NCBI RefSeq assembly: GCF_001042635.1
Contig: NZ_AP012331.1
Coordinates: forward strand, 1,612,001-1,676,000
DNA from: Bifidobacterium scardovii JCM 12489 = DSM 13734
GTDB taxonomy: Bacteria > Actinomycetota > Actinomycetes > Actinomycetales > Bifidobacteriaceae
Reading direction: 5' to 3'
Length of the DNA: 64,000 nt
Positions 1 through 64,000 of the stretch are shown here, one piece after another. Both the position numbers and the translations under genes were made by a program. The notes beneath the pieces are model-generated. The model was not told where the DNA came from and did no database searches. It saw nothing but the letters and a program-made list of their open reading frames with translations. Each line of letters begins with the position of its first letter. Within the stretch, counting starts at the first letter, position 1.

Positions 1-689
1 GACGCGAGCAGACAGGGGCGGTCCGTCAGCTCCGCCTTGTGGTACACGCTCCCGGTACAGGTGCGCACCGGGAAGGTGCGCAGCAGCTTGTCGAGCGAAT
101 GGCGCAGCTCCCACACCTTCGCGTAGGGGCCGAAATATCGGGTGTCGCGGCGCTTGCGGCTGCGCGTCACCCAGACGCGCGGCACCGCCTCCCCCACCGA
201 AACCGCCAGGTACGGGTAGGTCTTGTCGTCGCGGAACTGCACGTTGAACCGTGGGTCGAACTCCTTGATCCACGTGTATTCGAGCGTCAGCGCCTCCAGC
301 TCGGTGCCGACCACCGTCCATTCGAGGCTGCGGGCCGTGAGCACCATGGTCTGCGTGCGCGGATGCAGCAGGTACAGCGGCTGGAAGTAGTTGGTGAGCC
401 GGTTACGCAGGTTCTTCGCCTTGCCGACGTAGATCACGCGGCCTTCGCCGTCGCGCCACTTGTAGACGCCGGGCTGCGCGGGGATGTCGCCGGTTTTCGG
501 GCGGAACAGGTCACGCGAGTCGCCGAGCAGCGGAGCGCCGTTCACGTTCGTCCCGGCGGCGCGCCCGGCGGATTGGGCGCCCGGCACGGTCGGAACGGAA
601 CCGGCTGCATGGCCGTCGCCGTCGCGCAGGGCGGCGGCCGTCGCGCGCCATGTGCCGGGCGCGTGCCGTTCCAAGTTGTCGTTGGTCAT
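1..689 (-). CDS. uvrC: Excinuclease ABC subunit UvrC, N-terminal part (runs off left edge)
   Basis: UvrC is the nuclease subunit of UvrABC nucleotide excision repair, cutting either side of lesions marked by UvrA and UvrB in the cytoplasm. About 229 N-terminal residues are inside the window. After a Pro/Ala/Gly-rich leader of about 60 residues comes [10 protein letters not shown] and the GIY-YIG nuclease motif (GVYKW at 74-78, [13 protein letters not shown] from 85), which fixes the identity. The start is the ATG complementary to 687-689, with AAAGGAGC just upstream. The leader is longer than in most UvrC proteins, so a later start cannot be excluded. The gene lies 151 nt downstream of uvrA on the same strand, an arrangement consistent with co-regulated repair genes. 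Confidence 0.96.
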
Positions 690-840
690 CGCCGCTCCTT
701 TCCGTTCGTTCCGACGCAGTGCCGGCGGCCCGTTCCGCCGGCGACCGAGTGGCCATGTGCGGGACGGGCGGTTCATGAGGCTGGACGGCTGGGGCATGCG
801 CCACCCGGGCGGGCTGTGAGCCGCGCGCCGGCGGCGGCCG

Positions 841-3891
<3,051 letters not shown>

Positions 3892-3964
3892 GGTCCCCTG
3901 CCTCCGATCGCGTGTCCTGCATATCCAAGTCCATGCCAAGAATACCCGACCCCGCGACAAAATT

Positions 3965-3978
3965 CGAACGTATGTTCG
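3965..3978 (-). promoter_or_regulatory. LexA (SOS) box upstream of uvrA
   Basis: CGAACGTATGTTCG is a perfect 14-bp match to the Gram-positive/actinobacterial LexA operator CGAACRNRYGTTYG. It sits 74 nt before the uvrA start on the transcribed side and would cover the -35 region of a promoter whose -10 could be TATTCT near 3940. This predicts that uvrA is repressed by LexA and induced by DNA damage. The motif is seen directly; regulation is inferred from the family. Confidence 0.85.
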
Positions 3979-4039
3979 ACGGCGTGTTGTCGGGCCGCGC
4001 GGGCGCCTCCGGCCGCGGGCAGGGCGACGTCCGCCCCGG

Positions 4040-5203
4040 TCACGCCCGCCCGGCCGGAACGCCCAGTCCCCGCAGCGCTTCGGCCGCGTCGGCCAGGGTG
4101 ATGCGCTCCTGTTCGACGCGCCGGAACGGCATGGCGGCGTCCTCGCAGAGCCGGACGTACAGCTCCCGCTCCGCCGGCCGCAGACCCGGCGCCGGCTTCG
4201 GGTCCCGCAGCGCGAGCCGTCTGCCGCGCTCGCTCAGGTCGGTGCCGTACCGGCGGTACCGCTCGTATGCGGCGCAATCCATGAACATGGAGTCGCAGTC
4301 GAGCCCCCGCTCCCGCAGCATCGAGAGGATCTCCAATCCGTCTGCGTCCATATCGCCCCAATACACGACGCGCATGTCCCGCAGCGCGGGAATCTCCGGG
4401 GCCACGGCGCCGATGGCGTCGCCGGAGCCCCAGATGCAGATGCCGTCGGGGATCGGCGGCATGTCCTGGTAGGTGTCCTTGTTCTCGATGATGACCGCGT
4501 ACCGAATTCCCGCGAGCGCCGTGCCGTTCCACGGGCACCAGGCGATGCGTTCGAGTTCGGCGTCGGCGCGCCGCGGGTCGAGGTACCGGAATCGCAGTTC
4601 GCGCGGGCGGCTCGACAGCTCCAGCGTCTCCCTGCCCAGCAGGCGGCAGATGGCTTTGCGGCGTCTGGTGTTCGATTCGTTGAGCCATTTGCCGCTGAAT
4701 CCCGTCAGCGGCACCTGCCGCGGTCTCATGCCGGCGGCGTCGTAGTCCGCGAAGTAGTGCGCCGCGGTGATCAGCAGGTCGAAGTCCAGCGCCTGCTCGT
4801 GGCCGGTCATGGCGGCCACGGCTTCGATCGTGTCCGGTTCGGCGTCGAATTCGGCGCGCAAACGGATCAGGCGGCGTCTGGCTTCGCGGTATTGCGTGGC
4901 CAGGCCGCGGCCGGCGACGCGCAGGGCCGTCGCCTCGTCGGGGACGGTGACCGCGGAGATGAGTCCGACGGCGGTGCCGATTTTCCGTTGCGTGACGGTG
5001 GTCTCGCATCCGCGCTGCCCGGCCCACTTCTTGATGTCGTTATTGTTGTTGTGCACCGCGATGGCGTGCTTCTCCAATTCGGCTCTGCCGGGCAGTCCGA
5101 CCGGCACGGTGTACGGCCAGGCCTGTTCGATGCGGTACAGGTTGGCGCGCATGTGGGCCTCCACCCGGTCGGTGATCGCGGCGACGTCCTTCGGCTCGCT
5201 CAT
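4040..5203 (-). CDS. jetD: Wadjet defence protein JetD (DUF3322/DUF2220)
   Basis: JetD is the nuclease subunit of Wadjet, which cuts small circular DNA after the JetABC motor has extruded it. The 387-residue protein has the family layout: a DUF3322-type N-terminal region and a C-terminal DUF2220 domain with a TOPRIM-like core. The acidic motif [11 protein letters not shown] lies at about 279-289, and VIIENKDTY precedes it. The start ATG ([10 protein letters not shown]) overlaps the jetC stop by 4 nt, showing translational coupling. It is the last gene of the jetABCD operon. A longer upstream frame exists but is antisense-type, low-complexity peptide inside jetC. Family function is known from work on Bacillus and E. 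coli Wadjet; activity here is inferred. Confidence 0.94.
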
Positions 5204-8200
5204 GGCCGGTCCCGGTCCTCGGCGGCGTCGGCTGCGCCGGCCGGGGCCTGCGCGCCCTCCTCCGGCCGGAGCACGGCTTCGCGCAGGGAGGTCAGCCCGG
5301 TGTCGGGGTCCTTGTAGGTGACGTAGGCCTTGGTGGACACTTCGAGGATTTCGCCGGTCTTGCTTTCGGGCGCGGAGACGATGACCTGGAAGCCGAGGCG
5401 CGGCAGCACGGTGAGGGCGCGCTGCGTGTAGCGGCCGTCGGCTTTGATGAGCGCCTCGTCGAGGAACAGGGTGGTGTACGAGGGTTCGCTGGTCATGCCG
5501 CCGCCGAGCAGGTAGATGAGCGCCGCGCCGTACACGAAGGAGGTGAGTTCCTGCAGGGCGCCGCCGGATCGGCCGCCGGTGGAGGTGATGCGCTCGTCCG
5601 GGCCGTCCTCGTGGTGGACGATCGCGTAGAACGAGGAGCGGCAGCGCGGGTCGAGGTCGCGCGCGCCGTAGCTTTTCACGCCGTTGGCGTCCTTGACCTG
5701 CGCGAGCTGGTCGCGCAGCAGGTCGATCATCGGTGCGCATGCGGCGAATGCCCGGCGCGAATCGGCGGCGCCTTGGGCCGCCGGCTCCGACTTCCAGTCG
5801 TTGAGCGTGCCGATGGCGCGGCTCAGCTGGGCCGAGAAGGCGCGTTCCGGGCGGCGCACGTCCGCGTGCAGGGACAGGCTGCCGTGCTTGGGGCCGAACT
5901 GCTGGCCTTCGAGCATCGCGTTGATGCGGTCCAGCTGGCTGCGGATGTCGCTCGCGTCCGTGTCGATCGCGCGTTTGATCGTCAGCAGGCTCATGAGCAG
6001 CTGGTCGAGGCAGCGGCGGTATTCACCGTCCGTGGCGGCGACGGCCGTCAGGCGCGACAGGCTTTCCAGTTCCTCGAGGTAGTAGCGGTAGTCCTCCACG
6101 CTGGCGGTGACGGCGTCGTCGTCGGCCGCGTAGTCGTGCAGGTACGAGTCCATGCGCGTTTCGACGCCGGCGCGCGCCACGGCGACGCGTTCGGACAGCG
6201 CGTCGACGCGCGAGGCCATGTCCTTGCCGATGCCGGCGATGACGCGTTCGGCGAACTGGTTTCCGGAGGAGGCCGCCTGCCCCGCGCCGATGATCATGTG
6301 GGCGCGCAGCGCGGGATCGTCGCCGGGGAGTTTGCCGTCGTAGGATTCGGCGAGCGCGGAGGCGACCTCGTCGTCCAGCGGCGCGGCGGCCGCGTCGGAG
6401 GGAGCCGGCCCGGCTTCCGTACCGTCGGCGCCGGCCGATGTCCCGGCGGCACCCGTCTGATGGGAGTTGAGCCATGCGCGTGCGGCGTCGGCGGCGTCGG
6501 CCGCAGCGTCGGCCGCCTGTTCGTCCTGGATGCGGTCGCGTTCGGAACGGTCGAGTTCCTCGGACAGCGAGTCCTTGAGCGCCGCGAGTTTGGCGAGTTC
6601 GGGGTCGTTCTTGATCGAGGCGATGGTCGTTTCCAGTTCCGTGACCGCCGCGGCGGCGCCGTCGGCGTCGATGCGGTCCCATGCCGTGTAGGCGAGCTGG
6701 TCGGCCAGCGTCAGGCCGCGGCGCAGCGCGTCGACCTGGCGTTTCGCGGCCGTCAGGGTCCGTTCCGTGCCGTTCGCCGTGTCCGAGGCCTGGTCGATCT
6801 GCCGTTCGAGATCGTGCAGGTAGCTTTCGTTGACGTAGCCGATGACCTGCTGGCGGTCCTTGACGCCGTGCTGGCCGCGTTTGCCGGATTTGATCTGGCC
6901 GTCGGCCTGCACCTGCCGCGTGTCGCGGTCGGCGTCGTCGATGGCGGCGACGCATCGGGCGTCGAGGCGTTCGGACCGGGTCTGTTCGCGCAGCCATCCG
7001 GCGAACGGCGATTCGTCGCGGTAGCGCAGCTTCGAAGACAGCCATGCGTCCTCCGGCGCGGCCGCCCGGTCGGCGGGCCGCGCGTCCGGGGCGTCCTCCG
7101 ACGCGGCGGCGGCCCCGTAATCGCGCGTCGTGTCGACGAACTGCCAGGTGCGGCGCGCCATCTGGTGCGGGTCGATGGTGCTCACCTTGGCGGCGAAGCC
7201 CTGTTCGTGGCGCTTGTCCACGAGGATCGTCTGCGCGATCGGCCCGTAGGCCACGTTCATGGCGAGGCGCCAGGCTTCCTCGTCCTCGCGCACGTCCATG
7301 AGTTCGGCGACGTAGGGCAGTTCGCCGGCGTCCAGTCCGGTCGCCCGGCACAGCATGGCGCGGGTCTCGTCCATCTGCCGCGAGATGCGGGTGCGCTGCG
7401 TCTTCTGCCGCTCGTAGTCGTGCCGCAGCCGCTGCAGCGTGTCGAGCGCGGCGTAGTGCGCGCGGTCGGCGGCGCTGCGTTCGGTTTCGAGTTCGGCGGC
7501 GCGCTGGTCGTATACGCGTTTGAAGTTCACGGCCTCGACGCGCCGCTGGTCCCACGCCTGTTCGCTCGCCGGCATCGTCTCGCCGACCGCGTCGAACAGT
7601 TCGGCGGTGTGCGCGCGGTTGTCGCGCACGGCGGCGAGCGTGCGCCGGCTCTGGTCGAGTTCGAATTCGAGGCGTGCGAGGTTGCCGCCGTCCAGCCCCT
7701 GCATCTGGGCGCGGATCGCGTCGATGCGTCCGCGCAGTTCCTCGCTGCGCGCGCCGGCGGCCCGGGACGCGGCCATGCGGGCGTCCCGCTCCTGCTCGTC
7801 GAGGGGCAGCTGGGCGGCCACTTCGCCGGCCATGCGGGCGATGGCCCATGCGCGCAGCGTATCGCGACCCGTCTCGCCGGCCGGGTCGACCGGGTCGAAG
7901 GCCCGCGCCGCGCCCACGGCCGCCGCATAGCCGCCATGGGCGCGTTGGATGCCCTGCAGGGCGTCCATGCGCCGGGCCTTCTGCTCCATGGTGCGGAAGT
8001 TCTCGTCGTAGCGCTCGTAGTCCTCCACGGTGGAGCGCGCCAGGTCGAGGGCCTCGGGCACGCCGAGCACGCCCTGCTTGAAGATGTCGTCGAGCCGCGA
8101 GGGCGCGTCCGCCGACTGGATCTTGTGCAGCAGCCGGCAGGCGTCGGCGCTCAGCCCCATCACGCTCCAGATGTGGGTGTGGAACGCCTCGGCGCTGGGG

Positions 8201-8778
8201 AAGGTGAGGCATTCGGGGTAGGCCGTTTTCAGCTGCGAGGGCGTGAACGCCGATTCGCGGAACCGGTCCATGGCCCGCGGGTCGATGGGCCGGTCCCATG
8301 CGACGTATTGGCGGCGCACCTCGCTGCCCTTGTCGCCGGGCATCAGGTACAGGAACTTGCCGCAGGACAGGACTTGGCCGGTCGTCGTGTTGCGGTAGGT
8401 GTCGACGATCGCTCCCCAGACGGCCTGCGGCGCGCCGTTGTCGTCCAGCCCGCGCAGGTAGATCGGCCGGTCGCCCTCGTCGGTGTTGCCGACGCCGACC
8501 ATGCCGCGCAGGTACGTGTAGTCGCTGCGTTCGGACCGGCCGGAGTTCGACGCCTTGTTGAACGGGGTGCCGGTCGGGTAGAGCAGGGAGATCTGCGCGT
8601 CGACCAGCGTGGACTTGCCCGATTCGCTGGCGCCGGCGAGCAGCGTCACCGGCAGACGGCCGTCCGTGGAGGGGCGGAATTCGTGGTATCCCTCATAGGA
8701 TCCCCAGTTGACGAGCCGGCGGGATTCCATCATCCACCGGTCCGCGATCATCTGCATGTCCTTGGCCGCCATCGTCAT
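5200..8778 (-). CDS. jetC: Wadjet SMC-like ATPase JetC
   Basis: JetC is the SMC/MukB-type motor of Wadjet. The 1192-residue protein starts with an N-terminal ATPase lobe whose Walker A is [14 protein letters not shown] at about 49-62. The middle (about 250-950) is rich in Glu, Arg and Ala and strongly predicted coiled coil, interrupted by a globular hinge-like stretch near 460-600. The C-terminal lobe contains a signature-like [13 protein letters not shown] and the Walker B-type [14 protein letters not shown]. Start ATG ([10 protein letters not shown]) overlaps the jetB stop in an ATGA. The C-terminal tail ([22 protein letters not shown]) is low complexity. Length and order match type I Wadjet; the ATPase motifs look intact, so the motor is probably functional. 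Confidence 0.94.
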
Positions 8779-9596
8779 TCCCCTTCCCCGTCGGCGGCCT
8801 CGCCGCCGAGCGCATCGTCATCGAGCGCGTCATCGCCGAACAGCGGCTCGTCGACCATGCCCGGCGAGCGCCGCCCGTTGCCGCCGTCCGGCCCGCCGCC
8901 GGGTTCGCCGGTCCCGCCGGGCTCGGCGTCCCCGTCATCGGGCCCGTCGTCGGTGCCGTCGCGCGACGGGTCGGATCCGGGCCCATCGGTCTCGTCGTCC
9001 TCGTCGGCCGCGGCGACGCCGAGCCATGCGTCGGCCAGTTCGCGGTCGAGCACCGCGGGCACGAGCGGCGTGATCCTCAGCATGGTGTCGTCGTCCAGCC
9101 GTTCGAGGTAGCCGTATGTGTTCATCGCGGAGATGAGCGCGCCGATCTGGCGGAGCACGCCCTCCTCGTCGTTGCGCGCGGACAGGTGGCCGGCGCCGGT
9201 GGCGAGCGCCGCGCGGATCTCCTCGAGGCTGACGATCCATTCGTCGGCGGCCACGCGCATGTTCTCGTATTCGAGCACGCGGATGCGCAGGAAGGCGAGC
9301 AGCGCCGCCTCCTCGCGCTTGAGGCTGGCGCGGGTTTTCAGCGAGCGCAGGGTCACGTCCTCGCCGGCCACGGGCGCGGCGTACATGATGCGGTACCGTT
9401 CGTTGATGACCGGTTCGAGCAGGTCGTTGTTGAGCGAGCGCGTGACGGCGTCGTAGTGGTCGAGCGCGAGCTCGTAGAGCGTGCCGTCGATGTAGCGTTC
9501 GCGCTTGAGCGCGATGGCGGCGCGGCGCGCGTCGGCCGGCATGTCTCCGCGGTCCCCTTCGAACAGCGCGTATGGGTTGTCGTCGCTCATGGTCAT
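8775..9596 (-). CDS. jetB: Wadjet kleisin-associated protein JetB (DUF4194)
   Basis: JetB is the KITE/MukE-like subunit that bridges the JetA kleisin and the JetC ATPase. The 273-residue protein has a helical DUF4194 region through about residue 180 (for example [52 protein letters not shown]). It ends with an unusual acidic, Gly/Asp/Pro-rich tail of about 85 residues that is likely disordered. The first ATG overlaps the jetA stop (ATGA); a second ATG six nucleotides later has a better-spaced GGAGG and is an equally good start. Position between jetA and jetC, with 4-nt overlaps at both ends, supports obligate co-translation. Confidence 0.91.
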
Positions 9597-11101
9597 CCTT
9601 CCTCCACGATGTCGTCCAGTTCGTCCGGGTCGGCCAGCACCGCCCTGGTGGTCCAGTCGCGCGGTTCGCCGCCGAGGGATACGCAGTGCCAGACCGCGGC
9701 GTCGGCGCCGTCGGCGCCGCGCAGCCCGCCGAGGAATCCGACGAGTTCGCTTTCGTGGCGTTCCGTTTCCGGCAGGCGGTTGAAGCTGGCGGCGATGTCG
9801 ACGAGCCCGCCGCGCATCACCGGGTCGCGCCGGATCTGCGTGGCCATGCGGCGCAGTCTTGGGCCGCCGTTGCCGATCAGGACGCGCAGGTCGACCGCGG
9901 CGCCGGGCGCCGGCGTGTCGTGCAGGCCGGGCGTCGCGGCCCGCGTCATGGATTTCGCCGGGCGCATCGGCAGGGGCGCGATCGGCCCGTCGGCAGTGCC
10001 GGTCGCGTAGGGGCGTGCGCCGTCGCCGGGATGCGCTCTGGCGTCCGCGCTGACGGCGGCGTACAGCCGGTTGAGCCTGGTGAGCATGGTGCGGTAGCGG
10101 GTGTCGGTCTGCTGGCCGACCAGCCGGCTGATCGCCTCGTTTGAGACGCGCATCTGGTGGCGCACCGCTTCGATGCCGTCGTAGATGCGCGCGAGCTCGT
10201 CGCGGATCTGGCCGAGCAGCGCGCCGGATTCGCCGGCCAGGTACGGGGTTTTCGCGATGTCGCGCAGCGCCTCGTCGATCTGCTGGCGGCCCTCGTCGGT
10301 GATGATCACCTGGAAGGCGTCCTCGAAGCGGCGGCCGGAATCCGATTCGCTGAAGGAGCGGCGGTATTCGTCCTGGTAGCGGGTCAGGTTCTCGTCGACG
10401 CTGATGTCGCCGGCCTGCATGCGCCGGCGCAGGGCGTCGCCGTTGTCGCGTTCGGCGAGCACGAGTTCGCGCAGGTCGATCGGCACGCCGCGCAGCGTGT
10501 TGTGCACGACGGCGATGACGTCCTCGACCTGGGCTTCGGAGAGCGTGGCGTGCTGCTGGCCCTGCTGGATGCGCTTGATCTCGTGCTTGCGGTCCTTTAT
10601 CTCGCGGTTGAGCAGCCTGATCCGCTCCCCGGGGTCGGCGGTCAGCTGCATGCGCGCGTGCTCGATCTCCATGATGATGCTGTTGGCCTGCGCGCCGGAG
10701 AGGGTGCGCGACTCGTCCTCGAGCCGGCCCAGCGCCTCGATGGCCCGGTGGGCGCGGGCGGTGAGCCGGTAGAGGAATCTGTGCGAGGCGGCGTCGTGGG
10801 CGTTGGCGAGCCATGCATAGTCGCCTTCGCCCTCGCGCGTCAGGTCGGCGAGGATGCGGTGCGCCGCATCGGCGAAGGTCTGGTCCTCGCGCAGCGCGTA
10901 TTCGCCGGCGTCGGCCAGCGCGGACAGGCTCTGCGCGAAGCGCTCCTCGAGCGTCTCGCGCGGCAACTCGCCGGTGAGCGGGTCGAACGCGGCGCGCAGC
11001 AGCGCCACATAGGTCATGGAATGCTGGCGCAGCAGCAGACGGAGCACGCCGGTTTCGTAGACCGGGCGCAGCCGTTCCATTTCCCGTCTCACATCGGCCA
11101 C
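9593..11101 (-). CDS. jetA: Wadjet kleisin-like protein JetA (DUF3375)
   Basis: JetA is the kleisin/MukF-like subunit that closes the Wadjet SMC ring. The protein, about 502 residues, is almost entirely helical and matches DUF3375 (early [22 protein letters not shown], central [20 protein letters not shown]). It is the first gene of jetABCD. I prefer the GTG at 11099-11101 because AGGAGG sits 6 nt upstream of it; ATGs at 11116 or 11080 are alternatives. The open frame continues far upstream, but there it only reads through the palindromic repeats at 11181-11370 and gives repeated non-protein-like peptides. Confidence 0.92.
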
Positions 11102-11180
11102 AGCACGCCTCCTCATTCCCGTGGAGGCTCCATGGTAGCCGAAGGCCCGGCCCGCGCGTGTCAGCCGGGCGGCGGGACGG

Positions 11181-11370
11181 GCCGGTATTCCCGGGTTATA
11201 CACGCCAAGCGGCCTCTGCGCGTGTATACCTCGGGAGTACCGGCGGGCAACTCTCGGGTTCCACACGCGAAACGACCCCAATCCGTGTATGACCCGGGAG
11301 TACCGTCCGGCAAACCCCGGGTTATACACGCGCAGAGACGGTTTTGCGTGTGAAACCCGGGAGTTGCCGG
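11181..11370. repeat. Three tandem large imperfect palindromes upstream of jetA
   Basis: Three consecutive inverted repeats of about 54-74 nt occupy 11181-11244, 11245-11318 and 11317-11370. Each arm carries a variant of the half-site CCGGGTTATACACGC; this 15-mer is identical at 11191-11205 and 11327-11341, with inverted variants ending in CGGGAGTACCGG or CGGGAGTTGCCGG. Each unit can fold as a long hairpin. They lie between the jetA start and the permease remnant, so they could be the Wadjet operon's 5' leader or operator region, or a bifidobacterial interspersed repeat. No terminator-like T-run follows. Confidence 0.85.
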
Positions 11371-11388
11371 GCCTATGGGACGGGCCGG

Positions 11389-11484
11389 CTATTCGCCGCG
11401 CAGGGCTTCGGTCGGGGTGAGGCGGGCGGCACGGGAAGCCGGGTAGAGGCCCGCGAGGATGCCGACGAGCACGGCCGCGTCCCG
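11389..11484 (-). pseudogene. 3' remnant of a FtsX/MacB-type ABC permease
   Basis: The minus-strand frame ending in TAG at 11389-11391 reads AVLVGILAGLYPASRAARLTPTEALRGE. That is the hallmark C-terminus of FtsX-like permeases of MacB-type ABC exporters (last transmembrane helix, then GLYPAxxAARLxPxEALR-E). Nothing upstream in this frame continues the family; the sequence passes into an unrelated plus-strand fragment within about 60 nt. I read this as the tail of a gene whose body was deleted. Its neighbour is a histidine-kinase tail, as expected if a two-component/ABC locus once stood here. Confidence 0.72.
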
Positions 11485-11541
11485 TGCCGGCGCAGCCTCC
11501 GACCCTCCCCCAGTGCCTCCTCCACGGGCTCCGGAGGATGG

Positions 11542-11775
11542 ATGATCACCGTCGTCAACACCACCGACGAGATGCTGCCCGACGATCTGAACGAACTCGT
11601 CCAGCCGTTCCGCCGCGGAGAGAACTCGCGTATCAGCGCCGTGCCCGGCGTGGGACTCGGCCTGTCGATCGCACAGGCCGCCACCGGCGCGATGGGCGCG
11701 ACACTGCGTCTCAGCCGCCCCGATACAGCCCATTTCGCCGCCGAGATCCGGCTGGATATGAGCCGCCGTCACTAG
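11542..11775 (+). pseudogene. 3' remnant of a sensor histidine kinase (HATPase domain)
   Basis: This 77-codon segment reads as the end of a histidine-kinase ATPase domain. MITVVNTTDEMLPDDLNELVQPFRRGEN is the G1/F-box-type stretch and GVGLGLSIAQAATGAMGATL the G2 box, and it ends in a short tail before TAG. The dimerisation/phosphoacceptor domain and the N box are missing, so it cannot be an active kinase. The ATG at its start is only the first in frame. Together with the adjacent permease tail it marks decay or deletion of a two-component/ABC locus next to the Wadjet operon. Confidence 0.72.
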
Positions 11776-11894
11776 CGCGTCCGCGGGCTTCTTATGCCAT
11801 GAGACACAGCCTCGCTGAAGGAACCGCCGCATCATGCCGCAACACGCACCGTCGCATCCTCGTATTCATCCCCGATCCGCCGCGCGATGCCGCT

Positions 11895-12417
11895 TCCACC
11901 GCACACCATTGCCTCCTCCGCGCGATGATGCTTCGCCATCCGATAATGTCTCCACCGCGCACCATTGCTTCCACCACGCGGCAACCCATCCACCGCGCAC
12001 CATCGATCCCACCACGCGGTAATGCTTCCACGGCGCGGTCCGCCGCCGCACGGCATCCGCGGCATTCCGCCATTCCTGCCATCACGCCGTGGATGGTTTA
12101 CCGCGCCGTGGACGATTTACCACGCGGTGGACGGGTTCCGCGCCGTAGATGATCTACCACGTCATGAACGACTGGCATCGCCGTGGATACCTTAACGCGC
12201 GGTGGATGCTTCACTGCGATCATGTCTCCACCACGCACCATTGATCCCACCGCGAAGTAATGTTCCCACGGCGCGGTTCACCGCCGCACGGCATCCGCGC
12301 CATTCCGCCATTCCTACTATCACGCCGTGGATGGGTTACCGCGCCGTGGACGACTTGGCGCGCGGTGGATGGCGCTGCGTCGTGGAAGGCTCATTACCCA
12401 GTGGATGCCTCACCCGC
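11895..12417. repeat. Non-coding array of 19-bp units in alternating inverted blocks
   Basis: About 20 degenerate units of 19 bp (rarely 17, 18 or 20) lie in four blocks. Block 1 (11895-12035) holds minus-oriented units such as TCCACCGCGCACCATTGCT. Block 2 (12086-12217) holds plus-oriented units such as GCCGTGGATGGTTTACCGC. Block 3 (12227-12275) is minus again and block 4 (12324-12417) plus. A conserved GC-rich spacer separates 1 from 2 and 3 from 4, so about 137 bp (11997-12135) is a direct duplicate of 12236-12375. Each unit is itself a weak dyad (GCGGT, nine bases, ACCGC). The period is not a multiple of three and all frames are open, so it is not coding. I do not recognise it. Confidence 0.88.
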
Positions 12418-12485
12418 GCAGCGGAAGGACGAACGCACAATGAATGCGGTATCACGTGATTGCGCGGTGGGCGCGCCGCCGCAGG

Positions 12486-12573
12486 GTGCCGCCTCATCAC
12501 GCGGGACGGCTTCGAGCAGGTGGGCGTGGTTGGTTTTGCGGCGGGCGTGCCGCCCATCACGCGGGGCGGCTTC
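12486..12573. repeat. Pair of direct repeats downstream of vanY-like gene
   Basis: A 27-28-bp segment (core ATCACGCGGG, then CGGCTTC) occurs at 12486-12513 and again at 12547-12573, 61 bp apart. The second copy with its flank also forms a small hairpin (GCGGGCGTGCCGCC against GGCGGCTTCCGCC). It lies just beyond the carboxypeptidase stop codon and may contribute to transcription termination. No gene is visible between the 19-bp array and the carboxypeptidase. Confidence 0.6.
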
Positions 12574-12602
12574 CGCCAGCCACATCCCAGGAACCGACCG
12601 GC

Positions 12603-13463
12603 TTATTTCATGTATTCCTCGAGGCATTGGCCGGATTCGTGCATGGCTTTCGCGGCGTCGGCGCCGACGTAGCGGTAGTGCCATGCCTCGTACGCGTTGC
12701 CGGTGAAATCCGTCTTGCCGTCCGGATAGCGCAGGATGAAGCCGTACCGCCATGCGTTGGACGCCAGCCAGTCGTACACCCGCTGATTGGCGTCCGCATC
12801 GGACGCGCCAGCCGCATTGACGTCGACGGCGAGGCCGATCTCGTGCTCGCTGGTGCCCGGGATCGCCACCCACTGCGAGGCTTTGTCCTCGGCCTCCTGC
12901 TTGGACATGCCCTCGTTGCGGTAGACGATCACCTTGTCGTTCATCAGCTGCTGCTGTTCGGCGCGCGTGCGGTATCCCGCGCTCACCTCCGGATCGAGGC
13001 CGTCCGCGCGCATCGCGTCGAACATGCGCTGCAGATCGGGGTAGATGCGCGAATCCACGCGCTGGCCGTTGCCCAGTTCGGTCAATTCGGGAGCCGGATA
13101 ATCGTCGGGAATGCGGTTCCAGCGGTTCACGATGATCAGGTTCCACCGGTCCGCGGCGTAGGAGGCCTGCGGGGTTCCCGGCGCGAACGGCCCCCAGCCG
13201 GCGAAGCGCCCGAGCAGCGCTTTGGCAAGGCGCTTGCGGCGCACTGATTGGAAACTGCGGGTCCCGCCGTGGCTCCCGGCGGAGGCTCCGTCCCCGGCGA
13301 CGGTGCCGCGGGCTTCGCGGGAACCACGCACGGCCCCCATGGATCGGCGTGCAGCCTCGGAAGGGGCATGCGGAGCCGAATCGGAAGCCGGCGGCCGCAT
13401 GGCGGCCGTGCGGACGCATGGCGTGGTGACGGGGATCGAATCGCTGGTGATGACGCGTGCCAT
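12603..13463 (-). CDS. M15 family (VanY-like) D-alanyl-D-alanine carboxypeptidase
   Basis: This is a zinc peptidase that trims the terminal D-Ala from peptidoglycan stem peptides outside the membrane. The catalytic part (about 105-286) has the M15B signature: SAGYRTRAEQQ at 161-171, zinc/catalytic SEHEIGLAVD at 205-214 and EAWHYRYVG at 259-267. The first 100 residues are basic and low complexity. I see no clear signal peptide, only a weak hydrophobic stretch after RRKRLAK at about 75-95, so export is uncertain. AAAGGAGCGACC precedes the ATG. It stands alone, between the repeat array and the pcp operon. Confidence 0.88.
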   Translation of the reverse strand: MARVITSDSIPVTTPCVRTAAMRPPASDSAPHAPSEAARRSMGAVRGSREARGTVAGDGASAGSHGGTRSFQSVRRKRLAKALLGRFAGWGPFAPGTPQASYAADRWNLIIVNRWNRIPDDYPAPELTELGNGQRVDSRIYPDLQRMFDAMRADGLDPEVSAGYRTRAEQQQLMNDKVIVYRNEGMSKQEAEDKASQWVAIPGTSEHEIGLAVDVNAAGASDADANQRVYDWLASNAWRYGFILRYPDGKTDFTGNAYEAWHYRYVGADAAKAMHESGQCLEEYMK

Positions 13464-13601
13464 GGTCGCTCCTTTTCCTCTGCTGGCTTCAGCATAGAAA
13501 GGAACGGTCGGCTGCGCCCTCGGTCACGGGAATGATTGGACCCTGACCATACCCTGATTATTCCCTGATCCCATCCGCCACGCGGATGAGATCAGAGGCG
13601 T

Positions 13602-14252
13602 CTAGTGGGTCTCCCCCATGATGTCGTCGTGATCGACCTCGACGCTGACTGCGGCCTCGATGGCGGCCTCGATGCCCCGGGCCATTGTCGCTATCTCCAT
13701 GGTCGGAGTGCCGTTCGCCTTGCCCACGCCCTGCGCGGTGGCGTACGGCACGTGGATGAACCCGCCCTTGACGCCGGGGAACTTGCGGTCGAGCAGATAG
13801 AGCACGTGGTACATGATGCTGTTGCACACGTAGGTGCCGGCCGTGTACGACATGAACGCGGGAATGCCGTGGTCGTTGATGTTCTTGACCATCGCCTTGA
13901 CCGGCAGCGTGGCGAAGTACGCGGTGTCACCGTCCTCGCGCAGGGGCGTGTCGAACGGCTGTTCGCCGTCGTTGTCGGGGATGCGCGCCTCGGCGAGGTT
14001 GATCGCGACCTTCTCGACGGTCAGGGCCGAACGCCCGCCGGCCTGCCCGATGCACAGCACGTAGTCGGGCCTCTCGCGCGCGATCGCCTCTTCGACCACC
14101 TGTGCACTGCGCGTGAACACGGTCGGGATCTCCAGCTTGACCACCTGCGCCCCGGCGATCTCGTCGGGCAGCAGCTTGACCGCCTCGAATGCGGGGTTGA
14201 CCGGCTCTCCGCCGAACGGGTCGAATCCGGTGACCAGAATCTTGTGGCTCAT
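13602..14252 (-). CDS. pcp: Pyroglutamyl-peptidase I
   Basis: Pcp removes N-terminal pyroglutamate (5-oxoproline) from peptides in the cytoplasm; it is a C15 cysteine peptidase. The 216-residue length is typical and the catalytic triad is in place at Glu80 (TVEKVAIN), Cys143 (TYVCNSIMY) and His167 (FIHVPYA). The N-terminal [15 protein letters not shown] is the family fingerprint. The ATG is preceded by GAAGGAG. It follows the DUF979 and DUF969 genes on the same strand with a gap of about 105 nt, which fits an operon that imports and liberates 5-oxoproline. Confidence 0.96.
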
Positions 14253-14357
14253 GGCACACTCCTTCGTTGTTGTTGGTTTGGTATGAACGGGCGCGCGGCG
14301 GCGACCGGAAGGCCGCCCTCCGCGCGCCGGACGCGCCGAGACGGGTTTCGGAACGGG

Positions 14358-15311
14358 CTACCGGGCGATCAGCATGTAGACGATCTGCACGACGATCATC
14401 ACCAGCGCCGGCAGCACCTGCTTCTTGATCACGCCCATGCGGTCCTTCATGTCGAGCATCGCGACGGGCACGATGTTGAAGTTGGCCGCCATCGGCGTGC
14501 ACAGCGTGCCGCAGTAGCCGCAGGTCAGCGCCAGGATGCCGATCACGGCCGGGTCGGCGCCGTACGCGAGCACGAACGGCGCGCCGATGCCCACGGTCAT
14601 CACGGTGATCGCGGCGAAGGCGTTGCCCATGATCATCGTGAACAGCATCATGCCGACGCCGAACACAATGATGCCGACCGTGACGTTGCCCTTGGGGATG
14701 ATGCCGCCGACCAGTTCGGCGATCACGTCGCCGACGCCCGCGGCGGTGAAGATCGCGCCGAGGCTGGCCAGCAGCATCGGCAGCATGCACAGCGCACCCA
14801 TCGACGAGAGCAGCCGCTCCGAATCGTTGAGGAAGACGGTCGGCTTGTTGTCGCGCGAGAAGGCGTACAGGATCACGGCGGCGATCATCACGCCGATGCA
14901 GCAGCCGGTCAGGGCGCTGACGCTCGGGATCAGCGCGCCGATGATCGCGAACACGCCGAGGCACAGGGCCGGAACGAAGATGCGCATGCCGATGCGCTTG
15001 AAGTTCGCGGCCACCTCCGATTCGCTCGGCGCGCCGGCGTCGGAGGCTGCGCCCTTGCGTACCTGTCGGAAGATCGCGGGGATGACCATGACGATGATGA
15101 GCACGCCGTCGGCGACGGCGGGAATCCACCGGCCGAACGCGATGACGACGCCGAGCGCGGTCCAGAACACGAAGGTGCCGTAGCGGGCCTTGTTGGTCTT
15201 GTCGAGCAGGTTGCGCACGCCCGCGTACACGGACATGAATCCCATGAAGATGTAGAAGACCTCGAGGATCTTCGTGCCGATGGTAACGGTCGGGTCCATG
15301 AAGAACGACAT
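14358..15311 (-). CDS. DUF979 family 5-oxoproline transporter subunit
   Basis: A 317-residue polytopic membrane protein with about nine hydrophobic segments (for example ILEVFYIFMGFMSVYAGV, FVPALCLGVFAIIGALI, MLFTMIMGNAFAAITVMTVGIG). It matches DUF979, a family almost always encoded next to DUF969 and often next to pyroglutamyl peptidase, and named on that basis as a two-part 5-oxoproline transporter. The start ATG lies 1 nt after the DUF969 stop, so the two are translationally coupled. Transport specificity is inferred from gene neighbourhood, not from visible residues. Confidence 0.88.
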   Translation of the reverse strand: MSFFMDPTVTIGTKILEVFYIFMGFMSVYAGVRNLLDKTNKARYGTFVFWTALGVVIAFGRWIPAVADGVLIIVMVIPAIFRQVRKGAASDAGAPSESEVAANFKRIGMRIFVPALCLGVFAIIGALIPSVSALTGCCIGVMIAAVILYAFSRDNKPTVFLNDSERLLSSMGALCMLPMLLASLGAIFTAAGVGDVIAELVGGIIPKGNVTVGIIVFGVGMMLFTMIMGNAFAAITVMTVGIGAPFVLAYGADPAVIGILALTCGYCGTLCTPMAANFNIVPVAMLDMKDRMGVIKKQVLPALVMIVVQIVYMLIAR

Positions 15312-15312
15312 G

Positions 15313-16026
15313 TCACGCCTCCTTGCCGTTGCCGGCCGTCGCGGCGGCCGCGCCGTAGTACTTCTTGCGCAGGCGCGCGTCCTTGACCATGTAGTAGGCG
15401 GCGGTGACCGCCACGGCGATCACCGCGACCGGGACCTCGATGGCGGCCATGCGCAGCAGCTCGACGTCGTAGCCGAGCGGCTTCAGGGTGGACTGCACGA
15501 GCAGCGCGCCGGCGGTGCCCACGAACAGCACCTGGCCGAAGAACCACGCCACGTTCTCCATGCCGGAGGCCATGCCCTTGAGCTCCTCCACGTACTCGTC
15601 GTTCGGCTTGTGCCCGGAGGCCTCGATGGCGCCGACCGCCATCGGCATGATGACGGGGCGCACGAATCCGGCGACGCCGCCGAAGCTCACGTTGAACGCG
15701 GCGAACACGAGACGCATCACGCCGTAGAGGGCGATCACCATGCCGGGCGTGGCGTTCCTCACCTTGCCGATGAGCTGCGCGGCGGCGGTTTTCAGGCCGT
15801 TGCGCTCCAGGGTGCCGGTGACCAGCAGCACGATGATGAAGATCGCCATGCTCCGGTTCGAGACGAACGAGGTGCCCAGCGTGGTGAGGAAGCCGTCGGC
15901 GCCGATGCCGCCGACGAGCGCGGTCACCACGGCCGCCACGATGATGATCAGGATCGCGTCGAGCTTGAGGGCGAAGCCCACTATCACGATCACGATTCCC
16001 AAAAGCACGAGATAATTCGGGTCCAT
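15313..16026 (-). CDS. DUF969 family 5-oxoproline transporter subunit
   Basis: A 237-residue membrane protein starting MDPNYLVLLGIVIVIVGFALKL, with about six transmembrane segments and a short basic cytoplasmic C-terminus (DARLRKKYYG). It belongs to DUF969, the obligate partner of DUF979. I start at the ATG at 16026; the frame is open further upstream but the extension is not membrane-like and overlaps the promoter region. GGAAGGAATTCCC precedes the start. It heads the DUF969-DUF979-pcp operon, divergent from the ABC-F gene. Confidence 0.88.
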   Translation of the reverse strand: MDPNYLVLLGIVIVIVGFALKLDAILIIIVAAVVTALVGGIGADGFLTTLGTSFVSNRSMAIFIIVLLVTGTLERNGLKTAAAQLIGKVRNATPGMVIALYGVMRLVFAAFNVSFGGVAGFVRPVIMPMAVGAIEASGHKPNDEYVEELKGMASGMENVAWFFGQVLFVGTAGALLVQSTLKPLGYDVELLRMAAIEVPVAVIAVAVTAAYYMVKDARLRKKYYGAAAATAGNGKEA

Positions 16027-16264
16027 GCGGGAATTCCTTCCTAGTACTGCACACGCATGCACACGCGTCAAGCCGCGACATTGTGCCGGAAGCGTGTATG
16101 GATATAGACAGTGTACGACCAAAACGTTTCGGATCGGGAGATGTTGCGGAAAAATCCCGCGCCGTGCGGCCCCGCGGGCGCATCGGCAGGGCGTTCGCTA
16201 TGATGGTCGGTTGGACTTTTACGCACTGCTGACAGGCATCGATTACAGGCAAGTAGGTTGATTC
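16027..16264. promoter_or_regulatory. Divergent promoter region between DUF969 operon and ABC-F gene
   Basis: This 238-nt gap separates two divergent transcription units. A plausible plus-strand -10 (TATGAT at 16199-16204) stands about 60 nt before the ABC-F start, but I see no convincing -35. The ABC-F ATG has only a weak Shine-Dalgarno (AAGTAGG). No operator or attenuator is evident. Confidence 0.4.
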
Positions 16265-17866
16265 ATGGCTATTGAGGCGCAGGGACTCGAGATTCAGATC
16301 GGAGCGCGCACGCTGCTGCATCCGACGGACTTTCATGTGGCCAAGGGCGACAAGATCGGTCTGGTCGGCCGCAACGGCGCCGGCAAGACGACGCTGACCC
16401 GCGTGATCACCGGCGACATGCTGCCGACCTCCGGCAAGGTGCGCGTCTCGGGCAAGCTCGGCTATCTGCCGCAGGACACGCACGCCGCCGATCAGGAGCA
16501 GACCGCGCTCGACCGCATGATGAGCGCCCGCGACATCGCCGCGATCATCAGCCGCATGCGCAAGTGCGAGAAGGAGATGACCGATCCCGATCCGGACGTG
16601 ATGACGCGCGCGATGAACCGCTACGACAAGATCATGCAGGATTTCGACAAGGCCGGCGGATACGCGGCGCAGTCCGAGGCGATCGCGATGGCCGACAGCC
16701 TCGGACTGCCGCAGGACGTGATGAACCGCCCGCTCGGCACGCTTTCGGGCGGCCAGCGCCGGCGCATCGAACTGGCGCGCATCCTGTTCTCCGACGCGGA
16801 CACGCTGATCCTCGACGAGCCGACCAACCACTTGGACGCCGATTCGATCGAGTGGCTGCGCGGCTTCCTCAAGAAGTTCGAGGGCGGGTTCCTGGTCATC
16901 TCGCACTCGACCGAGCTGCTCGACGAGACGGTGAACAAGGTGTGGCACTTGGACGCCCAGCTGGGCCAGATCGACATGTACTCGCTCGGCTGGAAGGCGT
17001 ACCTGCACCAGCGCGTGGTCGACGAGGAGCGCCGCCGCCGCGAGCGCGAGGTCGCCGAGAAGAAGGCCGAACGGCTCATGAAGCAGGGCATCCGCCTGCA
17101 TGCCAAGGCCACCAAGGCCGTGGCCGCGCAGAACATGATGCGCCGCGCCGAGCGCCTGCTGTCCGAAACGAGCGAGGCGCAGAAGGCCGAGAAGGTGGCG
17201 GACATCCGCTTCCCCGAGCCGGCGCCCTGCGGGCGCACGCCGATCATGGCCAAGGAGATCTCGAAGGCGTACGGCTCGAACATCGTGTTCGCCGGCGTGA
17301 ATCTGGCGGTCGACAAGGGCTCGCGCGTGGTGATCCTCGGCTACAACGGCGCCGGCAAGACCACGACGCTGCGCCTGCTCGCGCACATCGAGGAGCCGGA
17401 CACCGGCTCGGTCGACTACGGCCACGGCTGCAAGATCGGCTACTTCGCGCAGGAGCACGACACGCTGGATCTCGACGCCACCGTGCTGGAGAACCTGCAG
17501 CACGTCGCGCCCGAGCTCGACAACACGCAGGCGCGCTCCATCCTCGGATCGTTCCTGTTCTCGGGCGACGACGCAATGAAGCCGGCCAAGGTGCTCTCCG
17601 GCGGCGAGAAGACCCGCCTGGCCCTGGCCACGCTGGTGACCTCGCGCGCCAACGTGCTGCTGCTCGACGAGCCGACCAACAACCTCGACCCGGCCTCGCG
17701 CGAGGAGATCCTCAAGGCCATCGCCAAGTACGAGGGCGCGATCGTGCTCGTCACCCACGACGAGGGCGCCGTGCAGGCCCTGAACCCGGAGCGCGTGCTG
17801 CTCATGCCCGACGGCGACGAGGACCTGTGGAACGACTCGTATCTGGATCTCGTCGCCGAGGAGTAG
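16265..17866 (+). CDS. ABC-F family ATP-binding cassette protein
   Basis: A soluble 533-residue protein with two ABC domains and no transmembrane segments, the ABC-F architecture of ribosome-associated translation factors and antibiotic-resistance proteins. Walker A motifs are GRNGAGKTT (about 36-44) and GYNGAGKTT (about 360). Signatures are LSGGQRRRIELARIL and LSGGEKTRLALA, and Walker B sites ILDEPTNHLD and LLDEPTNNLD. A charged interdomain linker of about 80 residues (EERRRREREVAEKKAERLMKQ and on) is the P-site tRNA interaction motif region. This subgroup is common in actinobacteria. No resistance function can be assigned from sequence. Confidence 0.93.
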   Translation: MAIEAQGLEIQIGARTLLHPTDFHVAKGDKIGLVGRNGAGKTTLTRVITGDMLPTSGKVRVSGKLGYLPQDTHAADQEQTALDRMMSARDIAAIISRMRKCEKEMTDPDPDVMTRAMNRYDKIMQDFDKAGGYAAQSEAIAMADSLGLPQDVMNRPLGTLSGGQRRRIELARILFSDADTLILDEPTNHLDADSIEWLRGFLKKFEGGFLVISHSTELLDETVNKVWHLDAQLGQIDMYSLGWKAYLHQRVVDEERRRREREVAEKKAERLMKQGIRLHAKATKAVAAQNMMRRAERLLSETSEAQKAEKVADIRFPEPAPCGRTPIMAKEISKAYGSNIVFAGVNLAVDKGSRVVILGYNGAGKTTTLRLLAHIEEPDTGSVDYGHGCKIGYFAQEHDTLDLDATVLENLQHVAPELDNTQARSILGSFLFSGDDAMKPAKVLSGGEKTRLALATLVTSRANVLLLDEPTNNLDPASREEILKAIAKYEGAIVLVTHDEGAVQALNPERVLLMPDGDEDLWNDSYLDLVAEE

Positions 17867-17943
17867 GGGCGGCGCGGGCCGGCCGCATACTGTTATACAG
17901 TAAAGCGATACAGTATCGCGACTGTTATGTTCGAATATGAAAC

Positions 17944-17984
17944 AGTCCTCCGGAACCCTTGCATATCAAGGGTTCCGGAGGACT
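17944..17984. terminator. Bidirectional terminator between ABC-F and ABC importer genes
   Basis: A perfect 18-bp inverted repeat (arms 17944-17961 and 17967-17984, AGTCCTCCGGAACCCTTG and its complement) with a 5-nt loop. It lies between the convergent ABC-F gene and the carbohydrate importer and would serve both strands. Confidence 0.85.
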
Positions 17985-18024
17985 TGCCATATCCGTGCCC
18001 CACGCGGACGGCGGCTTGGCCGGC

Positions 18025-18882
18025 TTAGCCCTTGACCGCGCCGGCGGTGACCCCCTCGACGATGAACCGCTGCAGGAACAGGTACATGATGAGGATCGGC
18101 AGCATGGCCAGCAGCAGCGCCGCCATGATCAGGCCGATGTCGTTGGAGTACGTGCCGTAGAAGATCTGCGTGGCGATCGGGATGGTGTACAGCTCGCGCT
18201 TGCCGAGCACTAGGGAGGGCAGCAGATAGTCGTTCCAGAAGGCCATCGCGTCGATGATCGTGATGGTGGCGATCGTCGGCTTGAGCAGGGGGAACACGAT
18301 GGTCCAGAAGGTGCGCCATGTGCTGCAGCCGTCCATGCCGGCGGCCTCCTCGAGCTCGATCGGCACGTTGGTCTTGATCGCGCCGTGGAACATGAACGTG
18401 GCCAGCGAGACGGAGAAGCCAACATGCATGAGGATCAGCGTCACCCTGTGGTTCAGCACGCCGAACATGCCGCCGTACACGGAGACCAGCGGGACCATGA
18501 GCACCTGGAACGGGATGACCATCGAGGCCACCATCGCGGCGAAGAAGATGGAGCACGCCTTCCACGCGGGGTTGCGGACGATCACGTACGCGGCCATCGC
18601 CGACACCAGCACCGTGAGCACCGTGGCGCAGACGGTGATGACCGCCGAGTTGGCGAACACCGTCCAGAAGTTCATCTTCTCCATGGCGTCCGGGAAGTTG
18701 TCCAGGGTGAAGCCCCGCTTGCCGATCAGGGCGAGCGGCGCGGTGTTGATGTCGGCCTTCTTCTTGAAGACGTTGATGACCACCAGCAGGAACGGCAGGA
18801 TGAACGCCAGCAGCGCCGCCGACAGCAGGGCGAACACGATGGCGTGGATGGCCCTTGTCCGGATGTTGTTCTGGCTTGTCAT
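18025..18882 (-). CDS. Carbohydrate ABC transporter permease (MalG type)
   Basis: Inner-membrane permease of a CUT1-family sugar importer, 285 residues, six predicted transmembrane segments. The EAA loop that docks the ATPase is ELEEAAGMDGCSTWRTFWTIVFPLLKP at about 185-211. The N-terminus (RAIHAIVFALLSAALLAFILPFLLVV) and the C-terminal LQRFIVEGVTAGAVKG are typical of MalG-like subunits. Its start codon overlaps the upstream permease stop by one base (TGATG). No ATPase gene is nearby, so it probably uses a shared MsiK-like ATPase encoded elsewhere, as is common in bifidobacteria. Confidence 0.93.
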   Translation of the reverse strand: MTSQNNIRTRAIHAIVFALLSAALLAFILPFLLVVINVFKKKADINTAPLALIGKRGFTLDNFPDAMEKMNFWTVFANSAVITVCATVLTVLVSAMAAYVIVRNPAWKACSIFFAAMVASMVIPFQVLMVPLVSVYGGMFGVLNHRVTLILMHVGFSVSLATFMFHGAIKTNVPIELEEAAGMDGCSTWRTFWTIVFPLLKPTIATITIIDAMAFWNDYLLPSLVLGKRELYTIPIATQIFYGTYSNDIGLIMAALLLAMLPILIMYLFLQRFIVEGVTAGAVKG

Positions 18883-19760
18883 CACGCCTCCACCTCGCCC
18901 TTCTTGCCGATGTACACCTGCAGCACGCCGATGACGGCGCAGATGACGAACAGGATCAGGGCCTCCGCCTGCCCGATGCCGTAGTTCTTGTAGACGAACG
19001 CCTGATTGTAGACGTGCATCGCGGCGAGCACCGACTGGTTGAACGGCTCGCCCTTGGTCAGGGAGAGGTTCAGGTCGTAGACCATGAAGCACCGCGTGGT
19101 GCTCAGGAAGATGCACTGCACGAAGGACGAGCGCATGAGCGGGACGATGACGTGCCACATGGCCTTGGTGGAGTTGCACCCGTCGATCATGGCCGCCTCC
19201 TTGAGGCTCTGGTCGACGCTCATGAAGCCGGCCACGTAGATCAGCATCATGTATCCCGCGTACTGCCAGACCGAAACGAGGATCAGGGCGAACATCGCCC
19301 CGCCCGGGCTGCCGAGCAGCGAGTCCGGCTTGGACCCCGCGAACGCTTCGCCGATGGCGACGAAGGCGCGGTTGAAGACGAACTTCCATATGTAGCCGAG
19401 GACGATGCCGCCGATCAGATTCGGGATGAAGAATCCGGCGCGGAAGAAGTTCTGCCCCTTGATGCCGCTGGTCACCGCGTAGGCGAGGAGGAAGGCGACG
19501 CTGTTGACCAGTACCACGGCGATGACCGAGTAGACGACGGTCCGCCCCAGCGCGGACCAGTACATGGCGTCGGCGAAGGCCTGCCGGTAATTGGACAGCC
19601 CGACGAACGGCTTGGAGTTCGAGACGCCGTCCCAGCTGGTGAAGGTCAGATAGATGCCGTAGATGAACGGCAGCACGACGACGGCGCAGAACAGGATGCC
19701 CGCTGGACCCGCGAATATCAGGAACTGCCCCAACTTGTACGAAAACCTACTGTGTTTCAT
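18882..19760 (-). CDS. Carbohydrate ABC transporter permease (MalF type)
   Basis: Partner permease of the CUT1 importer, 292 residues with six transmembrane segments. It opens with FLIFAGPAGILFCAVVVLPFIYGIYLTFTSW and contains the EAA loop LKEAAMIDGCNSTKAMWHVIVPLM. I start at the ATG at 19760 (MKHSRFSYKLG); an in-frame ATG five codons upstream is possible, and the ribosome binding site is weak for both. The gene follows the binding protein on the same strand with a 139-nt gap and overlaps the MalG-type gene, so the three form one operon. Confidence 0.92.
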   Translation of the reverse strand: MKHSRFSYKLGQFLIFAGPAGILFCAVVVLPFIYGIYLTFTSWDGVSNSKPFVGLSNYRQAFADAMYWSALGRTVVYSVIAVVLVNSVAFLLAYAVTSGIKGQNFFRAGFFIPNLIGGIVLGYIWKFVFNRAFVAIGEAFAGSKPDSLLGSPGGAMFALILVSVWQYAGYMMLIYVAGFMSVDQSLKEAAMIDGCNSTKAMWHVIVPLMRSSFVQCIFLSTTRCFMVYDLNLSLTKGEPFNQSVLAAMHVYNQAFVYKNYGIGQAEALILFVICAVIGVLQVYIGKKGEVEA

Positions 19761-19899
19761 TACAATTCCATTCATGAATCGGGCCGCGGGGCTCGCCCCA
19801 ACGCCGAGCGCCACGACCCGATTGCGATCGATTACATGTGCCGGCCGGTGCCGGCCGGCGTCAGCCAACCGGCCGGCGCTGGCCACACCGGACAGCCGG

Positions 19900-21183
19900 T
19901 CAGGAGACGTAGCCCGAGAGCTTGGCGGTCTTCCAGTACGCGGTGATCGCGTCGGCGAAGCCGTCGCGGTCCTGCTCGCCGGCGAGGTACTTCTGGAAGC
20001 TCGCGCCCAGCACGGAATAGTGGTCGTCCGGCAGGTAGTTGTAGTTCGGGTACATCATGCCGGAGTCGGCGAACTTCTTGACCGACTTGCCCAGCGGATC
20101 GGAGACCTCGAGGGTGTTGGTCTTGAACGGCGAGACCATGGAGCAGTCGTTGACCACGAAGGACTGGCCCTCCTTGTCATTGGCCAGCCAGTTCAGGAAG
20201 TCCTTGGCCGCGGCGCGCTGCGCGTCGGTGGTCTTGGACGAGGAATCGATGAACAGGTACTTGGACCCGCCGCCGACGATCTTCTCGTTGGAGCCGTCGT
20301 CCATGTTCTGCGGGACCGGCATGATGCCCATGTTCTTGGAATAGTCGTACTGGTTGAGCACGGACCAGTCCCAGTTGCCTCCGAACATGAAGGCGATCTC
20401 CCCTTCGGCCAGCTTCTGCTCGGTCACCTCGCGCTCGGCAGAGACGGCGGAGGACTTGGCGTAGTTATTCTCCTTGAGCACGTCGAACGTGTCCATCAGG
20501 GAGTTCCACTTGCGGTTGCCCTTCAGGTCGGCGTTGCCGGCGAGCAGCGCGTCGATGAAGGCCTGCACGTCGCCCTGCTCCTCGTAGGCCTGCGACAGGT
20601 AGTGCGCGCCCAGCGACCAGTCCTCCTTCATGACGCCGGTCGGCGACTTCATGCCGCCGGCCTTGAGTTCCCCGATGAGCTTCTTGAAGTCGTCCAGGGT
20701 CCGGTAGTTCCCCGGATCAAAGTCCTTGCCGGTGGCCTTCTTGATGGCATCGGCATTGTAGATCAGGCCCCTGGCCTCGACGGAGACCGGGAAGCCGTAG
20801 GTCTTGCCGTCGATGGCGATGGCGTAGTCGGTGTCCTTGACCCAGGCCTCGCCGGACAGGTCCACGGCATGCTCGGCGGCGAGGGCGTAGACGTCCTTCG
20901 CGTCGACCATGGAGATGGTGTACGGCTCCTTGGAGGCGTACTTGGTGGCAAGGTGCGCCGCCACGGTGTCGTTGGAGTAGTAGACCTCGACGTTGACGCC
21001 CTTCTCCTTGGAGTATTTCTTGGCCATGGCCTCCATCTGGTCCTCGATCTCGACCTTGGAGTTGAAGATGGTGATCTTGGTGGCGTCGCTCGAAGCCGTG
21101 CCGCCGCACGCGGACAGCATGCCGAGCGACATGACGGCGGCGGTCGCCGCCGCGCCGATTTTCATCCATGAGGAATGTGCCAT
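19900..21183 (-). CDS. Carbohydrate ABC transporter substrate-binding lipoprotein
   Basis: Extracellular solute-binding protein (family 1 type), 427 residues. It has a lipoprotein signal peptide with lipobox LSAC (Cys26) after a hydrophobic core (AAATAAVMSLGMLS). The mature part has the two-lobe fold markers, such as VEARGLIYNADAIKKA and EGEIAFMFGGNWDWSVL, the latter typical for sugar binders. It is first in the importer operon and lies behind a promoter with three LacI-type operators. The substrate cannot be read from sequence; an oligosaccharide or polyol are both possible. GAAAGGAAAATACA precedes the start. Confidence 0.93.
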   Translation of the reverse strand: MAHSSWMKIGAAATAAVMSLGMLSACGGTASSDATKITIFNSKVEIEDQMEAMAKKYSKEKGVNVEVYYSNDTVAAHLATKYASKEPYTISMVDAKDVYALAAEHAVDLSGEAWVKDTDYAIAIDGKTYGFPVSVEARGLIYNADAIKKATGKDFDPGNYRTLDDFKKLIGELKAGGMKSPTGVMKEDWSLGAHYLSQAYEEQGDVQAFIDALLAGNADLKGNRKWNSLMDTFDVLKENNYAKSSAVSAEREVTEQKLAEGEIAFMFGGNWDWSVLNQYDYSKNMGIMPVPQNMDDGSNEKIVGGGSKYLFIDSSSKTTDAQRAAAKDFLNWLANDKEGQSFVVNDCSMVSPFKTNTLEVSDPLGKSVKKFADSGMMYPNYNYLPDDHYSVLGASFQKYLAGEQDRDGFADAITAYWKTAKLSGYVS

Positions 21184-21311
21184 TGTATTTTCCTTTCTCC
21201 GCCACCGTCACGGCAGCTTTGCGCGCGAAGGTGGCATTGGCAATTGCATGCGAGCGCACGAGTCCCAACTTGTCTCATGCGTTTTTTGAATTTCTCCCTT
21301 TTCACCTCGAA

Positions 21312-21405
21312 TCGAACCGGTTCGAGGCATCCCCATGCTTCAAGTTATCATCACCGGACCGGTTCGTCAAATCTTTTACGTTCGGCGTGTCGAATCGGTT
21401 CGACA
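21312..21405 (-). promoter_or_regulatory. Importer promoter with three LacI-family operators
   Basis: A minus-strand promoter reads TTGACG (21365-21370), 17-nt spacer, TAACTT (21342-21347). Three copies of a CGAACCGGTTCG-type palindrome surround it: TCGAACCGGTTCGA at 21312-21325 downstream of the start site, CGGACCGGTTCG at 21355-21366 between -35 and -10, and TGTCGAATCGGTTCGACA at 21388-21405 upstream. Centres are 42 and 36 bp apart. The central CCGG and dyad form are classic for LacI/GalR repressors. No regulator gene is adjacent. Confidence 0.82.
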
Positions 21406-21502
21406 CATTGCATCATGCTGATCAGCGACTATACAAGCCTGATATTCCGCCGATACGGGGCCGACGGGCACAATTCTCCCGGCACGAAGGCGATTCCGCC
21501 GG

Positions 21503-22162
21503 CTACTTCCCGCGTACGGGCCGGTACCGGGCGTCGACGTCGCCGTCAAGGCGGCGGAAAACCGGATCATAGATCCACGCGCAGCAGTATTCGGGAAGAG
21601 CGATGCCCAGAATGACCAAAAACGGGACCGCTTGGATGAAATACATCAGATACGCCGCCGCGAACGCGGCGAGAACCGCCAGCATGCACAGCGTACGGGG
21701 GAAACAGCCGACGGCCAGCGACGCCGCGTTCCTCACATGGCCGGCGATCGTGTTCTCGTAGCGTGACAGCATCGGGAAATACCATTGCGCGAGCGCGGCC
21801 AGCGCGGTGCCCACGATTGCGAGGAACGCCAGCATCGGCAGCCTCAGATGCCCCGGCAGGCTCGGCGACGCCCACGCATCCACCGCCATTATGGCGCCTG
21901 CCAGCAGGAATCCAAGCCAGGACAGCGTCGCCTGCCTGAAATCGCGCCTGAACCGCGTGAGGAAGTCACGCGCGACATAGGTCTCCTCATGCCGGACCAT
22001 GCGCCACAGGACGGCGTGCATCGCCGTGAGCGAGGACCCCGCAGTGATCACCGGCAGGCAGCACAGCAGCGTGAGCAGATTGAGCAGGATCAGATCGCCG
22101 ACGACGCCCATGAACCGGAAAAAGAGATTGTTCTGATCAAAGAACCTGGACATATTGGACAT
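21503..22162 (-). CDS. DUF624 family (YesL-like) membrane protein
   Basis: A 219-residue membrane protein with about five transmembrane segments. Its N-terminus, FFRFMGVVGDLILLNLLTLLCCLPVITAGSSLTAMHAVLWRM, is the DUF624/YesL signature. YesL proteins are typically encoded beside CUT1 sugar importers and glycoside hydrolases, as here; their molecular role is not established. It lies upstream of the binding-protein gene on the same strand, but the importer promoter intervenes, so it may be a separate unit. The ribosome binding site is poor (AGGATTGACC region). Confidence 0.88.
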   Translation of the reverse strand: MSNMSRFFDQNNLFFRFMGVVGDLILLNLLTLLCCLPVITAGSSLTAMHAVLWRMVRHEETYVARDFLTRFRRDFRQATLSWLGFLLAGAIMAVDAWASPSLPGHLRLPMLAFLAIVGTALAALAQWYFPMLSRYENTIAGHVRNAASLAVGCFPRTLCMLAVLAAFAAAYLMYFIQAVPFLVILGIALPEYCCAWIYDPVFRRLDGDVDARYRPVRGK

Positions 22163-22233
22163 AGGTCAATCCTTGACGACATGGATTGGCGCGGAGCGCA
22201 TGTGGCGGAGGGCCGGCGCGACCGGCCCGCGCG

Positions 22234-22275
22234 ACGGCGGCATCCACGACGTCAGTCGGACTGGGATGCCGCCGT
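22234..22275 (-). terminator. Possible terminator after glycerol dehydrogenase gene
   Basis: A 12-bp inverted repeat (ACGGCGGCATCC at 22234-22245 and its complement at 22264-22275) with an 18-nt loop lies 40 nt beyond the gldA stop and before the DUF624 start. There is no T-run, so it may only attenuate read-through. Confidence 0.5.
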
Positions 22276-22312
22276 AGCGCGCCACGCGCCGGCGACGACC
22301 GGTTCCGGGCGG

Positions 22313-23401
22313 TCAGCCGATCACGGCATCGAGCTCGTTGACGGCGCGCAGCGCGGCCGCCACGTCCGCCGGAGTGACCGCGAAGGGCATGTTGCCCATG
22401 GTGTCTTCGGGAGCGCACGCCAGCTCGCCGACGCGCAGCAGGTCCTCGTCGGTGGCGTCCGCCACGCCGATGCCGGCCAGGGTGGTGGGCAGTCCGACCG
22501 CACGGAAGAACCCATACGCCTCCTCCAGATCGGCCACGGGACGGTCCTCGAGCACCAGCTGCGTGAGCGTGCCGTAGGCGACCTTCTCGCCATGCAGGTA
22601 ACGGTGCGTGCCCTCGAGCGCGGTCAGTCCGTTGTGCACGGCGTGGGCCGCGGCCAGCCCGCTGGATTCGAAGCCGATGCCGCTCAGCAGCGTGTTCGCT
22701 TCGACGATCTGCTCGACGGCGGGCGTGCGCAGGCCCTTGCGGACGGCGGCCAGCGCCTTGACGCCGTCCGCGACGAGGATGTCATGGCACAGTCGAGCCA
22801 TGGCTTCGGCCGCATTGGTGGCGTGGCCCCCGGTCATGGTGACGGCGTTGGATTTGACGCAGGCGGCCGCCTCGAACCAGGTGGCGTACGCGTCGCCCAG
22901 TCCGGCGACGAGGAATCGCGCCGGGGCCTTGGCGATCAGGTCCGTGTCCATGACGACCTTGTTCGGATTCGCGGGCAACGGCAGATACTTGTCGAACTGC
23001 CCGTCGTCGGTGTACAGCACGGACAGTCTGGAGCACGGCGCGTCGGACGACGCCGCGGTCGGCGCGATGATCACCGGCAGCCCGGCGAAATGGGCGACCG
23101 CCTTGGCGGTGTCGAGCGTCTTGCCGCCGCCGATGCCGATGACCGCGTCGTTGCCGGACAGCAGGGCCTGATGGCGGTTCACCTCGTTCGTCGAGCATTC
23201 GCCGCCGAACATCTCATAGCGGTACGCGGTGTCCGACTCGTCGAAGCCGGAGACGATCCGGTCACGGTACATCCGGTCGATGAACGGGTCGACGATCAGG
23301 TACGCGCCGGCGGAGCCCAGCTCCCCGTATTCGCGGGCAAGGGACGACAGCGCGCCTTCCTCCTGGATGTAGCTTCCGGGAGAGCACAGTACTTTTCTCA
23401 T
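22313..23401 (-). CDS. gldA: Glycerol dehydrogenase
   Basis: NAD-dependent, metal-binding polyol dehydrogenase that interconverts glycerol and dihydroxyacetone in the cytoplasm. At 362 residues the length is normal. The nucleotide motif GIGGGKTLDTAKA lies at 89-101. Metal ligands of the family are present as Asp170 (GLGDAYATW), His253 (AAHAVHNGL) and His270 (YLHGEKVAYG). I start at the ATG at 23401 with AGGAGG six bases upstream; the longer frame is non-coding. It lies upstream of the DUF624 and importer genes on the same strand, which hints at a polyol or glycoside catabolic role, though this is inference. Confidence 0.94.
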   Translation of the reverse strand: MRKVLCSPGSYIQEEGALSSLAREYGELGSAGAYLIVDPFIDRMYRDRIVSGFDESDTAYRYEMFGGECSTNEVNRHQALLSGNDAVIGIGGGKTLDTAKAVAHFAGLPVIIAPTAASSDAPCSRLSVLYTDDGQFDKYLPLPANPNKVVMDTDLIAKAPARFLVAGLGDAYATWFEAAACVKSNAVTMTGGHATNAAEAMARLCHDILVADGVKALAAVRKGLRTPAVEQIVEANTLLSGIGFESSGLAAAHAVHNGLTALEGTHRYLHGEKVAYGTLTQLVLEDRPVADLEEAYGFFRAVGLPTTLAGIGVADATDEDLLRVGELACAPEDTMGNMPFAVTPADVAAALRAVNELDAVIG

Positions 23402-23856
23402 GGGATACCTCCTCGTATCGATGATCCACTGATGGCCTGGATGCCGGCCCACGGATGGCCGGCCCCCACCGGCCACGGGTCTCGACTCCAAGTCTACAGC
23501 CAAGCGGGCGGATCCCACAGCCCCCGAAACCCGCCGATTACGGTGGGGCGAGCATCACCCGTTCTGCACCCACAACCCGCTGCGGTAACGACTTTCACGA
23601 GATTCGTTGATTATCCCCCGGTTTCGCCGCTCTTGTCGGTCATTGCGTCCCGGCTGTGTCCGCGCCTTCGGGATTGCTCTCGCGGTTCTCCCGCGCATCG
23701 GAATCGCCGTGCGACACCCAAGCGATATGCCGTTCATTCCGGGATGCGCTCGCGTGGCCTATCATCAAAGTTGTTCACGGGACTCCCATGCGAGTCGCGC
23801 GACGTTCCGCCAGTGCTGGTGGTTGGGGCTGGCGGAGTTTATGAAAGGAAGTAATC
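23402..23856. other. Intergenic region between gldA and oligopeptide-binding protein
   Basis: This 455-nt gap separates divergent genes and must hold promoters for both. GAAAGGAAG precedes the plus-strand start. I see no clear operator, hairpin, small gene or repeat. Open frames crossing it lack start signals and protein-like composition. Confidence 0.5.
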
Positions 23857-25476
23857 ATGCGCGGTAATGCGTTGAAAATGCTGGCGGGGATCGCCGTGCT
23901 ATCCATGGGATTGTCGGGCTGTGGGGCCGGTGGCCAGTCATCGGCTCCGAAGGACGACATCATCACTTTCGGCATCAGCGAGCCGTCGAACCCGCTGGTG
24001 CCGGGCAATACGAACGAGAGAAGCGGGTCGCTGGTCGTAGGCATGCTGTTCTCGGGGCTGGTCGCCACCAAGCCCGACGGGTCGCTGGTCGACGAGGCGG
24101 CCGAATCGGTCAAGGCGAACGAGGACAGCAGCCGGTTCGACGTCACGCTGAAAAGCGGCGGAAAGTTCACCGACGGCACGCCGGTGACTTCCGAGAGCTT
24201 CACCAAGGCGTGGAGCTACACCGCGAATGCGAAGAACGGCCAGCTGAATTCCAGCTTCCTGTCTCTGATCCAAGGATACGACGATCTGCAAAAAGATGGT
24301 TTGAAAGGCGACGAACAGCTGTCCGGGCTGAAGGTCGAGGACGATACGCATTTCTCGATTTCGCTCAACAAGCCCTGCTCGATCTTCCCGACCATGCTCG
24401 CGTACGGCGGCCTTGCCCCGCTGCCCGAAAGCTTCTACAAGGACCCCAAGGCCTTCGGGGAAAAGCCCGTGGGCAACGGTCCGTACAAGTTCAAGGCGTG
24501 GAAGCACGGGGAGAGCATCGAAGTGGTGCCCAACCCGGATTACACCGGATACTACAAGCCGAAGAACGACGGACTGACCTATAAGGTGTACACGGATCCG
24601 AAATCCGAATATGCCGACGTGCAGGCCGGGAACCTTGACGTGACCGGCGACGTGCCCGCCACCGCGTTGAGGAACCTCATGTCCGACAAGAGGCTGACCG
24701 GATACAGCGAATCGGGTCCCCGCCGCCTGGCATTGGGCATTCCGATGGACTTGGCGCATTTCTCCGGCAAGGAGGGAACGCTGCGCCGCAGGGCCATCTC
24801 GTTGGCGTTGGACCGCGATGCCATCTGCACCAAAATCATGAACGGCATGGCCGAGCCGGCAAAGGACTTCTCCTCGAAGGTGATCGATGGCTATTCGGAT
24901 TCGCTGAAGGGCAACGACGTGCTCTCCCACGACGAGACCAAGGCGAAGGAGCTGTGGGCTCAGGCCGACGCGATCTCCCCGTTCGAAGGCCAGTTCGTGC
25001 TGTCCTATAGCGCCGACGACACCAACAAGGACGCCGACCAGGCCATCGCCAACGAGCTGAAGAACGCCCTAGGCATCGACGTGAAGCTCAACGTGTTCGC
25101 CACGAAGCAGGAGTACAAGAGCGCACTGAGCGACGGCAAGCTCAACACCGCATATAACGACTATTGGGGTCCCGATTATCCGGCGCTCGAGAACTATCTC
25201 GCCCCGGTCTATTCGACGTCCGCATACCAGAGCGGATCCAACCGAGACAAGTATTTCAACCCCGAGTTCGACGCGCTTCTGGACAAGGCCGCGTCGGCCG
25301 CATCCATCGACGAGGCGAACAAGACCTACCAGCAGGCCGAAGAGATTCTGCTGCGCGACCTGCCATCCATCCCGATCTACAACTACAACACGGTCGGAGC
25401 CGCCGCCAAGGGGCTCAAAGGCGTGCAGTTCAATTGGGGCGGCGATCCCGTGCTCGCGTTCATCACCAAAAAATAG
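23857..25476 (+). CDS. Family 5 (OppA/DppA-type) peptide-binding lipoprotein
   Basis: Extracellular substrate-binding protein of an oligopeptide ABC importer, 539 residues. It has a lipoprotein signal peptide with lipobox LSGC (Cys22). SBP_bac_5 markers include VGMLFSGLVATKPDGSL, VTLKSGGKFTDGTPVTSESFTKAW (about 89-112), PVGNGPYKFKAWKHGESI and the C-terminal LLRDLPSIPIYNYN. The gene stands alone: no permease or ATPase genes follow, so it must serve a transporter encoded elsewhere or be a scavenging receptor. GAAAGGAAGTAATC precedes the ATG. Confidence 0.93.
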   Translation: MRGNALKMLAGIAVLSMGLSGCGAGGQSSAPKDDIITFGISEPSNPLVPGNTNERSGSLVVGMLFSGLVATKPDGSLVDEAAESVKANEDSSRFDVTLKSGGKFTDGTPVTSESFTKAWSYTANAKNGQLNSSFLSLIQGYDDLQKDGLKGDEQLSGLKVEDDTHFSISLNKPCSIFPTMLAYGGLAPLPESFYKDPKAFGEKPVGNGPYKFKAWKHGESIEVVPNPDYTGYYKPKNDGLTYKVYTDPKSEYADVQAGNLDVTGDVPATALRNLMSDKRLTGYSESGPRRLALGIPMDLAHFSGKEGTLRRRAISLALDRDAICTKIMNGMAEPAKDFSSKVIDGYSDSLKGNDVLSHDETKAKELWAQADAISPFEGQFVLSYSADDTNKDADQAIANELKNALGIDVKLNVFATKQEYKSALSDGKLNTAYNDYWGPDYPALENYLAPVYSTSAYQSGSNRDKYFNPEFDALLDKAASAASIDEANKTYQQAEEILLRDLPSIPIYNYNTVGAAAKGLKGVQFNWGGDPVLAFITKK

Positions 25477-25525
25477 CGAGTTCGCCGCCGAACGGTAACG
25501 GCCACGGCGCACTTGCATCGAGAAA

Positions 25526-25681
25526 GCTCTGTTAGGCCAACTTTGTCGCGCTCCCGCTGGCGGGAGCTGGCTCGCGAAGCGAGACTGAGGGTGGTTTGCA
25601 CGGCACCGCCGACCCCAGCTAGATTTTCGCCGACAGCCCCGCCAGCGGGAGCGGAATACGCCGAATATGGTCTAACAGAGC
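25526..25681. mobile_element. MITE-like palindromic element (156 bp)
   Basis: The ends are inverted: GCTCTGTTAG at 25526-25535 and CTAACAGAGC at 25672-25681. Homology continues inward through the GCTCCCGCTGGCGGG blocks near 25550 and 25640. Internal mini-hairpins (CTCCCGCTGGCGGGAG; GCTCGCGAAGCGAG) are of a kind common in bifidobacterial intergenic DNA. It encodes nothing. I found no clear target-site duplication, so it is called MITE-like only on its terminal repeats and size. Confidence 0.72.
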
Positions 25682-25789
25682 CACATATAAAAACCGCATC
25701 ATTCCGCGAGACTCGCCGTAGTACCGTTTGCGACTTGCAATTTTCTTCACATCTGGTAAGTTATCTACTCGGTGCTTTTGAGCACCGTT

Positions 25790-25863
<74 letters not shown>

Positions 25864-25869
25864 CTAGCG

Positions 25870-25907
25870 AGGGAGATTCGTTGAAATTCCAACGTTTCTC
25901 CCTTTTT
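25870..25907 (+). terminator. Terminator of tRNA-Pro(GGG)
   Basis: A two-step hairpin (GGGAGA..TCTCCC outer stem, CGTTG..CAACG inner stem) followed by TTTTT, starting 7 nt after the tRNA. The rest of the gap to the next gene (to 26173) shows no further feature. Confidence 0.8.
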
Positions 25908-26173
25908 CATGCCCAAAAAATGTATATACGCCAACCCAAAAACGTGTTCGACGGCATACGCAACCCCTCTCCGCCCAGCATCCAAGGCGCCGAAACGAAC
26001 GCACAGCATCGATCATCCGACGTCATAGCGAGTATGCGTAAACACGCCCCATTGCAGTCGCACTTCCCGAAGAAGCTGCAGACAACCCGCATAACACGCA
26101 TATCGAACATTTGTTCACATGCTTGCGTATGCTGGTAGCCATACTTATCCGCACCGCACGGCAAAGGAGCCAC

Positions 26174-27211
26174 ATGGACCGCACCGACCTGCTCGCCTGC
26201 ACGCTGGTCCGCCAGCATGTGACCGACCGCGCGCCGAAACGCACGGTCGTGTCCGATCTGTGCGGCCTGCAGGCACAGTTCGCGCAGGCTCCATGCGACG
26301 CATTGCGCATCAGAGCGAATGATTTCACGCCCGATACGTGGAATGACGGGTTGGTGAAGATATGGTCGCATCGCGGCACCATGCATGTGGTACGCGCCGA
26401 TGAACTGGGCCTGTATCTGTCGGCGAGGGATATCCGCGGCCCTTGGGTCGAGACGGGCTGGGGCATCTCCCCCGCGGATTCGGCGCGCTGGTCGGCGTTC
26501 ATCCGCGAACAGGTCGCCTCCGGTATCGACGGGAGGGACGGGCTTAAACAGGCGTGCCGCAGCGCCGGCATGGACGACGATCTGCTGACGCGCATATTCC
26601 ATGGCTGGGGCGGGCTGCTCAAGGAAATGTGCAATCGCGGTCTGATCGCATACCAACCCGGTACGGAGAAACGGTTCATGCTGCCTCCGCCCGTCACATG
26701 GATGGACCGCGACGAGGCCCGCACGCTGCTCGCGTTGCGTTATTTCCAGCACTATGGTCCGGCGACGGCAGGCGACTGCGCGGCGTTCCTCGGGTATCGC
26801 GTGGCGGAGGTGCGCGAACTGATCCGCCGGATACGGCCGCAGCTGGCCGAAACCCTCGTCAACGGCACGTCATACCTGTATGCCGGCGAACTGGACGACG
26901 CGGGAACACACGTACCGGCCTGCGTGTTTCTAGCGGGATTCGACCAGTTGGTGCTGGGATATCGCGACCGGTCACGGATCATCGACGATCGGGATCTCAA
27001 GCTCGTCACCAATATCGCCGGCATCGTTTTCCCGATCGTGCTGTATCGCGGCCGCGCCCGCGCCCGATGGAAACGGACGGGGAGCACGGTCACGATCACG
27101 CCGTTCCGCGAGCCCTCCCCCACGGCGCAGCGCATCATCGAGGCGCGGGCCCGCCGTCTGTTCACCGGCGAGCGCATACGCGTGATGTTCGCACCGCCCT
27201 TGTGTCAATAA
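26174..27211 (+). CDS. AlkZ/YcaQ-like winged-helix DNA glycosylase family protein (HTH_42)
   Basis: A 345-residue protein of the HTH_42 winged-helix family that includes AlkZ (interstrand-crosslink glycosylase of Streptomyces) and E. coli YcaQ. The catalytic-loop motif of AlkZ-type proteins, Gln-X-Gln, is present as LCGLQAQFAQAP (Gln33, Gln35). Other family markers are the early IWSHRGTMHVV, central GGLLKEMCNRGLIAYQPG and C-terminal FLAGFDQLVLGYRDRSRII. The ATG at 26174 has AAAGGAG ahead of it. It is monocistronic, closed by a large palindrome. Base or crosslink specificity is inferred from homologues only. Confidence 0.85.
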   Translation: MDRTDLLACTLVRQHVTDRAPKRTVVSDLCGLQAQFAQAPCDALRIRANDFTPDTWNDGLVKIWSHRGTMHVVRADELGLYLSARDIRGPWVETGWGISPADSARWSAFIREQVASGIDGRDGLKQACRSAGMDDDLLTRIFHGWGGLLKEMCNRGLIAYQPGTEKRFMLPPPVTWMDRDEARTLLALRYFQHYGPATAGDCAAFLGYRVAEVRELIRRIRPQLAETLVNGTSYLYAGELDDAGTHVPACVFLAGFDQLVLGYRDRSRIIDDRDLKLVTNIAGIVFPIVLYRGRARARWKRTGSTVTITPFREPSPTAQRIIEARARRLFTGERIRVMFAPPLCQ

Positions 27212-27255
27212 AGCGCGGCCGTCCCGACCCCGGCCTCGAACCGTATATACGGAAA

Positions 27256-27297
27256 CGGGTCTTGCTTCGATCGGATATCCGATCGAAGCAAGACCCG
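27256..27297. terminator. Perfect 42-bp palindromic terminator
   Basis: The arms 27256-27276 and 27277-27297 are perfectly complementary (CGGGTCTTGCTTCGATCGGAT and its inverse), so the stem is 18-19 bp with a minimal loop. It lies between convergent genes and should end both transcripts. Confidence 0.85.
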
Positions 27298-27316
27298 CAT
27301 GCAGGCCGGAACGCTC

Positions 27317-27610
27317 TCAGCGCAGTCGCGTTCCCTTGAGCGCGGATCTGACGGCGCACTTGGTGAGCGCGTACTGCGCGTACATGCTCAGCGCGATGGT
27401 CACGCCCATGATAGCCAGCGTGATGATGCCCGCGACGGCATCGTTCTTGCTGATCTTCTTCAGCGGGCAGCGGCCGAGTCCGCCGCATGCCGCGGACCCC
27501 GCGTTCGCCGCGCAGCACGATTCGTTCGCGTCGTCCATCGCATTCGTGTCGTCCACGGCGTTCGCGCCGTCCGCCACGTCGGTGCCATCGGTCAATGCTT
27601 CATCGCTCAT
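27317..27610 (-). CDS. Small Cys-rich membrane protein, unknown function
   Basis: I do not recognise this 97-residue protein. It has an acidic N-terminal third with a repeated Asp-Ala/Asn pattern (DVADGANAVDDTNAMDDANE), then a cysteine cluster (ESCCAANAGSAACGGLGRCPLKK). A single transmembrane helix follows (AVAGIITLAIMGVTIALSMYAQYALT) before a basic tail (RSALKGTRLR). The start ATG has GGGGAAG upstream. The topology suggests the acidic/Cys part faces one side of the membrane with a positively charged anchor on the other. The cysteines might bind metal or form disulfides; no domain assignment is possible. Confidence 0.7.
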   Translation of the reverse strand: MSDEALTDGTDVADGANAVDDTNAMDDANESCCAANAGSAACGGLGRCPLKKISKNDAVAGIITLAIMGVTIALSMYAQYALTKCAVRSALKGTRLR

Positions 27611-27809
27611 GATCTTCCCCGATCCGTTTGATTGGTTGCGCCTCTCAAACACCAAGGCGTATGAATGAGACCATAGCAGAATAGGCTGGGAACGGCATGC
27701 CATGCGCCACACCTGTGTACAGACGGCGCGCGCAGCGTATCGACGGCATGGGCCGCGCCCGACCGGCGTGCGGTAACGTGGGTATGGAAACGGGAACGGG
27801 AGGCGTCTT

Positions 27810-28682
27810 ATGCGCATCATTGAGCGGTATATGCATGGCAAGAATCCCGACCAGTCCCTCAACGAGGACGGACTGGTCGTCACCGACGGGTTCGCCGCGG
27901 TGGTGGATGGGGTGACCGGCAAAAGCGTCCGCAAGGCGTGGCATCCGAGCGGCGGGGTCATCGCCAAGGATTTGGCTGTGGATGTCATCTCCTCGCTGCC
28001 GCCCGACACCGCCATGAGGCAGGTGCAGCACGCGGTAGATCAACGGTTCCGGGATGCCTATCGCACGCACGAATACGGCTTCGCCTTCTTCGAGCGCGAG
28101 CCGCTGGAACGGCTGCAGGCCAATGCGGTGATGTACAGCGAGGCCCGGCACGAGGCGTGGCTGTTCGGCGACTGCCAGATCATGGTCAACGGAACGCCAA
28201 CCCCCACCGTCAAGCGCGTGGATGAACTGCTCGGCGAGCTGCGCGCGTTCACGACGCTGGCATTGCGCGAACGGGACGGCAGCGCCGGCCGCACCGGCCA
28301 TACGTCCGACGGCCACGGCGACGCGGCACGCATTCCCGCCAGCGCCCCGGACCAAGATCAGGCCCGCGAGATGATCCTGCCGTTCCTGCGTCTGCAATCG
28401 CAGTTCGCCAACAAGCGCGGCCCGTACGGCTACTTCGTGTTCGACGGGTTCACCGATCCGGACTATCCGATCCGTGTGGTGCGCGTCGATCCCGGCGACG
28501 AGGTGGTGCTCGCATCGGACGGCTATCCCCTGCTGCGGCCCACGCTCGAACGCTCGGAAGATGAGTTGCGGCGGCTGCGGCAAGAGGATCCCGCGCTCAT
28601 CGGCGAATACCGGTCCACCAAGGGGTTTACGCCCGGTCTCGACTCATTCGACGACCGCACCTATCTACGATTCATCGCCTGA
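27810..28682 (+). CDS. PP2C (PPM)-like phosphatase family protein
   Basis: A 290-residue cytoplasmic protein resembling PPM-type serine/threonine phosphatases. Markers are NEDGLVVTDGFAAVVDGVTGKS at about 18-39 (the metal-binding DG motif), AWLFGDCQIMVNG in the middle and VVLASDGYPLL near 230-240, equivalent to the ASDG metal motif. The rest is diverged and contains a low-complexity insert (SAGRTGHTSDGHGDAARIPAS). Activity is uncertain because not all four PPM aspartates can be placed. The gene is alone between a terminator region and a convergent GNAT gene. The ATG is preceded by GGGAGGCGTCTT. Confidence 0.72.
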   Translation: MRIIERYMHGKNPDQSLNEDGLVVTDGFAAVVDGVTGKSVRKAWHPSGGVIAKDLAVDVISSLPPDTAMRQVQHAVDQRFRDAYRTHEYGFAFFEREPLERLQANAVMYSEARHEAWLFGDCQIMVNGTPTPTVKRVDELLGELRAFTTLALRERDGSAGRTGHTSDGHGDAARIPASAPDQDQAREMILPFLRLQSQFANKRGPYGYFVFDGFTDPDYPIRVVRVDPGDEVVLASDGYPLLRPTLERSEDELRRLRQEDPALIGEYRSTKGFTPGLDSFDDRTYLRFIA

Positions 28683-28727
28683 CCGCGGGTTTTGGCATTC
28701 CGCCCGCACGGCCCATCCGCAACCTAT

Positions 28728-29246
28728 CTACCGTACGCCGTCGTCGGCCGCCAGACGCAGCGTCATGATGGATTCGTCCGGCATGGCGCGGACCTCGACG
28801 AACCCCAGTCGCCGGTACAGCGCATGCGCCGGATTCGCGTGCTGCACGGACAACGACACCGACCGGAAACCCCGATCGCGCAGTTCCGCGAACAACGCCC
28901 GCAACAGACGACCGCCGATGCCACGGCCCCGGTATCCCGGATACAGGGCGACCGCCAGCTCGGGCGTTCCGTCATCGACGTACCCGTATCCGCGCATGAG
29001 GCGGCTCCATGCGGCGCCGACCACCGTGCCGTCGATCACGGCGGCCATGCCGCAATCCCCCGGCCGTCCGCCGAAACCCTCGATATACCGCCAGAGTTCC
29101 GGCTGCCGGATCACCGTACGAGGCAACCGTTTCCCCTCCTCGGGTTGGAATATCACCTCATACAGGAATTCAGGCAGCAGCGCGGCGGCACGGTCGTCCA
29201 TGGGCCCGATCACGACGCGATCCGACGATTCAGCTTCATTGCTCAT
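28728..29246 (-). CDS. GNAT family N-acetyltransferase
   Basis: A 172-residue acetyl-CoA-dependent acyltransferase. The acetyl-CoA binding motif A is PELAVALYPGYRGRGIGGRLLRALFAELRDRG at about 92-123, with the Q/RxxGxG/A core RGRGIGG. The C-terminal ANPAHALYRRLGFVEV is motif B. The substrate is unknown. It is convergent with the PP2C-like gene, with only 45 nt between the stops. Confidence 0.92.
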   Translation of the reverse strand: MSNEAESSDRVVIGPMDDRAAALLPEFLYEVIFQPEEGKRLPRTVIRQPELWRYIEGFGGRPGDCGMAAVIDGTVVGAAWSRLMRGYGYVDDGTPELAVALYPGYRGRGIGGRLLRALFAELRDRGFRSVSLSVQHANPAHALYRRLGFVEVRAMPDESIMTLRLAADDGVR

Positions 29247-29360
29247 AGGCTCCAGTGTATGCGCCGCATGCGCCGGCTCGCCGCGATCCAGTCATGCTGA
29301 GGACCACGGCCTCTCGCCAAACCCGTATTCGGCACCAATCCGACGGTCCAAGAGCCATAA

Positions 29361-29474
29361 ACGCGAGTTGTCGGTGCGCGAGCATCGCGAAACCATGATT
29401 CATAACGTTATACAGGCGGCAAACGAGGCAGAAAAAGGGCTTTCGCTACAACCCCGCGCACCGACAACTCGCAT
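29361..29474. repeat. 114-bp element with 18-bp terminal inverted repeats
   Basis: GCGAGTTGTCGGTGCGCG (29363-29380) is perfectly repeated inverted at 29455-29472. A weaker inner extension (CATCGCGAAA against TTTCGCTACA) follows. It lies in the 346-nt gap between the GNAT gene and the DUF998-like gene and encodes nothing. It could be a MITE or an unusually long hairpin. No target duplication is obvious. The rest of the gap shows no other feature. Confidence 0.7.
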
Positions 29475-29593
29475 TCCCGCGACATTTCACGCGAACAATG
29501 GCCCCGTATGCCCCATATTGCATCCCATCAGGAGATTTTTCAAGCCCGTCGGCCGCAGCCCCGTCACCGGACCGGCCGCAGCCCCCCAGCCGT

Positions 29594-30913
29594 TCACCGA
29601 TCCGAGGCCAACCGCGATTCCAACGCCGCCGCGGACCGATCCTCCTCGGCCATGGCACCGGCGTCAACGCCGCTCCCGGATCGGGCTGCCGCGATGACCT
29701 GCGCATCCCCGATGCCCAAGCTTGCGCCGGCCTGCAGGATCACCAGCTGCTGCTGCACACGATCCGCCTCGATAGCGGCGATCTGGCGCGAAAAGACGAT
29801 GAACCACCCGAGGAAGAACATGCCGGCCAGCGCTTCCACATTGGTCAGCGTGTTGTACCCCATGAGCATGTTGATGCCGAACGCGGCGCACACCAGAATC
29901 GCCAGGTCGGACACGACGTACATCGCCTTGGACAGACGCGGAGCCAGCCATGGCAGGGCCAGCAGCAGCACCCCCATCACGATGGGCAGACCCTTCGCGC
30001 ACACATTGTGCATGATGTAGTGCGGCGTGTAGCGGAACACGCCGATGCCGATGAAGGCGAGGCCGGACACGGTCAGCAGCGTCGAGAGAATGACGATGCG
30101 GACCCTGAAATGCGGGATCTCGTCATGCCTGGTCTCACGCCCAACGTCATGTTTCACCTCGGCGACGGCGCCCGGCCGACCGCCGGCCGCGCCCTGCCTG
30201 GCCGCCGAGGAGATCTCGGCGCCGCCCGCCTGCATCTGCCGGCGGCAGAGCCGTTGCAGGCGCTCGGTCGTGATCAGCTCGGACACGGCGAAGTAGCTGA
30301 CGATGATGATGCAGGTGCCGGCGAGCATCAGCGTCGCGTTGAACATGTTCGCGGCGAAGGTGGTGCGGTCGCCCAGTTGGGAGAAGTTGTTGTGGTACCA
30401 GTTCGGATCGTCGGTGGTCAGGCCGGCGGTGCCCACGCCGGAAATGACGAACAGGGGCAGCAGCGAGGCGATGGTCTTCGCGTTCATGAGTTCGGCCTGC
30501 ACGAAGGTGATATAGCCGACGACGCCGGCGAACCCGGCGCACACCGCCGGCAGGTATCCGCCGAACAGGTGCATGCCCATCAGCGAGTTGACCGCGTTGA
30601 GCATCGCGAACGAAGACAGGAATATCGTCGCCGCGTAGACGACGGACAACGCGACGATTTCGAAGATGCGGCGGATCGGCATCCACCAGCCGTGCTTGAG
30701 GGTGAGCGACCTGGAATTGCTCGCGTACCCGATGCAGAACGAGACGACGCCGCATGCGCAGATCACGCCGGCGCACACGCTCAGACGGCGCTGCGTGACC
30801 TGCCAGATGGCCGGGGCGAACTGAATGTACAGGCTCATGGCCGCGAACGCGATCATCGAGCAGAACAGGAACGAGATCAAGCCGAGCGTCTCGGCCCGCT
30901 GATGTCGTCCCAT
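29594..30913 (-). CDS. Multi-pass membrane protein, DUF998-like
   Basis: A 439-residue protein with about ten to twelve hydrophobic segments, a basic/Ala-rich cytoplasmic loop in the middle (about 235-275) and a polar C-terminal tail of about 60 residues. The segment NWYHNNFSQLGDRTTFAANMFN (about 175-196) resembles the NxxHxxFSxLG motif of DUF998 proteins. I chose the ATG at 30913 because GGAG lies six bases before it; an ATG five codons upstream lacks this. The function is unknown. It is monocistronic and points away from the tRNA-Pro island. Confidence 0.78.
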   Translation of the reverse strand: MGRHQRAETLGLISFLFCSMIAFAAMSLYIQFAPAIWQVTQRRLSVCAGVICACGVVSFCIGYASNSRSLTLKHGWWMPIRRIFEIVALSVVYAATIFLSSFAMLNAVNSLMGMHLFGGYLPAVCAGFAGVVGYITFVQAELMNAKTIASLLPLFVISGVGTAGLTTDDPNWYHNNFSQLGDRTTFAANMFNATLMLAGTCIIIVSYFAVSELITTERLQRLCRRQMQAGGAEISSAARQGAAGGRPGAVAEVKHDVGRETRHDEIPHFRVRIVILSTLLTVSGLAFIGIGVFRYTPHYIMHNVCAKGLPIVMGVLLLALPWLAPRLSKAMYVVSDLAILVCAAFGINMLMGYNTLTNVEALAGMFFLGWFIVFSRQIAAIEADRVQQQLVILQAGASLGIGDAQVIAAARSGSGVDAGAMAEEDRSAAALESRLASDR

Positions 30914-31094
30914 GCCAGCTCCTTCCATGCCACATCTTATTGTAGCGTGACCTGCTTTGCCCTCGCATGATTCCGACCCATTCCCCGCCGCGGCATAATC
31001 ATGCGATTATGGTGTATTCGATGGATTCCCGGCACGGGTCGGAGCCGCACGGGGCGTGATGGCCGGCATGTCTCCGCTACGTCCACGCATACGC

Positions 31095-31100
31095 TACAAT
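31095..31100 (+). promoter_or_regulatory. Putative -10 element of the split tRNA-Pro
   Basis: TACAAT about 25 nt upstream of the tRNA 5' half fits a -10 box. The disrupted tRNA half therefore still lies behind a promoter-like sequence. No clear -35 is visible. Confidence 0.4.
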
Positions 31101-31124
31101 AATGGATTGTCGCTTCGGCGGCCT

Positions 31125-31171
31125 CGGGCTGTAGCGCAGCTTGGTAGCGCGTCTGCTTTGGGAGCAGAATG
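31125..31171 (+). pseudogene. 5' half of a tRNA-Pro(UGG) gene, split by the island
   Basis: The sequence begins CGGGCTGTAGCGCAGCTTGG and covers acceptor 5' strand, D arm and a complete anticodon arm (TCTGC-TTTGGGA-GCAGA, anticodon TGG). It breaks off after ATG in the variable loop into unrelated sequence. The missing T arm and acceptor 3' strand are found at 44701-44731, where the text resumes as ATGTCGCAGG. Together the two halves make a normal tRNA-Pro, so I read them as one gene interrupted by about 13.5 kb. Confidence 0.82.
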
Positions 31172-31258
31172 ATACCAAACCAGCAAAGCTATGACCCTCG
31201 CTGAGGCTTACTGCCGCTTGGGTTTTTAGGTTTCGGCAAAAACTGAAAAATGGCATCC

Positions 31259-31278
31259 GTTAACAATGGTTAACAATG
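31259..31278. repeat. Tandem GTTAACAATG repeats (possible integrase arm sites)
   Basis: GTTAACAATG occurs twice head-to-tail between the broken tRNA half and the intact tRNA-Pro. A further inverted pair of GTTAAC sites (CGTTAACAC 31527-31535, GTGTTAACG 31543-31551) lies just beyond the tRNA terminator. This spacing around an attachment core resembles arm-type sites of tyrosine integrases. The assignment is inferred. Confidence 0.4.
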
Positions 31279-31359
31279 ACCGCAGACCTCCGAGTTTGCG
31301 GATGCTTTAAGGGTTGATTCCGCGGGTGTCTGAAGGTGCAGAGTGTCCCACTCAGTGCG

Positions 31360-31365
31360 TATAAT
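31360..31365 (+). promoter_or_regulatory. -10 element of the island-borne tRNA-Pro
   Basis: A consensus TATAAT is placed 27 nt before the intact tRNA-Pro, giving it its own promoter. The -35 region is not recognisable. Confidence 0.5.
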
Positions 31366-31392
31366 TGAAAAGTTATGCCTTAAGGCATGAAA

Positions 31393-31466
31393 CGGGCTGT
31401 GGCGCAGTTTGGTAGCGCGCTTGCTTTGGGAGCAAGACGTCGCAGGTTCAAATCCTGTCAGCCCGA
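31393..31466 (+). tRNA. tRNA-Pro (anticodon TGG), intact copy at island left end
   Basis: A 74-nt cloverleaf. The acceptor CGGGCTG pairs with CAGCCCG, discriminator A. The anticodon arm is CTTGC-TTTGGGA-GCAAG, anticodon TGG. The T arm is GCAGG-TTCAAAT-CCTGT. Its anticodon stem and variable loop differ from the broken half 220 nt upstream, so it is a diverged copy rather than a duplication of it. Its 3' 30 nt recur at 44704-44733. Confidence 0.95.
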
Positions 31467-31468
31467 CA
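31439..31468 (+). other. Left attachment repeat (attL-like core)
   Basis: The 30-bp segment from GTCGCAGG to GCCCGACA, the 3' part of the tRNA-Pro, is identical to 44704-44733. The homology continues with mismatches through the following terminator hairpin. Direct repeats of a tRNA 3' end about 13.3 kb apart are the signature of site-specific integration. Confidence 0.82.
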
Positions 31469-31472
31469 ATGA

Positions 31473-31511
31473 AAGCCCTACTCCCGCTTGGGATGTAGGG
31501 CTTCTTCTTTT
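31473..31511 (+). terminator. Terminator of the intact tRNA-Pro
   Basis: AAGCCCTAC...GTAGGGCTT with an inner TCCC/GGGA stem, followed by a T-rich tract (CTTCTTTTT). A close relative follows the tRNA fragment at the right end of the island. Confidence 0.85.
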
Positions 31512-31572
31512 TGATCTGGGGTCGTTCGTTAACACGATTCCAGTGTTAACGGATTGACCGAAGCCGTTGGTA

Positions 31573-33006
31573 GGGGGGTGCGGATGTTTTTTTGGACGGT
31601 CAGGCGGCCAGTCCAAGGTGTTTGCGGTATTGCACGGGGCTCATCCAGTCCAGTGACTTCTTGATCCTAGTCTCATTGTAGTGGGTCAGGTAGGCGGATA
31701 AGCGTTCGCGGAACTCCTCGTAGCCCACGCCGCTCCAGTCCCGCCCGTAGAAGAACTCGTTCTTGATCCTGCCGAAGAACCTCTCGGCGGCTGCGTTGTC
31801 CGGGCTGCATCCCTTGGCGCTCATCGACCGGATTAGCCCGTGCTCCTCGCAGATGCGAATCCATTCGTCCCGCCGGTAGTGGCAGCCGCGGTCGGAATGG
31901 ATGATTGGATGTTCACCATCCCTGAGCGTGGCGACCGCGTCGAGGAGCATCCGGTTCGCCATGTCGGCGTTCGGGGAGCGCGACAAGGTCCAGGAGACGA
32001 CCATGCCGTCGAAGCAGTCGACCACCGGGGAGAGCCAGCACTTGTACCCGTCCATGGTGAACTGGGTGACGTCCGTGACCCACAGCGCGTTCGGCGCGTC
32101 GGTGTGGAAGTCCCGCTCCACGAGGTTCGCCGGGCCTCGCCGATCTCCCCCCTCATAGGAGCTCCACCGCTTCGGGCGTTTCAGGTACACTGGCCGCAGT
32201 CCCTCCTCGCGCATGATCCGGCGCACTACCTTCTCCGAGACGACGAGCGGGTCCGTCTCGTCGAGGCGCAGCATGCGGTGGATGGTCCGGTAGCCCCACA
32301 CGCGCCCGCCCTTCTCGAACAGGCTCGTGACGCGGGCCCGCAGCACGGCGTACCTGTCGCCCGCGGTGATCGCGCCGCGCTCGTAATAGTAGGTGCTGCG
32401 TTTCAGCCCCACGGCCTTCAGACAGGACGCCAGGCCGAATTCACCCCTGATCGCGTCGACGACCCGCGTCCTCTCCCTGTTCGTCAGCATGGACGGGTCG
32501 AGGCGCGGGTCGTCGGCTTTTAAAACATTGATCGTCTCCCGCATCACCGCGTTCTCCAACCTGAGGGCCTCCACCTGCCGGCGCAGCTCCTCCACGTCAT
32601 CGCCGGCCGCGGACACCGGTCCGGCCGGTGCCGGCGCGTTTCTCCTATCCATCAGTCCCAGTATCCCCTCGCTCCGGTAGCGGCGCATCCACTGGTACAC
32701 GCTCGTCGGCGTGCAACCCGCGTCGCGCGCCACGCGGGCGAGGGACTCGCCGCCGAGCGCGCGTCTGGCCGCGTTCGTCTTGCACTCCAGCGCATACGAA
32801 CGCCTGCACTCGCCCGTGTAGCGCGGGTCCTCGCGAACCCATTTCACCACCGCGCCCTCGGACGGGTAGCCGAGCTCGGCGACGACCTTCCTGATGGTCA
32901 TGCCCTCCGTGAAATACAGGTCAACGGCCCTGCGCCGATCCTCCATCGAAAACATGCGGACTCCAATCCGGACGCCAAAACGTCCAACTTTTCGCCCGCA
33001 CCCCCT
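31573..33006 (-). mobile_element. IS3-family insertion sequence
   Basis: The element carries one transposase gene and imperfect terminal inverted repeats. The left end reads GGGGGGTGCGGATG then a T-run and TTGGACG; the right end, read inward, is AGGGGGTGCGGGCG then AAAAGTTGGACG. The exact ends are uncertain by a few bases because both flanks are G/C runs. No 3-bp target duplication is visible, and the left flank does not continue the phage gene found on the right. This fits an adjacent deletion during or after insertion. Confidence 0.85.
31600..32955 (-). CDS. IS3-family transposase (single ORF)
   Basis: A 451-residue DDE transposase. The N-terminal region has two helix-turn-helix units (TIRKVVAELGYPSEGAVVKWV and SLARVARDAGCTPTSVYQWMRRYRS). 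A coiled coil follows (VEELRRQVEALRLENAVMRETINVLK), then the HTH_21 region and the rve integrase core. The catalytic triad is Asp in WVTDVTQF, Asp in IIHSDRGCHY and Glu in NAAAERFFGRIKNE. Many IS3 elements need a -1 frameshift between orfA and orfB; here both parts are fused in one frame. It appears intact. It interrupts the prophage remnant and probably caused loss of its early genes. Confidence 0.95.
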   Translation of the reverse strand: MFSMEDRRRAVDLYFTEGMTIRKVVAELGYPSEGAVVKWVREDPRYTGECRRSYALECKTNAARRALGGESLARVARDAGCTPTSVYQWMRRYRSEGILGLMDRRNAPAPAGPVSAAGDDVEELRRQVEALRLENAVMRETINVLKADDPRLDPSMLTNRERTRVVDAIRGEFGLASCLKAVGLKRSTYYYERGAITAGDRYAVLRARVTSLFEKGGRVWGYRTIHRMLRLDETDPLVVSEKVVRRIMREEGLRPVYLKRPKRWSSYEGGDRRGPANLVERDFHTDAPNALWVTDVTQFTMDGYKCWLSPVVDCFDGMVVSWTLSRSPNADMANRMLLDAVATLRDGEHPIIHSDRGCHYRRDEWIRICEEHGLIRSMSAKGCSPDNAAAERFFGRIKNEFFYGRDWSGVGYEEFRERLSAYLTHYNETRIKKSLDWMSPVQYRKHLGLAA

Positions 33007-34730
33007 CCGATACCGCGGACCTAAGCTTCTACCATATCAGCGCATGGGAGGCCGTGGAGAAGACCGCCGCCAAGTTCAATCTGGAAATCACCGCCAGCTA
33101 CCTCATGGATCCGGCCCACACGCACATCACCGACCGGGCCATCAACCTCGTCAAAGCACAAGGCGACCAGACCGGCATACCACGCCGCTTCGAGTACGGG
33201 CATGATCTCAAGGGCATCGTTCGCACCGTGGACGCCAGCCATGTGAAAACCAGACTCTATGGGTACGGCAAGGGACTGCCCACCTTGGACGAGGAAGGCA
33301 ACGAGACCGGCGGCTACGGGCGGCGCATCGACTTTAAGGACATCAACAACGGCAAACCCTACGTCGAAGACCAGCAGGCCACCGCATTGTGGGGCGTGCC
33401 CGGCCCGGCCGTAAGCACGCTGGGAGCGAACCTCATCACGGGCGGCGGGTTCGAGAAGACCTACGGCGCGGGATGGCTGCTCTCACCGTCCACGGCATTC
33501 CTCGACGCGCTCGTCAAGAAGAACGGCGACATCACCCCCTGCGAGGGGAAGGTCATGCTGCGCATGGGCACCGACACCGACACATGCGCCACGTCCGCGA
33601 TCTGCGACCCCACCAAAGTCAAAGGCGGCCGGGAATACCAGCTGACCATGTGGACCCACGGGGCGGCAAGCGCGACCGTGAGCCTGAAGGTCTCGCAGAA
33701 CGTGACCGTGTACCCGACCTCCGACATCGTGCTCACGCCGCCCGCGAACACAGGCCGGTGGACGAAGACCACGCGCCGGTTCACCACCCACGCCAAGTGC
33801 GACTCGATCCGTATCCAGGTCGAGAAGCCCACCGGCGTCATGTATGTGGACGACATCAGCCTCATGGAAGTCGCCACCACGAGTATCCACCCGGCCGAGG
33901 GCATCTACGAGAACGGCGACTGCGAGGACAAGGCCCAGCTGCTCGCCGAAACCAAAGCCGAGCTGAAGCGACGCAGCACACCCACCATCAGCTACGAGGC
34001 CGACGTGCTCACCCTCGCAAGATCCGGCATGAACACGCAAGGCGTGGCATTGGGAGACCGCGTGCTGCTCGTGGACACCACCTTCACACCCGACCTGCGG
34101 CTCTCCGGGCGCGTGCTGCAACTGGAGGAAAACCTGCTCGACCCGGCGTTGACGGTCATTACGATCGGCAACATCATCGAACGGTTCACCACGTCTAGCC
34201 GCAACGTGCAACAACGTCTCGACCGCGTGATCGCCGACACCGGCGCATGGCAGTCCACCAGCCAACAAGTGGCCCAGAACGCCTCCAAATGGGATCAGGT
34301 CGCCCAAACCGTCGTGGACAACACCAACCGATGGAACGACGCCACGAACACCGTCGAAACCAACGCATCCCGATGGGAGGCGACCACGAACACCGTCAAC
34401 GGGAACACCGACAGCTGGAACAACGCGGCGACAATCCTGGCAGCCAAACAGGATGCGTGGGACCATGCGAGCGAAACCCTCGACGCACGGCGACCCGACT
34501 GGGATGCCGCCACGGCGAGCGTGGCGGAGAGATCACGCGCATGGGACGACGCGGCCGCCATCGCCGCCAGCCACGCGCAGGCAATCAGCCAATCCACCAC
34601 GGGCGGCGTCACCATCCACCACGACCAGCTCGCCATCACCTTAGGCGAGACGATCGGCCTGACCGACGAAACCGGCACCACATGGACGTTCACCAACGGC
34701 GCGTTCGTCAAACAGGAAACCACCGAGTAA
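33006..34730 (+). pseudogene. Prophage tail protein (endopeptidase-tail type), 5'-truncated
   Basis: The frame is open from the IS edge (SDTADLSFYHISAWEAVEKTAAKFN) to the stop, about 574 codons, with no start signal at its beginning; the first usable start is a GTG at 33054 within the domain. The segment IPRRFEYGHDLKGIVRTVDASHVKTRLYGYGKGL is typical of siphophage tail-associated (prophage endopeptidase tail) proteins. The centre has a carbohydrate-binding-like beta region (about 130-280) and the C-terminal third is a Trp/Asn-periodic repeat (TNRWNDATNTVETNASRWEATTNTV). The N-terminus was removed by the IS-associated deletion, so assembly function is probably lost. Confidence 0.8.
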
Positions 34731-34740
34731 AGAAACAGCA

Positions 34741-36015
34741 TTGGAAATCGAGAAATACCGCACCATCGAAACCACGCTCGACCTCGCCAACGACTACACG
34801 CCACCCATCAGGCTGAACGCCGGAGACATCGACGGACGCATCCTCAAGTTCCACATCACCGACGGCGGCAACGACGTGGACGACCTCAACGGGCTGAAGG
34901 CGAACCTGACATGGAACCGCGACCCCACGGATCCGGCCAGCGGCGGCGGATACACCAGCATGACCAAGACCAGCGGCACCGACAACCCCACCGGCGTCCA
35001 CCAAGTCAGTTTCACTACACCGGTGCCGCGCGCCCTGCTCCTGCAAGCCGGGGAACGAACCGTGGCGGGCATCGACATCGAGGACGCCGACGGCAACGTC
35101 ATCACCAGCCGAAACATCCCCGTGCTCATCGACCCCGCCCGCCTCAACCCCAAGGCAGGAGAACTCGCCGACCCCCTGAAAGACCTGCACGACACCATCG
35201 ACCAGGCACAGGAACTAATCGACACCGCAAGCATCGACCTCGGCACCGTCACCACCCTCAACCCCAACAGGAAAGCCACCGGCGCGCTCACCGGCAGCGG
35301 ATGGAAACGCAAACTTAACCTCTCCCTCCCACGCGGCAGCACCATCAGCAGCATGACCGCCGCCGCCCTCGACACCGGCACGCCCACCGTCACCACCGGC
35401 ACGGATACGAACGGCGACATCACCGTCGCACTGGGACTGCCACGCGGCAAACAGGGAGAGAAAGGCGACAAAGGCGACCCCGGAGACGCGGGCGGCATCG
35501 CCACGGCAGACAAGCCGGGCATCGTCATGCCGGGATCGGATTTCGGGATATTCTCCGACGGCACCCTGTACCTGAAGGACAACGGACGCCTCTATTCCCA
35601 GTACGAACTGTTCGACTACCCATTCAACGTGGCCTGCACCGTCGTGTATTCCGGCATGGGCGTGTACAGTCACGCGCTACTCACGCTCTCACCCAACCGC
35701 TACTACAACAACGGCAAAACCGTCACCGGGCCGGTCACCTTCCCCGTATTGTCAAGCAAATACCAATTCACTTCGGACTCCGCCGGAACACGGCAGGTCT
35801 TCGTGCAATCCGTCAGCAAGACCACAGGCGGCACCATCAACGCGGAATGGCTCATCGCCAAGATCACGCCCGTGACCGGCACACGGAACATCACCATCGA
35901 GTTCACCGACGGCGCGGGCAACGCCAAAGCGTTCACCCTCGCTGGCAGCGACTCGGCAAGCGTGTGCTCGCCGCCGTTCAGTGTCCACCTCAACGGATTG
36001 AAGAGCGTGTCCTGA
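34741..36015 (+). CDS. Phage baseplate upper protein (BppU-like N-terminus)
   Basis: A 424-residue structural protein. The first 130 residues (TLDLANDYTPPIRLNAGDIDGRILKFHITDGG) match BppU-type N-terminal domains that attach receptor-binding modules to siphophage baseplates. A short helical linker follows (about 135-160), then a collagen-like GKQGEKGDKGDPGDAGG at about 239-255, then a beta-rich C-terminal head likely to contact the host surface. The start is a TTG directly after the tail gene; no better ATG exists before the conserved domain. It overlaps the next gene in TGATG. Confidence 0.82.
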   Translation: MEIEKYRTIETTLDLANDYTPPIRLNAGDIDGRILKFHITDGGNDVDDLNGLKANLTWNRDPTDPASGGGYTSMTKTSGTDNPTGVHQVSFTTPVPRALLLQAGERTVAGIDIEDADGNVITSRNIPVLIDPARLNPKAGELADPLKDLHDTIDQAQELIDTASIDLGTVTTLNPNRKATGALTGSGWKRKLNLSLPRGSTISSMTAAALDTGTPTVTTGTDTNGDITVALGLPRGKQGEKGDKGDPGDAGGIATADKPGIVMPGSDFGIFSDGTLYLKDNGRLYSQYELFDYPFNVACTVVYSGMGVYSHALLTLSPNRYYNNGKTVTGPVTFPVLSSKYQFTSDSAGTRQVFVQSVSKTTGGTINAEWLIAKITPVTGTRNITIEFTDGAGNAKAFTLAGSDSASVCSPPFSVHLNGLKSVS

Positions 36016-36359
36016 TGGATATGACCATCCCCATCGTGTGCACGATCCTCGGATCCGGCACACTCACCACACTCGTCACATGGCTCCTACGCCGCATCGA
36101 CCAACGCAGGGACATGGAACAGGCCATAGCCGAATCCGCGACCATCCGCCGGCTCGAACTGGAGATCTACCGGCAAAGCCTGTTCCTCCCGACCACGAGC
36201 CGTATGCAGCATGAACATCAGCTCGACGCCGGCAAGGCATACGTGGAACGCGGCGGCAACGGCGCGGGCCACGCCCGCTACCAGCAGCTGAACGACGACT
36301 ACCGGCACCGGCTCGACGCCGACGACTGGAACTACCAATCACGACATCCGCATAACTGA
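36015..36359 (+). CDS. Small phage protein with N-terminal membrane helix
   Basis: A 114-residue protein with one transmembrane segment (IPIVCTILGSGTLTTLVTWLL, about 5-25). A charged helical region with RRIDQRRDMEQAIAESATIRRLELEIYRQSLF follows, then a polar tail. It is translationally coupled to the baseplate gene (TGATG) and stands before the lysis genes. Such proteins are common in actinobacterial prophages at this position and may assist lysis, but I cannot assign a function. Confidence 0.75.
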   Translation: MDMTIPIVCTILGSGTLTTLVTWLLRRIDQRRDMEQAIAESATIRRLELEIYRQSLFLPTTSRMQHEHQLDAGKAYVERGGNGAGHARYQQLNDDYRHRLDADDWNYQSRHPHN

Positions 36360-36390
36360 AGAACAACAGAACAGACCGATCAGTCAACCC

Positions 36391-36428
36391 GGAAGCCCCA
36401 TGCGACGCCAATCGCCATGGGGCTTTCC
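36391..36428 (+). terminator. Hairpin between phage structural and lysis genes
   Basis: GGAAGCCCCATG (36391-36402) pairs with CATGGGGCTTTCC (36416-36428) over a 13-nt loop. It has the shape of an intrinsic terminator with a weak tail and lies just before the endolysin ribosome binding site. Confidence 0.6.
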
Positions 36429-36448
36429 CCATAGGAGAGGACAAAGGC

Positions 36449-37513
36449 ATGTCCAAAATCAGACACCGATTACTTGCGACTGTGGCGTTGCTGCTCGCCA
36501 TGTTCACCGTCACGCCCAGCGCGATGGCCGACATGCGCGGCATCGACGTAAGCGGCTGGCAGTCGCCGACCGTCACCTGCACCGCCGACTACGACTTCGC
36601 CGTGGTCAAGGCCACGCAGGGCACCGGCTTCACCAACGGCTACATGACATCCCAGGCGCAGTGCGTACAGCAGCGGAACAAGAGCCTCGGCTTCTACCAC
36701 TACGCCGGCGGCGGCAACGCCACGGCCGAGGCCGACCACTTCGTCAACACCGTGCGCCCCTACATCGGCCGGGCGGTCCTCGTGCTCGACTGGGAAGGCT
36801 ACCAGAACGCCGCGTGGGGTGATTCCAACTGGGTGCGCGTCTTCGTCAACCGCGTGCATGCGAGGACCGGGGTATGGCCGCTCGTCTACACGAGCGCCGC
36901 ATACCTGTATCAGATCCCGGCCGATGTACGCGGCCGTTGCGGGTTGTGGGTGGCGCAGTACGCCAACAACGCGGCGACCGGCTACCAGAGCCGTCCGTGG
37001 AACTACGGGCTCTACGGCGAGGCCATGCGCCAGTACACCAGCAACGGGCGCATTGCGGGTTATGCGGGCCCGTTGGATCTGAACTACTTCCGTGGCACCG
37101 CCGCCCAGTGGAACAAGTACGCCAACCCCGGCAACACTAATACGCCCGCTCCGGCACCGCAGCCCCAACCCGCACCCCAGCCGAGCAGGCCGAGTACGGG
37201 TAATGGCTACAGCGTGGTGGTGCGTTCCGGCGACACCATCAGCGGCATCGCCGCCCGCACCGGCCTGTGGCCCGTGACCGCATGGAGCGTACCCAGCGGG
37301 AACATCAACCGCATCTGGCCCGGCCAGACCGTCACCTACCGAGGCAATGGCACCGCCGCCAACACCAATGCGACCGGCACTCGGATCCACGTCGTCAAGA
37401 GCGGCGAGACATTGAGCGGCATCTTCGGCGCTTCCGGCTGGCAGCGCGTCGCCCAGCTCAACGGGTTACGGAACCCGAATCTCATCTACCCCGGACAGCA
37501 GTTGCGCTACTAA
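36449..37513 (+). CDS. Endolysin: GH25 muramidase with two LysM domains
   Basis: A 354-residue cell-wall lytic enzyme. The signal peptide (RLLATVALLLAMFTVTPSAMA, cleavage near 27) implies export by the host Sec system. The GH25 domain spans about 28-225: RGIDVSGWQ carries the first catalytic-site aspartate, FAVVKATQG and VLDWEGY carry the catalytic Asp/Glu pair. A Pro/Ala/Gln linker follows (PAPAPQPQPAPQPSRP). Two LysM peptidoglycan-binding repeats come next, YSVVVRSGDTISGIAARTG and IHVVKSGETLSGIFGASG. It is followed by the holin. GGAGAGGACAAAGGC precedes the ATG. Confidence 0.95.
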   Translation: MSKIRHRLLATVALLLAMFTVTPSAMADMRGIDVSGWQSPTVTCTADYDFAVVKATQGTGFTNGYMTSQAQCVQQRNKSLGFYHYAGGGNATAEADHFVNTVRPYIGRAVLVLDWEGYQNAAWGDSNWVRVFVNRVHARTGVWPLVYTSAAYLYQIPADVRGRCGLWVAQYANNAATGYQSRPWNYGLYGEAMRQYTSNGRIAGYAGPLDLNYFRGTAAQWNKYANPGNTNTPAPAPQPQPAPQPSRPSTGNGYSVVVRSGDTISGIAARTGLWPVTAWSVPSGNINRIWPGQTVTYRGNGTAANTNATGTRIHVVKSGETLSGIFGASGWQRVAQLNGLRNPNLIYPGQQLRY

Positions 37514-37600
37514 GCAGCCGTCGAATCGTCTGCGGCCTTCGGCACCACGCCGGAGGCCGCCACTTTCATATCCAAGACCGACCAATCCAAGGAGAACCTT

Positions 37601-37888
37601 ATGGACATTCCCACGGCAACCACCCTAGCCGCCGGCATCGTTGCCCTAATCGCGCCGGCGCTGATTCAGGCGTTCAAGAAGCATATCCCCGCCGACTACG
37701 TGGGCCTGACCAGCCTCGGCGTGAGCATCCTGCTCGGCGTCATCGCCATCGCCGCCACCAACGGCTTCCACGGCTACGGATGGGGCATCATCCTCACCGG
37801 AGTCATCGGCGTCGCGCAAGCCGTCTACACCTTGGTAAACCAAGTATTCAGCGGCAAATTCAGCAAGGACAAGGACGTACTGTCTTAG
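37601..37888 (+). CDS. Phage holin
   Basis: A 95-residue membrane protein with two to three transmembrane segments (TTLAAGIVALIAPALIQAF, GLTSLGVSILLGVIAIAATN, GWGIILTGVIGVAQAVYTLV) and a charged C-terminus (GKFSKDKDVLS), the usual holin layout. It lies 87 nt downstream of the endolysin with AAGGAGAACCTT before the ATG, so the two form the lysis cassette. Because the endolysin has its own signal peptide, the holin may mainly trigger depolarisation. Confidence 0.88.
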   Translation: MDIPTATTLAAGIVALIAPALIQAFKKHIPADYVGLTSLGVSILLGVIAIAATNGFHGYGWGIILTGVIGVAQAVYTLVNQVFSGKFSKDKDVLS

Positions 37889-37892
37889 AAAA

Positions 37893-37934
37893 AATGGATG
37901 TCGGGCAGTGTCATCTTATCGCCCGACATCCATT
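37893..37934. terminator. Terminator between holin and restriction gene
   Basis: AATGGATGTCGGGC (37893-37906) pairs with GCCCGACATCCATT (37921-37934) over 14 nt, separating convergent holin and restriction-endonuclease genes. Confidence 0.85.
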
Positions 37935-37935
37935 G

Positions 37936-39639
37936 TCATACGCCAGCAGAGGCTACTTGTTTGATGTATTCCTTCCACGCAGGGGCTTCCATGACATCGC
38001 GCTGGGCCTCGCAAGTTTCGATCAGTTCCTTCACTTTTCTATGCTTTGCCGGTTCCTTGGATTGGAACAGAGAAATGAAATATGCCCGGAACTGTTCAAG
38101 CGGCAGAGGAAGGATATTGAGCCGCTGCTTGACATCGCCTCTGGCATACCAGACACCGTGTCGGAAGGTCTCGGCGGTGTTGGTATCAATTCTCACCGCG
38201 ACAAACAGACCATACACAGGTATGTTGTTCTCACCGTACTTCAGCACCGCGTCGGATACATGACGCCGGACCGGTTCCCCTTCCATCGCTTCCTGTCTGG
38301 AAGACGCGGACATGGTGACTTCAGTCAGAATAGTGAAATCTCCGTACTCCCAATACAGATCGCCTTGGCCACCACCTGCCGTAGAGACGGGAAGGAAATC
38401 TGAATCAAGGCGGAATCCCCGGACTTCGCTGGGGTGGTTGGTCAGATTCCCGAGCGCGAGTGCGGCGCGCCAAAGCGTCCACTCAAGGTAAACCGGCGTT
38501 TCATCTTTGGGAACCTCGATGCCGTTGTCCTCGTCTGCGTTGTCGATCTTCTTTCCGCCGCCCTTGATGAGCAATGTCATGTAGTCGGAAATCTCCTGCC
38601 ATTGGGCCGGCTGCTCCTTCGCATACTTGATCTCGTCGGTTTGCTGCCAGAGCTCTTCCAGTTCCTGACGTGCGATGTTGATTTCGGCGATGGTCTTCAG
38701 AGAACGGCCACTCAGATCATAGAGAATATGGTTCTTCCTCAGCTGTGCCTCTGTGTTGGCTAGTAGGGCCTTGGCGGTGCCAAGATCATCCGTAGGCAGT
38801 GTGGCACCGCTGCAGAGTTCCCGATACACGTCCATGATGGGACGGCGACTCGCCGTGGTCTTTGCAAGTTTTTCCGCTAGCAGGTGTTTGGCGGGAACGA
38901 TGATGAGACCGCGGCCTTTTCGCTGTACGACTCCACTGATACGCAGATAGCGCATGTTCATGTCGCTGTAATCAGTGAAGTTATCACTCTTCTTGTCGTA
39001 GTCCTCACCACGTTTCTTGATCTCCGCAGCATCGAACCTTTTCTTGGCCGATGCGGTTTTGCGTCGATTACGGAGATCGATGATGTGCTCCACAACCTCG
39101 TTGATGTCGTAACTGGGATCGGTGGTGTGCCCCCAGAGGGAGAACTCGATGCGGCTGATCTCACTGGTGCCGGTTCTTTTTTCCAGTCCGAGCATCACGG
39201 CCAGAATCCACCGTAGCGGAGAGAAGAAGCCAAAATCACCGGGGACCTCGAACTGCTCAAGGCTAAGCGAGCGCAGGAAGCACTCCTGTTGGGCCGGATA
39301 GGTCTTGGCCTTGAGGAAGGTCTCGCCGAAAGGCGTCACCTTGTCCATCGGTCCGAGATCTTCCTGCTTGCCCTCTTTCTTCTTGACTTGAGGGTAAATG
39401 AAACCGAACCGGCCGAACATGAGACGCCATTTCCTGGCGTAGCTGCTGGTGTCTTCCGCCTTGCCGGTTGAGTGGACGAGACCGGCGTTGTTGAGCAGTG
39501 TCTGGAAACGGTCTTCATTGTCGCCTCGCAGATTGCCGTTGAACGGAGATTCGGCGAACAGCTGGAGTCCTTCCCAGATGCGCAGCGGATTACGCAGGCC
39601 CGTGTTGCCGATGTTCCAAATCGATATTTGCTTACCCAT
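37936..39639 (-). CDS. AlwI/BstNBI-family type IIS restriction endonuclease
   Basis: A 567-residue endonuclease that cuts at a fixed distance from a short asymmetric site. The C-terminal catalytic region aligns in form with N.BstNBI/AlwI/MlyI enzymes: LEWTLWRAALALGN, SDFLPVSTAGGGQGDLYWEYGDFTILTEVTMS (about 415-447, with the Asp and Glu of a PD-(D/E)xK-like centre), then EGEPVRRHV and YGLFVAVRIDTNT. The N-terminal half is the DNA-recognition region (IWNIGNTGLRNPLRIWEGLQLF). It is on the same strand as the methyltransferase with a 73-nt gap. The recognised sequence is not deducible; GGATC or GAGTC-like sites are known for the family. Confidence 0.88.
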   Translation of the reverse strand: MGKQISIWNIGNTGLRNPLRIWEGLQLFAESPFNGNLRGDNEDRFQTLLNNAGLVHSTGKAEDTSSYARKWRLMFGRFGFIYPQVKKKEGKQEDLGPMDKVTPFGETFLKAKTYPAQQECFLRSLSLEQFEVPGDFGFFSPLRWILAVMLGLEKRTGTSEISRIEFSLWGHTTDPSYDINEVVEHIIDLRNRRKTASAKKRFDAAEIKKRGEDYDKKSDNFTDYSDMNMRYLRISGVVQRKGRGLIIVPAKHLLAEKLAKTTASRRPIMDVYRELCSGATLPTDDLGTAKALLANTEAQLRKNHILYDLSGRSLKTIAEINIARQELEELWQQTDEIKYAKEQPAQWQEISDYMTLLIKGGGKKIDNADEDNGIEVPKDETPVYLEWTLWRAALALGNLTNHPSEVRGFRLDSDFLPVSTAGGGQGDLYWEYGDFTILTEVTMSASSRQEAMEGEPVRRHVSDAVLKYGENNIPVYGLFVAVRIDTNTAETFRHGVWYARGDVKQRLNILPLPLEQFRAYFISLFQSKEPAKHRKVKELIETCEAQRDVMEAPAWKEYIKQVASAGV

Positions 39640-39712
39640 GTCCCCAGCTTACAGGCGGGGAGAAGACCACATCGCCATTTCCGGCATGATTCTCCCCGCC
39701 TGTACCATTCAT

Positions 39713-42055
39713 CTACCAGCCAAGGAAAAAGTATTCCTCGACCTTGTTGCGGTTCGCGTCGCCCTTGTGCTGGGTGCCGATCGAGTATCGGTAATCGACC
39801 GGCACGACCTCAACGTTCTTCTTGTGACGACCGAGAATCTCCAGCATCTCTTCCTTCGTCGGCTGACTGTTGGACGAGTAGGAGATAATCAGGATGCTGT
39901 CCTTGAATCGCTCGATCAGTTGGTCGAATGCTGCGGCGGCACCGGTTCGTGACGAGAAAGGAGTCGGGTATGACTTGAACTTCTTGGTCTTGGTGTGCTC
40001 CTGCATCTGAACGCCTTGCCAGTCGCAGGCCAGTCCTTCGACGAAATGGTACCGGCGCACATACTCGTTGTCCGATAACGGCGAGCAGTAAGGCGGATCC
40101 ATGTACACGAGATCGGGATGATCGGCCGTAAACTGGAGCGCATCGCCCCGGATGGACATGTTCTGCTGCCGGTTGTCGAAGACGGCGTTATTGACCGCCT
40201 CCACGGCATCCAGGAACTGCTCGGATAGGGATTTCTTGAGATCCTTGCGCCCATCGTCGTACCGGTGACCGGTATAGGTGAAGATGCCGCGCGGGCGCTT
40301 CTTCGTGCAGGCCCGGATCAGGGCAGTCATCGCGATGGCCTTCTGGTAGGGGTCTTCGATGGACTTGATATGGGTGCGTAGCACGTCGATCAGATGGTTC
40401 TCCTCGTCCGTGTAGTACAAATCCTTGAATGTGGTCGCCACGAAATCATCCGTCGGGCAGTCTTCGAGCAGGCGTCGCGCGTCATCGAGAGGTAGCGTAG
40501 TGGTCTGGTTTTCGACCATCGCCTTGGTGAAGGTCGCGCTCATGGCCATGTAGTCGTTGCTGATGACCTGCTTGCCCTGCGCCTTGAACATGTAGCTGAC
40601 GATGCCCGAACCGGAGAACAGATCGACGACCGAGTTGAACTTGAACCGCGACGCCACATCCCACAATTCCGTCAGCAGCTTCTGCTTGGAACCCATGAAA
40701 CGGGTTGAGGGATACAACTCGACCTGCTTGGACAGTTCAAGCGGATTGACGGAAGCCGCTGGCAGGGCCTTGGACTCTGGCTCGGCGATGACCAGCGTAT
40801 CCTCTCCGGTACGGCTGCTCGCGCGGCAGGCCACGGAACGTTTCGTCGGGATGACCTGAATCTCATACTGGCCGTACAGTTCGTGCACCAACGGATGGTT
40901 CGAGTTGGTCAGCAGCAGATGACAACCCAGTGCATGCAGTCGGGAGAACTCGATCGCCAATCGGGAGTGATCGGAGATCTCGAACTGTTCCTTCGTATAT
41001 CGCTTGAAATCCGAGTACTCGGACACCGGGATGTACGGCGGGTCAAGAAACACGAAGTCATCGGGCTCGGCATACTCCGAGAGCACGTCGGTATAGTCAC
41101 CGCACACGATCGTCGCGCTGGCGAGTGCGCGCGAAGCGGCACGCAATGCCTCGACATCGCAGATCGTGGGGTTCTTGTAGTTGGCGAAGGGCGTGTTGAA
41201 CTGTCCCTTGCGGTTGACGCGGTACAGGCCGTTGAAGCACGTCTTGTTCAGATACAGGGTACGGGCCGCGGCCTCGACCGGGGGAAGGGCTGACCAATCC
41301 AACGCGCGGACGCTCAGGAACTGCTCCTTTTCGTTCCTATAGCCGGAGAGGACGGAAATCACGCCCTCCACGTTGTCCCTGACCTGCGTGTACAGATTCA
41401 CCAGTTCAGGGTTGCTGTCGGCAATCACAGCGTTCTCGGGCTGGAGCGCGAAGAACAGGGCGCCGCCGCCGAAGAAGGGTTCGATGTACTTGCCGTAATG
41501 CGCAGGCACCTTCGGGAGAAGCACGTCAAGCATCTGAGACTTGCCACCAGCCCACTTCAGGATGGGCTTCACTCTGTTGGCTGTGACGCCTGCTCCGATT
41601 GTCGCTTTGTCTTCGCTGTCGGCAGCTTTCTTACGGGGACGTCCCACTTTCTTAGGCTTCAGCATGCGCTCTAGCACGTCGGGGAGGAAAGGATTACCAT
41701 CTTCGGAGCGAAGAGTACCCCGACTGACAAGCGTCGCGACAGTCCCGCTCTTAACTCCAAGAATCTTCGCGGCTTCCGCCTTCGAAATCGTCCGATCCTC
41801 AATCGGCAGGTTCTGAGCGGCATAGTTGCCCAGTGGAGTTCGCCACCAGGATGGCTCCTCTTCCCCTTTTCTGATCAAAAGGGTGCACACCTGCGCCCAT
41901 TCCGGTGTGTTGTATGCCTTAGAGAGCGCTGTCTCAGGTGTGCCGAGACGGAGGAGGAGATCGTTTGCGTCGACGCCGAACATCGGCAGCATGTCAAACA
42001 GTCCCTTTGTCTCGTTGAAGAACTGGACGCTAGCTTCTTCGAGTAAACTGTCCAT
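39713..42055 (-). CDS. Fused double-domain adenine DNA methyltransferase (type IIS modification)
   Basis: A 780-residue m6A methyltransferase with two complete Dam-like (D12 class) domains, as in enzymes protecting both strands of an asymmetric site. An N-terminal region carries an HTH (TISKAEAAKILGVKSGTVATLVSRGTL, about 98-124). Domain 1 (about 165-440) has LKWAGGKSQML, EPFFGGGALFF and DPPYIPVS. Domain 2 (about 455-780) has RFMGSKQKLL, DLFSGSGIVSYMF and DPPYCSPLSD. The ATG at 42055 follows GGAGGTGCGA; an earlier ATG ten codons up lacks a site. It sits upstream of the restriction gene on the same strand, so protection is made first. Confidence 0.93.
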   Translation of the reverse strand: MDSLLEEASVQFFNETKGLFDMLPMFGVDANDLLLRLGTPETALSKAYNTPEWAQVCTLLIRKGEEEPSWWRTPLGNYAAQNLPIEDRTISKAEAAKILGVKSGTVATLVSRGTLRSEDGNPFLPDVLERMLKPKKVGRPRKKAADSEDKATIGAGVTANRVKPILKWAGGKSQMLDVLLPKVPAHYGKYIEPFFGGGALFFALQPENAVIADSNPELVNLYTQVRDNVEGVISVLSGYRNEKEQFLSVRALDWSALPPVEAAARTLYLNKTCFNGLYRVNRKGQFNTPFANYKNPTICDVEALRAASRALASATIVCGDYTDVLSEYAEPDDFVFLDPPYIPVSEYSDFKRYTKEQFEISDHSRLAIEFSRLHALGCHLLLTNSNHPLVHELYGQYEIQVIPTKRSVACRASSRTGEDTLVIAEPESKALPAASVNPLELSKQVELYPSTRFMGSKQKLLTELWDVASRFKFNSVVDLFSGSGIVSYMFKAQGKQVISNDYMAMSATFTKAMVENQTTTLPLDDARRLLEDCPTDDFVATTFKDLYYTDEENHLIDVLRTHIKSIEDPYQKAIAMTALIRACTKKRPRGIFTYTGHRYDDGRKDLKKSLSEQFLDAVEAVNNAVFDNRQQNMSIRGDALQFTADHPDLVYMDPPYCSPLSDNEYVRRYHFVEGLACDWQGVQMQEHTKTKKFKSYPTPFSSRTGAAAAFDQLIERFKDSILIISYSSNSQPTKEEMLEILGRHKKNVEVVPVDYRYSIGTQHKGDANRNKVEEYFFLGW

Positions 42056-42253
42056 TCGCACCTCCGTCGTGGTAGTGGATCTCATTGTTGATAATGTCTA
42101 TTGTAGAGTATGACATTTTCTCTGGACAGATCCATCAAGGAAAGGGATGAGCGAGGCTTGACAGCCGCTCCGTCTGTCCATTGGGTGAGATGTATGTCCG
42201 AAAACCTGCGGGGAGAGCAGGGATCTCGTAGATCTCCTGTAGGATAAGCAGAC

Positions 42254-42820
42254 ATGACCGACCTGACTGCCACGCGAGAATCTCACTCGAATCTCGACAT
42301 TCATCGCGGGATGCCGTCTAGGGAATCAAATCTGAAAGAGTTGCTACAGATAGGCCTGATTGAAGTGATCGCTGCAGCAGCGGGCTGTAATATCGCGCAA
42401 CCTCAAATCGACAATGGCGTAGATTTGATGATAACCCACGAGTGCCCAAGCAGGAATGAGATGTCTGGGCCATTGCATGTTCAGCTTAAAGCAACTGCCA
42501 GTAAAAACAGGTGGAATGCTGATCGAACAAGAATATCGGCCAAACTTAGCCATGATAGATATGATCAATTTAGGATAGACAATCCCGCATATCCAAGAAT
42601 CATTGTCATCATGGACGTCGATCCGGAAATACAAAATTGGTATCAAGCCAACGATGATTTCTCAAAGATCAAATATCGATGTTATTGGACTTCGATTCAA
42701 GGCTTCGGTGAGGTTTCAGGGGAAAGTGATGTCACAGTCTCCGCTCCTAGATCTCAGGTATTTGATGATGCTGCACTATGCACAATTTTTGGAAAGATAA
42801 AGGCGGGTGAAAAGCTATGA
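42254..42820 (+). CDS. DUF4365 domain protein (PD-(D/E)xK nuclease-like)
   Basis: A 188-residue protein of the DUF4365 family. The core ESNLKELLQIGLIEVIAAAAGCNIAQPQIDNGVDLMI (about 24-60), followed by PLHVQLKATAS (about 73-83), has the Asp...Gln-x-Lys arrangement expected of a PD-(D/E)xK-type nuclease fold. DUF4365 proteins are often found in defence loci; enzymatic activity here is inferred only. The DNA is markedly AT-richer than the neighbours. It is divergent from the methyltransferase (about 200 nt between starts) and its stop overlaps the next gene in ATGA, so the two proteins are co-translated. An alternative start is ATG at residue 20. Confidence 0.85.
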   Translation: MTDLTATRESHSNLDIHRGMPSRESNLKELLQIGLIEVIAAAAGCNIAQPQIDNGVDLMITHECPSRNEMSGPLHVQLKATASKNRWNADRTRISAKLSHDRYDQFRIDNPAYPRIIVIMDVDPEIQNWYQANDDFSKIKYRCYWTSIQGFGEVSGESDVTVSAPRSQVFDDAALCTIFGKIKAGEKL

Positions 42821-44034
42821 TGATCTCACACGCTGATCTACTCTATGCATTGTTTGATGAATTGCATTGGGTTAAGGGAGCACTTGAATCTAATCAGGCT
42901 GAATTTTGGTATCCTTCAAGGGAGAAAGAGGCTGACGGCGTTTCGGCTGCCCTTATTGTACCCAAAAACAAAGATGCGGCAGATTACGTTAATGTGATTG
43001 ATGGTGTGCTAAATCGCCTTTCTGCAATGTATGGTGCAAAGTATGATCAGGTTAGCGCTTATGTCAAAGAAGCCGTTTTCGGAGCTTACGATCCGATCAT
43101 TTTGCGTGAAGATACGGGAACTGCAAGCGGCTTGATCAGTTGGTCATCTGGTAGTCATTTGATAGCAAGCGCAGAGGGGCTTCTTGGTGCCGCCGCTAGA
43201 GCTGCCGTTTCCACTCAAAAAAGATTCGGGACGACGAATCACAAAGCTAAGGACTCTGTTCTTCGTGATTCCTTTATGGGACAGACTCAGATTGGCAGCT
43301 ATATAGTCACAGCCTATGTGCCTTCAAATCATGCTTTTGAAGTGTCAGATTCGCAAAAAACGTCAGACAAGCAAAAAGTTATTCTTGGTCGTGCTGTGAC
43401 CGATACTCTCACGCGAGCACTAAAAGCGGTTGATGTCAGTGTTTCTGAAGTTATTAAGAGCAATGATGCCGATAGCTCTTATAAAGTTTTTGACGAAGCG
43501 GTTCAAGAAGGAGTGTCCTATGAGCTTCTTGATGCAATATCTCAACTGTCCGATGTCGATGAATCTTCTGTGACCGTATCTTTTGCTTCTTCTGGCAATT
43601 CTGCACCACATAAAGTTTGTGAATTTGTCGTATTCCCTAAAATGCAGCCAATTGTCGCAAAAGCCAAAGAGTTCTTTGACGAAACAGGAACTCCCGTTTC
43701 AATGCGAGTCGTGGGTGAAATCGTTCGCCTGGACAATTCTTTAGATAGAGGACAACATGAAATTCGCCTTAGGACATTCGGTAAAAATGTTCCTAACACA
43801 GTTACTGTTTTCTTGAGTGCCGAACAATACGAAAAAGCTATTGAAGCCCATAAGACGCAACATGCATTTTCTGTCACCGGTGCGTTGCAAAGAATGCAAC
43901 GAGGCGCCGAGATCATTGACCCCCAAGAAGTCCGCATTGAGTCCATCGCGCTCTCTCAGCCCGATGGCGATGACATTAAGCTAAGCGGTAAGGATAAGCA
44001 AAAAATTGCAGATGGACAAGGATCCTTTTTTTAA
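42817..44034 (+). CDS. Unrecognised 405-aa protein, partner of the DUF4365 gene
   Basis: I do not recognise this protein. It has no signal peptide or transmembrane segment. The N-terminal 100 residues are mixed helix/strand (ADLLYALFDELHWVKGALES; NVIDGVLNRLSAMYGAKYDQV). The middle (about 105-180) is Ser/Gly-rich with SSGSHLIASAEGLLGAAARAAV, and the C-terminal half alternates acidic helices and strands, ending LSGKDKQKIADGQGSFF. There is no visible P-loop, HEPN, TIR or nuclease motif. The sequence is AT-rich and foreign in character. A 4-nt overlap with the DUF4365 gene implies a functional pair, for example a sensor/effector module, but that is inference. Confidence 0.88.
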   Translation: MMISHADLLYALFDELHWVKGALESNQAEFWYPSREKEADGVSAALIVPKNKDAADYVNVIDGVLNRLSAMYGAKYDQVSAYVKEAVFGAYDPIILREDTGTASGLISWSSGSHLIASAEGLLGAAARAAVSTQKRFGTTNHKAKDSVLRDSFMGQTQIGSYIVTAYVPSNHAFEVSDSQKTSDKQKVILGRAVTDTLTRALKAVDVSVSEVIKSNDADSSYKVFDEAVQEGVSYELLDAISQLSDVDESSVTVSFASSGNSAPHKVCEFVVFPKMQPIVAKAKEFFDETGTPVSMRVVGEIVRLDNSLDRGQHEIRLRTFGKNVPNTVTVFLSAEQYEKAIEAHKTQHAFSVTGALQRMQRGAEIIDPQEVRIESIALSQPDGDDIKLSGKDKQKIADGQGSFF

Positions 44035-44703
44035 ATTATAGGCTTGTTGAGGTATTACTTCTAGTGAAGTTTGTCTCTCACAAGGAGAACAAGCCTAAGC
44101 AAATCACCAGATAGTAAACAGAAGCGAGGAGAGCGAAGTTGGGATACTTGCATGTCGGTGACGTGGAGCTGTTCCGCGATGAGCTGCTGCATCAGGATAA
44201 GCTGCAAGCCTTGAAGACTTGAAGAGGCTGCCAAGGTAGTAGAGGTATCCAAGGATTAGAATAATCATGGGTAGATGTACTCGATGAACAAGAAGCCGGT
44301 GAGGCTTTATTCAACCATTTATTCGGAGGAATGACCGGGGACGGAAGCTGTGATGAATCCTCGAATTGAGGTATTGCGGCCTCGTGCCCCTCTACTGCTC
44401 AAGCATGCTGACGGGTCTGAAAACGGTTGCAGGATGCAAGCGATAAGGTTGGCCTGAAAGGATCGCAACTGGATGGATCCACGGTTCGCCATCTTGGATT
44501 GCAGGTAGCTCTGACCAAACTGCCGGGGCTGAGGCAAAAGGACGAAATCCCCGTAACGATTCCGTAACGATGACCGTCGAAATCAACCAATCAGAGTAGT
44601 CTGAACAAAGAAACAGAAAAACGAAGAATGGCTTAATTCCAACGGTTTTGGGATGAGCCAAAAGCGCTAGGGCCAGCCAAGAACCCCCGAATCCTAACAG
44701 GAT
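44035..44703. other. Decayed right end of the island, no intact gene
   Basis: This 669-nt stretch has no convincing gene. One coding-like scrap, LHVGDVELFRDELLHQDKLQALKT near 44150-44221 on the plus strand, ends in a stop and may be the C-terminus of a lost gene. A direct repeat CCGTAACGAT (44551-44560, 44562-44571) lies 130 nt before the right attachment repeat and could be an integrase arm site. No integrase fragment can be recognised. Confidence 0.5.
44551..44571. repeat. Tandem CCGTAACGAT repeats near right island end
   Basis: Two copies of a 10-mer separated by one base, placed inside the island close to the right attachment repeat. Their position mirrors the GTTAACAATG pair at the left end, although the sequences differ. 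Confidence 0.4.
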
Positions 44704-44731
44704 GTCGCAGGTTCAAATCCTGTCAGCCCGA
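44701..44731 (+). pseudogene. 3' half of the split tRNA-Pro(UGG) gene
   Basis: Variable loop end, T arm (GCAGG-TTCAAAT-CCTGT) and acceptor CAGCCCG with discriminator A, without any 5' part. It starts GATGTCGCAGG, continuing the ATG at which the 5' half at 31125-31171 stops. No tRNA can be made from it alone. Confidence 0.85.
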
Positions 44732-44733
44732 CA
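44704..44733 (+). other. Right attachment repeat (attR-like core)
   Basis: Identical over 30 bp to 31439-31468, the 3' end of the intact tRNA-Pro. It defines the right boundary of the island. Confidence 0.82.
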
Positions 44734-44738
44734 GATAA

Positions 44739-44775
44739 GCCCTACTCCCGACTGGGATGTAGGGCGTTCTTTTTG
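44739..44775 (+). terminator. Original tRNA-Pro terminator
   Basis: GCCCTAC (44739-44745) and GTAGGGC (44759-44765) with inner TCCC/GGGA and a following T-run (GTTCTTTTTG). It closely resembles the terminator after the intact tRNA at the left end. The remaining gap to 45072 holds no feature I can support. Confidence 0.8.
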
Positions 44776-45072
44776 TTGCGCAGACGGTTCCTATAGGAAC
44801 TTCTATGGCGTTTGCGACCGGGGGTTTGTTCTTCCAAGAGAGGCGTGTCGGAATGGCATTTTCCGAACGGGCTTATGCGCGCATCCTGGTTTTCCAACGA
44901 TTTGGGTTTAGGCGATACCTGCACCGGCACCTGTTTTACTCGACGAAGTACCCACCGAACGAATCACGCCGCAAAGCTGTCAGACAAAAAAGAACCCCCA
45001 GTGCATCACGGCTCAGTCGAAGGCCGTCCGGAGAGGCCCTTTGGGGGATTTCATGGAATATGATAATGGGTC

Positions 45073-45879
45073 ATGAGCCGACAGCCAAACCCTGCACCCG
45101 ACTTCCTCTCGCAGACCCCTCACAAGGGAAGCCCACAGGAGAGAGCGTTACGGGCGTGCATCACCGACGAACGGCTTACCGCGTATGATCGTGAGGCGCA
45201 GCGGCGCTCATGCTCGGCTTTGCGACTGTACCTGTGGGATCATGACATGGCCAGTGCCTGCGTGGGCGACATCGCCATCCTCGAAGTCGCCTTGCGCAAC
45301 CACATGGACCGGCAGCTGTCCCTCATTTCCTTGGAACAGGCCGACACCGAGGACTGGTACATGGCAGGACTTCGATTCGACGACCGCACCCAGCGTCAGA
45401 TCCGCAAGGCTTGGGGCCACCTCACCATCCAACAGAAGAAACGGCACACGCGCGGCCATCTCGTCGCTGCATTGACATTCGGATTCTGGCGCAATCTGCT
45501 GGAAAACGGCGGCGCGATCCACGCTCATTGGCCAGACGAGGGAAGTGCCGACTACGAGAACGACCTCTGGCGCGCGGGAATCGCCAAGGCCTTCCCCGGC
45601 GGCCGTCGGCACGCATTGGACACGAACGCCAAGTGGACAAGAAACTACGCACTGGACATCGTCAAGACCGTGCATGCCCTGCGCAACCGAGTCGCTCACC
45701 ACGAGCCGCTCGTCAACGGCATCCCGCTGCCGGGCGAGAACCGGCGCATCACACTGGCCGACGCGGTGCAGGCCTGTTTCGATCTGGCGATGATCATGGA
45801 CCGGGACCTGCACGCATGGCTGATGGACAACAGCAAGATGAAACTCGTGCTCGAACATGAGCCACAGCACAATGAGTAG
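45073..45879 (+). CDS. Abi-like HEPN-domain protein (probable abortive infection)
   Basis: A 268-residue cytoplasmic protein resembling Abi-family (Abi_2/AbiD-like) proteins. The N-terminal half includes SALRLYLWDHDMASACVGDIAILEVALRNHMDRQL (about 48-82). The C-terminal half contains the HEPN RNase signature R-x4-6-H, seen as HALRNRVAHHEPL at about 201-213 (Arg204/Arg206, His209/His210). HEPN Abi proteins act as RNases that arrest growth on phage infection; this role is inferred. The gene starts about 340 nt outside the right island boundary and has no antitoxin-like neighbour. The start (MSRQPNPAPD) has a weak ribosome binding site. Confidence 0.82.
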   Translation: MSRQPNPAPDFLSQTPHKGSPQERALRACITDERLTAYDREAQRRSCSALRLYLWDHDMASACVGDIAILEVALRNHMDRQLSLISLEQADTEDWYMAGLRFDDRTQRQIRKAWGHLTIQQKKRHTRGHLVAALTFGFWRNLLENGGAIHAHWPDEGSADYENDLWRAGIAKAFPGGRRHALDTNAKWTRNYALDIVKTVHALRNRVAHHEPLVNGIPLPGENRRITLADAVQACFDLAMIMDRDLHAWLMDNSKMKLVLEHEPQHNE

Positions 45880-46161
45880 ACAACCATTGCCGCTCTCTTC
45901 AGTCACCTCTTCGGCGAGCGTAGGTACAGCACCGAAAAACAGCGACGGTTTTTGACCATGTTTCGACATGCCGAACGTTTCTGCAGCCCCGAAGTTCCGA
46001 GACGCTAACATTTTGTCAACAGCGGCCGTCACGATTCGTCAATTCCAACGGTCTGAACCAAGAAACTCGAAATTCAAGAGCGGATTGATTCCAACGATTC
46101 CACGGTGAATCAAGAGGACTGGCCTAAACCAAGACCTCGATTCCCAACGGAACGCCTCCGG

Positions 46162-46671
46162 TCACGGCTTGGACATCAGATAGTTGGTGAACGTTACGGC
46201 GCCAATTGCCGGGTGCCGAATCCCGATCACACGGAAGCCATGTTTCGCGAAGAACGGTCGCGCGGTGATGCTGGCATGAACGGTGAGCCTGTCGAGGCCG
46301 GCCGCGCCGGCGAACCGCTCGACCTGTCCGAGCAGCAGCGAGGCCACGCCGCGCCGGGAGCATGAAGGATCCACGAACAGCACGTCGATGTACCCGGCGT
46401 CATCGACGTCAATGAACCCGGCCAGGACGCTCTCGCTTCCAGACGATTCCCGTAACGGGCCCCCAAACGGATATTCCGCGACTTCGGCGACCCATGTATG
46501 CACCGCCATCCGGCGTTCGTTCCATTGCCTAAGCGTGCCGGTATGCCCGGCCCATGTGTGAACCTGCTCGCTGTTGTAATCCCGGGAGGCAGTATCGGTC
46601 ACGGCCCGCCGGAACACCGCCATCGTGGTCTCAGCGTCATCGGGCCGATACCCGCGAATCATGAACCGCAT
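46162..46671 (-). CDS. GNAT family N-acetyltransferase
   Basis: A 169-residue acyltransferase. The CoA-binding motif is IDVLFVDPSCSRRGVASLLLGQVERFAGAAGLDRLTVHAS at about 95-134, with the Q/RxxGxA core RRGVAS. The C-terminal ARPFFAKHGFRVIG is motif B. N-terminal MIRGYRPDDAETTMAVFRRAV is also typical. Start ATG at 46671; a second ATG three codons later is possible. Substrate unknown. The preceding 280 nt (45880-46161) hold no gene. Confidence 0.92.
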   Translation of the reverse strand: MRFMIRGYRPDDAETTMAVFRRAVTDTASRDYNSEQVHTWAGHTGTLRQWNERRMAVHTWVAEVAEYPFGGPLRESSGSESVLAGFIDVDDAGYIDVLFVDPSCSRRGVASLLLGQVERFAGAAGLDRLTVHASITARPFFAKHGFRVIGIRHPAIGAVTFTNYLMSKP

Positions 46672-46779
46672 ACCTGATAGTGTAAACCAGGCATGGGATC
46701 GTGGAGGATCTATGTGGCGGAGGATGAACGAACGGTTGCCGTCGGGGCATCGCTCCGGACGGCACTTGCGGGAGGCATA

Positions 46780-47088
46780 ATGAAGCGGGTCATACTCAGT
46801 GCGGACAACGACCGCAAGGTGTATGCGGTTCCGGACCGCGTCGCGGACGATCTGGAGGAATACTGTCTCGAGTTCTGCACCCGATGGCTGAGGACGAGTC
46901 CCCATGCGCGCCAATACCGTGCGCATGGGGGGCTGTGCTATGACGAACGGGATTTCATCGACTATCTGAACCGGTGGGTGTTCCCTGAGGAGCCTTCCGT
47001 TTTCGTGGCGAACCTTGGCCGGGATCAGGCCGGCCCGGCTGGATCACCGCGCCGGCCGGACGCCGATTACCCCGAATTCCGTTTCTGA
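46780..47088 (+). CDS. Conserved-looking hypothetical protein, 102 aa
   Basis: I do not recognise a family. The protein is soluble and acidic-to-neutral, with a compact N-terminal core (MKRVILSADNDRKVYAVPDRVADDLEEYCLEFCTRWL, then YDERDFIDYLNRWVFPEEPSVFVANLG) and a disordered Pro/Asp-rich tail (GPAGSPRRPDADYPEF). The start is the ATG at 46780 with GGGAGG four to five bases upstream; the frame is open earlier but less protein-like. It is divergent from the GNAT gene. Confidence 0.72.
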   Translation: MKRVILSADNDRKVYAVPDRVADDLEEYCLEFCTRWLRTSPHARQYRAHGGLCYDERDFIDYLNRWVFPEEPSVFVANLGRDQAGPAGSPRRPDADYPEFRF

Positions 47089-47198
47089 ACACAGTCCCGT
47101 CGGGTTTTGGAAGAGTCCCGCGACCCCGATGGCTCGGAATCCTTCACGTCCCCACCCAACAGGAATCGCAGGCTAGGATCGCCACGCATGCAGGACCG

Positions 47199-48443
47199 TC
47201 ACTCATGCATCCGCCGCATTTGCGCCGCCACCGCAAGAGCCACGACGGTAAGCGCCAGCATCATGACGGCCAGAACGCCAAGCGTGACGCCAACGCCCCA
47301 TAGCTTCAGCGTGGTCCCGATGACGGCGTACAGGGCCACGCCCATGAGCGAGCGCACCATGGAAATGACGGATAGAATGCGCGCCCTGGTGGCATTCACC
47401 AGATAATCCTGCGTGACGCTCTCCACGACGATGAACAGCATCTCCGCCAGGAACAGCGCCATCACGCTCACCGAGAGCAGCGTCATCGGCGACCCCGCGG
47501 CCAACGGCAGCAGGACGAACGCCGCGGATTGGGCCGCAAGCGTCCCCACGAGCACCGCCTTGCGGCCGAATCGTTTCGTCAGCCATCCGGCCAATAGGTA
47601 GGCACCGGCGTTGGCGATCCGGGATGAACCGGAGAACAGTCCGATCATCGGCAGGGCGATTCCCGACGCCGCGAAAATGATCTGCGTGGAGTTCGCATAG
47701 CCCATCGCAGTCATATCCAGTGCGGCGGTCGCGGCCAAAAAGACGGCGAACACCCATGCCGGCGCATATGTCGTCCAATGCGTCGCAAACGTACGCGGGC
47801 GGACTCTCCCGGGTCTGTTCCGGCTCGGATCGCCGCCGGCGCCGCGCCCGGCCTGCGGCTCCTTCACAACGACCAGCATCGCGAATTCAGCGGCATAGAC
47901 GCCGGCCATCAGCAGGTACAGCATGGTCCATGAATACGACGCCAACAGAGCCCCGAACAAGGCCGAGACGCCCAGCATGATTTGCTGCCCGGCCATGGCA
48001 CGCGAGCTGTATGAGAGATAATTCCTTTCCGTTCCGCCGCCCGCATCAGCCCGCGCGGCCTCCACCAGCTCATACAGCAACGAGTTGTCGGAGCCGGACA
48101 AGAACGTGTACGCGAAGGCGCATAGGGCCATCATGCCCATATAGCCCGCAAAACCTTGGACCAGCAGCATTCCCATGTTGTATGCCGCCAGCAGCGAGGT
48201 GCCGACCATGAGCGATGTCTTACGCCCGAACCGGTCGGACACCCAGCCGGTCGGGATCTCGAACATCACGGTGGCCAATTGGAACATGGCCTCGCACAAA
48301 GCCACCTGTTGCACGTCCAGACCATGCTGGCCCACATATACCAGGAACACGGCCCGGTCCAGCACAAATCCGGTGGCGGCAAGAAAGACGCAATACAGCC
48401 GCAGATTACCTTTGGGCGCGGCTCCCCGATGCAATAGCTCCAT
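47199..48443 (-). CDS. MFS transporter
   Basis: A 414-residue major facilitator with twelve predicted transmembrane segments. The loop 2-3 motif GWVSDRFGRKTSLMVG (about 61-76) is the MFS signature, repeated in weaker form as GWLTKRFGRKAVLVG in the second half. The central cytoplasmic loop (KEPQAGRGAGGDPSRNRPGR) is polar and basic. The substrate is unknown; drug or sugar export are both possible. The ATG (MELLHRGAAPKG) lacks a strong ribosome binding site. Confidence 0.92.
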   Translation of the reverse strand: MELLHRGAAPKGNLRLYCVFLAATGFVLDRAVFLVYVGQHGLDVQQVALCEAMFQLATVMFEIPTGWVSDRFGRKTSLMVGTSLLAAYNMGMLLVQGFAGYMGMMALCAFAYTFLSGSDNSLLYELVEAARADAGGGTERNYLSYSSRAMAGQQIMLGVSALFGALLASYSWTMLYLLMAGVYAAEFAMLVVVKEPQAGRGAGGDPSRNRPGRVRPRTFATHWTTYAPAWVFAVFLAATAALDMTAMGYANSTQIIFAASGIALPMIGLFSGSSRIANAGAYLLAGWLTKRFGRKAVLVGTLAAQSAAFVLLPLAAGSPMTLLSVSVMALFLAEMLFIVVESVTQDYLVNATRARILSVISMVRSLMGVALYAVIGTTLKLWGVGVTLGVLAVMMLALTVVALAVAAQMRRMHE

Positions 48444-48913
48444 AACGTTTTCCCATCAATCGCAATCATCCAATGTCAGACAATGTCGAGGATTGAACGG
48501 GAACAGCGAGCCCAAATCGTCGCGGAAAGACGCCGAGTCATGCCCGACAGCGGCAAAATCGGGCGGCACGCAACGGCAAAAGCGGCAGCGCCTCGTCATA
48601 TATGACGGATGCTTTCGCCTCACAGAATCGTGATTACGCGGAAATGGGCACACTACTCCCTAGGAACGCCGAATGTTGCCCACAAAAAGAACGGGAACGG
48701 TCAAGCGGACCACCCGCGTGGCCTGCACCTCTTGAACCTGATTCCCATGAAACATGCCGCCAGTATAGCATAGCAAAAGGCCCCGCGGCTCATCCGTCTT
48801 GGACGATACCGTCGCGATCGCCGCAATCCCTCACACGATGTGAGCCAATTCGTGAGCCAACTAACCGGCACGACGTTCATATCACGATAATTTCGATACC
48901 GACCAATCACATC
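48444..48913. other. 470-nt intergenic region
   Basis: No gene is evident. Open frames here have no start signals and atypical composition. It presumably contains the MFS promoter (right part) and the 3' flank of the MerR gene. I see no hairpin or repeat of note. Confidence 0.45.
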
Positions 48914-49717
48914 TCACTGCCATGTCACATTGTCGAGATCCACACCGAATCTTGTCGCGTTGGCTTCGATCAGCGTAAGCAGCCACTGGGCCAAACCCGG
49001 TTCCAAAGCATCGTAATGCTGTACGAAACGCTCGTCGGCCACGTACATGCGGCCAAGGCACACGTGCATTGACGGGGTGACATCGAACCATACCAGGGAA
49101 CGACGGTGGGCTTCCGCCAACTCATTGGCCTCATCGCTGCCGGGATTCACACCGCGCCGCATGGCATCGGCGAGCTGCTGCTCGATGGCTTCGAATTGCT
49201 TCATGTCGCGCTCCCGCATATCAGACGTTCTCCTCACCTGGTATTCCGCAGCCTGCATCCACTGCCGGCTCCCGCCCCAACGGCTCTGTGCTTCTTCGGC
49301 CCATTCGCGGGATTGCCGCGTCGCATCATTCATATCGATTCCTTTCTGTGCGATGTTCATAAGCCGATCGATATCGGCCAATGCCTGATTGATCTGTTCC
49401 GCCTTGCGTGCAAGTCGGCCCCGACGATCCGCCAGCTCGCGTATTACCTCACTCGGCTTGGCATCGAGCAGCTGCTTGATACGCGGCACGGGTATGCCGA
49501 GCTCCCTATACAACAGCAGCCTGCGCAGTCGGCTGAGGTCCGAATCGGAATACAGTCGGTATCCATTCCAGTCGCGTTGTGGAGACACCAGACCCGTTTC
49601 GTCCCAATGCCGCAGCATGCGAATACTGATGTTCGTCAGCCGCGACACCTCCCCTACGTTGAGATAGGAAATACGCTCCGCCGGGGTACCCATGTCGTGT
49701 GATTGCCGGTCATTCAT
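48914..49717 (-). CDS. MerR-family regulator with TipAS-type effector domain
   Basis: A 267-residue transcription regulator. The N-terminal winged helix is YLNVGEVSRLTNISIRMLRHWDETGLVSPQRDWNGYRLYSDSDLSRLRRLLLYRELGIPVPRIKQLL (about 18-84). A long dimerisation coiled coil follows (RELADRRGRLARKAEQINQALADIDRLMNI). The C-terminal half (about 130-267, for example HRRSLVWFDVTPSMHVCLGRMYVADERFVQHYD) resembles the TipAS drug-binding domain of TipA. Such proteins activate multidrug genes on binding the ligand; the adjacent MFS gene is a plausible target, by inference. Confidence 0.92.
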   Translation of the reverse strand: MNDRQSHDMGTPAERISYLNVGEVSRLTNISIRMLRHWDETGLVSPQRDWNGYRLYSDSDLSRLRRLLLYRELGIPVPRIKQLLDAKPSEVIRELADRRGRLARKAEQINQALADIDRLMNIAQKGIDMNDATRQSREWAEEAQSRWGGSRQWMQAAEYQVRRTSDMRERDMKQFEAIEQQLADAMRRGVNPGSDEANELAEAHRRSLVWFDVTPSMHVCLGRMYVADERFVQHYDALEPGLAQWLLTLIEANATRFGVDLDNVTWQ

Positions 49718-49819
49718 GGTTATAGGCTAAAGCATGACATCATGTGAGGGTCAAATCAGCACAGTGACGTAGATACTGACGTAGATACGGACATCAATTC
49801 AGCTTTCCCGATCTCAGAT

Positions 49820-49966
49820 GACACCAAAATACCTGCAACCGACCGTGCAATCGTGTGGACGGGAATGGGTTGCAGGTAAAAGGTGTCGAGTTATAGCCCG
49901 GAATCGCCCCTAACTAGTACCGAAATACCTGCAACCGCAGTAATCAGCCCCTTTATACCTGCAATC
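49820..49966. repeat. Inverted and direct copies of an ATACCTGCAACC motif
   Basis: A long imperfect hairpin has arms 49820-49840 (GACACC, A-run, TACCTGCAACC) and 49868-49887 (GGTTGCAGGTA, A-run, GGTGTC). Two further direct copies follow at 49925-49936 (ATACCTGCAACC) and 49955-49966 (ATACCTGCAATC). All lie in the 372-nt gap between the merR-type gene and tag. They may be operators or an interspersed repeat. Confidence 0.7.
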
Positions 49967-50089
49967 CGGCAAATACGGTTCAGACAACCCGCACATCCGG
50001 ACCACCATCCAGACGCACCGTTTATACTGGATCGCACATCGAATCAACATCTAAAGCCAACCGTCTCCGACAACCCATAGGGAGAGCAC

Positions 50090-50644
50090 ATGGATGACAT
50101 GAACCCGCGCTGCGGCTGGTGCAATCTCAGCAATCCCGTCTATGTTGCCTATCACGATGCCGAATGGGCGGTTCCGTCGCATGACGACCACCACCTCTTT
50201 GAGATGCTGGTGCTCGAGACCTTCCAAGCCGGACTGTCATGGGAGACGATACTGAACAAACGCGAGCGTTTCCGTCAGGCGTTCGATGGGTTCGACATCG
50301 AACGGATCCGGAGCTATGACGAGAACAAGATCGCAGAGCTCATGGACGATCCGGGCATCATCCGCAACCGTCGCAAAATCGTCGCGACGGTCGGCAATGC
50401 CAACGCATTCCGGGATATCCAGACGTCGTACGGCAGTTTCGACGACTATATCTGGCAGTTCACCGGCCGTCGCGTCATCTACGAGACGGGCATGACGATG
50501 TCCCGTCTGTCCGACGCCGTCGCAGCGGATCTCAAGGCGCATGGCATGCGATTCATCGGCACCACCATCGTCTACGCCTATCTGCAATCCATCGGCGTCA
50601 TCAATGCGCATGAGCCGGGATGCTTCCTGCACCGGGAAAGATGA
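50090..50644 (+). CDS. tag: DNA-3-methyladenine glycosylase I
   Basis: Tag removes 3-methyladenine from alkylated DNA. The 184-residue protein has the family hallmarks: zinc-ligand N-terminus RCGWCNLSNPVYVAYHDAEWAVP, SWETILNKRERFRQAFDGFD, then IVYAYLQSIGVINAHEPGC with the C-terminal zinc ligands (His and Cys). Motif order and length are normal. The ATG has GGGAGAGCAC upstream; a second ATG at codon 4 is possible. It is convergent with the truncated MFS gene, 13 nt apart. Confidence 0.95.
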   Translation: MDDMNPRCGWCNLSNPVYVAYHDAEWAVPSHDDHHLFEMLVLETFQAGLSWETILNKRERFRQAFDGFDIERIRSYDENKIAELMDDPGIIRNRRKIVATVGNANAFRDIQTSYGSFDDYIWQFTGRRVIYETGMTMSRLSDAVAADLKAHGMRFIGTTIVYAYLQSIGVINAHEPGCFLHRER

Positions 50645-50657
50645 CCCGCGAAAGGAT

Positions 50658-51521
50658 TCACCGGGCCGAGCGCTCCGAACCGTTCTTCCTACGCAGGAAC
50701 ACGAGCGGGATGATGATCAGCGGTACTGCGCACGCGCCCATGGCCAGGAACGTCAGGTTCAGGCCGTGCATGTTGGCGGCGGCCGCATCCATGCCACCGG
50801 ACTGCGCCGAGGCGGCCAACGCCGTCATCATGCCCACGAACACAGCCTGTCCGATGGCGCCGGCGATGGTGCGCAGCGCAGTCAGTAGGGCGTTCGCATC
50901 GGCAAGCCGACCTTCGCCGGCGGACGCGGTGCCCCAGGTCACCAACGGCATCATCAGACAGCCGATGGCCAGCGAGCGCATCACGTTGATAGCGGCCGCC
51001 ACCCAGATCGACGCGTCCAGCGGCAGGAGCCCCATGCACAGGTTGCTGGCCGTCAGGCAGATGCCGCCGACCAGGAACAGCCGCTTTACGCCGAATCGGT
51101 CGTACAGTTTGCCGGCCATCGGGCTGATGACCGCCATGGCCAGCGAACCGGGCAGGCCCACCAGTCCGGCCATCGACGCCGAATCGCCCTTGATGGTCTG
51201 CACGTACAGCGGCATCATCACCGACGAGCCGGCGATGAACAGCGCCGCGCCTATCAGATAGAGCGGTTTGGTGGGGAATCGCGTGATGAGGAACGCGGTG
51301 AGCGGCATGACGATGCCCATGGCCAGCGAGTATCCGCTGGTGAGCCACTGGCCGGTCTGCATGGTGACGCCCAGATCCTTGGCGATGGGAGGCAGCGCCG
51401 TGGTGAGCGCCGTGGCCATGATGGTGGTGGCGATGCACGAGAGCATGATGTTGATGAAGATCAGCGTGCGACGGCGATTGCTGAGTGGTGCTTGTTCAAT
51501 GGTTGTTGTGGTATTTGACAT
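50658..51521 (-). CDS. Internally deleted DHA2-type MFS drug transporter
   Basis: The reading frame is intact (287 residues) but short for a 14-segment DHA2 transporter (about 450-500). The N-terminal part is normal up to about residue 80 (IMLSCIATTIMATALTTALPPIAKDL, QWLTSGYSLAMGIVMPLTAFLITRF, LYLIGAALFIAGS). It then jumps straight to the late-loop segment SVMMPLYVQTIKGDSASMAGLVGLPGSLAMAVISPMAGKLYDRFGVKRLFLVGG. Roughly 180 residues (about six transmembrane segments) appear missing by in-frame deletion. The protein is probably non-functional or altered. The MarR gene upstream on the same strand would be its regulator. Confidence 0.82.
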   Translation of the reverse strand: MSNTTTTIEQAPLSNRRRTLIFINIMLSCIATTIMATALTTALPPIAKDLGVTMQTGQWLTSGYSLAMGIVMPLTAFLITRFPTKPLYLIGAALFIAGSSVMMPLYVQTIKGDSASMAGLVGLPGSLAMAVISPMAGKLYDRFGVKRLFLVGGICLTASNLCMGLLPLDASIWVAAAINVMRSLAIGCLMMPLVTWGTASAGEGRLADANALLTALRTIAGAIGQAVFVGMMTALAASAQSGGMDAAAANMHGLNLTFLAMGACAVPLIIIPLVFLRRKNGSERSAR

Positions 51522-51588
51522 GATTCCGTTTCGTATATCAATTCGAGCATAACGAGGCTGAAGGGAGCCGCACAGGGCCGGCCCGACC

Positions 51589-51636
51589 ACTCCCCCTCAG
51601 TCACTTCGTGACAGCTCCCTTCAGGGAGGGGAGCCA
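51589..51636. repeat. Bifidobacterial-type intergenic palindromic repeat
   Basis: A short compound palindrome (TCAC-ttc-GTGA inside CTCCC...GGGAG arms, then CTCCCTTCAGGGAG). This style of CTCCC/GGGAG repeat recurs between genes in bifidobacterial genomes. It separates the MarR and MFS genes and may weaken read-through. Confidence 0.6.
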
Positions 51637-51641
51637 AGGTA

Positions 51642-52088
51642 TTACCGAATGTCGTGCTTGTCGAGTTCCCGGTAGTGTTCTTTGATCACGGTGAGGATTT
51701 CGGCGAATTGCTCGCGCTGCTGCGCGGTGAGCGCCTCGAGCAGCTCGCCGGATGACCCATCGGCGGCCGCGCGCCGGCGCATCGCCTCGGCCTTGCCCTC
51801 ATCGGTGAGCGCGACCAGATAGGTGCGCCCATCTTCGGGATGCGGCGTGCGCACGATCCAACCGCGTGTCTCCATCTTGCCGAGCAGCTCACTCAGCGAC
51901 GCCGATCGTATGCCGAGGATCGCGGCGAGACGGCGCTGGCTGACCGGTCCAAGACCACTGACGGTCAGCAGGCAGCGCGTCTGGCCGCTGCCGTATATCA
52001 ACGAATGATCGCGTCGCGTCTCGCGCTGGTGGCTGATGCGCGCCACCTCATAGAACAGCCCCGCCAACGTCTTGTCATCCATCGTCAT
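51642..52088 (-). CDS. MarR family transcriptional regulator
   Basis: A 148-residue dimeric repressor. The winged helix is GPVSQRRLAAILGIRSASLSELLGKMETRGWIVRTPHPEDGRTYLVALTDEGKAEA at about 49-104, including the DGR wing motif. It lies upstream of the deleted MFS gene on the same strand, the usual repressor/pump arrangement. Start choice is among ATG 52088, ATG 52082 or an upstream ATG (MGDTRN); none has a strong Shine-Dalgarno. Two AGGTACCT palindromes lie just upstream and are likely its own operators. Confidence 0.9.
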   Translation of the reverse strand: MTMDDKTLAGLFYEVARISHQRETRRDHSLIYGSGQTRCLLTVSGLGPVSQRRLAAILGIRSASLSELLGKMETRGWIVRTPHPEDGRTYLVALTDEGKAEAMRRRAAADGSSGELLEALTAQQREQFAEILTVIKEHYRELDKHDIR

Positions 52089-52116
52089 GTTCCGAGTATC
52101 CCCCATCGTTTTTGCA

Positions 52117-52145
52117 AGGTACCTAATAAATAATACAAGGTACCT
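52117..52145 (-). promoter_or_regulatory. Paired operators upstream of marR-type gene
   Basis: CAAGGTACCT occurs twice, with perfect palindromes AGGTACCT at 52117-52124 and 52138-52145. Their centres are exactly 21 bp apart (two helical turns), placing both sites on one DNA face. This is a typical MarR autoregulatory arrangement. The stretch between is AT-rich and may contain the -10 box. Confidence 0.7.
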
Positions 52146-52229
52146 CGACAAATGGATTCATCGAGGTCGGGCATACGCCGCATATTCACATTCGAAAGAC
52201 GGCCCAAACCCATCGGCGACCGCCGAGAG

Positions 52230-52880
52230 TCAGTTCACTTTCACTATCGGATGACGGATGATGGTTTTGAGGTTTTCCGGTTTGGACCGGCGCGGATCGG
52301 ACAGGTAGATTTCGTGATGACGGCGGGTGTCGGAGAAGTCGAGCTCGTAGCCTTGCGAGCGCACGTAGTCGTCCAGAATCGCCACGGTTGCGGGCTCGTC
52401 GTCGTACGGGCCTTTGTGCATGACCTGCGCGACCACGCCTTCATCGAAGTCGAAAAGATATGCGCGATCGATGTCGGCTTCGGGATGCTTGGAGGCAAAT
52501 GATGTCTTGGCCCATGCGTAGGCCTCATCGGTCACGAATTCCGGCAGACGAATCATCGAAGTCCAATGGAAGTCGGTTTTGCGCGCGTAATCAACACCGG
52601 GAACACCCTCTCCCATGCTCCATAAACCCTCCAGCGGAGGCACGGTGTAGTCGAAGTACCCGTCAATATGCTCGGCCGGGTTCTTTGATTTCCTGCTCAT
52701 TTTGACGGTGAACGAAATGCCATACAGCAGTTGCATCGCCTTGGCGTAGTCGCCGCCCTCCTCGTTCGGGTCGCCCACACCGTCCACCGCGACGAACCGC
52801 ATCGCCGGCACCATGACGATGGCCGGCACGGTCTTCGGCTGATACAGGTCCTTATATTCCTTCTTATAGTCGAATGCCAT
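52230..52880 (-). CDS. GyrI-like small-molecule-binding domain protein
   Basis: A 216-residue cytoplasmic protein of the GyrI-like/SbmC superfamily (COG4832-like). It begins MAFDYKKEYKDLYQPKTVPAIVMVPAMRFVAVDGVGDPNE, with HIDGYFDYTVPPLEGLWSMG in the middle and GVVAQVMHKGPYDDEPATVAILDDYV followed by HHEIYLSDPRRSKPENLKTIIRHPI near the C-terminus. These are standard family blocks. Members bind drugs or act as accessory factors; the exact role is unknown. The ATG has AGGAGGTAACG upstream. It is monocistronic. Confidence 0.9.
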   Translation of the reverse strand: MAFDYKKEYKDLYQPKTVPAIVMVPAMRFVAVDGVGDPNEEGGDYAKAMQLLYGISFTVKMSRKSKNPAEHIDGYFDYTVPPLEGLWSMGEGVPGVDYARKTDFHWTSMIRLPEFVTDEAYAWAKTSFASKHPEADIDRAYLFDFDEGVVAQVMHKGPYDDEPATVAILDDYVRSQGYELDFSDTRRHHEIYLSDPRRSKPENLKTIIRHPIVKVN

Positions 52881-53002
52881 CGTTACCTCCTGATATCGGA
52901 AACAGGGTCGCGCGCCTCATCGTGCGCTTGCTGATTCCAGTCTAAAGGCACATTCCGCCAGTCAAACGCGGGTACAACAAACCGTTGTGAGCCCCGGCAA
53001 TA

Positions 53003-53581
53003 TCACAGGCGGACGGTCAGATCGGGCCAGCGCTCCAGCCATCGTTTGTCGCGGATGCGGCGTTCGACCAGGTCGCGCGGCATGGTTGCGCCATCGACCG
53101 TCACCGGACGGACTATCAGATCGAGCAGGTCGGCGGAGCCGTAGCAGTAGAGAAAGGACAGCTTGCCGTTCTCGTCGAGTCTGATGGCAACGGCGGTGGC
53201 GGTTTCGGTCCAGTGGGCGATGCCTTCGGCCGTGGAGCGGAATGGGGCCACGCCGTCCTTGACGTGCATGCGGGCTTGGTTGCGAATCTCCCAGCAGGCG
53301 AACGGGAAACGTTCGTTCGCGCGGTCGCTTAAGGCCCAATCCGTTTCAGGCGCGGTATCAGAGGCATGGAAATACACCAGGTCCACGTCGCGAGGCCGGA
53401 CCGGTTCATTGCCCTCCATGGCGTCCCAGACACGATTGCGCAGAAAGCCCGCGCCGATCCACCAGTCGGGGAGGCTCATCGCCTTCGCGGCCGCAAGCAC
53501 CCGCATCATCCATCCATCAGCGGCGACCAATTGCCCGATATCCGCCTCGGATTCAGGGAACCGTCGCACCGGCAACGCCAT
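53003..53581 (-). CDS. Nucleotidyltransferase family protein (NTP_transf_6/COG3575-like)
   Basis: A 192-residue protein. The nucleotidyltransferase core shows WWIGAGFLRNRVWDAMEGNEPVRPRDVDLVYF (about 40-71), where the DVDLVYF aspartates would bind metal. The C-terminal DLIVRPVTVDG and RRIRDKRWLERWPDL are typical of this bacterial family. Substrate unknown. I start at the ATG at 53581; an ATG 13 codons upstream is possible. It is divergent from the P-loop protein gene. Confidence 0.88.
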   Translation of the reverse strand: MALPVRRFPESEADIGQLVAADGWMMRVLAAAKAMSLPDWWIGAGFLRNRVWDAMEGNEPVRPRDVDLVYFHASDTAPETDWALSDRANERFPFACWEIRNQARMHVKDGVAPFRSTAEGIAHWTETATAVAIRLDENGKLSFLYCYGSADLLDLIVRPVTVDGATMPRDLVERRIRDKRWLERWPDLTVRL

Positions 53582-54277
53582 CGGCACCCCACTTTCCGCT
53601 GTCTGACATACCGCTCGCATACACCATCAACACCGCATACGGTACCACGCCCGCGCCGCTGGTATCATCGTCAGACATGACTGCACACGGAACGGGAGCA
53701 TACGGAGCGCACGACACCCCCGGGGGAACCGGGGCCGACGCCGTCGCCAGCGGGGCGCCGCGGCGCATCGCGATCATCGGATACAGCGGCGGCGGCAAAT
53801 CGACGCTGGCCCGCGCGCTGGGCGAATCGTTGGGGCTGCCGGTATTGCACCTCGACGCGGTGCAGTTCCTGCCGGGCTGGCGGACGCGGCCGGTCGGCGA
53901 GCAGCGGTCCATGGTCGCCGAGTTCCTGGAACGGCATGACGCATGGGTGATCGACGGCAACTACTCCGATCTGTGCGAGCGGGAACGGCTCGCCTCGGCG
54001 GATCTCATCGTCATGCTGCTGTTCAACCGATTCGCCCGCCTGTGGCGCGTATGCAAACGGCTGCACGCCTATCGCGGCCGCTCCCGCCCCAGCATGGCGG
54101 CGGGATGCGAGGAGCGCCTCGACGCGGAATTCGTCTGGTGGGTCCTGCATCAGGGCTGCGACGCAAGCCACCGCAACCGCTATCGCGCCATCCGGCACCG
54201 CCATGCGTCGAAAACCGTGGTGATCCGCAATCAGCGGCAGCTCACCCGGTTCACGCAAGGCCTGTGCCGGCAGCAGC

Positions 54278-56422
<2,145 letters not shown>

Positions 56423-56646
56423 AGCTACCAGTATCTCACGTCGGTGTGTACTTTCGTGACATGTTGCGCGAGGTTTCTTCGCCGACGAATCGCGCCGGGT
56501 GTTGTCGGGGCTGGGGTCTACGGGCGACGGACGCCGTGGTCCCGCCCCTTGCGGCGCCCCGCGTTCAGCCGGCCGCCGCGCGTCGTCCATGTTCCCTTCA
56601 TGTGCGATTCACCGCCGCGAGACGTCGGCCAGACCGTCCCCGCCTC

Positions 56647-57273
56647 CTACCGCTCCGTCAGCCGGCGGATGCGCTCGTGCTGGATCGCGATGATCGAGTT
56701 CGACGCGGTGATCGGCAGCGCGAGCAGCTCGTCCCATCCGACCCATGCGGACTCGACATGCTCGTCCGCGTCGAAATGGCGCGGCGTATGCGTGTACCGG
56801 GACAGATGCAGGACCATGATGTGCGCGAGCTCGTCGGTCATGCCCTCCGACGAGTAGTAGTCGCCGACGTGGTCGACGGTCAGGTCGGCGTCGCCGACCG
56901 GCTCTACCCCGGTCTCCTCGGCGAGTTCGCGCAGCGCCGCCTGGCGCACGCTTTCGCCCTCGTCCATGAGCCCGGCCGGCAGCCCGTAGGCGAACAGGTC
57001 GGAGCCGACGCGGTACTCCCGTTCGATCAGGTAGCGGTCGGCGGCCACGTCGTGCACGAGCATGACGACGCAGGGCGCGTGGCGCAGCACCTGCCGGCGG
57101 ATCTCGACGGCGTCGCCGCCCTTGGTGCGCAGCGCGATCGTCATGTCCTCCACGGTGAAGATGGCGCCGCGGTAGACGGTGCTGCGCGCGCGGACCTCGA
57201 CCGGCGCGTCCATGTCGATGTCGTCGGCCGTGTCCCGTTCGTGCTCGTGCATGCGTATCGATGGCGCGTTCAT
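56647..57273 (-). CDS. Nudix hydrolase (ADP-ribose pyrophosphatase-like)
   Basis: A 208-residue Nudix protein. The Nudix box GLMDEGESVRQAALRELAEETGV (about 113-135) is canonical. Preceding blocks (VVMLVHDVAADRYLIEREYRVGSDLFAYGLPAG) resemble ADP-sugar pyrophosphatases, which recycle ADP-ribose or ADP-glucose to AMP. Lying near glgX, an ADP-glucose role is possible but not demonstrable. The ATG at 57273 has GGGGGAGCGGCGG before it. Stop to the next upstream gene leaves 54 nt, so it probably belongs to the nif3-polA transcription group. Confidence 0.92.
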   Translation of the reverse strand: MNAPSIRMHEHERDTADDIDMDAPVEVRARSTVYRGAIFTVEDMTIALRTKGGDAVEIRRQVLRHAPCVVMLVHDVAADRYLIEREYRVGSDLFAYGLPAGLMDEGESVRQAALRELAEETGVEPVGDADLTVDHVGDYYSSEGMTDELAHIMVLHLSRYTHTPRHFDADEHVESAWVGWDELLALPITASNSIIAIQHERIRRLTER

Positions 57274-57327
57274 CCGCCGCTCCCCCTCATCCGTCGTTCC
57301 TTCGTCCATTCGCCCGCCTCGCCGCGG

Positions 57328-58242
57328 TCACCGGCCGGCGCCGGACGGCGCGATGGTCAGGTTCCACGGATCCGTGTTCATGCGGATCCGCTCGGCGGCG
57401 GGCCGCTCGCCGGTCGCCGCCTCGATCGCCCGGGGCACGTCCTCGAGCGCATAGTCGAACCACAGCGATTCGATGGCGGAGTGCGGCGTGTTGACGAGCA
57501 GCGGGCGCACGCGCGCGTCGCCCGAGCCGATCATGATGCCGTCCGCGCGCATCCTCGCCTCGTAGCGCGCCTGCTCGATCGCGTCGGTGGCCGGATGGTG
57601 GCGCAGGTCGCTGGTCACGTACACGTCGACGCCGGCGGCGCGCACCTCGTCGAACAGCGAATCGCCGGAGCCGGGCAGCACGGCCACGGTCTCGACCATC
57701 TGGCCGAGCGGTCCGCACGCCTGCACTCCAAGCTCGGTATGCGGCAGCACCTCGGCCACGCGGCGCGCGAACGCCTCGAAGGGCATCGCCCCGGGCAGCC
57801 GCCCGACACGCCCGAGCCCCGCCTCGTGCCCGGCCGCAGCGGCGGATTCGTCGCGGATCGGCACCAGCGGATGCTGGTCGATCAGGCCGAACCGGTCGGC
57901 GGCCGCCTGCCCGACGCCGCGATAGGCCGCGTCGGCGTTCGTGTGGCCGACCCACAGCGCGCAGTCGTTGCGGTACAGGGTGCGCACGATGTCGCCGCGC
58001 ACGCCCGCCCCGGACACCTGATGCACGGAACGAAACAGCAGCGGATGGTGGCACACCAGCAGGTCGGCGCCGCGCGCGACCGCCTCGCCGACCACGGCGG
58101 CGGTCGGGTCGGCGGCGAACGCGATGCGCGTGACCGGCGCCGCCAGATCGCCGACGATCAGCCCGGGTTCGTCCCACTCCTCCGCGTAGCGCAGCGGGTA
58201 CAGGGTCTCCAGCACGTCGACGGCCTGCTTGAGCGTGGTCAT
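57328..58242 (-). CDS. Nif3-like dinuclear metal centre protein (DUF34)
   Basis: A 304-residue protein of the widespread NIF3/YbgI family. The metal-binding blocks are VCHHPLLFRSVHQV (about 63-76), WVGHTNADAAYRGV (about 94-107) and the C-terminal LLVNTPHSAIESLW region. Family members form hexamers with a dimetal site; some act as GTP cyclohydrolase-like or glutathione-degrading enzymes, but the role here is unknown. AAGGAGAACCGT precedes the ATG at 58242. It lies 54 nt downstream of polA on the same strand. Confidence 0.9.
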   Translation of the reverse strand: MTTLKQAVDVLETLYPLRYAEEWDEPGLIVGDLAAPVTRIAFAADPTAAVVGEAVARGADLLVCHHPLLFRSVHQVSGAGVRGDIVRTLYRNDCALWVGHTNADAAYRGVGQAAADRFGLIDQHPLVPIRDESAAAAGHEAGLGRVGRLPGAMPFEAFARRVAEVLPHTELGVQACGPLGQMVETVAVLPGSGDSLFDEVRAAGVDVYVTSDLRHHPATDAIEQARYEARMRADGIMIGSGDARVRPLLVNTPHSAIESLWFDYALEDVPRAIEAATGERPAAERIRMNTDPWNLTIAPSGAGR

Positions 58243-58295
58243 ACGGTTCTCCTTACGGGTTGTGCTGACGGCGAAACGGCGGGGTCGGCCGGCCA

Positions 58296-61157
58296 TCAGT
58301 GCGCGGCGAGCTGCCAGTCGTCGCCGAGGCCGGTGGACACGTCGAGCGGCACGGACAGGTCGACCGCGTGCTCCATGGCGTCGGCCACCAGCGCGCCGAC
58401 CTGCTCGGCCTCGCCGGGGGCGATCTCCACCACGAGTTCGTCGTGGATCTGCAGGATGATGCGGCTGGCGGCGCCGGCCCCGCGCAGCGCCTGCTCGGCG
58501 CGGACCATCGCGATCTTCATGATGTCGGCGGCCGAACCCTGGATCGGCGCGTTGAGCGCGGCGCGTTCGGCGGCCTCACGCACGTTGCGGTTCGGCGAGC
58601 CGAGCCCCGGGAAGTAGCGGCGCCGGCCGAACATCGTCTCCGTGTAGCCCTGCCTGCGCGCGTCGGCCACCAAGGATTCGAGGTAGTCGTGCACCTTGCC
58701 GAAGGTGGCGAAGTACTTGCTTTTGAGCACGTCGGCCTGCGTCGGGCTGATCTTGAGCTGCTGCGCGAGGCCATAGGTGCTCAGGCCGTAGGCGAGGCCG
58801 TAGCTCATCGCCTTGACGTGGCTGCGCTGGTCGGCGCTGATCTGGTCCACGGGCACGCCGTAGACCAGCGAGGCCACGTACTTGTGGAAATCGGCGCCGG
58901 AACGGAACGCCTCGATGAGCGCCTCGTCGCCGGAGCGGTCGGCCATGATGCGCAGCTCGACCTGCGAATAGTCGCAGCTGAGCAGTGAGACGTAGCCGTC
59001 GCCGGGCACGAACGCCGAGCGGATCTCCCGGCCGGCCGCGTTGCGGTTGGGGATGTTCTGCAGGTTCGGGTCGACCGAACTCAGGCGCCCGGTCGCCGCC
59101 ACGGTCTGTTCGAAGGTGGTGTGGATGCGCCCGTCCGCGGGATTGGTCGCGTCGATGAGCGTCTGGACGATCTGCTTGAGCTTGTTGGTCTCGCGGTGCC
59201 GCAGCAGCGCGCCAAGGAAGCCGCTGGCGCGCTCGTCGTCCGCGTATCTGACGTACAGGTCCTGCAGCACGGAGGCGTTGGTCGTGTACGAGCCGGATTT
59301 CGTGCGCTTGGTCGGCTTGAGCCCCAGATCCTCGAACAGCACCTTCTGCAGCTGCTTGGGGCTCTGCAGGTTCACGCGGCTGCCGGCCGCGTCCCACGCC
59401 ATCTCCTGGGCCTGGCGCGCGCCGGCGGAGAACTGGTCGCGCATGTCGACGAGTCGCTGGCCGTCGACCTGCGCACCGGCGCTTTCCATGCCGCCCAGCA
59501 CGCGGGACACCGGCAGCTCGATCGTCTCGAGCAGGTGGAACTGCTCGCGGCGGCGCAGCATGGGCGTCAGCGTGTCGGCCAGCGCGCGCACGATCGCGAT
59601 ATGCGACAGCATCGGCCCGTGGAGGTCGTCGTCCGAACCGCTCGCGGCGTCGTTCTCGTCCAGGTCGAGCAGCCCCTGCGTCGCATGCTGCTCCTCCTCG
59701 ATATGCAGGTCGAGGAAATGCGCGGCCGCCTGCTCGAGCGTGTCCGCGTGGAAGTCGGGGTGCGCGAGGTAGCCGGCGAGCTTGGTGTCGAACAGGGGCA
59801 GGCCCATGGTCAGGCCGCCGGCCGCCAGCAGGTGCAGGTGCTCCTTGTAGCCGTGCACGATCGCCGTGGCGTGGCAGCGGTCGAGCAGGCGCTGCAGCGA
59901 TTCGGCGGTCCGCTCGTCGAACGGCGCCTCGACCAGCAGCGCGTGGCCGCCGGACAGCAGCATCAGCCGCGACAGCGAGGCGCGCCCCGGTCGGGCGTCG
60001 CCGCGGGCCAGCAATACCCACGAACGCGCCATCAGGCCGTCGGACCGGGATGCGCCGGCGTCGGCCGCCGCGTCCTTCCCGTCCCGGGCGTCGGGCTCGG
60101 GAGCGCGATCCGCCATATGGCGACCGATCCACTCCTCCAGGTCCTCGGCGCCGCCGGCGACGGTCAGCTCGGGCATGGCGAGCGCGTTGTCCGGCGCGTC
60201 GTCCCGGAATTCGCCGCCGCCCTGCGCCGGCGTGAGCTCCGGTCGCTGGCCGCCGTTGAAGGATTTGAGCACCTTGGAGCGCGTGCGCTTGCCGAATTCG
60301 AGCGTCTTGAACAGGCGGTCGACCTCGTCGGCGTCGAAGGCGCCGTAGGTCAGGTCGTCCACGTCCACGCCAAGGTCGATGTCGCGCACCAGCGCGTTGA
60401 CCTTGCGGTTGAGGCGCACCTGGTCGATGTTGGCGCGCAGGGCCTCGCCCTTCTTGCCGCCGATCTCGTCGGCGTGCGCGATGATGCCGTCGAGGCCGCC
60501 GTACTGGTTGATCCACTTGGCGGCGAACCCGTCGCCGACGCCCGGCACGCCGGGGATGTTGTCGGCCGTCTCGCCGCGCAGCGCGGCCAGATCCGGGTAC
60601 TGGGCGGGCGCCACATGGTATTTCTCCTCGACGGCCTGCGGCGTCATGTGCTTGAGGTCCTTGAAATGGTGCCCCGGATACAGCACGGTGACGTTGTCGT
60701 CGATCAGCTGGAAGGCGTCGCGGTCGCCGGACAGCACCAGCGTGCGGTAGCCGGCCCGGTCGCCCAGCGTGGCGAGCGTGCCGATCACGTCGTCGCCCTC
60801 ATAGCCGGGCTTTTCGATATAGGTCACGCCGAGGGCCTTGAGCATGCGCTGGATCAGCGGCAGCTGGGTGAGCAGCTCCTCGGGCGCCGCCTCGCGCGTG
60901 CCCTTGTACTGGGGCAGCATCTGGTTGCGGAAGGTGCCGCCCTTGACGTCGAACGCCACGGCGAGACGGTCGGGCCGCTCCGCGTCGATGACCTGGGACA
61001 GCATGGTCGCGAAACCCCACACCGCGTTCGTGGCCTGGCCGGCCTCGGTGCTGAAGTTTTCGACGGGAAGAGCGAAAAAAGCGCGGAACGCCAGCGAGTG
61101 GCCGTCAACGACCAGCAGCGTTCCGCGCGAATCGGATGCGTTTGCGGACTCAGTCAT
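58296..61157 (-). CDS. polA: DNA polymerase I
   Basis: A 953-residue repair and lagging-strand polymerase. The 5'-nuclease domain (1-300) starts LLVVDGHSLAFRAFFALP and includes YEGDDVIGTLA and GDRDAFQLI. The middle domain (about 330-540) keeps the 3'-exonuclease fold (FDTKLAGYLAHPDFHADTLEQAA) but the usual catalytic DxE motif is not visible, as in other actinobacterial Pol I proteins, so proofreading is probably absent. The polymerase domain has LSCDYSQVELRIMADRSGD (motif A), AMSYGLAYGLSTYGLAQ (motif B) and LQIHDELVVE (motif C). The start ATG at 61157 lies inside the 3' end of the ANTAR regulator gene, overlapping by 8 nt. Confidence 0.97.
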   Translation of the reverse strand: MTESANASDSRGTLLVVDGHSLAFRAFFALPVENFSTEAGQATNAVWGFATMLSQVIDAERPDRLAVAFDVKGGTFRNQMLPQYKGTREAAPEELLTQLPLIQRMLKALGVTYIEKPGYEGDDVIGTLATLGDRAGYRTLVLSGDRDAFQLIDDNVTVLYPGHHFKDLKHMTPQAVEEKYHVAPAQYPDLAALRGETADNIPGVPGVGDGFAAKWINQYGGLDGIIAHADEIGGKKGEALRANIDQVRLNRKVNALVRDIDLGVDVDDLTYGAFDADEVDRLFKTLEFGKRTRSKVLKSFNGGQRPELTPAQGGGEFRDDAPDNALAMPELTVAGGAEDLEEWIGRHMADRAPEPDARDGKDAAADAGASRSDGLMARSWVLLARGDARPGRASLSRLMLLSGGHALLVEAPFDERTAESLQRLLDRCHATAIVHGYKEHLHLLAAGGLTMGLPLFDTKLAGYLAHPDFHADTLEQAAAHFLDLHIEEEQHATQGLLDLDENDAASGSDDDLHGPMLSHIAIVRALADTLTPMLRRREQFHLLETIELPVSRVLGGMESAGAQVDGQRLVDMRDQFSAGARQAQEMAWDAAGSRVNLQSPKQLQKVLFEDLGLKPTKRTKSGSYTTNASVLQDLYVRYADDERASGFLGALLRHRETNKLKQIVQTLIDATNPADGRIHTTFEQTVAATGRLSSVDPNLQNIPNRNAAGREIRSAFVPGDGYVSLLSCDYSQVELRIMADRSGDEALIEAFRSGADFHKYVASLVYGVPVDQISADQRSHVKAMSYGLAYGLSTYGLAQQLKISPTQADVLKSKYFATFGKVHDYLESLVADARRQGYTETMFGRRRYFPGLGSPNRNVREAAERAALNAPIQGSAADIMKIAMVRAEQALRGAGAASRIILQIHDELVVEIAPGEAEQVGALVADAMEHAVDLSVPLDVSTGLGDDWQLAAH

Positions 61158-61947
61158 CGGTGCTTTCCGGCTTGGGATCACCGTACTTGGCGATGATGGC
61201 CATGGCCAGACGCTTCTTCGGGATGCGCTGATCCATCGAGGTCTTCTGGATCCAGCGGAAGGCGCCCTGCTCGGAGAAGTCTGCCTTATCCATGAGCAGG
61301 CCCTTAGCGCGGTCGACCAGCTTGCGCTCCTCGAGCGTGTCCTCGGCCTTCTTGAGCTGCTCCTCGGTCTTCTTGAGCTGCTCCTGGGCGTCGCGCAGCT
61401 TGTTCTCGCTGCGCTCGACGTTGTCGAGCAGGTCGTTGATCTCGGCGAAGCGGCCCATCGCGACTTCCAGCGCCGGCAGCAGCTTGGACTCCTCGTACGG
61501 CTTGGTCACATACGCCATGGCACCGGCGCCGGTGGCCTGCTTGACCAGATCGGGCTGGGAGAACGCGGTGAGCATGACCACCGGGGCGATGTTCTCGTCG
61601 CAGATCACGCCTGCGGCGGCGATGCCGTCCATGCGCGGCATCTTGACGTCCATGCACACGACGTCGGGACGGAACTTGCGGGTCAGCTCGACGGCCTCCT
61701 CGCCATTGGCCGCCTCGCCGACGACCTGATAGCCGTTGTCCTCGAGCATGGCGACCAGGTCCATGCGGTTGACGGATTCGTCCTCGGCCACGACGACGGT
61801 GCGGACGCGGTTCTCATCCTGCGTCTCGCCGGCCGGCTCGGCCTCGGCAGCCGGATCCTCACCCTGGGCCGCCGCCTTCAGCTCATCTTCCGTCAACACC
61901 GCTTCCAACGCCTCCGGTGCTTCCGAGGTGTTTTTCCTTGCAGTCAT
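61150..61947 (-). CDS. ANTAR-domain response regulator (PdtaR-like)
   Basis: A 265-residue cytoplasmic response regulator. A disordered acidic N-terminus of about 45 residues precedes the receiver domain VRTVVVAEDESVNRMDLVAMLEDNGYQV...DVVCMDVKMPRMDG, where the phospho-acceptor Asp lies in CMDVKM. TAFSQPD and TKPYEES supply the Thr and Lys. A coiled coil (LRDAQEQLKKTEEQLKKAEDTLEERKLVDRAKGLLM) leads into the RNA-binding ANTAR domain, including AFRWIQKTSMDQRIPKKRLAMAII. ANTAR proteins act by transcription antitermination. The ATG at 61947 has AGAGG six bases upstream; it overlaps polA by 8 nt. Confidence 0.94.
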   Translation of the reverse strand: MTARKNTSEAPEALEAVLTEDELKAAAQGEDPAAEAEPAGETQDENRVRTVVVAEDESVNRMDLVAMLEDNGYQVVGEAANGEEAVELTRKFRPDVVCMDVKMPRMDGIAAAGVICDENIAPVVMLTAFSQPDLVKQATGAGAMAYVTKPYEESKLLPALEVAMGRFAEINDLLDNVERSENKLRDAQEQLKKTEEQLKKAEDTLEERKLVDRAKGLLMDKADFSEQGAFRWIQKTSMDQRIPKKRLAMAIIAKYGDPKPESTDD

Positions 61948-62059
61948 GCCAGCCTCTTTCATCCATGCGCCAGCCTTCGCAGGCCCCAACGCCCGACCTT
62001 TGTGTACAAACTTTCATTGCGAGTCGTTCGGGCGGGACGGCGTCCCGCTCCTCACCGCG

Positions 62060-62133
62060 TGCCCTCGGTGGGACTCGAACCCACACTGCGCAGATTTTGA
62101 GGCTGCTTCCTCTACCAATTGGGATACGAGGGC
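62060..62133 (-). tRNA. tRNA with anticodon CAA (Leu?), short variable loop
   Basis: On the minus strand the acceptor GCCCTCG pairs with CGAGGGC, discriminator A. The D arm is TCC..GGA, the anticodon arm GCAGC-CTCAAAA-TCTGC (one C-T mismatch next to the loop) and the T arm GTGGG-TTCGAGT-CCCAC. The anticodon would be CAA, a leucine codon TTG reader. However, the variable loop is only about 5 nt, whereas leucine tRNAs normally have a long variable arm. The total length is 74 nt and CCA is not encoded. Identity as Leu is therefore tentative. Confidence 0.75.
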
Positions 62134-62351
62134 TTTTGATGCACCTACGGAAGAATAGCACACGATCGAGGATCTGGCGAACATCTCCACTTTCAGCGTG
62201 GCGCGGCTTGCGCCCGGCTCCGCGTCACGGAGGGCCCCGGTGTCGGTTTAGGGCGCGTTTCCTTCGGCTCGCCGGCGAAAAACACCGGAACGGGAACATA
62301 CCCACCCTAGAATAAAAGGTAGTTCATTATCGCCAACAAGGAGGCAGATTC

Positions 62352-62957
62352 ATGAGCACCAATGAGACGTACCGCCGGTTCGACCCCTGGCGCGTGTCCC
62401 CCGTCCGGGAGGAATCCCGCCATCAGATCGTCGAGAGCCACTATTTCAACGTCGATCGCGTGGCCTTCTCCTCGCCGCAGGTCGGCCAGTTCGAGCGCTA
62501 CATCCTGCATGAGAACAACGGCGACACGGTCGGCGTGCTGGCGCTGACCGACGACGGCCGGATCCCGTTCATCGAGCAGTACCGCGTCCCGACCCACCGC
62601 TGGACGCTGGAAATCCCGGCCGGGCACGCCAACGCCCCCAGCGAGAAGCCTTTGGACGTGGCCGTCCGCAAGCTGCGCGAGGAGGCCGGGTACGAGGCCA
62701 AGAAGTTCACCCAGTTCTCGCGGTTCATCAACACGCCGAGCTTCTCCTCGCAGCATACGGCCCTGTTCGCGGCGACCGGGCTCACCCCGACGAGCCGCGG
62801 CGATTTCGGCCCGGAAACGCCGCGCTCCGACGTGCGCCTGCTCACCACGGACGAGGCCTACGAGATGGTGGTCAACGGCACGATCATCGACGCGAAGTCG
62901 ATCATCGCGGTGTTGCGCCTGAGGTGCGCGCCGGATCATCTGTTCGACGAGGTCTGA
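62352..62957 (+). CDS. Nudix-family hydrolase with diverged Nudix box
   Basis: A 201-residue protein related to ADP-ribose pyrophosphatases: VGVLALTDDGRIPFIEQYRVPTHRWTLEIPAGHANAPSEKPLDVAVRKLREEAGYEAKKFTQF. The would-be Nudix box deviates from GX5EX7REUXEEXGU. The first Glu is one residue late and RE is replaced by RK, although REEAGY keeps two metal-ligand glutamates. It may hydrolyse a different substrate or have reduced activity. AAGGAGGCAGATTC is a strong ribosome binding site for the ATG. It is monocistronic. Confidence 0.85.
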   Translation: MSTNETYRRFDPWRVSPVREESRHQIVESHYFNVDRVAFSSPQVGQFERYILHENNGDTVGVLALTDDGRIPFIEQYRVPTHRWTLEIPAGHANAPSEKPLDVAVRKLREEAGYEAKKFTQFSRFINTPSFSSQHTALFAATGLTPTSRGDFGPETPRSDVRLLTTDEAYEMVVNGTIIDAKSIIAVLRLRCAPDHLFDEV

Positions 62958-63040
62958 CGGCCCGGGCGGGCAGGCGGGGCCGGAGCCGGCCACGGTGCCC
63001 GTCCGCGCATGATGCCGCCGCACATGCATCAAACATAATC

Positions 63041-63078
63041 AAGGAGGGGCGTCGCGCATTCGCGCGGCGCCCCTCCTT
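63041..63078. terminator. Bidirectional terminator between Nudix gene and pyk
   Basis: AAGGAGGGGCGTCGCGC (63041-63057) and its near-perfect complement (63062-63078) with a 4-nt loop, placed between convergent genes. Flanking A and T tracts make it usable on both strands. Confidence 0.85.
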
Positions 63079-63175
63079 GCATCGACGTTCCGACCGGCGT
63101 GCCGATCAGCGGTGCGGCCGGGCCGGAACCGGCCGGTCGCACCGCCTGCGGATCACGCGGATCGAATCGCTCGGG

Positions 63176-64000
63176 TCACTCGTTGTTGCCGACCGTGTGC
63201 ACGTAGATCGTGTCGGTGCTGCCGGCGGCGTGCTCGCCCTGAGCGGAGCTCAGCACGACGATCTTGTCGCCATCGGAGACCTTGCCAGCTTCCTTGAGGA
63301 CCTTGTCGGTGAAGGTCATGAGGTCGCGGCGGGTCTTGTCGTGGTAGTCCTCGCTGAGCAGGAACGCCTCGGTGCCCCAGGACAGAGCCAGCCAGTGGTA
63401 GGTGTGCTCGTTGTTGGTCAGGCCGTAGATCGGGGCGGCCGGGCGCTCGCGGGACACGCGGTGCACGGTGTTGCCGGTCTGGGTGTAGGCGACGATGGCC
63501 TTGGCGTTGAGCTTGTCGGCCAGGTCCACGGCGGCGGAGGAGACGGCGCCGGTGGAGGACATGTCGAGGTTCTTGAGCTCCGGGATGCGGTCGAAGCCGT
63601 GGTCGGTGGCGTAGCCGGAGATGCGGGACATGGTGTCCACGGTGACGTCCGGGTACTTGCCGACGGCGGTCTCGTTGGAGGTCATGGTGGCGTCGGCGCC
63701 GTCGAGGACGGCGTTGGCGCAGTCGGAAGCCTCGGCGCGGGTCGGCACCGGGGAGTTGACCATGGAGCCGAGGACCTCGGTGGCCACGATGACCGGCTTG
63801 GCGTACTGACGGGCCAGCTCAATGATGCGCTTGGTGGCCAGCGGGACCTCTTCCAGCGGGCACTCGACGGCCATGTCGCCACGGGCGGCCATGACGCCGT
63901 CGAAGGCCTTCACGATGTCCTCGAGGTTCTCCAGGGCCTGCGGCTTCTCGATCTTGGCGACGATCGGGATGCGGCGGCCTTCCTCGTCCATGATCTCGTG
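63176..64000 (-). CDS. pyk: Pyruvate kinase, C-terminal part (runs off right edge)
   Basis: Pyruvate kinase converts phosphoenolpyruvate and ADP to pyruvate and ATP at the end of glycolysis. About 275 C-terminal residues are in the window. The catalytic barrel end shows IVAKIEKPQALENLEDIVKAFDGVMAARGDMAVECPLEEVP (active-site Lys, Glu and MAARGD metal site), then MVNSPVPTRAEASDCANAVLDGADATMTSNETAVGKYP, the family signature. The C-terminal allosteric domain (KAIVAYTQTGNTVHRVSRERP, KIVVLSSAQGEHAAGSTDTIYVHTV) is complete. The N-terminus and start lie beyond the right edge. Confidence 0.97.
   Translation of the reverse strand, partial: HEIMDEEGRRIPIVAKIEKPQALENLEDIVKAFDGVMAARGDMAVECPLEEVPLATKRIIELARQYAKPVIVATEVLGSMVNSPVPTRAEASDCANAVLDGADATMTSNETAVGKYPDVTVDTMSRISGYATDHGFDRIPELKNLDMSSTGAVSSAAVDLADKLNAKAIVAYTQTGNTVHRVSRERPAAPIYGLTNNEHTYHWLALSWGTEAFLLSEDYHDKTRRDLMTFTDKVLKEAGKVSDGDKIVVLSSAQGEHAAGSTDTIYVHTVGNNE

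Follow-up and report, generated by a model that had tools for sequence, protein, structure and literature searches.

The window analysed here is a stretch of 64,000 nucleotides that covers positions 1,612,001-1,676,000 of the single 3,158,347-bp chromosome of Bifidobacterium scardovii JCM 12489T (PMC4392160). Its minus strand carries a Wadjet operon, recognized with PADLOC profiles as JetC/JetB/JetA (5200-11329). To the right of the operon and to the left of the array that is the subject of this work lies a HATPase_c fragment (histidine-kinase ATPase domain; 11344-11775, plus strand). Directly upstream of jetA, between this gene and the array, we found a second, unrelated array of three 63-bp inverted repeats (CCCGGGTTATACACGC..GCGTGTATAC..; 11189..11377), hereafter type 2, which runs into the predicted start of the JetA ORF, so that this start is probably placed too early. 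A preliminary description of the locus, made from the letters alone, had placed a Wadjet operon beside the array and no Rep gene next to it; both statements agree with the profile matches, the neighbours being JetABC, the HATPase fragment, VanY and Peptidase_C15.

The array had been described as a 19-bp periodicity at 11895-12417. With a unit matrix built from 51 units of seven further array regions in the same genome, this interval contained 17 units scoring 6 bits or more, as compared with 500 dinucleotide shuffles that averaged 0.12 and never exceeded 1, and the self-identity of the array at lag 19 was 0.464 versus 0.276 in shuffles (sd 0.020). The periodicity is thus real, and the spacing and orientation of the units exceed those of shuffled sequence. 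The remainder of the 64-kb window contained only 7 scattered unit hits, the best with 14.0 bits, while the units of the array reach 29.7 bits. The unit consists of an 11-bp imperfect dyad (CCRCGnnGTGG), the weak dyad noticed earlier, and an 8-nt spacer that is AT-richer. No unit start of at least 6 bits was found in 11861-11943, and the final unit ends at 12432, past the interval given before; the units and cores thus occupy 11,944-12,432, in the order of five minus units, a 43-bp core, six plus units, three minus units, another 43-bp core and four plus units.

The left wing of module A (11944..12038, minus strand) comprises 5 units with a step of exactly 19 bp (starts 11944, 11963, 11982, 12001 and 12020; scores 8.0-29.7 bits by the matrix from other loci). 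It is followed by the core (12039..12081, minus-strand reading ...GGAATGGCGGAATGCCGCGGATGCC...; profile match G000:C1:1624005-1624117, minus strand, E 3.1e-22, where G000 is the B. scardovii genome), whose sequence is kept across the genus, and by the right wing (12082..12213, plus strand) with 6 units starting at 12082, 12101, 12120, 12138, 12176 and 12195, while the 19-bp stretch at 12157-12175 scores below 6 bits. Module B repeats this plan, with a left wing of 3 units (12220..12276, minus strand; starts 12220, 12239 and 12258), a core (12277..12319; profile match G000:C1:1624243-1624354, minus strand, E 1.5e-20) and a right wing of 4 units (12320..12432, plus strand; starts 12320, 12339, 12375 and 12414). 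The blocks do alternate between minus and plus, as reported, and the conserved spacer recorded between them occurs twice with a length of 43 bp; the apparent alternation, however, is that of two tandem copies of one module (wing, core, inverted wing). In line with this reading, 146 nt (11989..12134) are directly duplicated at 12227-12372 with 88% identity, 238 bp apart; a direct duplication had been noted, its length and distance (~137 bp, 239 bp) differing from these values. The large inverted structures proposed for the region are present as well (arms of, e.g., 47-50 nt, 72-81% complementary), and the strand folds better as DNA than 100 shuffles (z -4.7). The region is neither a CRISPR, its units being degenerate and set in inverted blocks instead of identical repeats with unique spacers, nor a coding repeat, with no conserved protein gene found in its place in relatives, and it matched no Rfam family at the gathering score of the family.

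The genome search suggested in the preliminary description revealed a genome- and genus-wide element. A first blastn search of the array against 39 genomes yielded 38 matches within B. scardovii itself, and two further genomes had a single weak match each. The alignment of modules demonstrated that the supposed spacer is a conserved core, AAAAtGGCGGAATTCCGC, toward which the wings point, and the element can therefore be defined as convergent wings of 19-bp units around a core of ~44 bp. The sequence profile R1, derived for this element, identified 19 modules at 10 loci of the B. scardovii chromosome (~183, 609, 1168, 1215.5, 1217.9, 1449, 1624, 2074.7, 2078 and 2663.6 kb). Within the genus, 37 of 112 genomes match R1 at E<=0.01, and 21 of the 112 have at least 9 matches (both strands counted, with up to 32 candidates per genome scored among the matches listed). 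The broader profile R2 was applied to 19 chosen genomes. Ten array-rich ones had 9-48 matches; G071 had 20, G062 had 5 and G065 had 2, and no match was obtained in G041, G092, G020, G098, G043 and G081. The 20 matches of G071 are weak; in the same genome, locus L099 has a core-like palindrome that carries single inverted arms of 16 bp, next to a GTCATCCCGAGCGGAG-type repeat. The matches listed for the single contigs of G050 and G072 are interrupted in the middle third (at 0.67-1.59 Mb and 0.89-1.58 Mb, respectively), an interruption that the own genome does not have.

At the level of the order, 5 of 248 evenly drawn genomes had a match. Four of them belong to this genus, and the match in the fifth, from another genus of the same family, is weak and restricted to the core. 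At the sensitivity used, the element appears to be limited to the family and patchily distributed. Searches of plasmids with three arrays (the own, G080 and G067 types) returned no array-like match, the hits having an E-value of 0.3 over 30-52 nt, and searches of phages with two arrays (own and G080) likewise returned none. The only low E-value among phages (7e-6) falls in an inovirus attachment-protein gene and was taken for a coding repeat, and an origin from plasmids or phages was rejected; scans of viral contigs gave one core-like match without wings, and none for the G080 unit type. A scan for 19-bp patterns reported 22 stretches, of which those in L035, L048, L030, L031 and L044 were inspected. 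The tandem repeats of 19 bp in L035 (Arthrobacter bambusae) and in L048 and L030 (Brevibacterium) (CCCGCGTCGTGGTTCCCTT; GCGGGAATGCGACCACCCC) are superficially alike, with no core or inverted wing in the stretches inspected. We found no description of the element in the literature as represented by titles and abstract openings, mostly of papers outside subscription; in two papers on repeats, the terms "bifidobacter" and "actinobacter" are absent from PMC3733652, and "actinobacter" is absent from PMC2817692.

JetA is found in 60 of the 112 genomes of the genus; among the 21 that are array-rich it is present in 18 (Fisher p 0.0008), an enrichment that perhaps reflects genome size. The three array-rich genomes with no JetA match are G050, G051 and the 74%-complete G083. 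Wadjet was considered as a partner of the array and rejected, given that JetA is missing in G050 and G051 and that annotated array loci have other neighbours; the adjacency of the two in the window looks incidental.

While the 19-bp step and the core are constant, the letters of the unit vary by species. B. scardovii has units of the CCACGGCGCGGTAA type, G056/G096/G021 have CCACGGTGTGGCAA, G080/G093/G005 have CCCACGGTGTAGGGA, G072 has CATGGGGCGGTAA and G051/G094 have CCATCGCGCGGTGA; two unit types within one genome were observed in G072 and in G076 and G017. The positions, on the other hand, are often shared. In a subset of the known arrays, comprising 120 arrays in 116 loci examined with their flanks, 72 of the 120 have an orthologous partner in another species, as judged by a shared flanking protein of at least 65% identity (some orthology clusters rest on paralogues of 25-38% identity, the count of 72 using the 65% limit). 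An array at aspS, for instance, is present in G000, G096, G080, G093, G072, G051 and G094, and its unit type differs between the groups.

Wings were compared after removal of the duplicate G013 array L087, and with L094 carrying no array index. Two loci from the same genome have wings with an identity of 0.729 (n=568); for orthologous loci in two genomes the value is 0.615 (n=96), and for all other pairs it is 0.574 (n=7452). In 42 genome pairs that differ in unit type, orthology made no difference to the likeness of the wings (0.562 for orthologous and 0.563 for other wings), whereas orthologous cores are more alike than others, by a small difference (0.759 vs 0.733, permutation p 0.014); in 11 genome pairs of like type both the wings and the cores of orthologous loci are more alike. 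The wings therefore change together across a genome, while the positions and, slightly, the cores are inherited. Since wings are alike within a genome and differ between genomes even where the loci are orthologous, a trans-acting factor or recombination must rewrite them in concert. The centre of the module is better conserved than the outer units. Of 60 modules selected, alignment A2 includes 53. Whole arrays could not be demonstrated to evolve more slowly than the sequence flanking them (means 0.76 vs 0.64-0.73, medians 0.74 vs 0.73-0.89, the near flanks being often coding).

The best candidate for a factor that could rewrite the wings is a protein of ~320 aa, modelled as an AbiEi-like domain and a nuclease domain. 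In its predicted structure both the AbiEi fold and the fold of the catalytic domain of I-Bth0305I are found, the predicted nuclease domain being closest to this homing endonuclease and to Vsr. The motif E[YF]DG[DE]xH..RD is kept in 43 of 51 close homologues, as the putative counterpart of the E..D-x-H..D residues of 3r3p. In all nine genomes where the gene could be placed, it ends no more than 112 bp from an array, always at the aspS locus (8 of the 9 loci had been chosen because of their arrays), and 7 of 8 genes have an array on the 5' side as well, 39-2410 bp away. All nine adjacencies being at aspS, they are one inherited association and not nine. The nuclease-like protein is 99% identical between G080 and G093 and 90% between G051 and G094; judged from these sequences it is not fast-evolving within a unit-type group, which slightly lowers our confidence in a repeat-plus-nuclease relationship. 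The overall Mantel correlation between nuclease and wing distances (r 0.69, p 0.0016) is due to these two close pairs; between unit types there was no correlation (r -0.04, n 15), and co-evolution of nuclease and wings was not found beyond the close pairs.

We consider it fairly probable that the array in the window belongs to a dispersed repeat which coexists with a resident nuclease-like protein, in a manner comparable to REP sequences and their RAYT, and that it is itself a non-autonomous copy. The protein would bind the units of its own species via the AbiEi-like part and nick or cut in the core or close to it. Other copies would serve as templates for the repair, which, together with slippage of units, would then spread the current unit type over old loci, and this inferred cleavage-driven homogenisation would result in concerted, species-specific wings on older cores. 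Most loci, including that in the window, would be non-autonomous. The "selfish repeat" of the preliminary description, one of its three guesses, comes closest to this model.

In independent cases observed here, distant relatives of the nuclease-like protein adjoin other repeat families. The type-2 family of the window recurs at four further loci of the genome (~984, 1432, 2912 and 3048 kb), and the array at 1,432 kb ends 8 bp from the stop codon of a distant nuclease-like paralogue. In G018, which has no R1 match, a locus selected on other grounds encodes a relative of 31% identity with the motif EYQGSQH, not EYDGDxH, which is followed ~30 bp after its stop codon by an inverted repeat around AACGGCGGAATGATC that differs in sequence. 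Contig C12 of G076 encodes a relative of the type-2 paralogue that has inverted repeats on either side, with a 62-bp spacing and letters unlike those of the type-2 family, and in G093 a nuclease-like paralogue is flanked on both sides by direct repeats of 114+74 nt that contain inverted repeats, a third family with TGCCACGCCAGCGCAA units (L126:3397-3580 and 4807-4989). The type-2 proteins retain E[YFV]DG in 76 of 84 cases and D-x-H in none of the 84, and may therefore act differently from the type-1 nuclease-like protein. Many named type-2 proteins of Bifidobacterium (P0059-P0131) appear in public records as "CTP synthase", others as members of the AbiEi family; the former name is likely a propagated mis-annotation. 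We tentatively suggest, as a possibility that we hold to be rather less probable than the model for the 19-bp array itself, that there are several parallel repeat-plus-nuclease systems, in which single-locus AbiEi-like Vsr/EDxHD nucleases would each rewrite their own dispersed inverted-repeat family genome-wide. If this is so, the systems would be the bacterial equivalent of PRDM9-like or centromere-like sites that co-evolve, with cutting and repair as the driving force and not transposition.

Alternatively, the arrays could be architectural or regulatory sites of a DNA-binding protein, such as a nucleoid organiser or an insulator, with the nuclease-like gene as a mere neighbour or an autoregulated user. 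Several observations fit this explanation. The arrays are intergenic with few exceptions, and the clearest case lies outside both predicted neighbouring transcripts. With gene orientations counted by a coarse gene finder, 113 arrays comprise 57 in tandem, 26 in convergent and 6 in divergent spacers; another 22 are placed at the edge of a locus, and 2 fall within a predicted ORF. The 157 other spacers of the same loci are tandem in 103, convergent in 24 and divergent in 30 cases; arrays thus favour convergent spacers and avoid divergent ones. They persist at orthologous loci across diverged species, and in 15 orthologous pairs from close species (some of which share a member, pairs below 0.68 identity being left out) the identity is 0.90-0.96 for the unit dyads and 0.96 for the core, compared with 0.80-0.85 for the unit spacers. 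Tolerated selfish repeats, however, would avoid promoters too; the wings shift in concert between species and the cores less so, and six relatives have zero R2 matches, so that an essential chromosome function is unlikely; and distant nuclease relatives adjoin other repeat families. We therefore regard the architectural explanation as unlikely, though worth keeping in mind.

Transposition of the MITE type, in which a transposase would have moved or copied the modules and the likeness within a genome would reflect recent spread, agrees with copies that are dispersed and patchy among species, with wings that are mutually inverted, and with the sufU-glgC spacer, where a profile check of all 30 loci (14 of them, the own included, without a pair of aligned flanks) matched the own locus alone, and no module was found in any of the 29 loci of relatives; the spacer measures 89-197 bp in the 16 relatives with both flanks aligned. 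Neither a polymorphic insertion nor a target-site duplication was seen among the loci, and there was no close empty site for comparison. The orthologous positions of 72 of the 120 arrays, some of them between species of differing wing type, speak against this explanation, as do the slightly locus-specific cores, which recent insertion does not predict, and the better conservation of the centre than of the outer units. In addition, the Y1 transposase (RAYT) family PF01797, which was considered as the partner enzyme and rejected, has no match in the own genome and is found in 7 of the 112 genomes of the genus. We consider transposition of this kind improbable.

It is very improbable, in our estimation, that the element acts in RNA, with the core (AAAA..GGCGGAATTCCGCC..TTTT in several species) ending transcripts from both sides and the units acting in 3' UTRs. 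The core is indeed palindromic and terminator-like in several genomes. Nonetheless, many cores have lost the dyad and yet keep their sequence (AAAATGGCTTTATTCCGC), and at several own loci, inspected by eye, the neighbouring genes are followed by terminator-like hairpins that precede the array; the array of the sufU-glgC spacer is enclosed by hairpins resembling the terminators of both genes. Folding 38 modules together as RNA gave a weak consensus (-9.66 kcal/mol, with a covariation term of -0.82), though 7 of 15 pairs show double changes. Because of the placement beyond the hairpins of the genes and the weak consensus fold, we read the array as a DNA element and not an RNA element. Finally, the fossil replication or partition site of a plasmid, another of the early guesses, is scarcely credible in spite of the iteron-like period and the two direct-repeat clusters around a core, since the array occurs at ten loci of one chromosome, is well formed in other species and has no plasmid match for three array types.

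The model of a repeat living with a nuclease-like protein invites comparison with known systems. Plasmid iterons and centromeres (R1 parC, pSK41, RK2) are likewise built of head-to-tail sites of 11-22 bp in blocks around a core, but the arrays described here are chromosomal and multi-locus, their wings are inverted to each other, and no Rep or Par gene is present among the annotated neighbours of arrays. Among the Vsr, DUF559 and REase_MTES_1575 endonuclease-like proteins, Vsr repairs T:G mismatches, and we know of no repeat partner for it; for the nuclease-like protein described here no role in T:G mismatch repair is indicated. Unlike the AbiEi antitoxin of type IV toxin-antitoxin systems, its AbiEi-like part is fused to a nuclease domain. 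With respect to the EDxHD homing endonuclease I-Bth0305I, it differs in lying outside any intron or gene, at the single aspS locus and with many dispersed repeats, and its cutting is a prediction; the confinement of the gene to aspS speaks against classical homing of the gene itself.

The closest parallel is REP/BIME-RAYT, in which short palindromic repeats of alternating orientation are likewise scattered outside genes and an enzyme gene stands beside the repeats, here a different enzyme (9 of 9 placed genes). According to PMC2817692, the gene of the REP enzyme is located among its repeats, is fast-evolving and apparently coevolves with them, and more than 100 copies are usual. The system described here differs in the number of arrays, which is about ten to a few tens per genome, in the arrangement of 11-bp dyads head-to-tail every 19 bp converging on a core of ~44 bp, and in the linked protein with its predicted AbiEi-like and EDxHD/Vsr-like fold. 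Since the defining RAYT was looked for and not found, we regard the system as one that may work like REP/RAYT without being a member, and there is a fair chance that its mechanism is new.

Short repeats scattered between bacterial genes have largely been discussed in terms of RAYT transposases, whereas here dispersed iteron-like arrays are paired with an enzyme of another fold. The concerted change of many loci at orthologous sites is, moreover, a question usually pursued in eukaryotic satellites. If the model proposed here is true, it would provide a function for a DUF559/AbiEi-like class of proteins currently named "endonuclease domain-containing", "DUF559 domain-containing" or even "CTP synthase".
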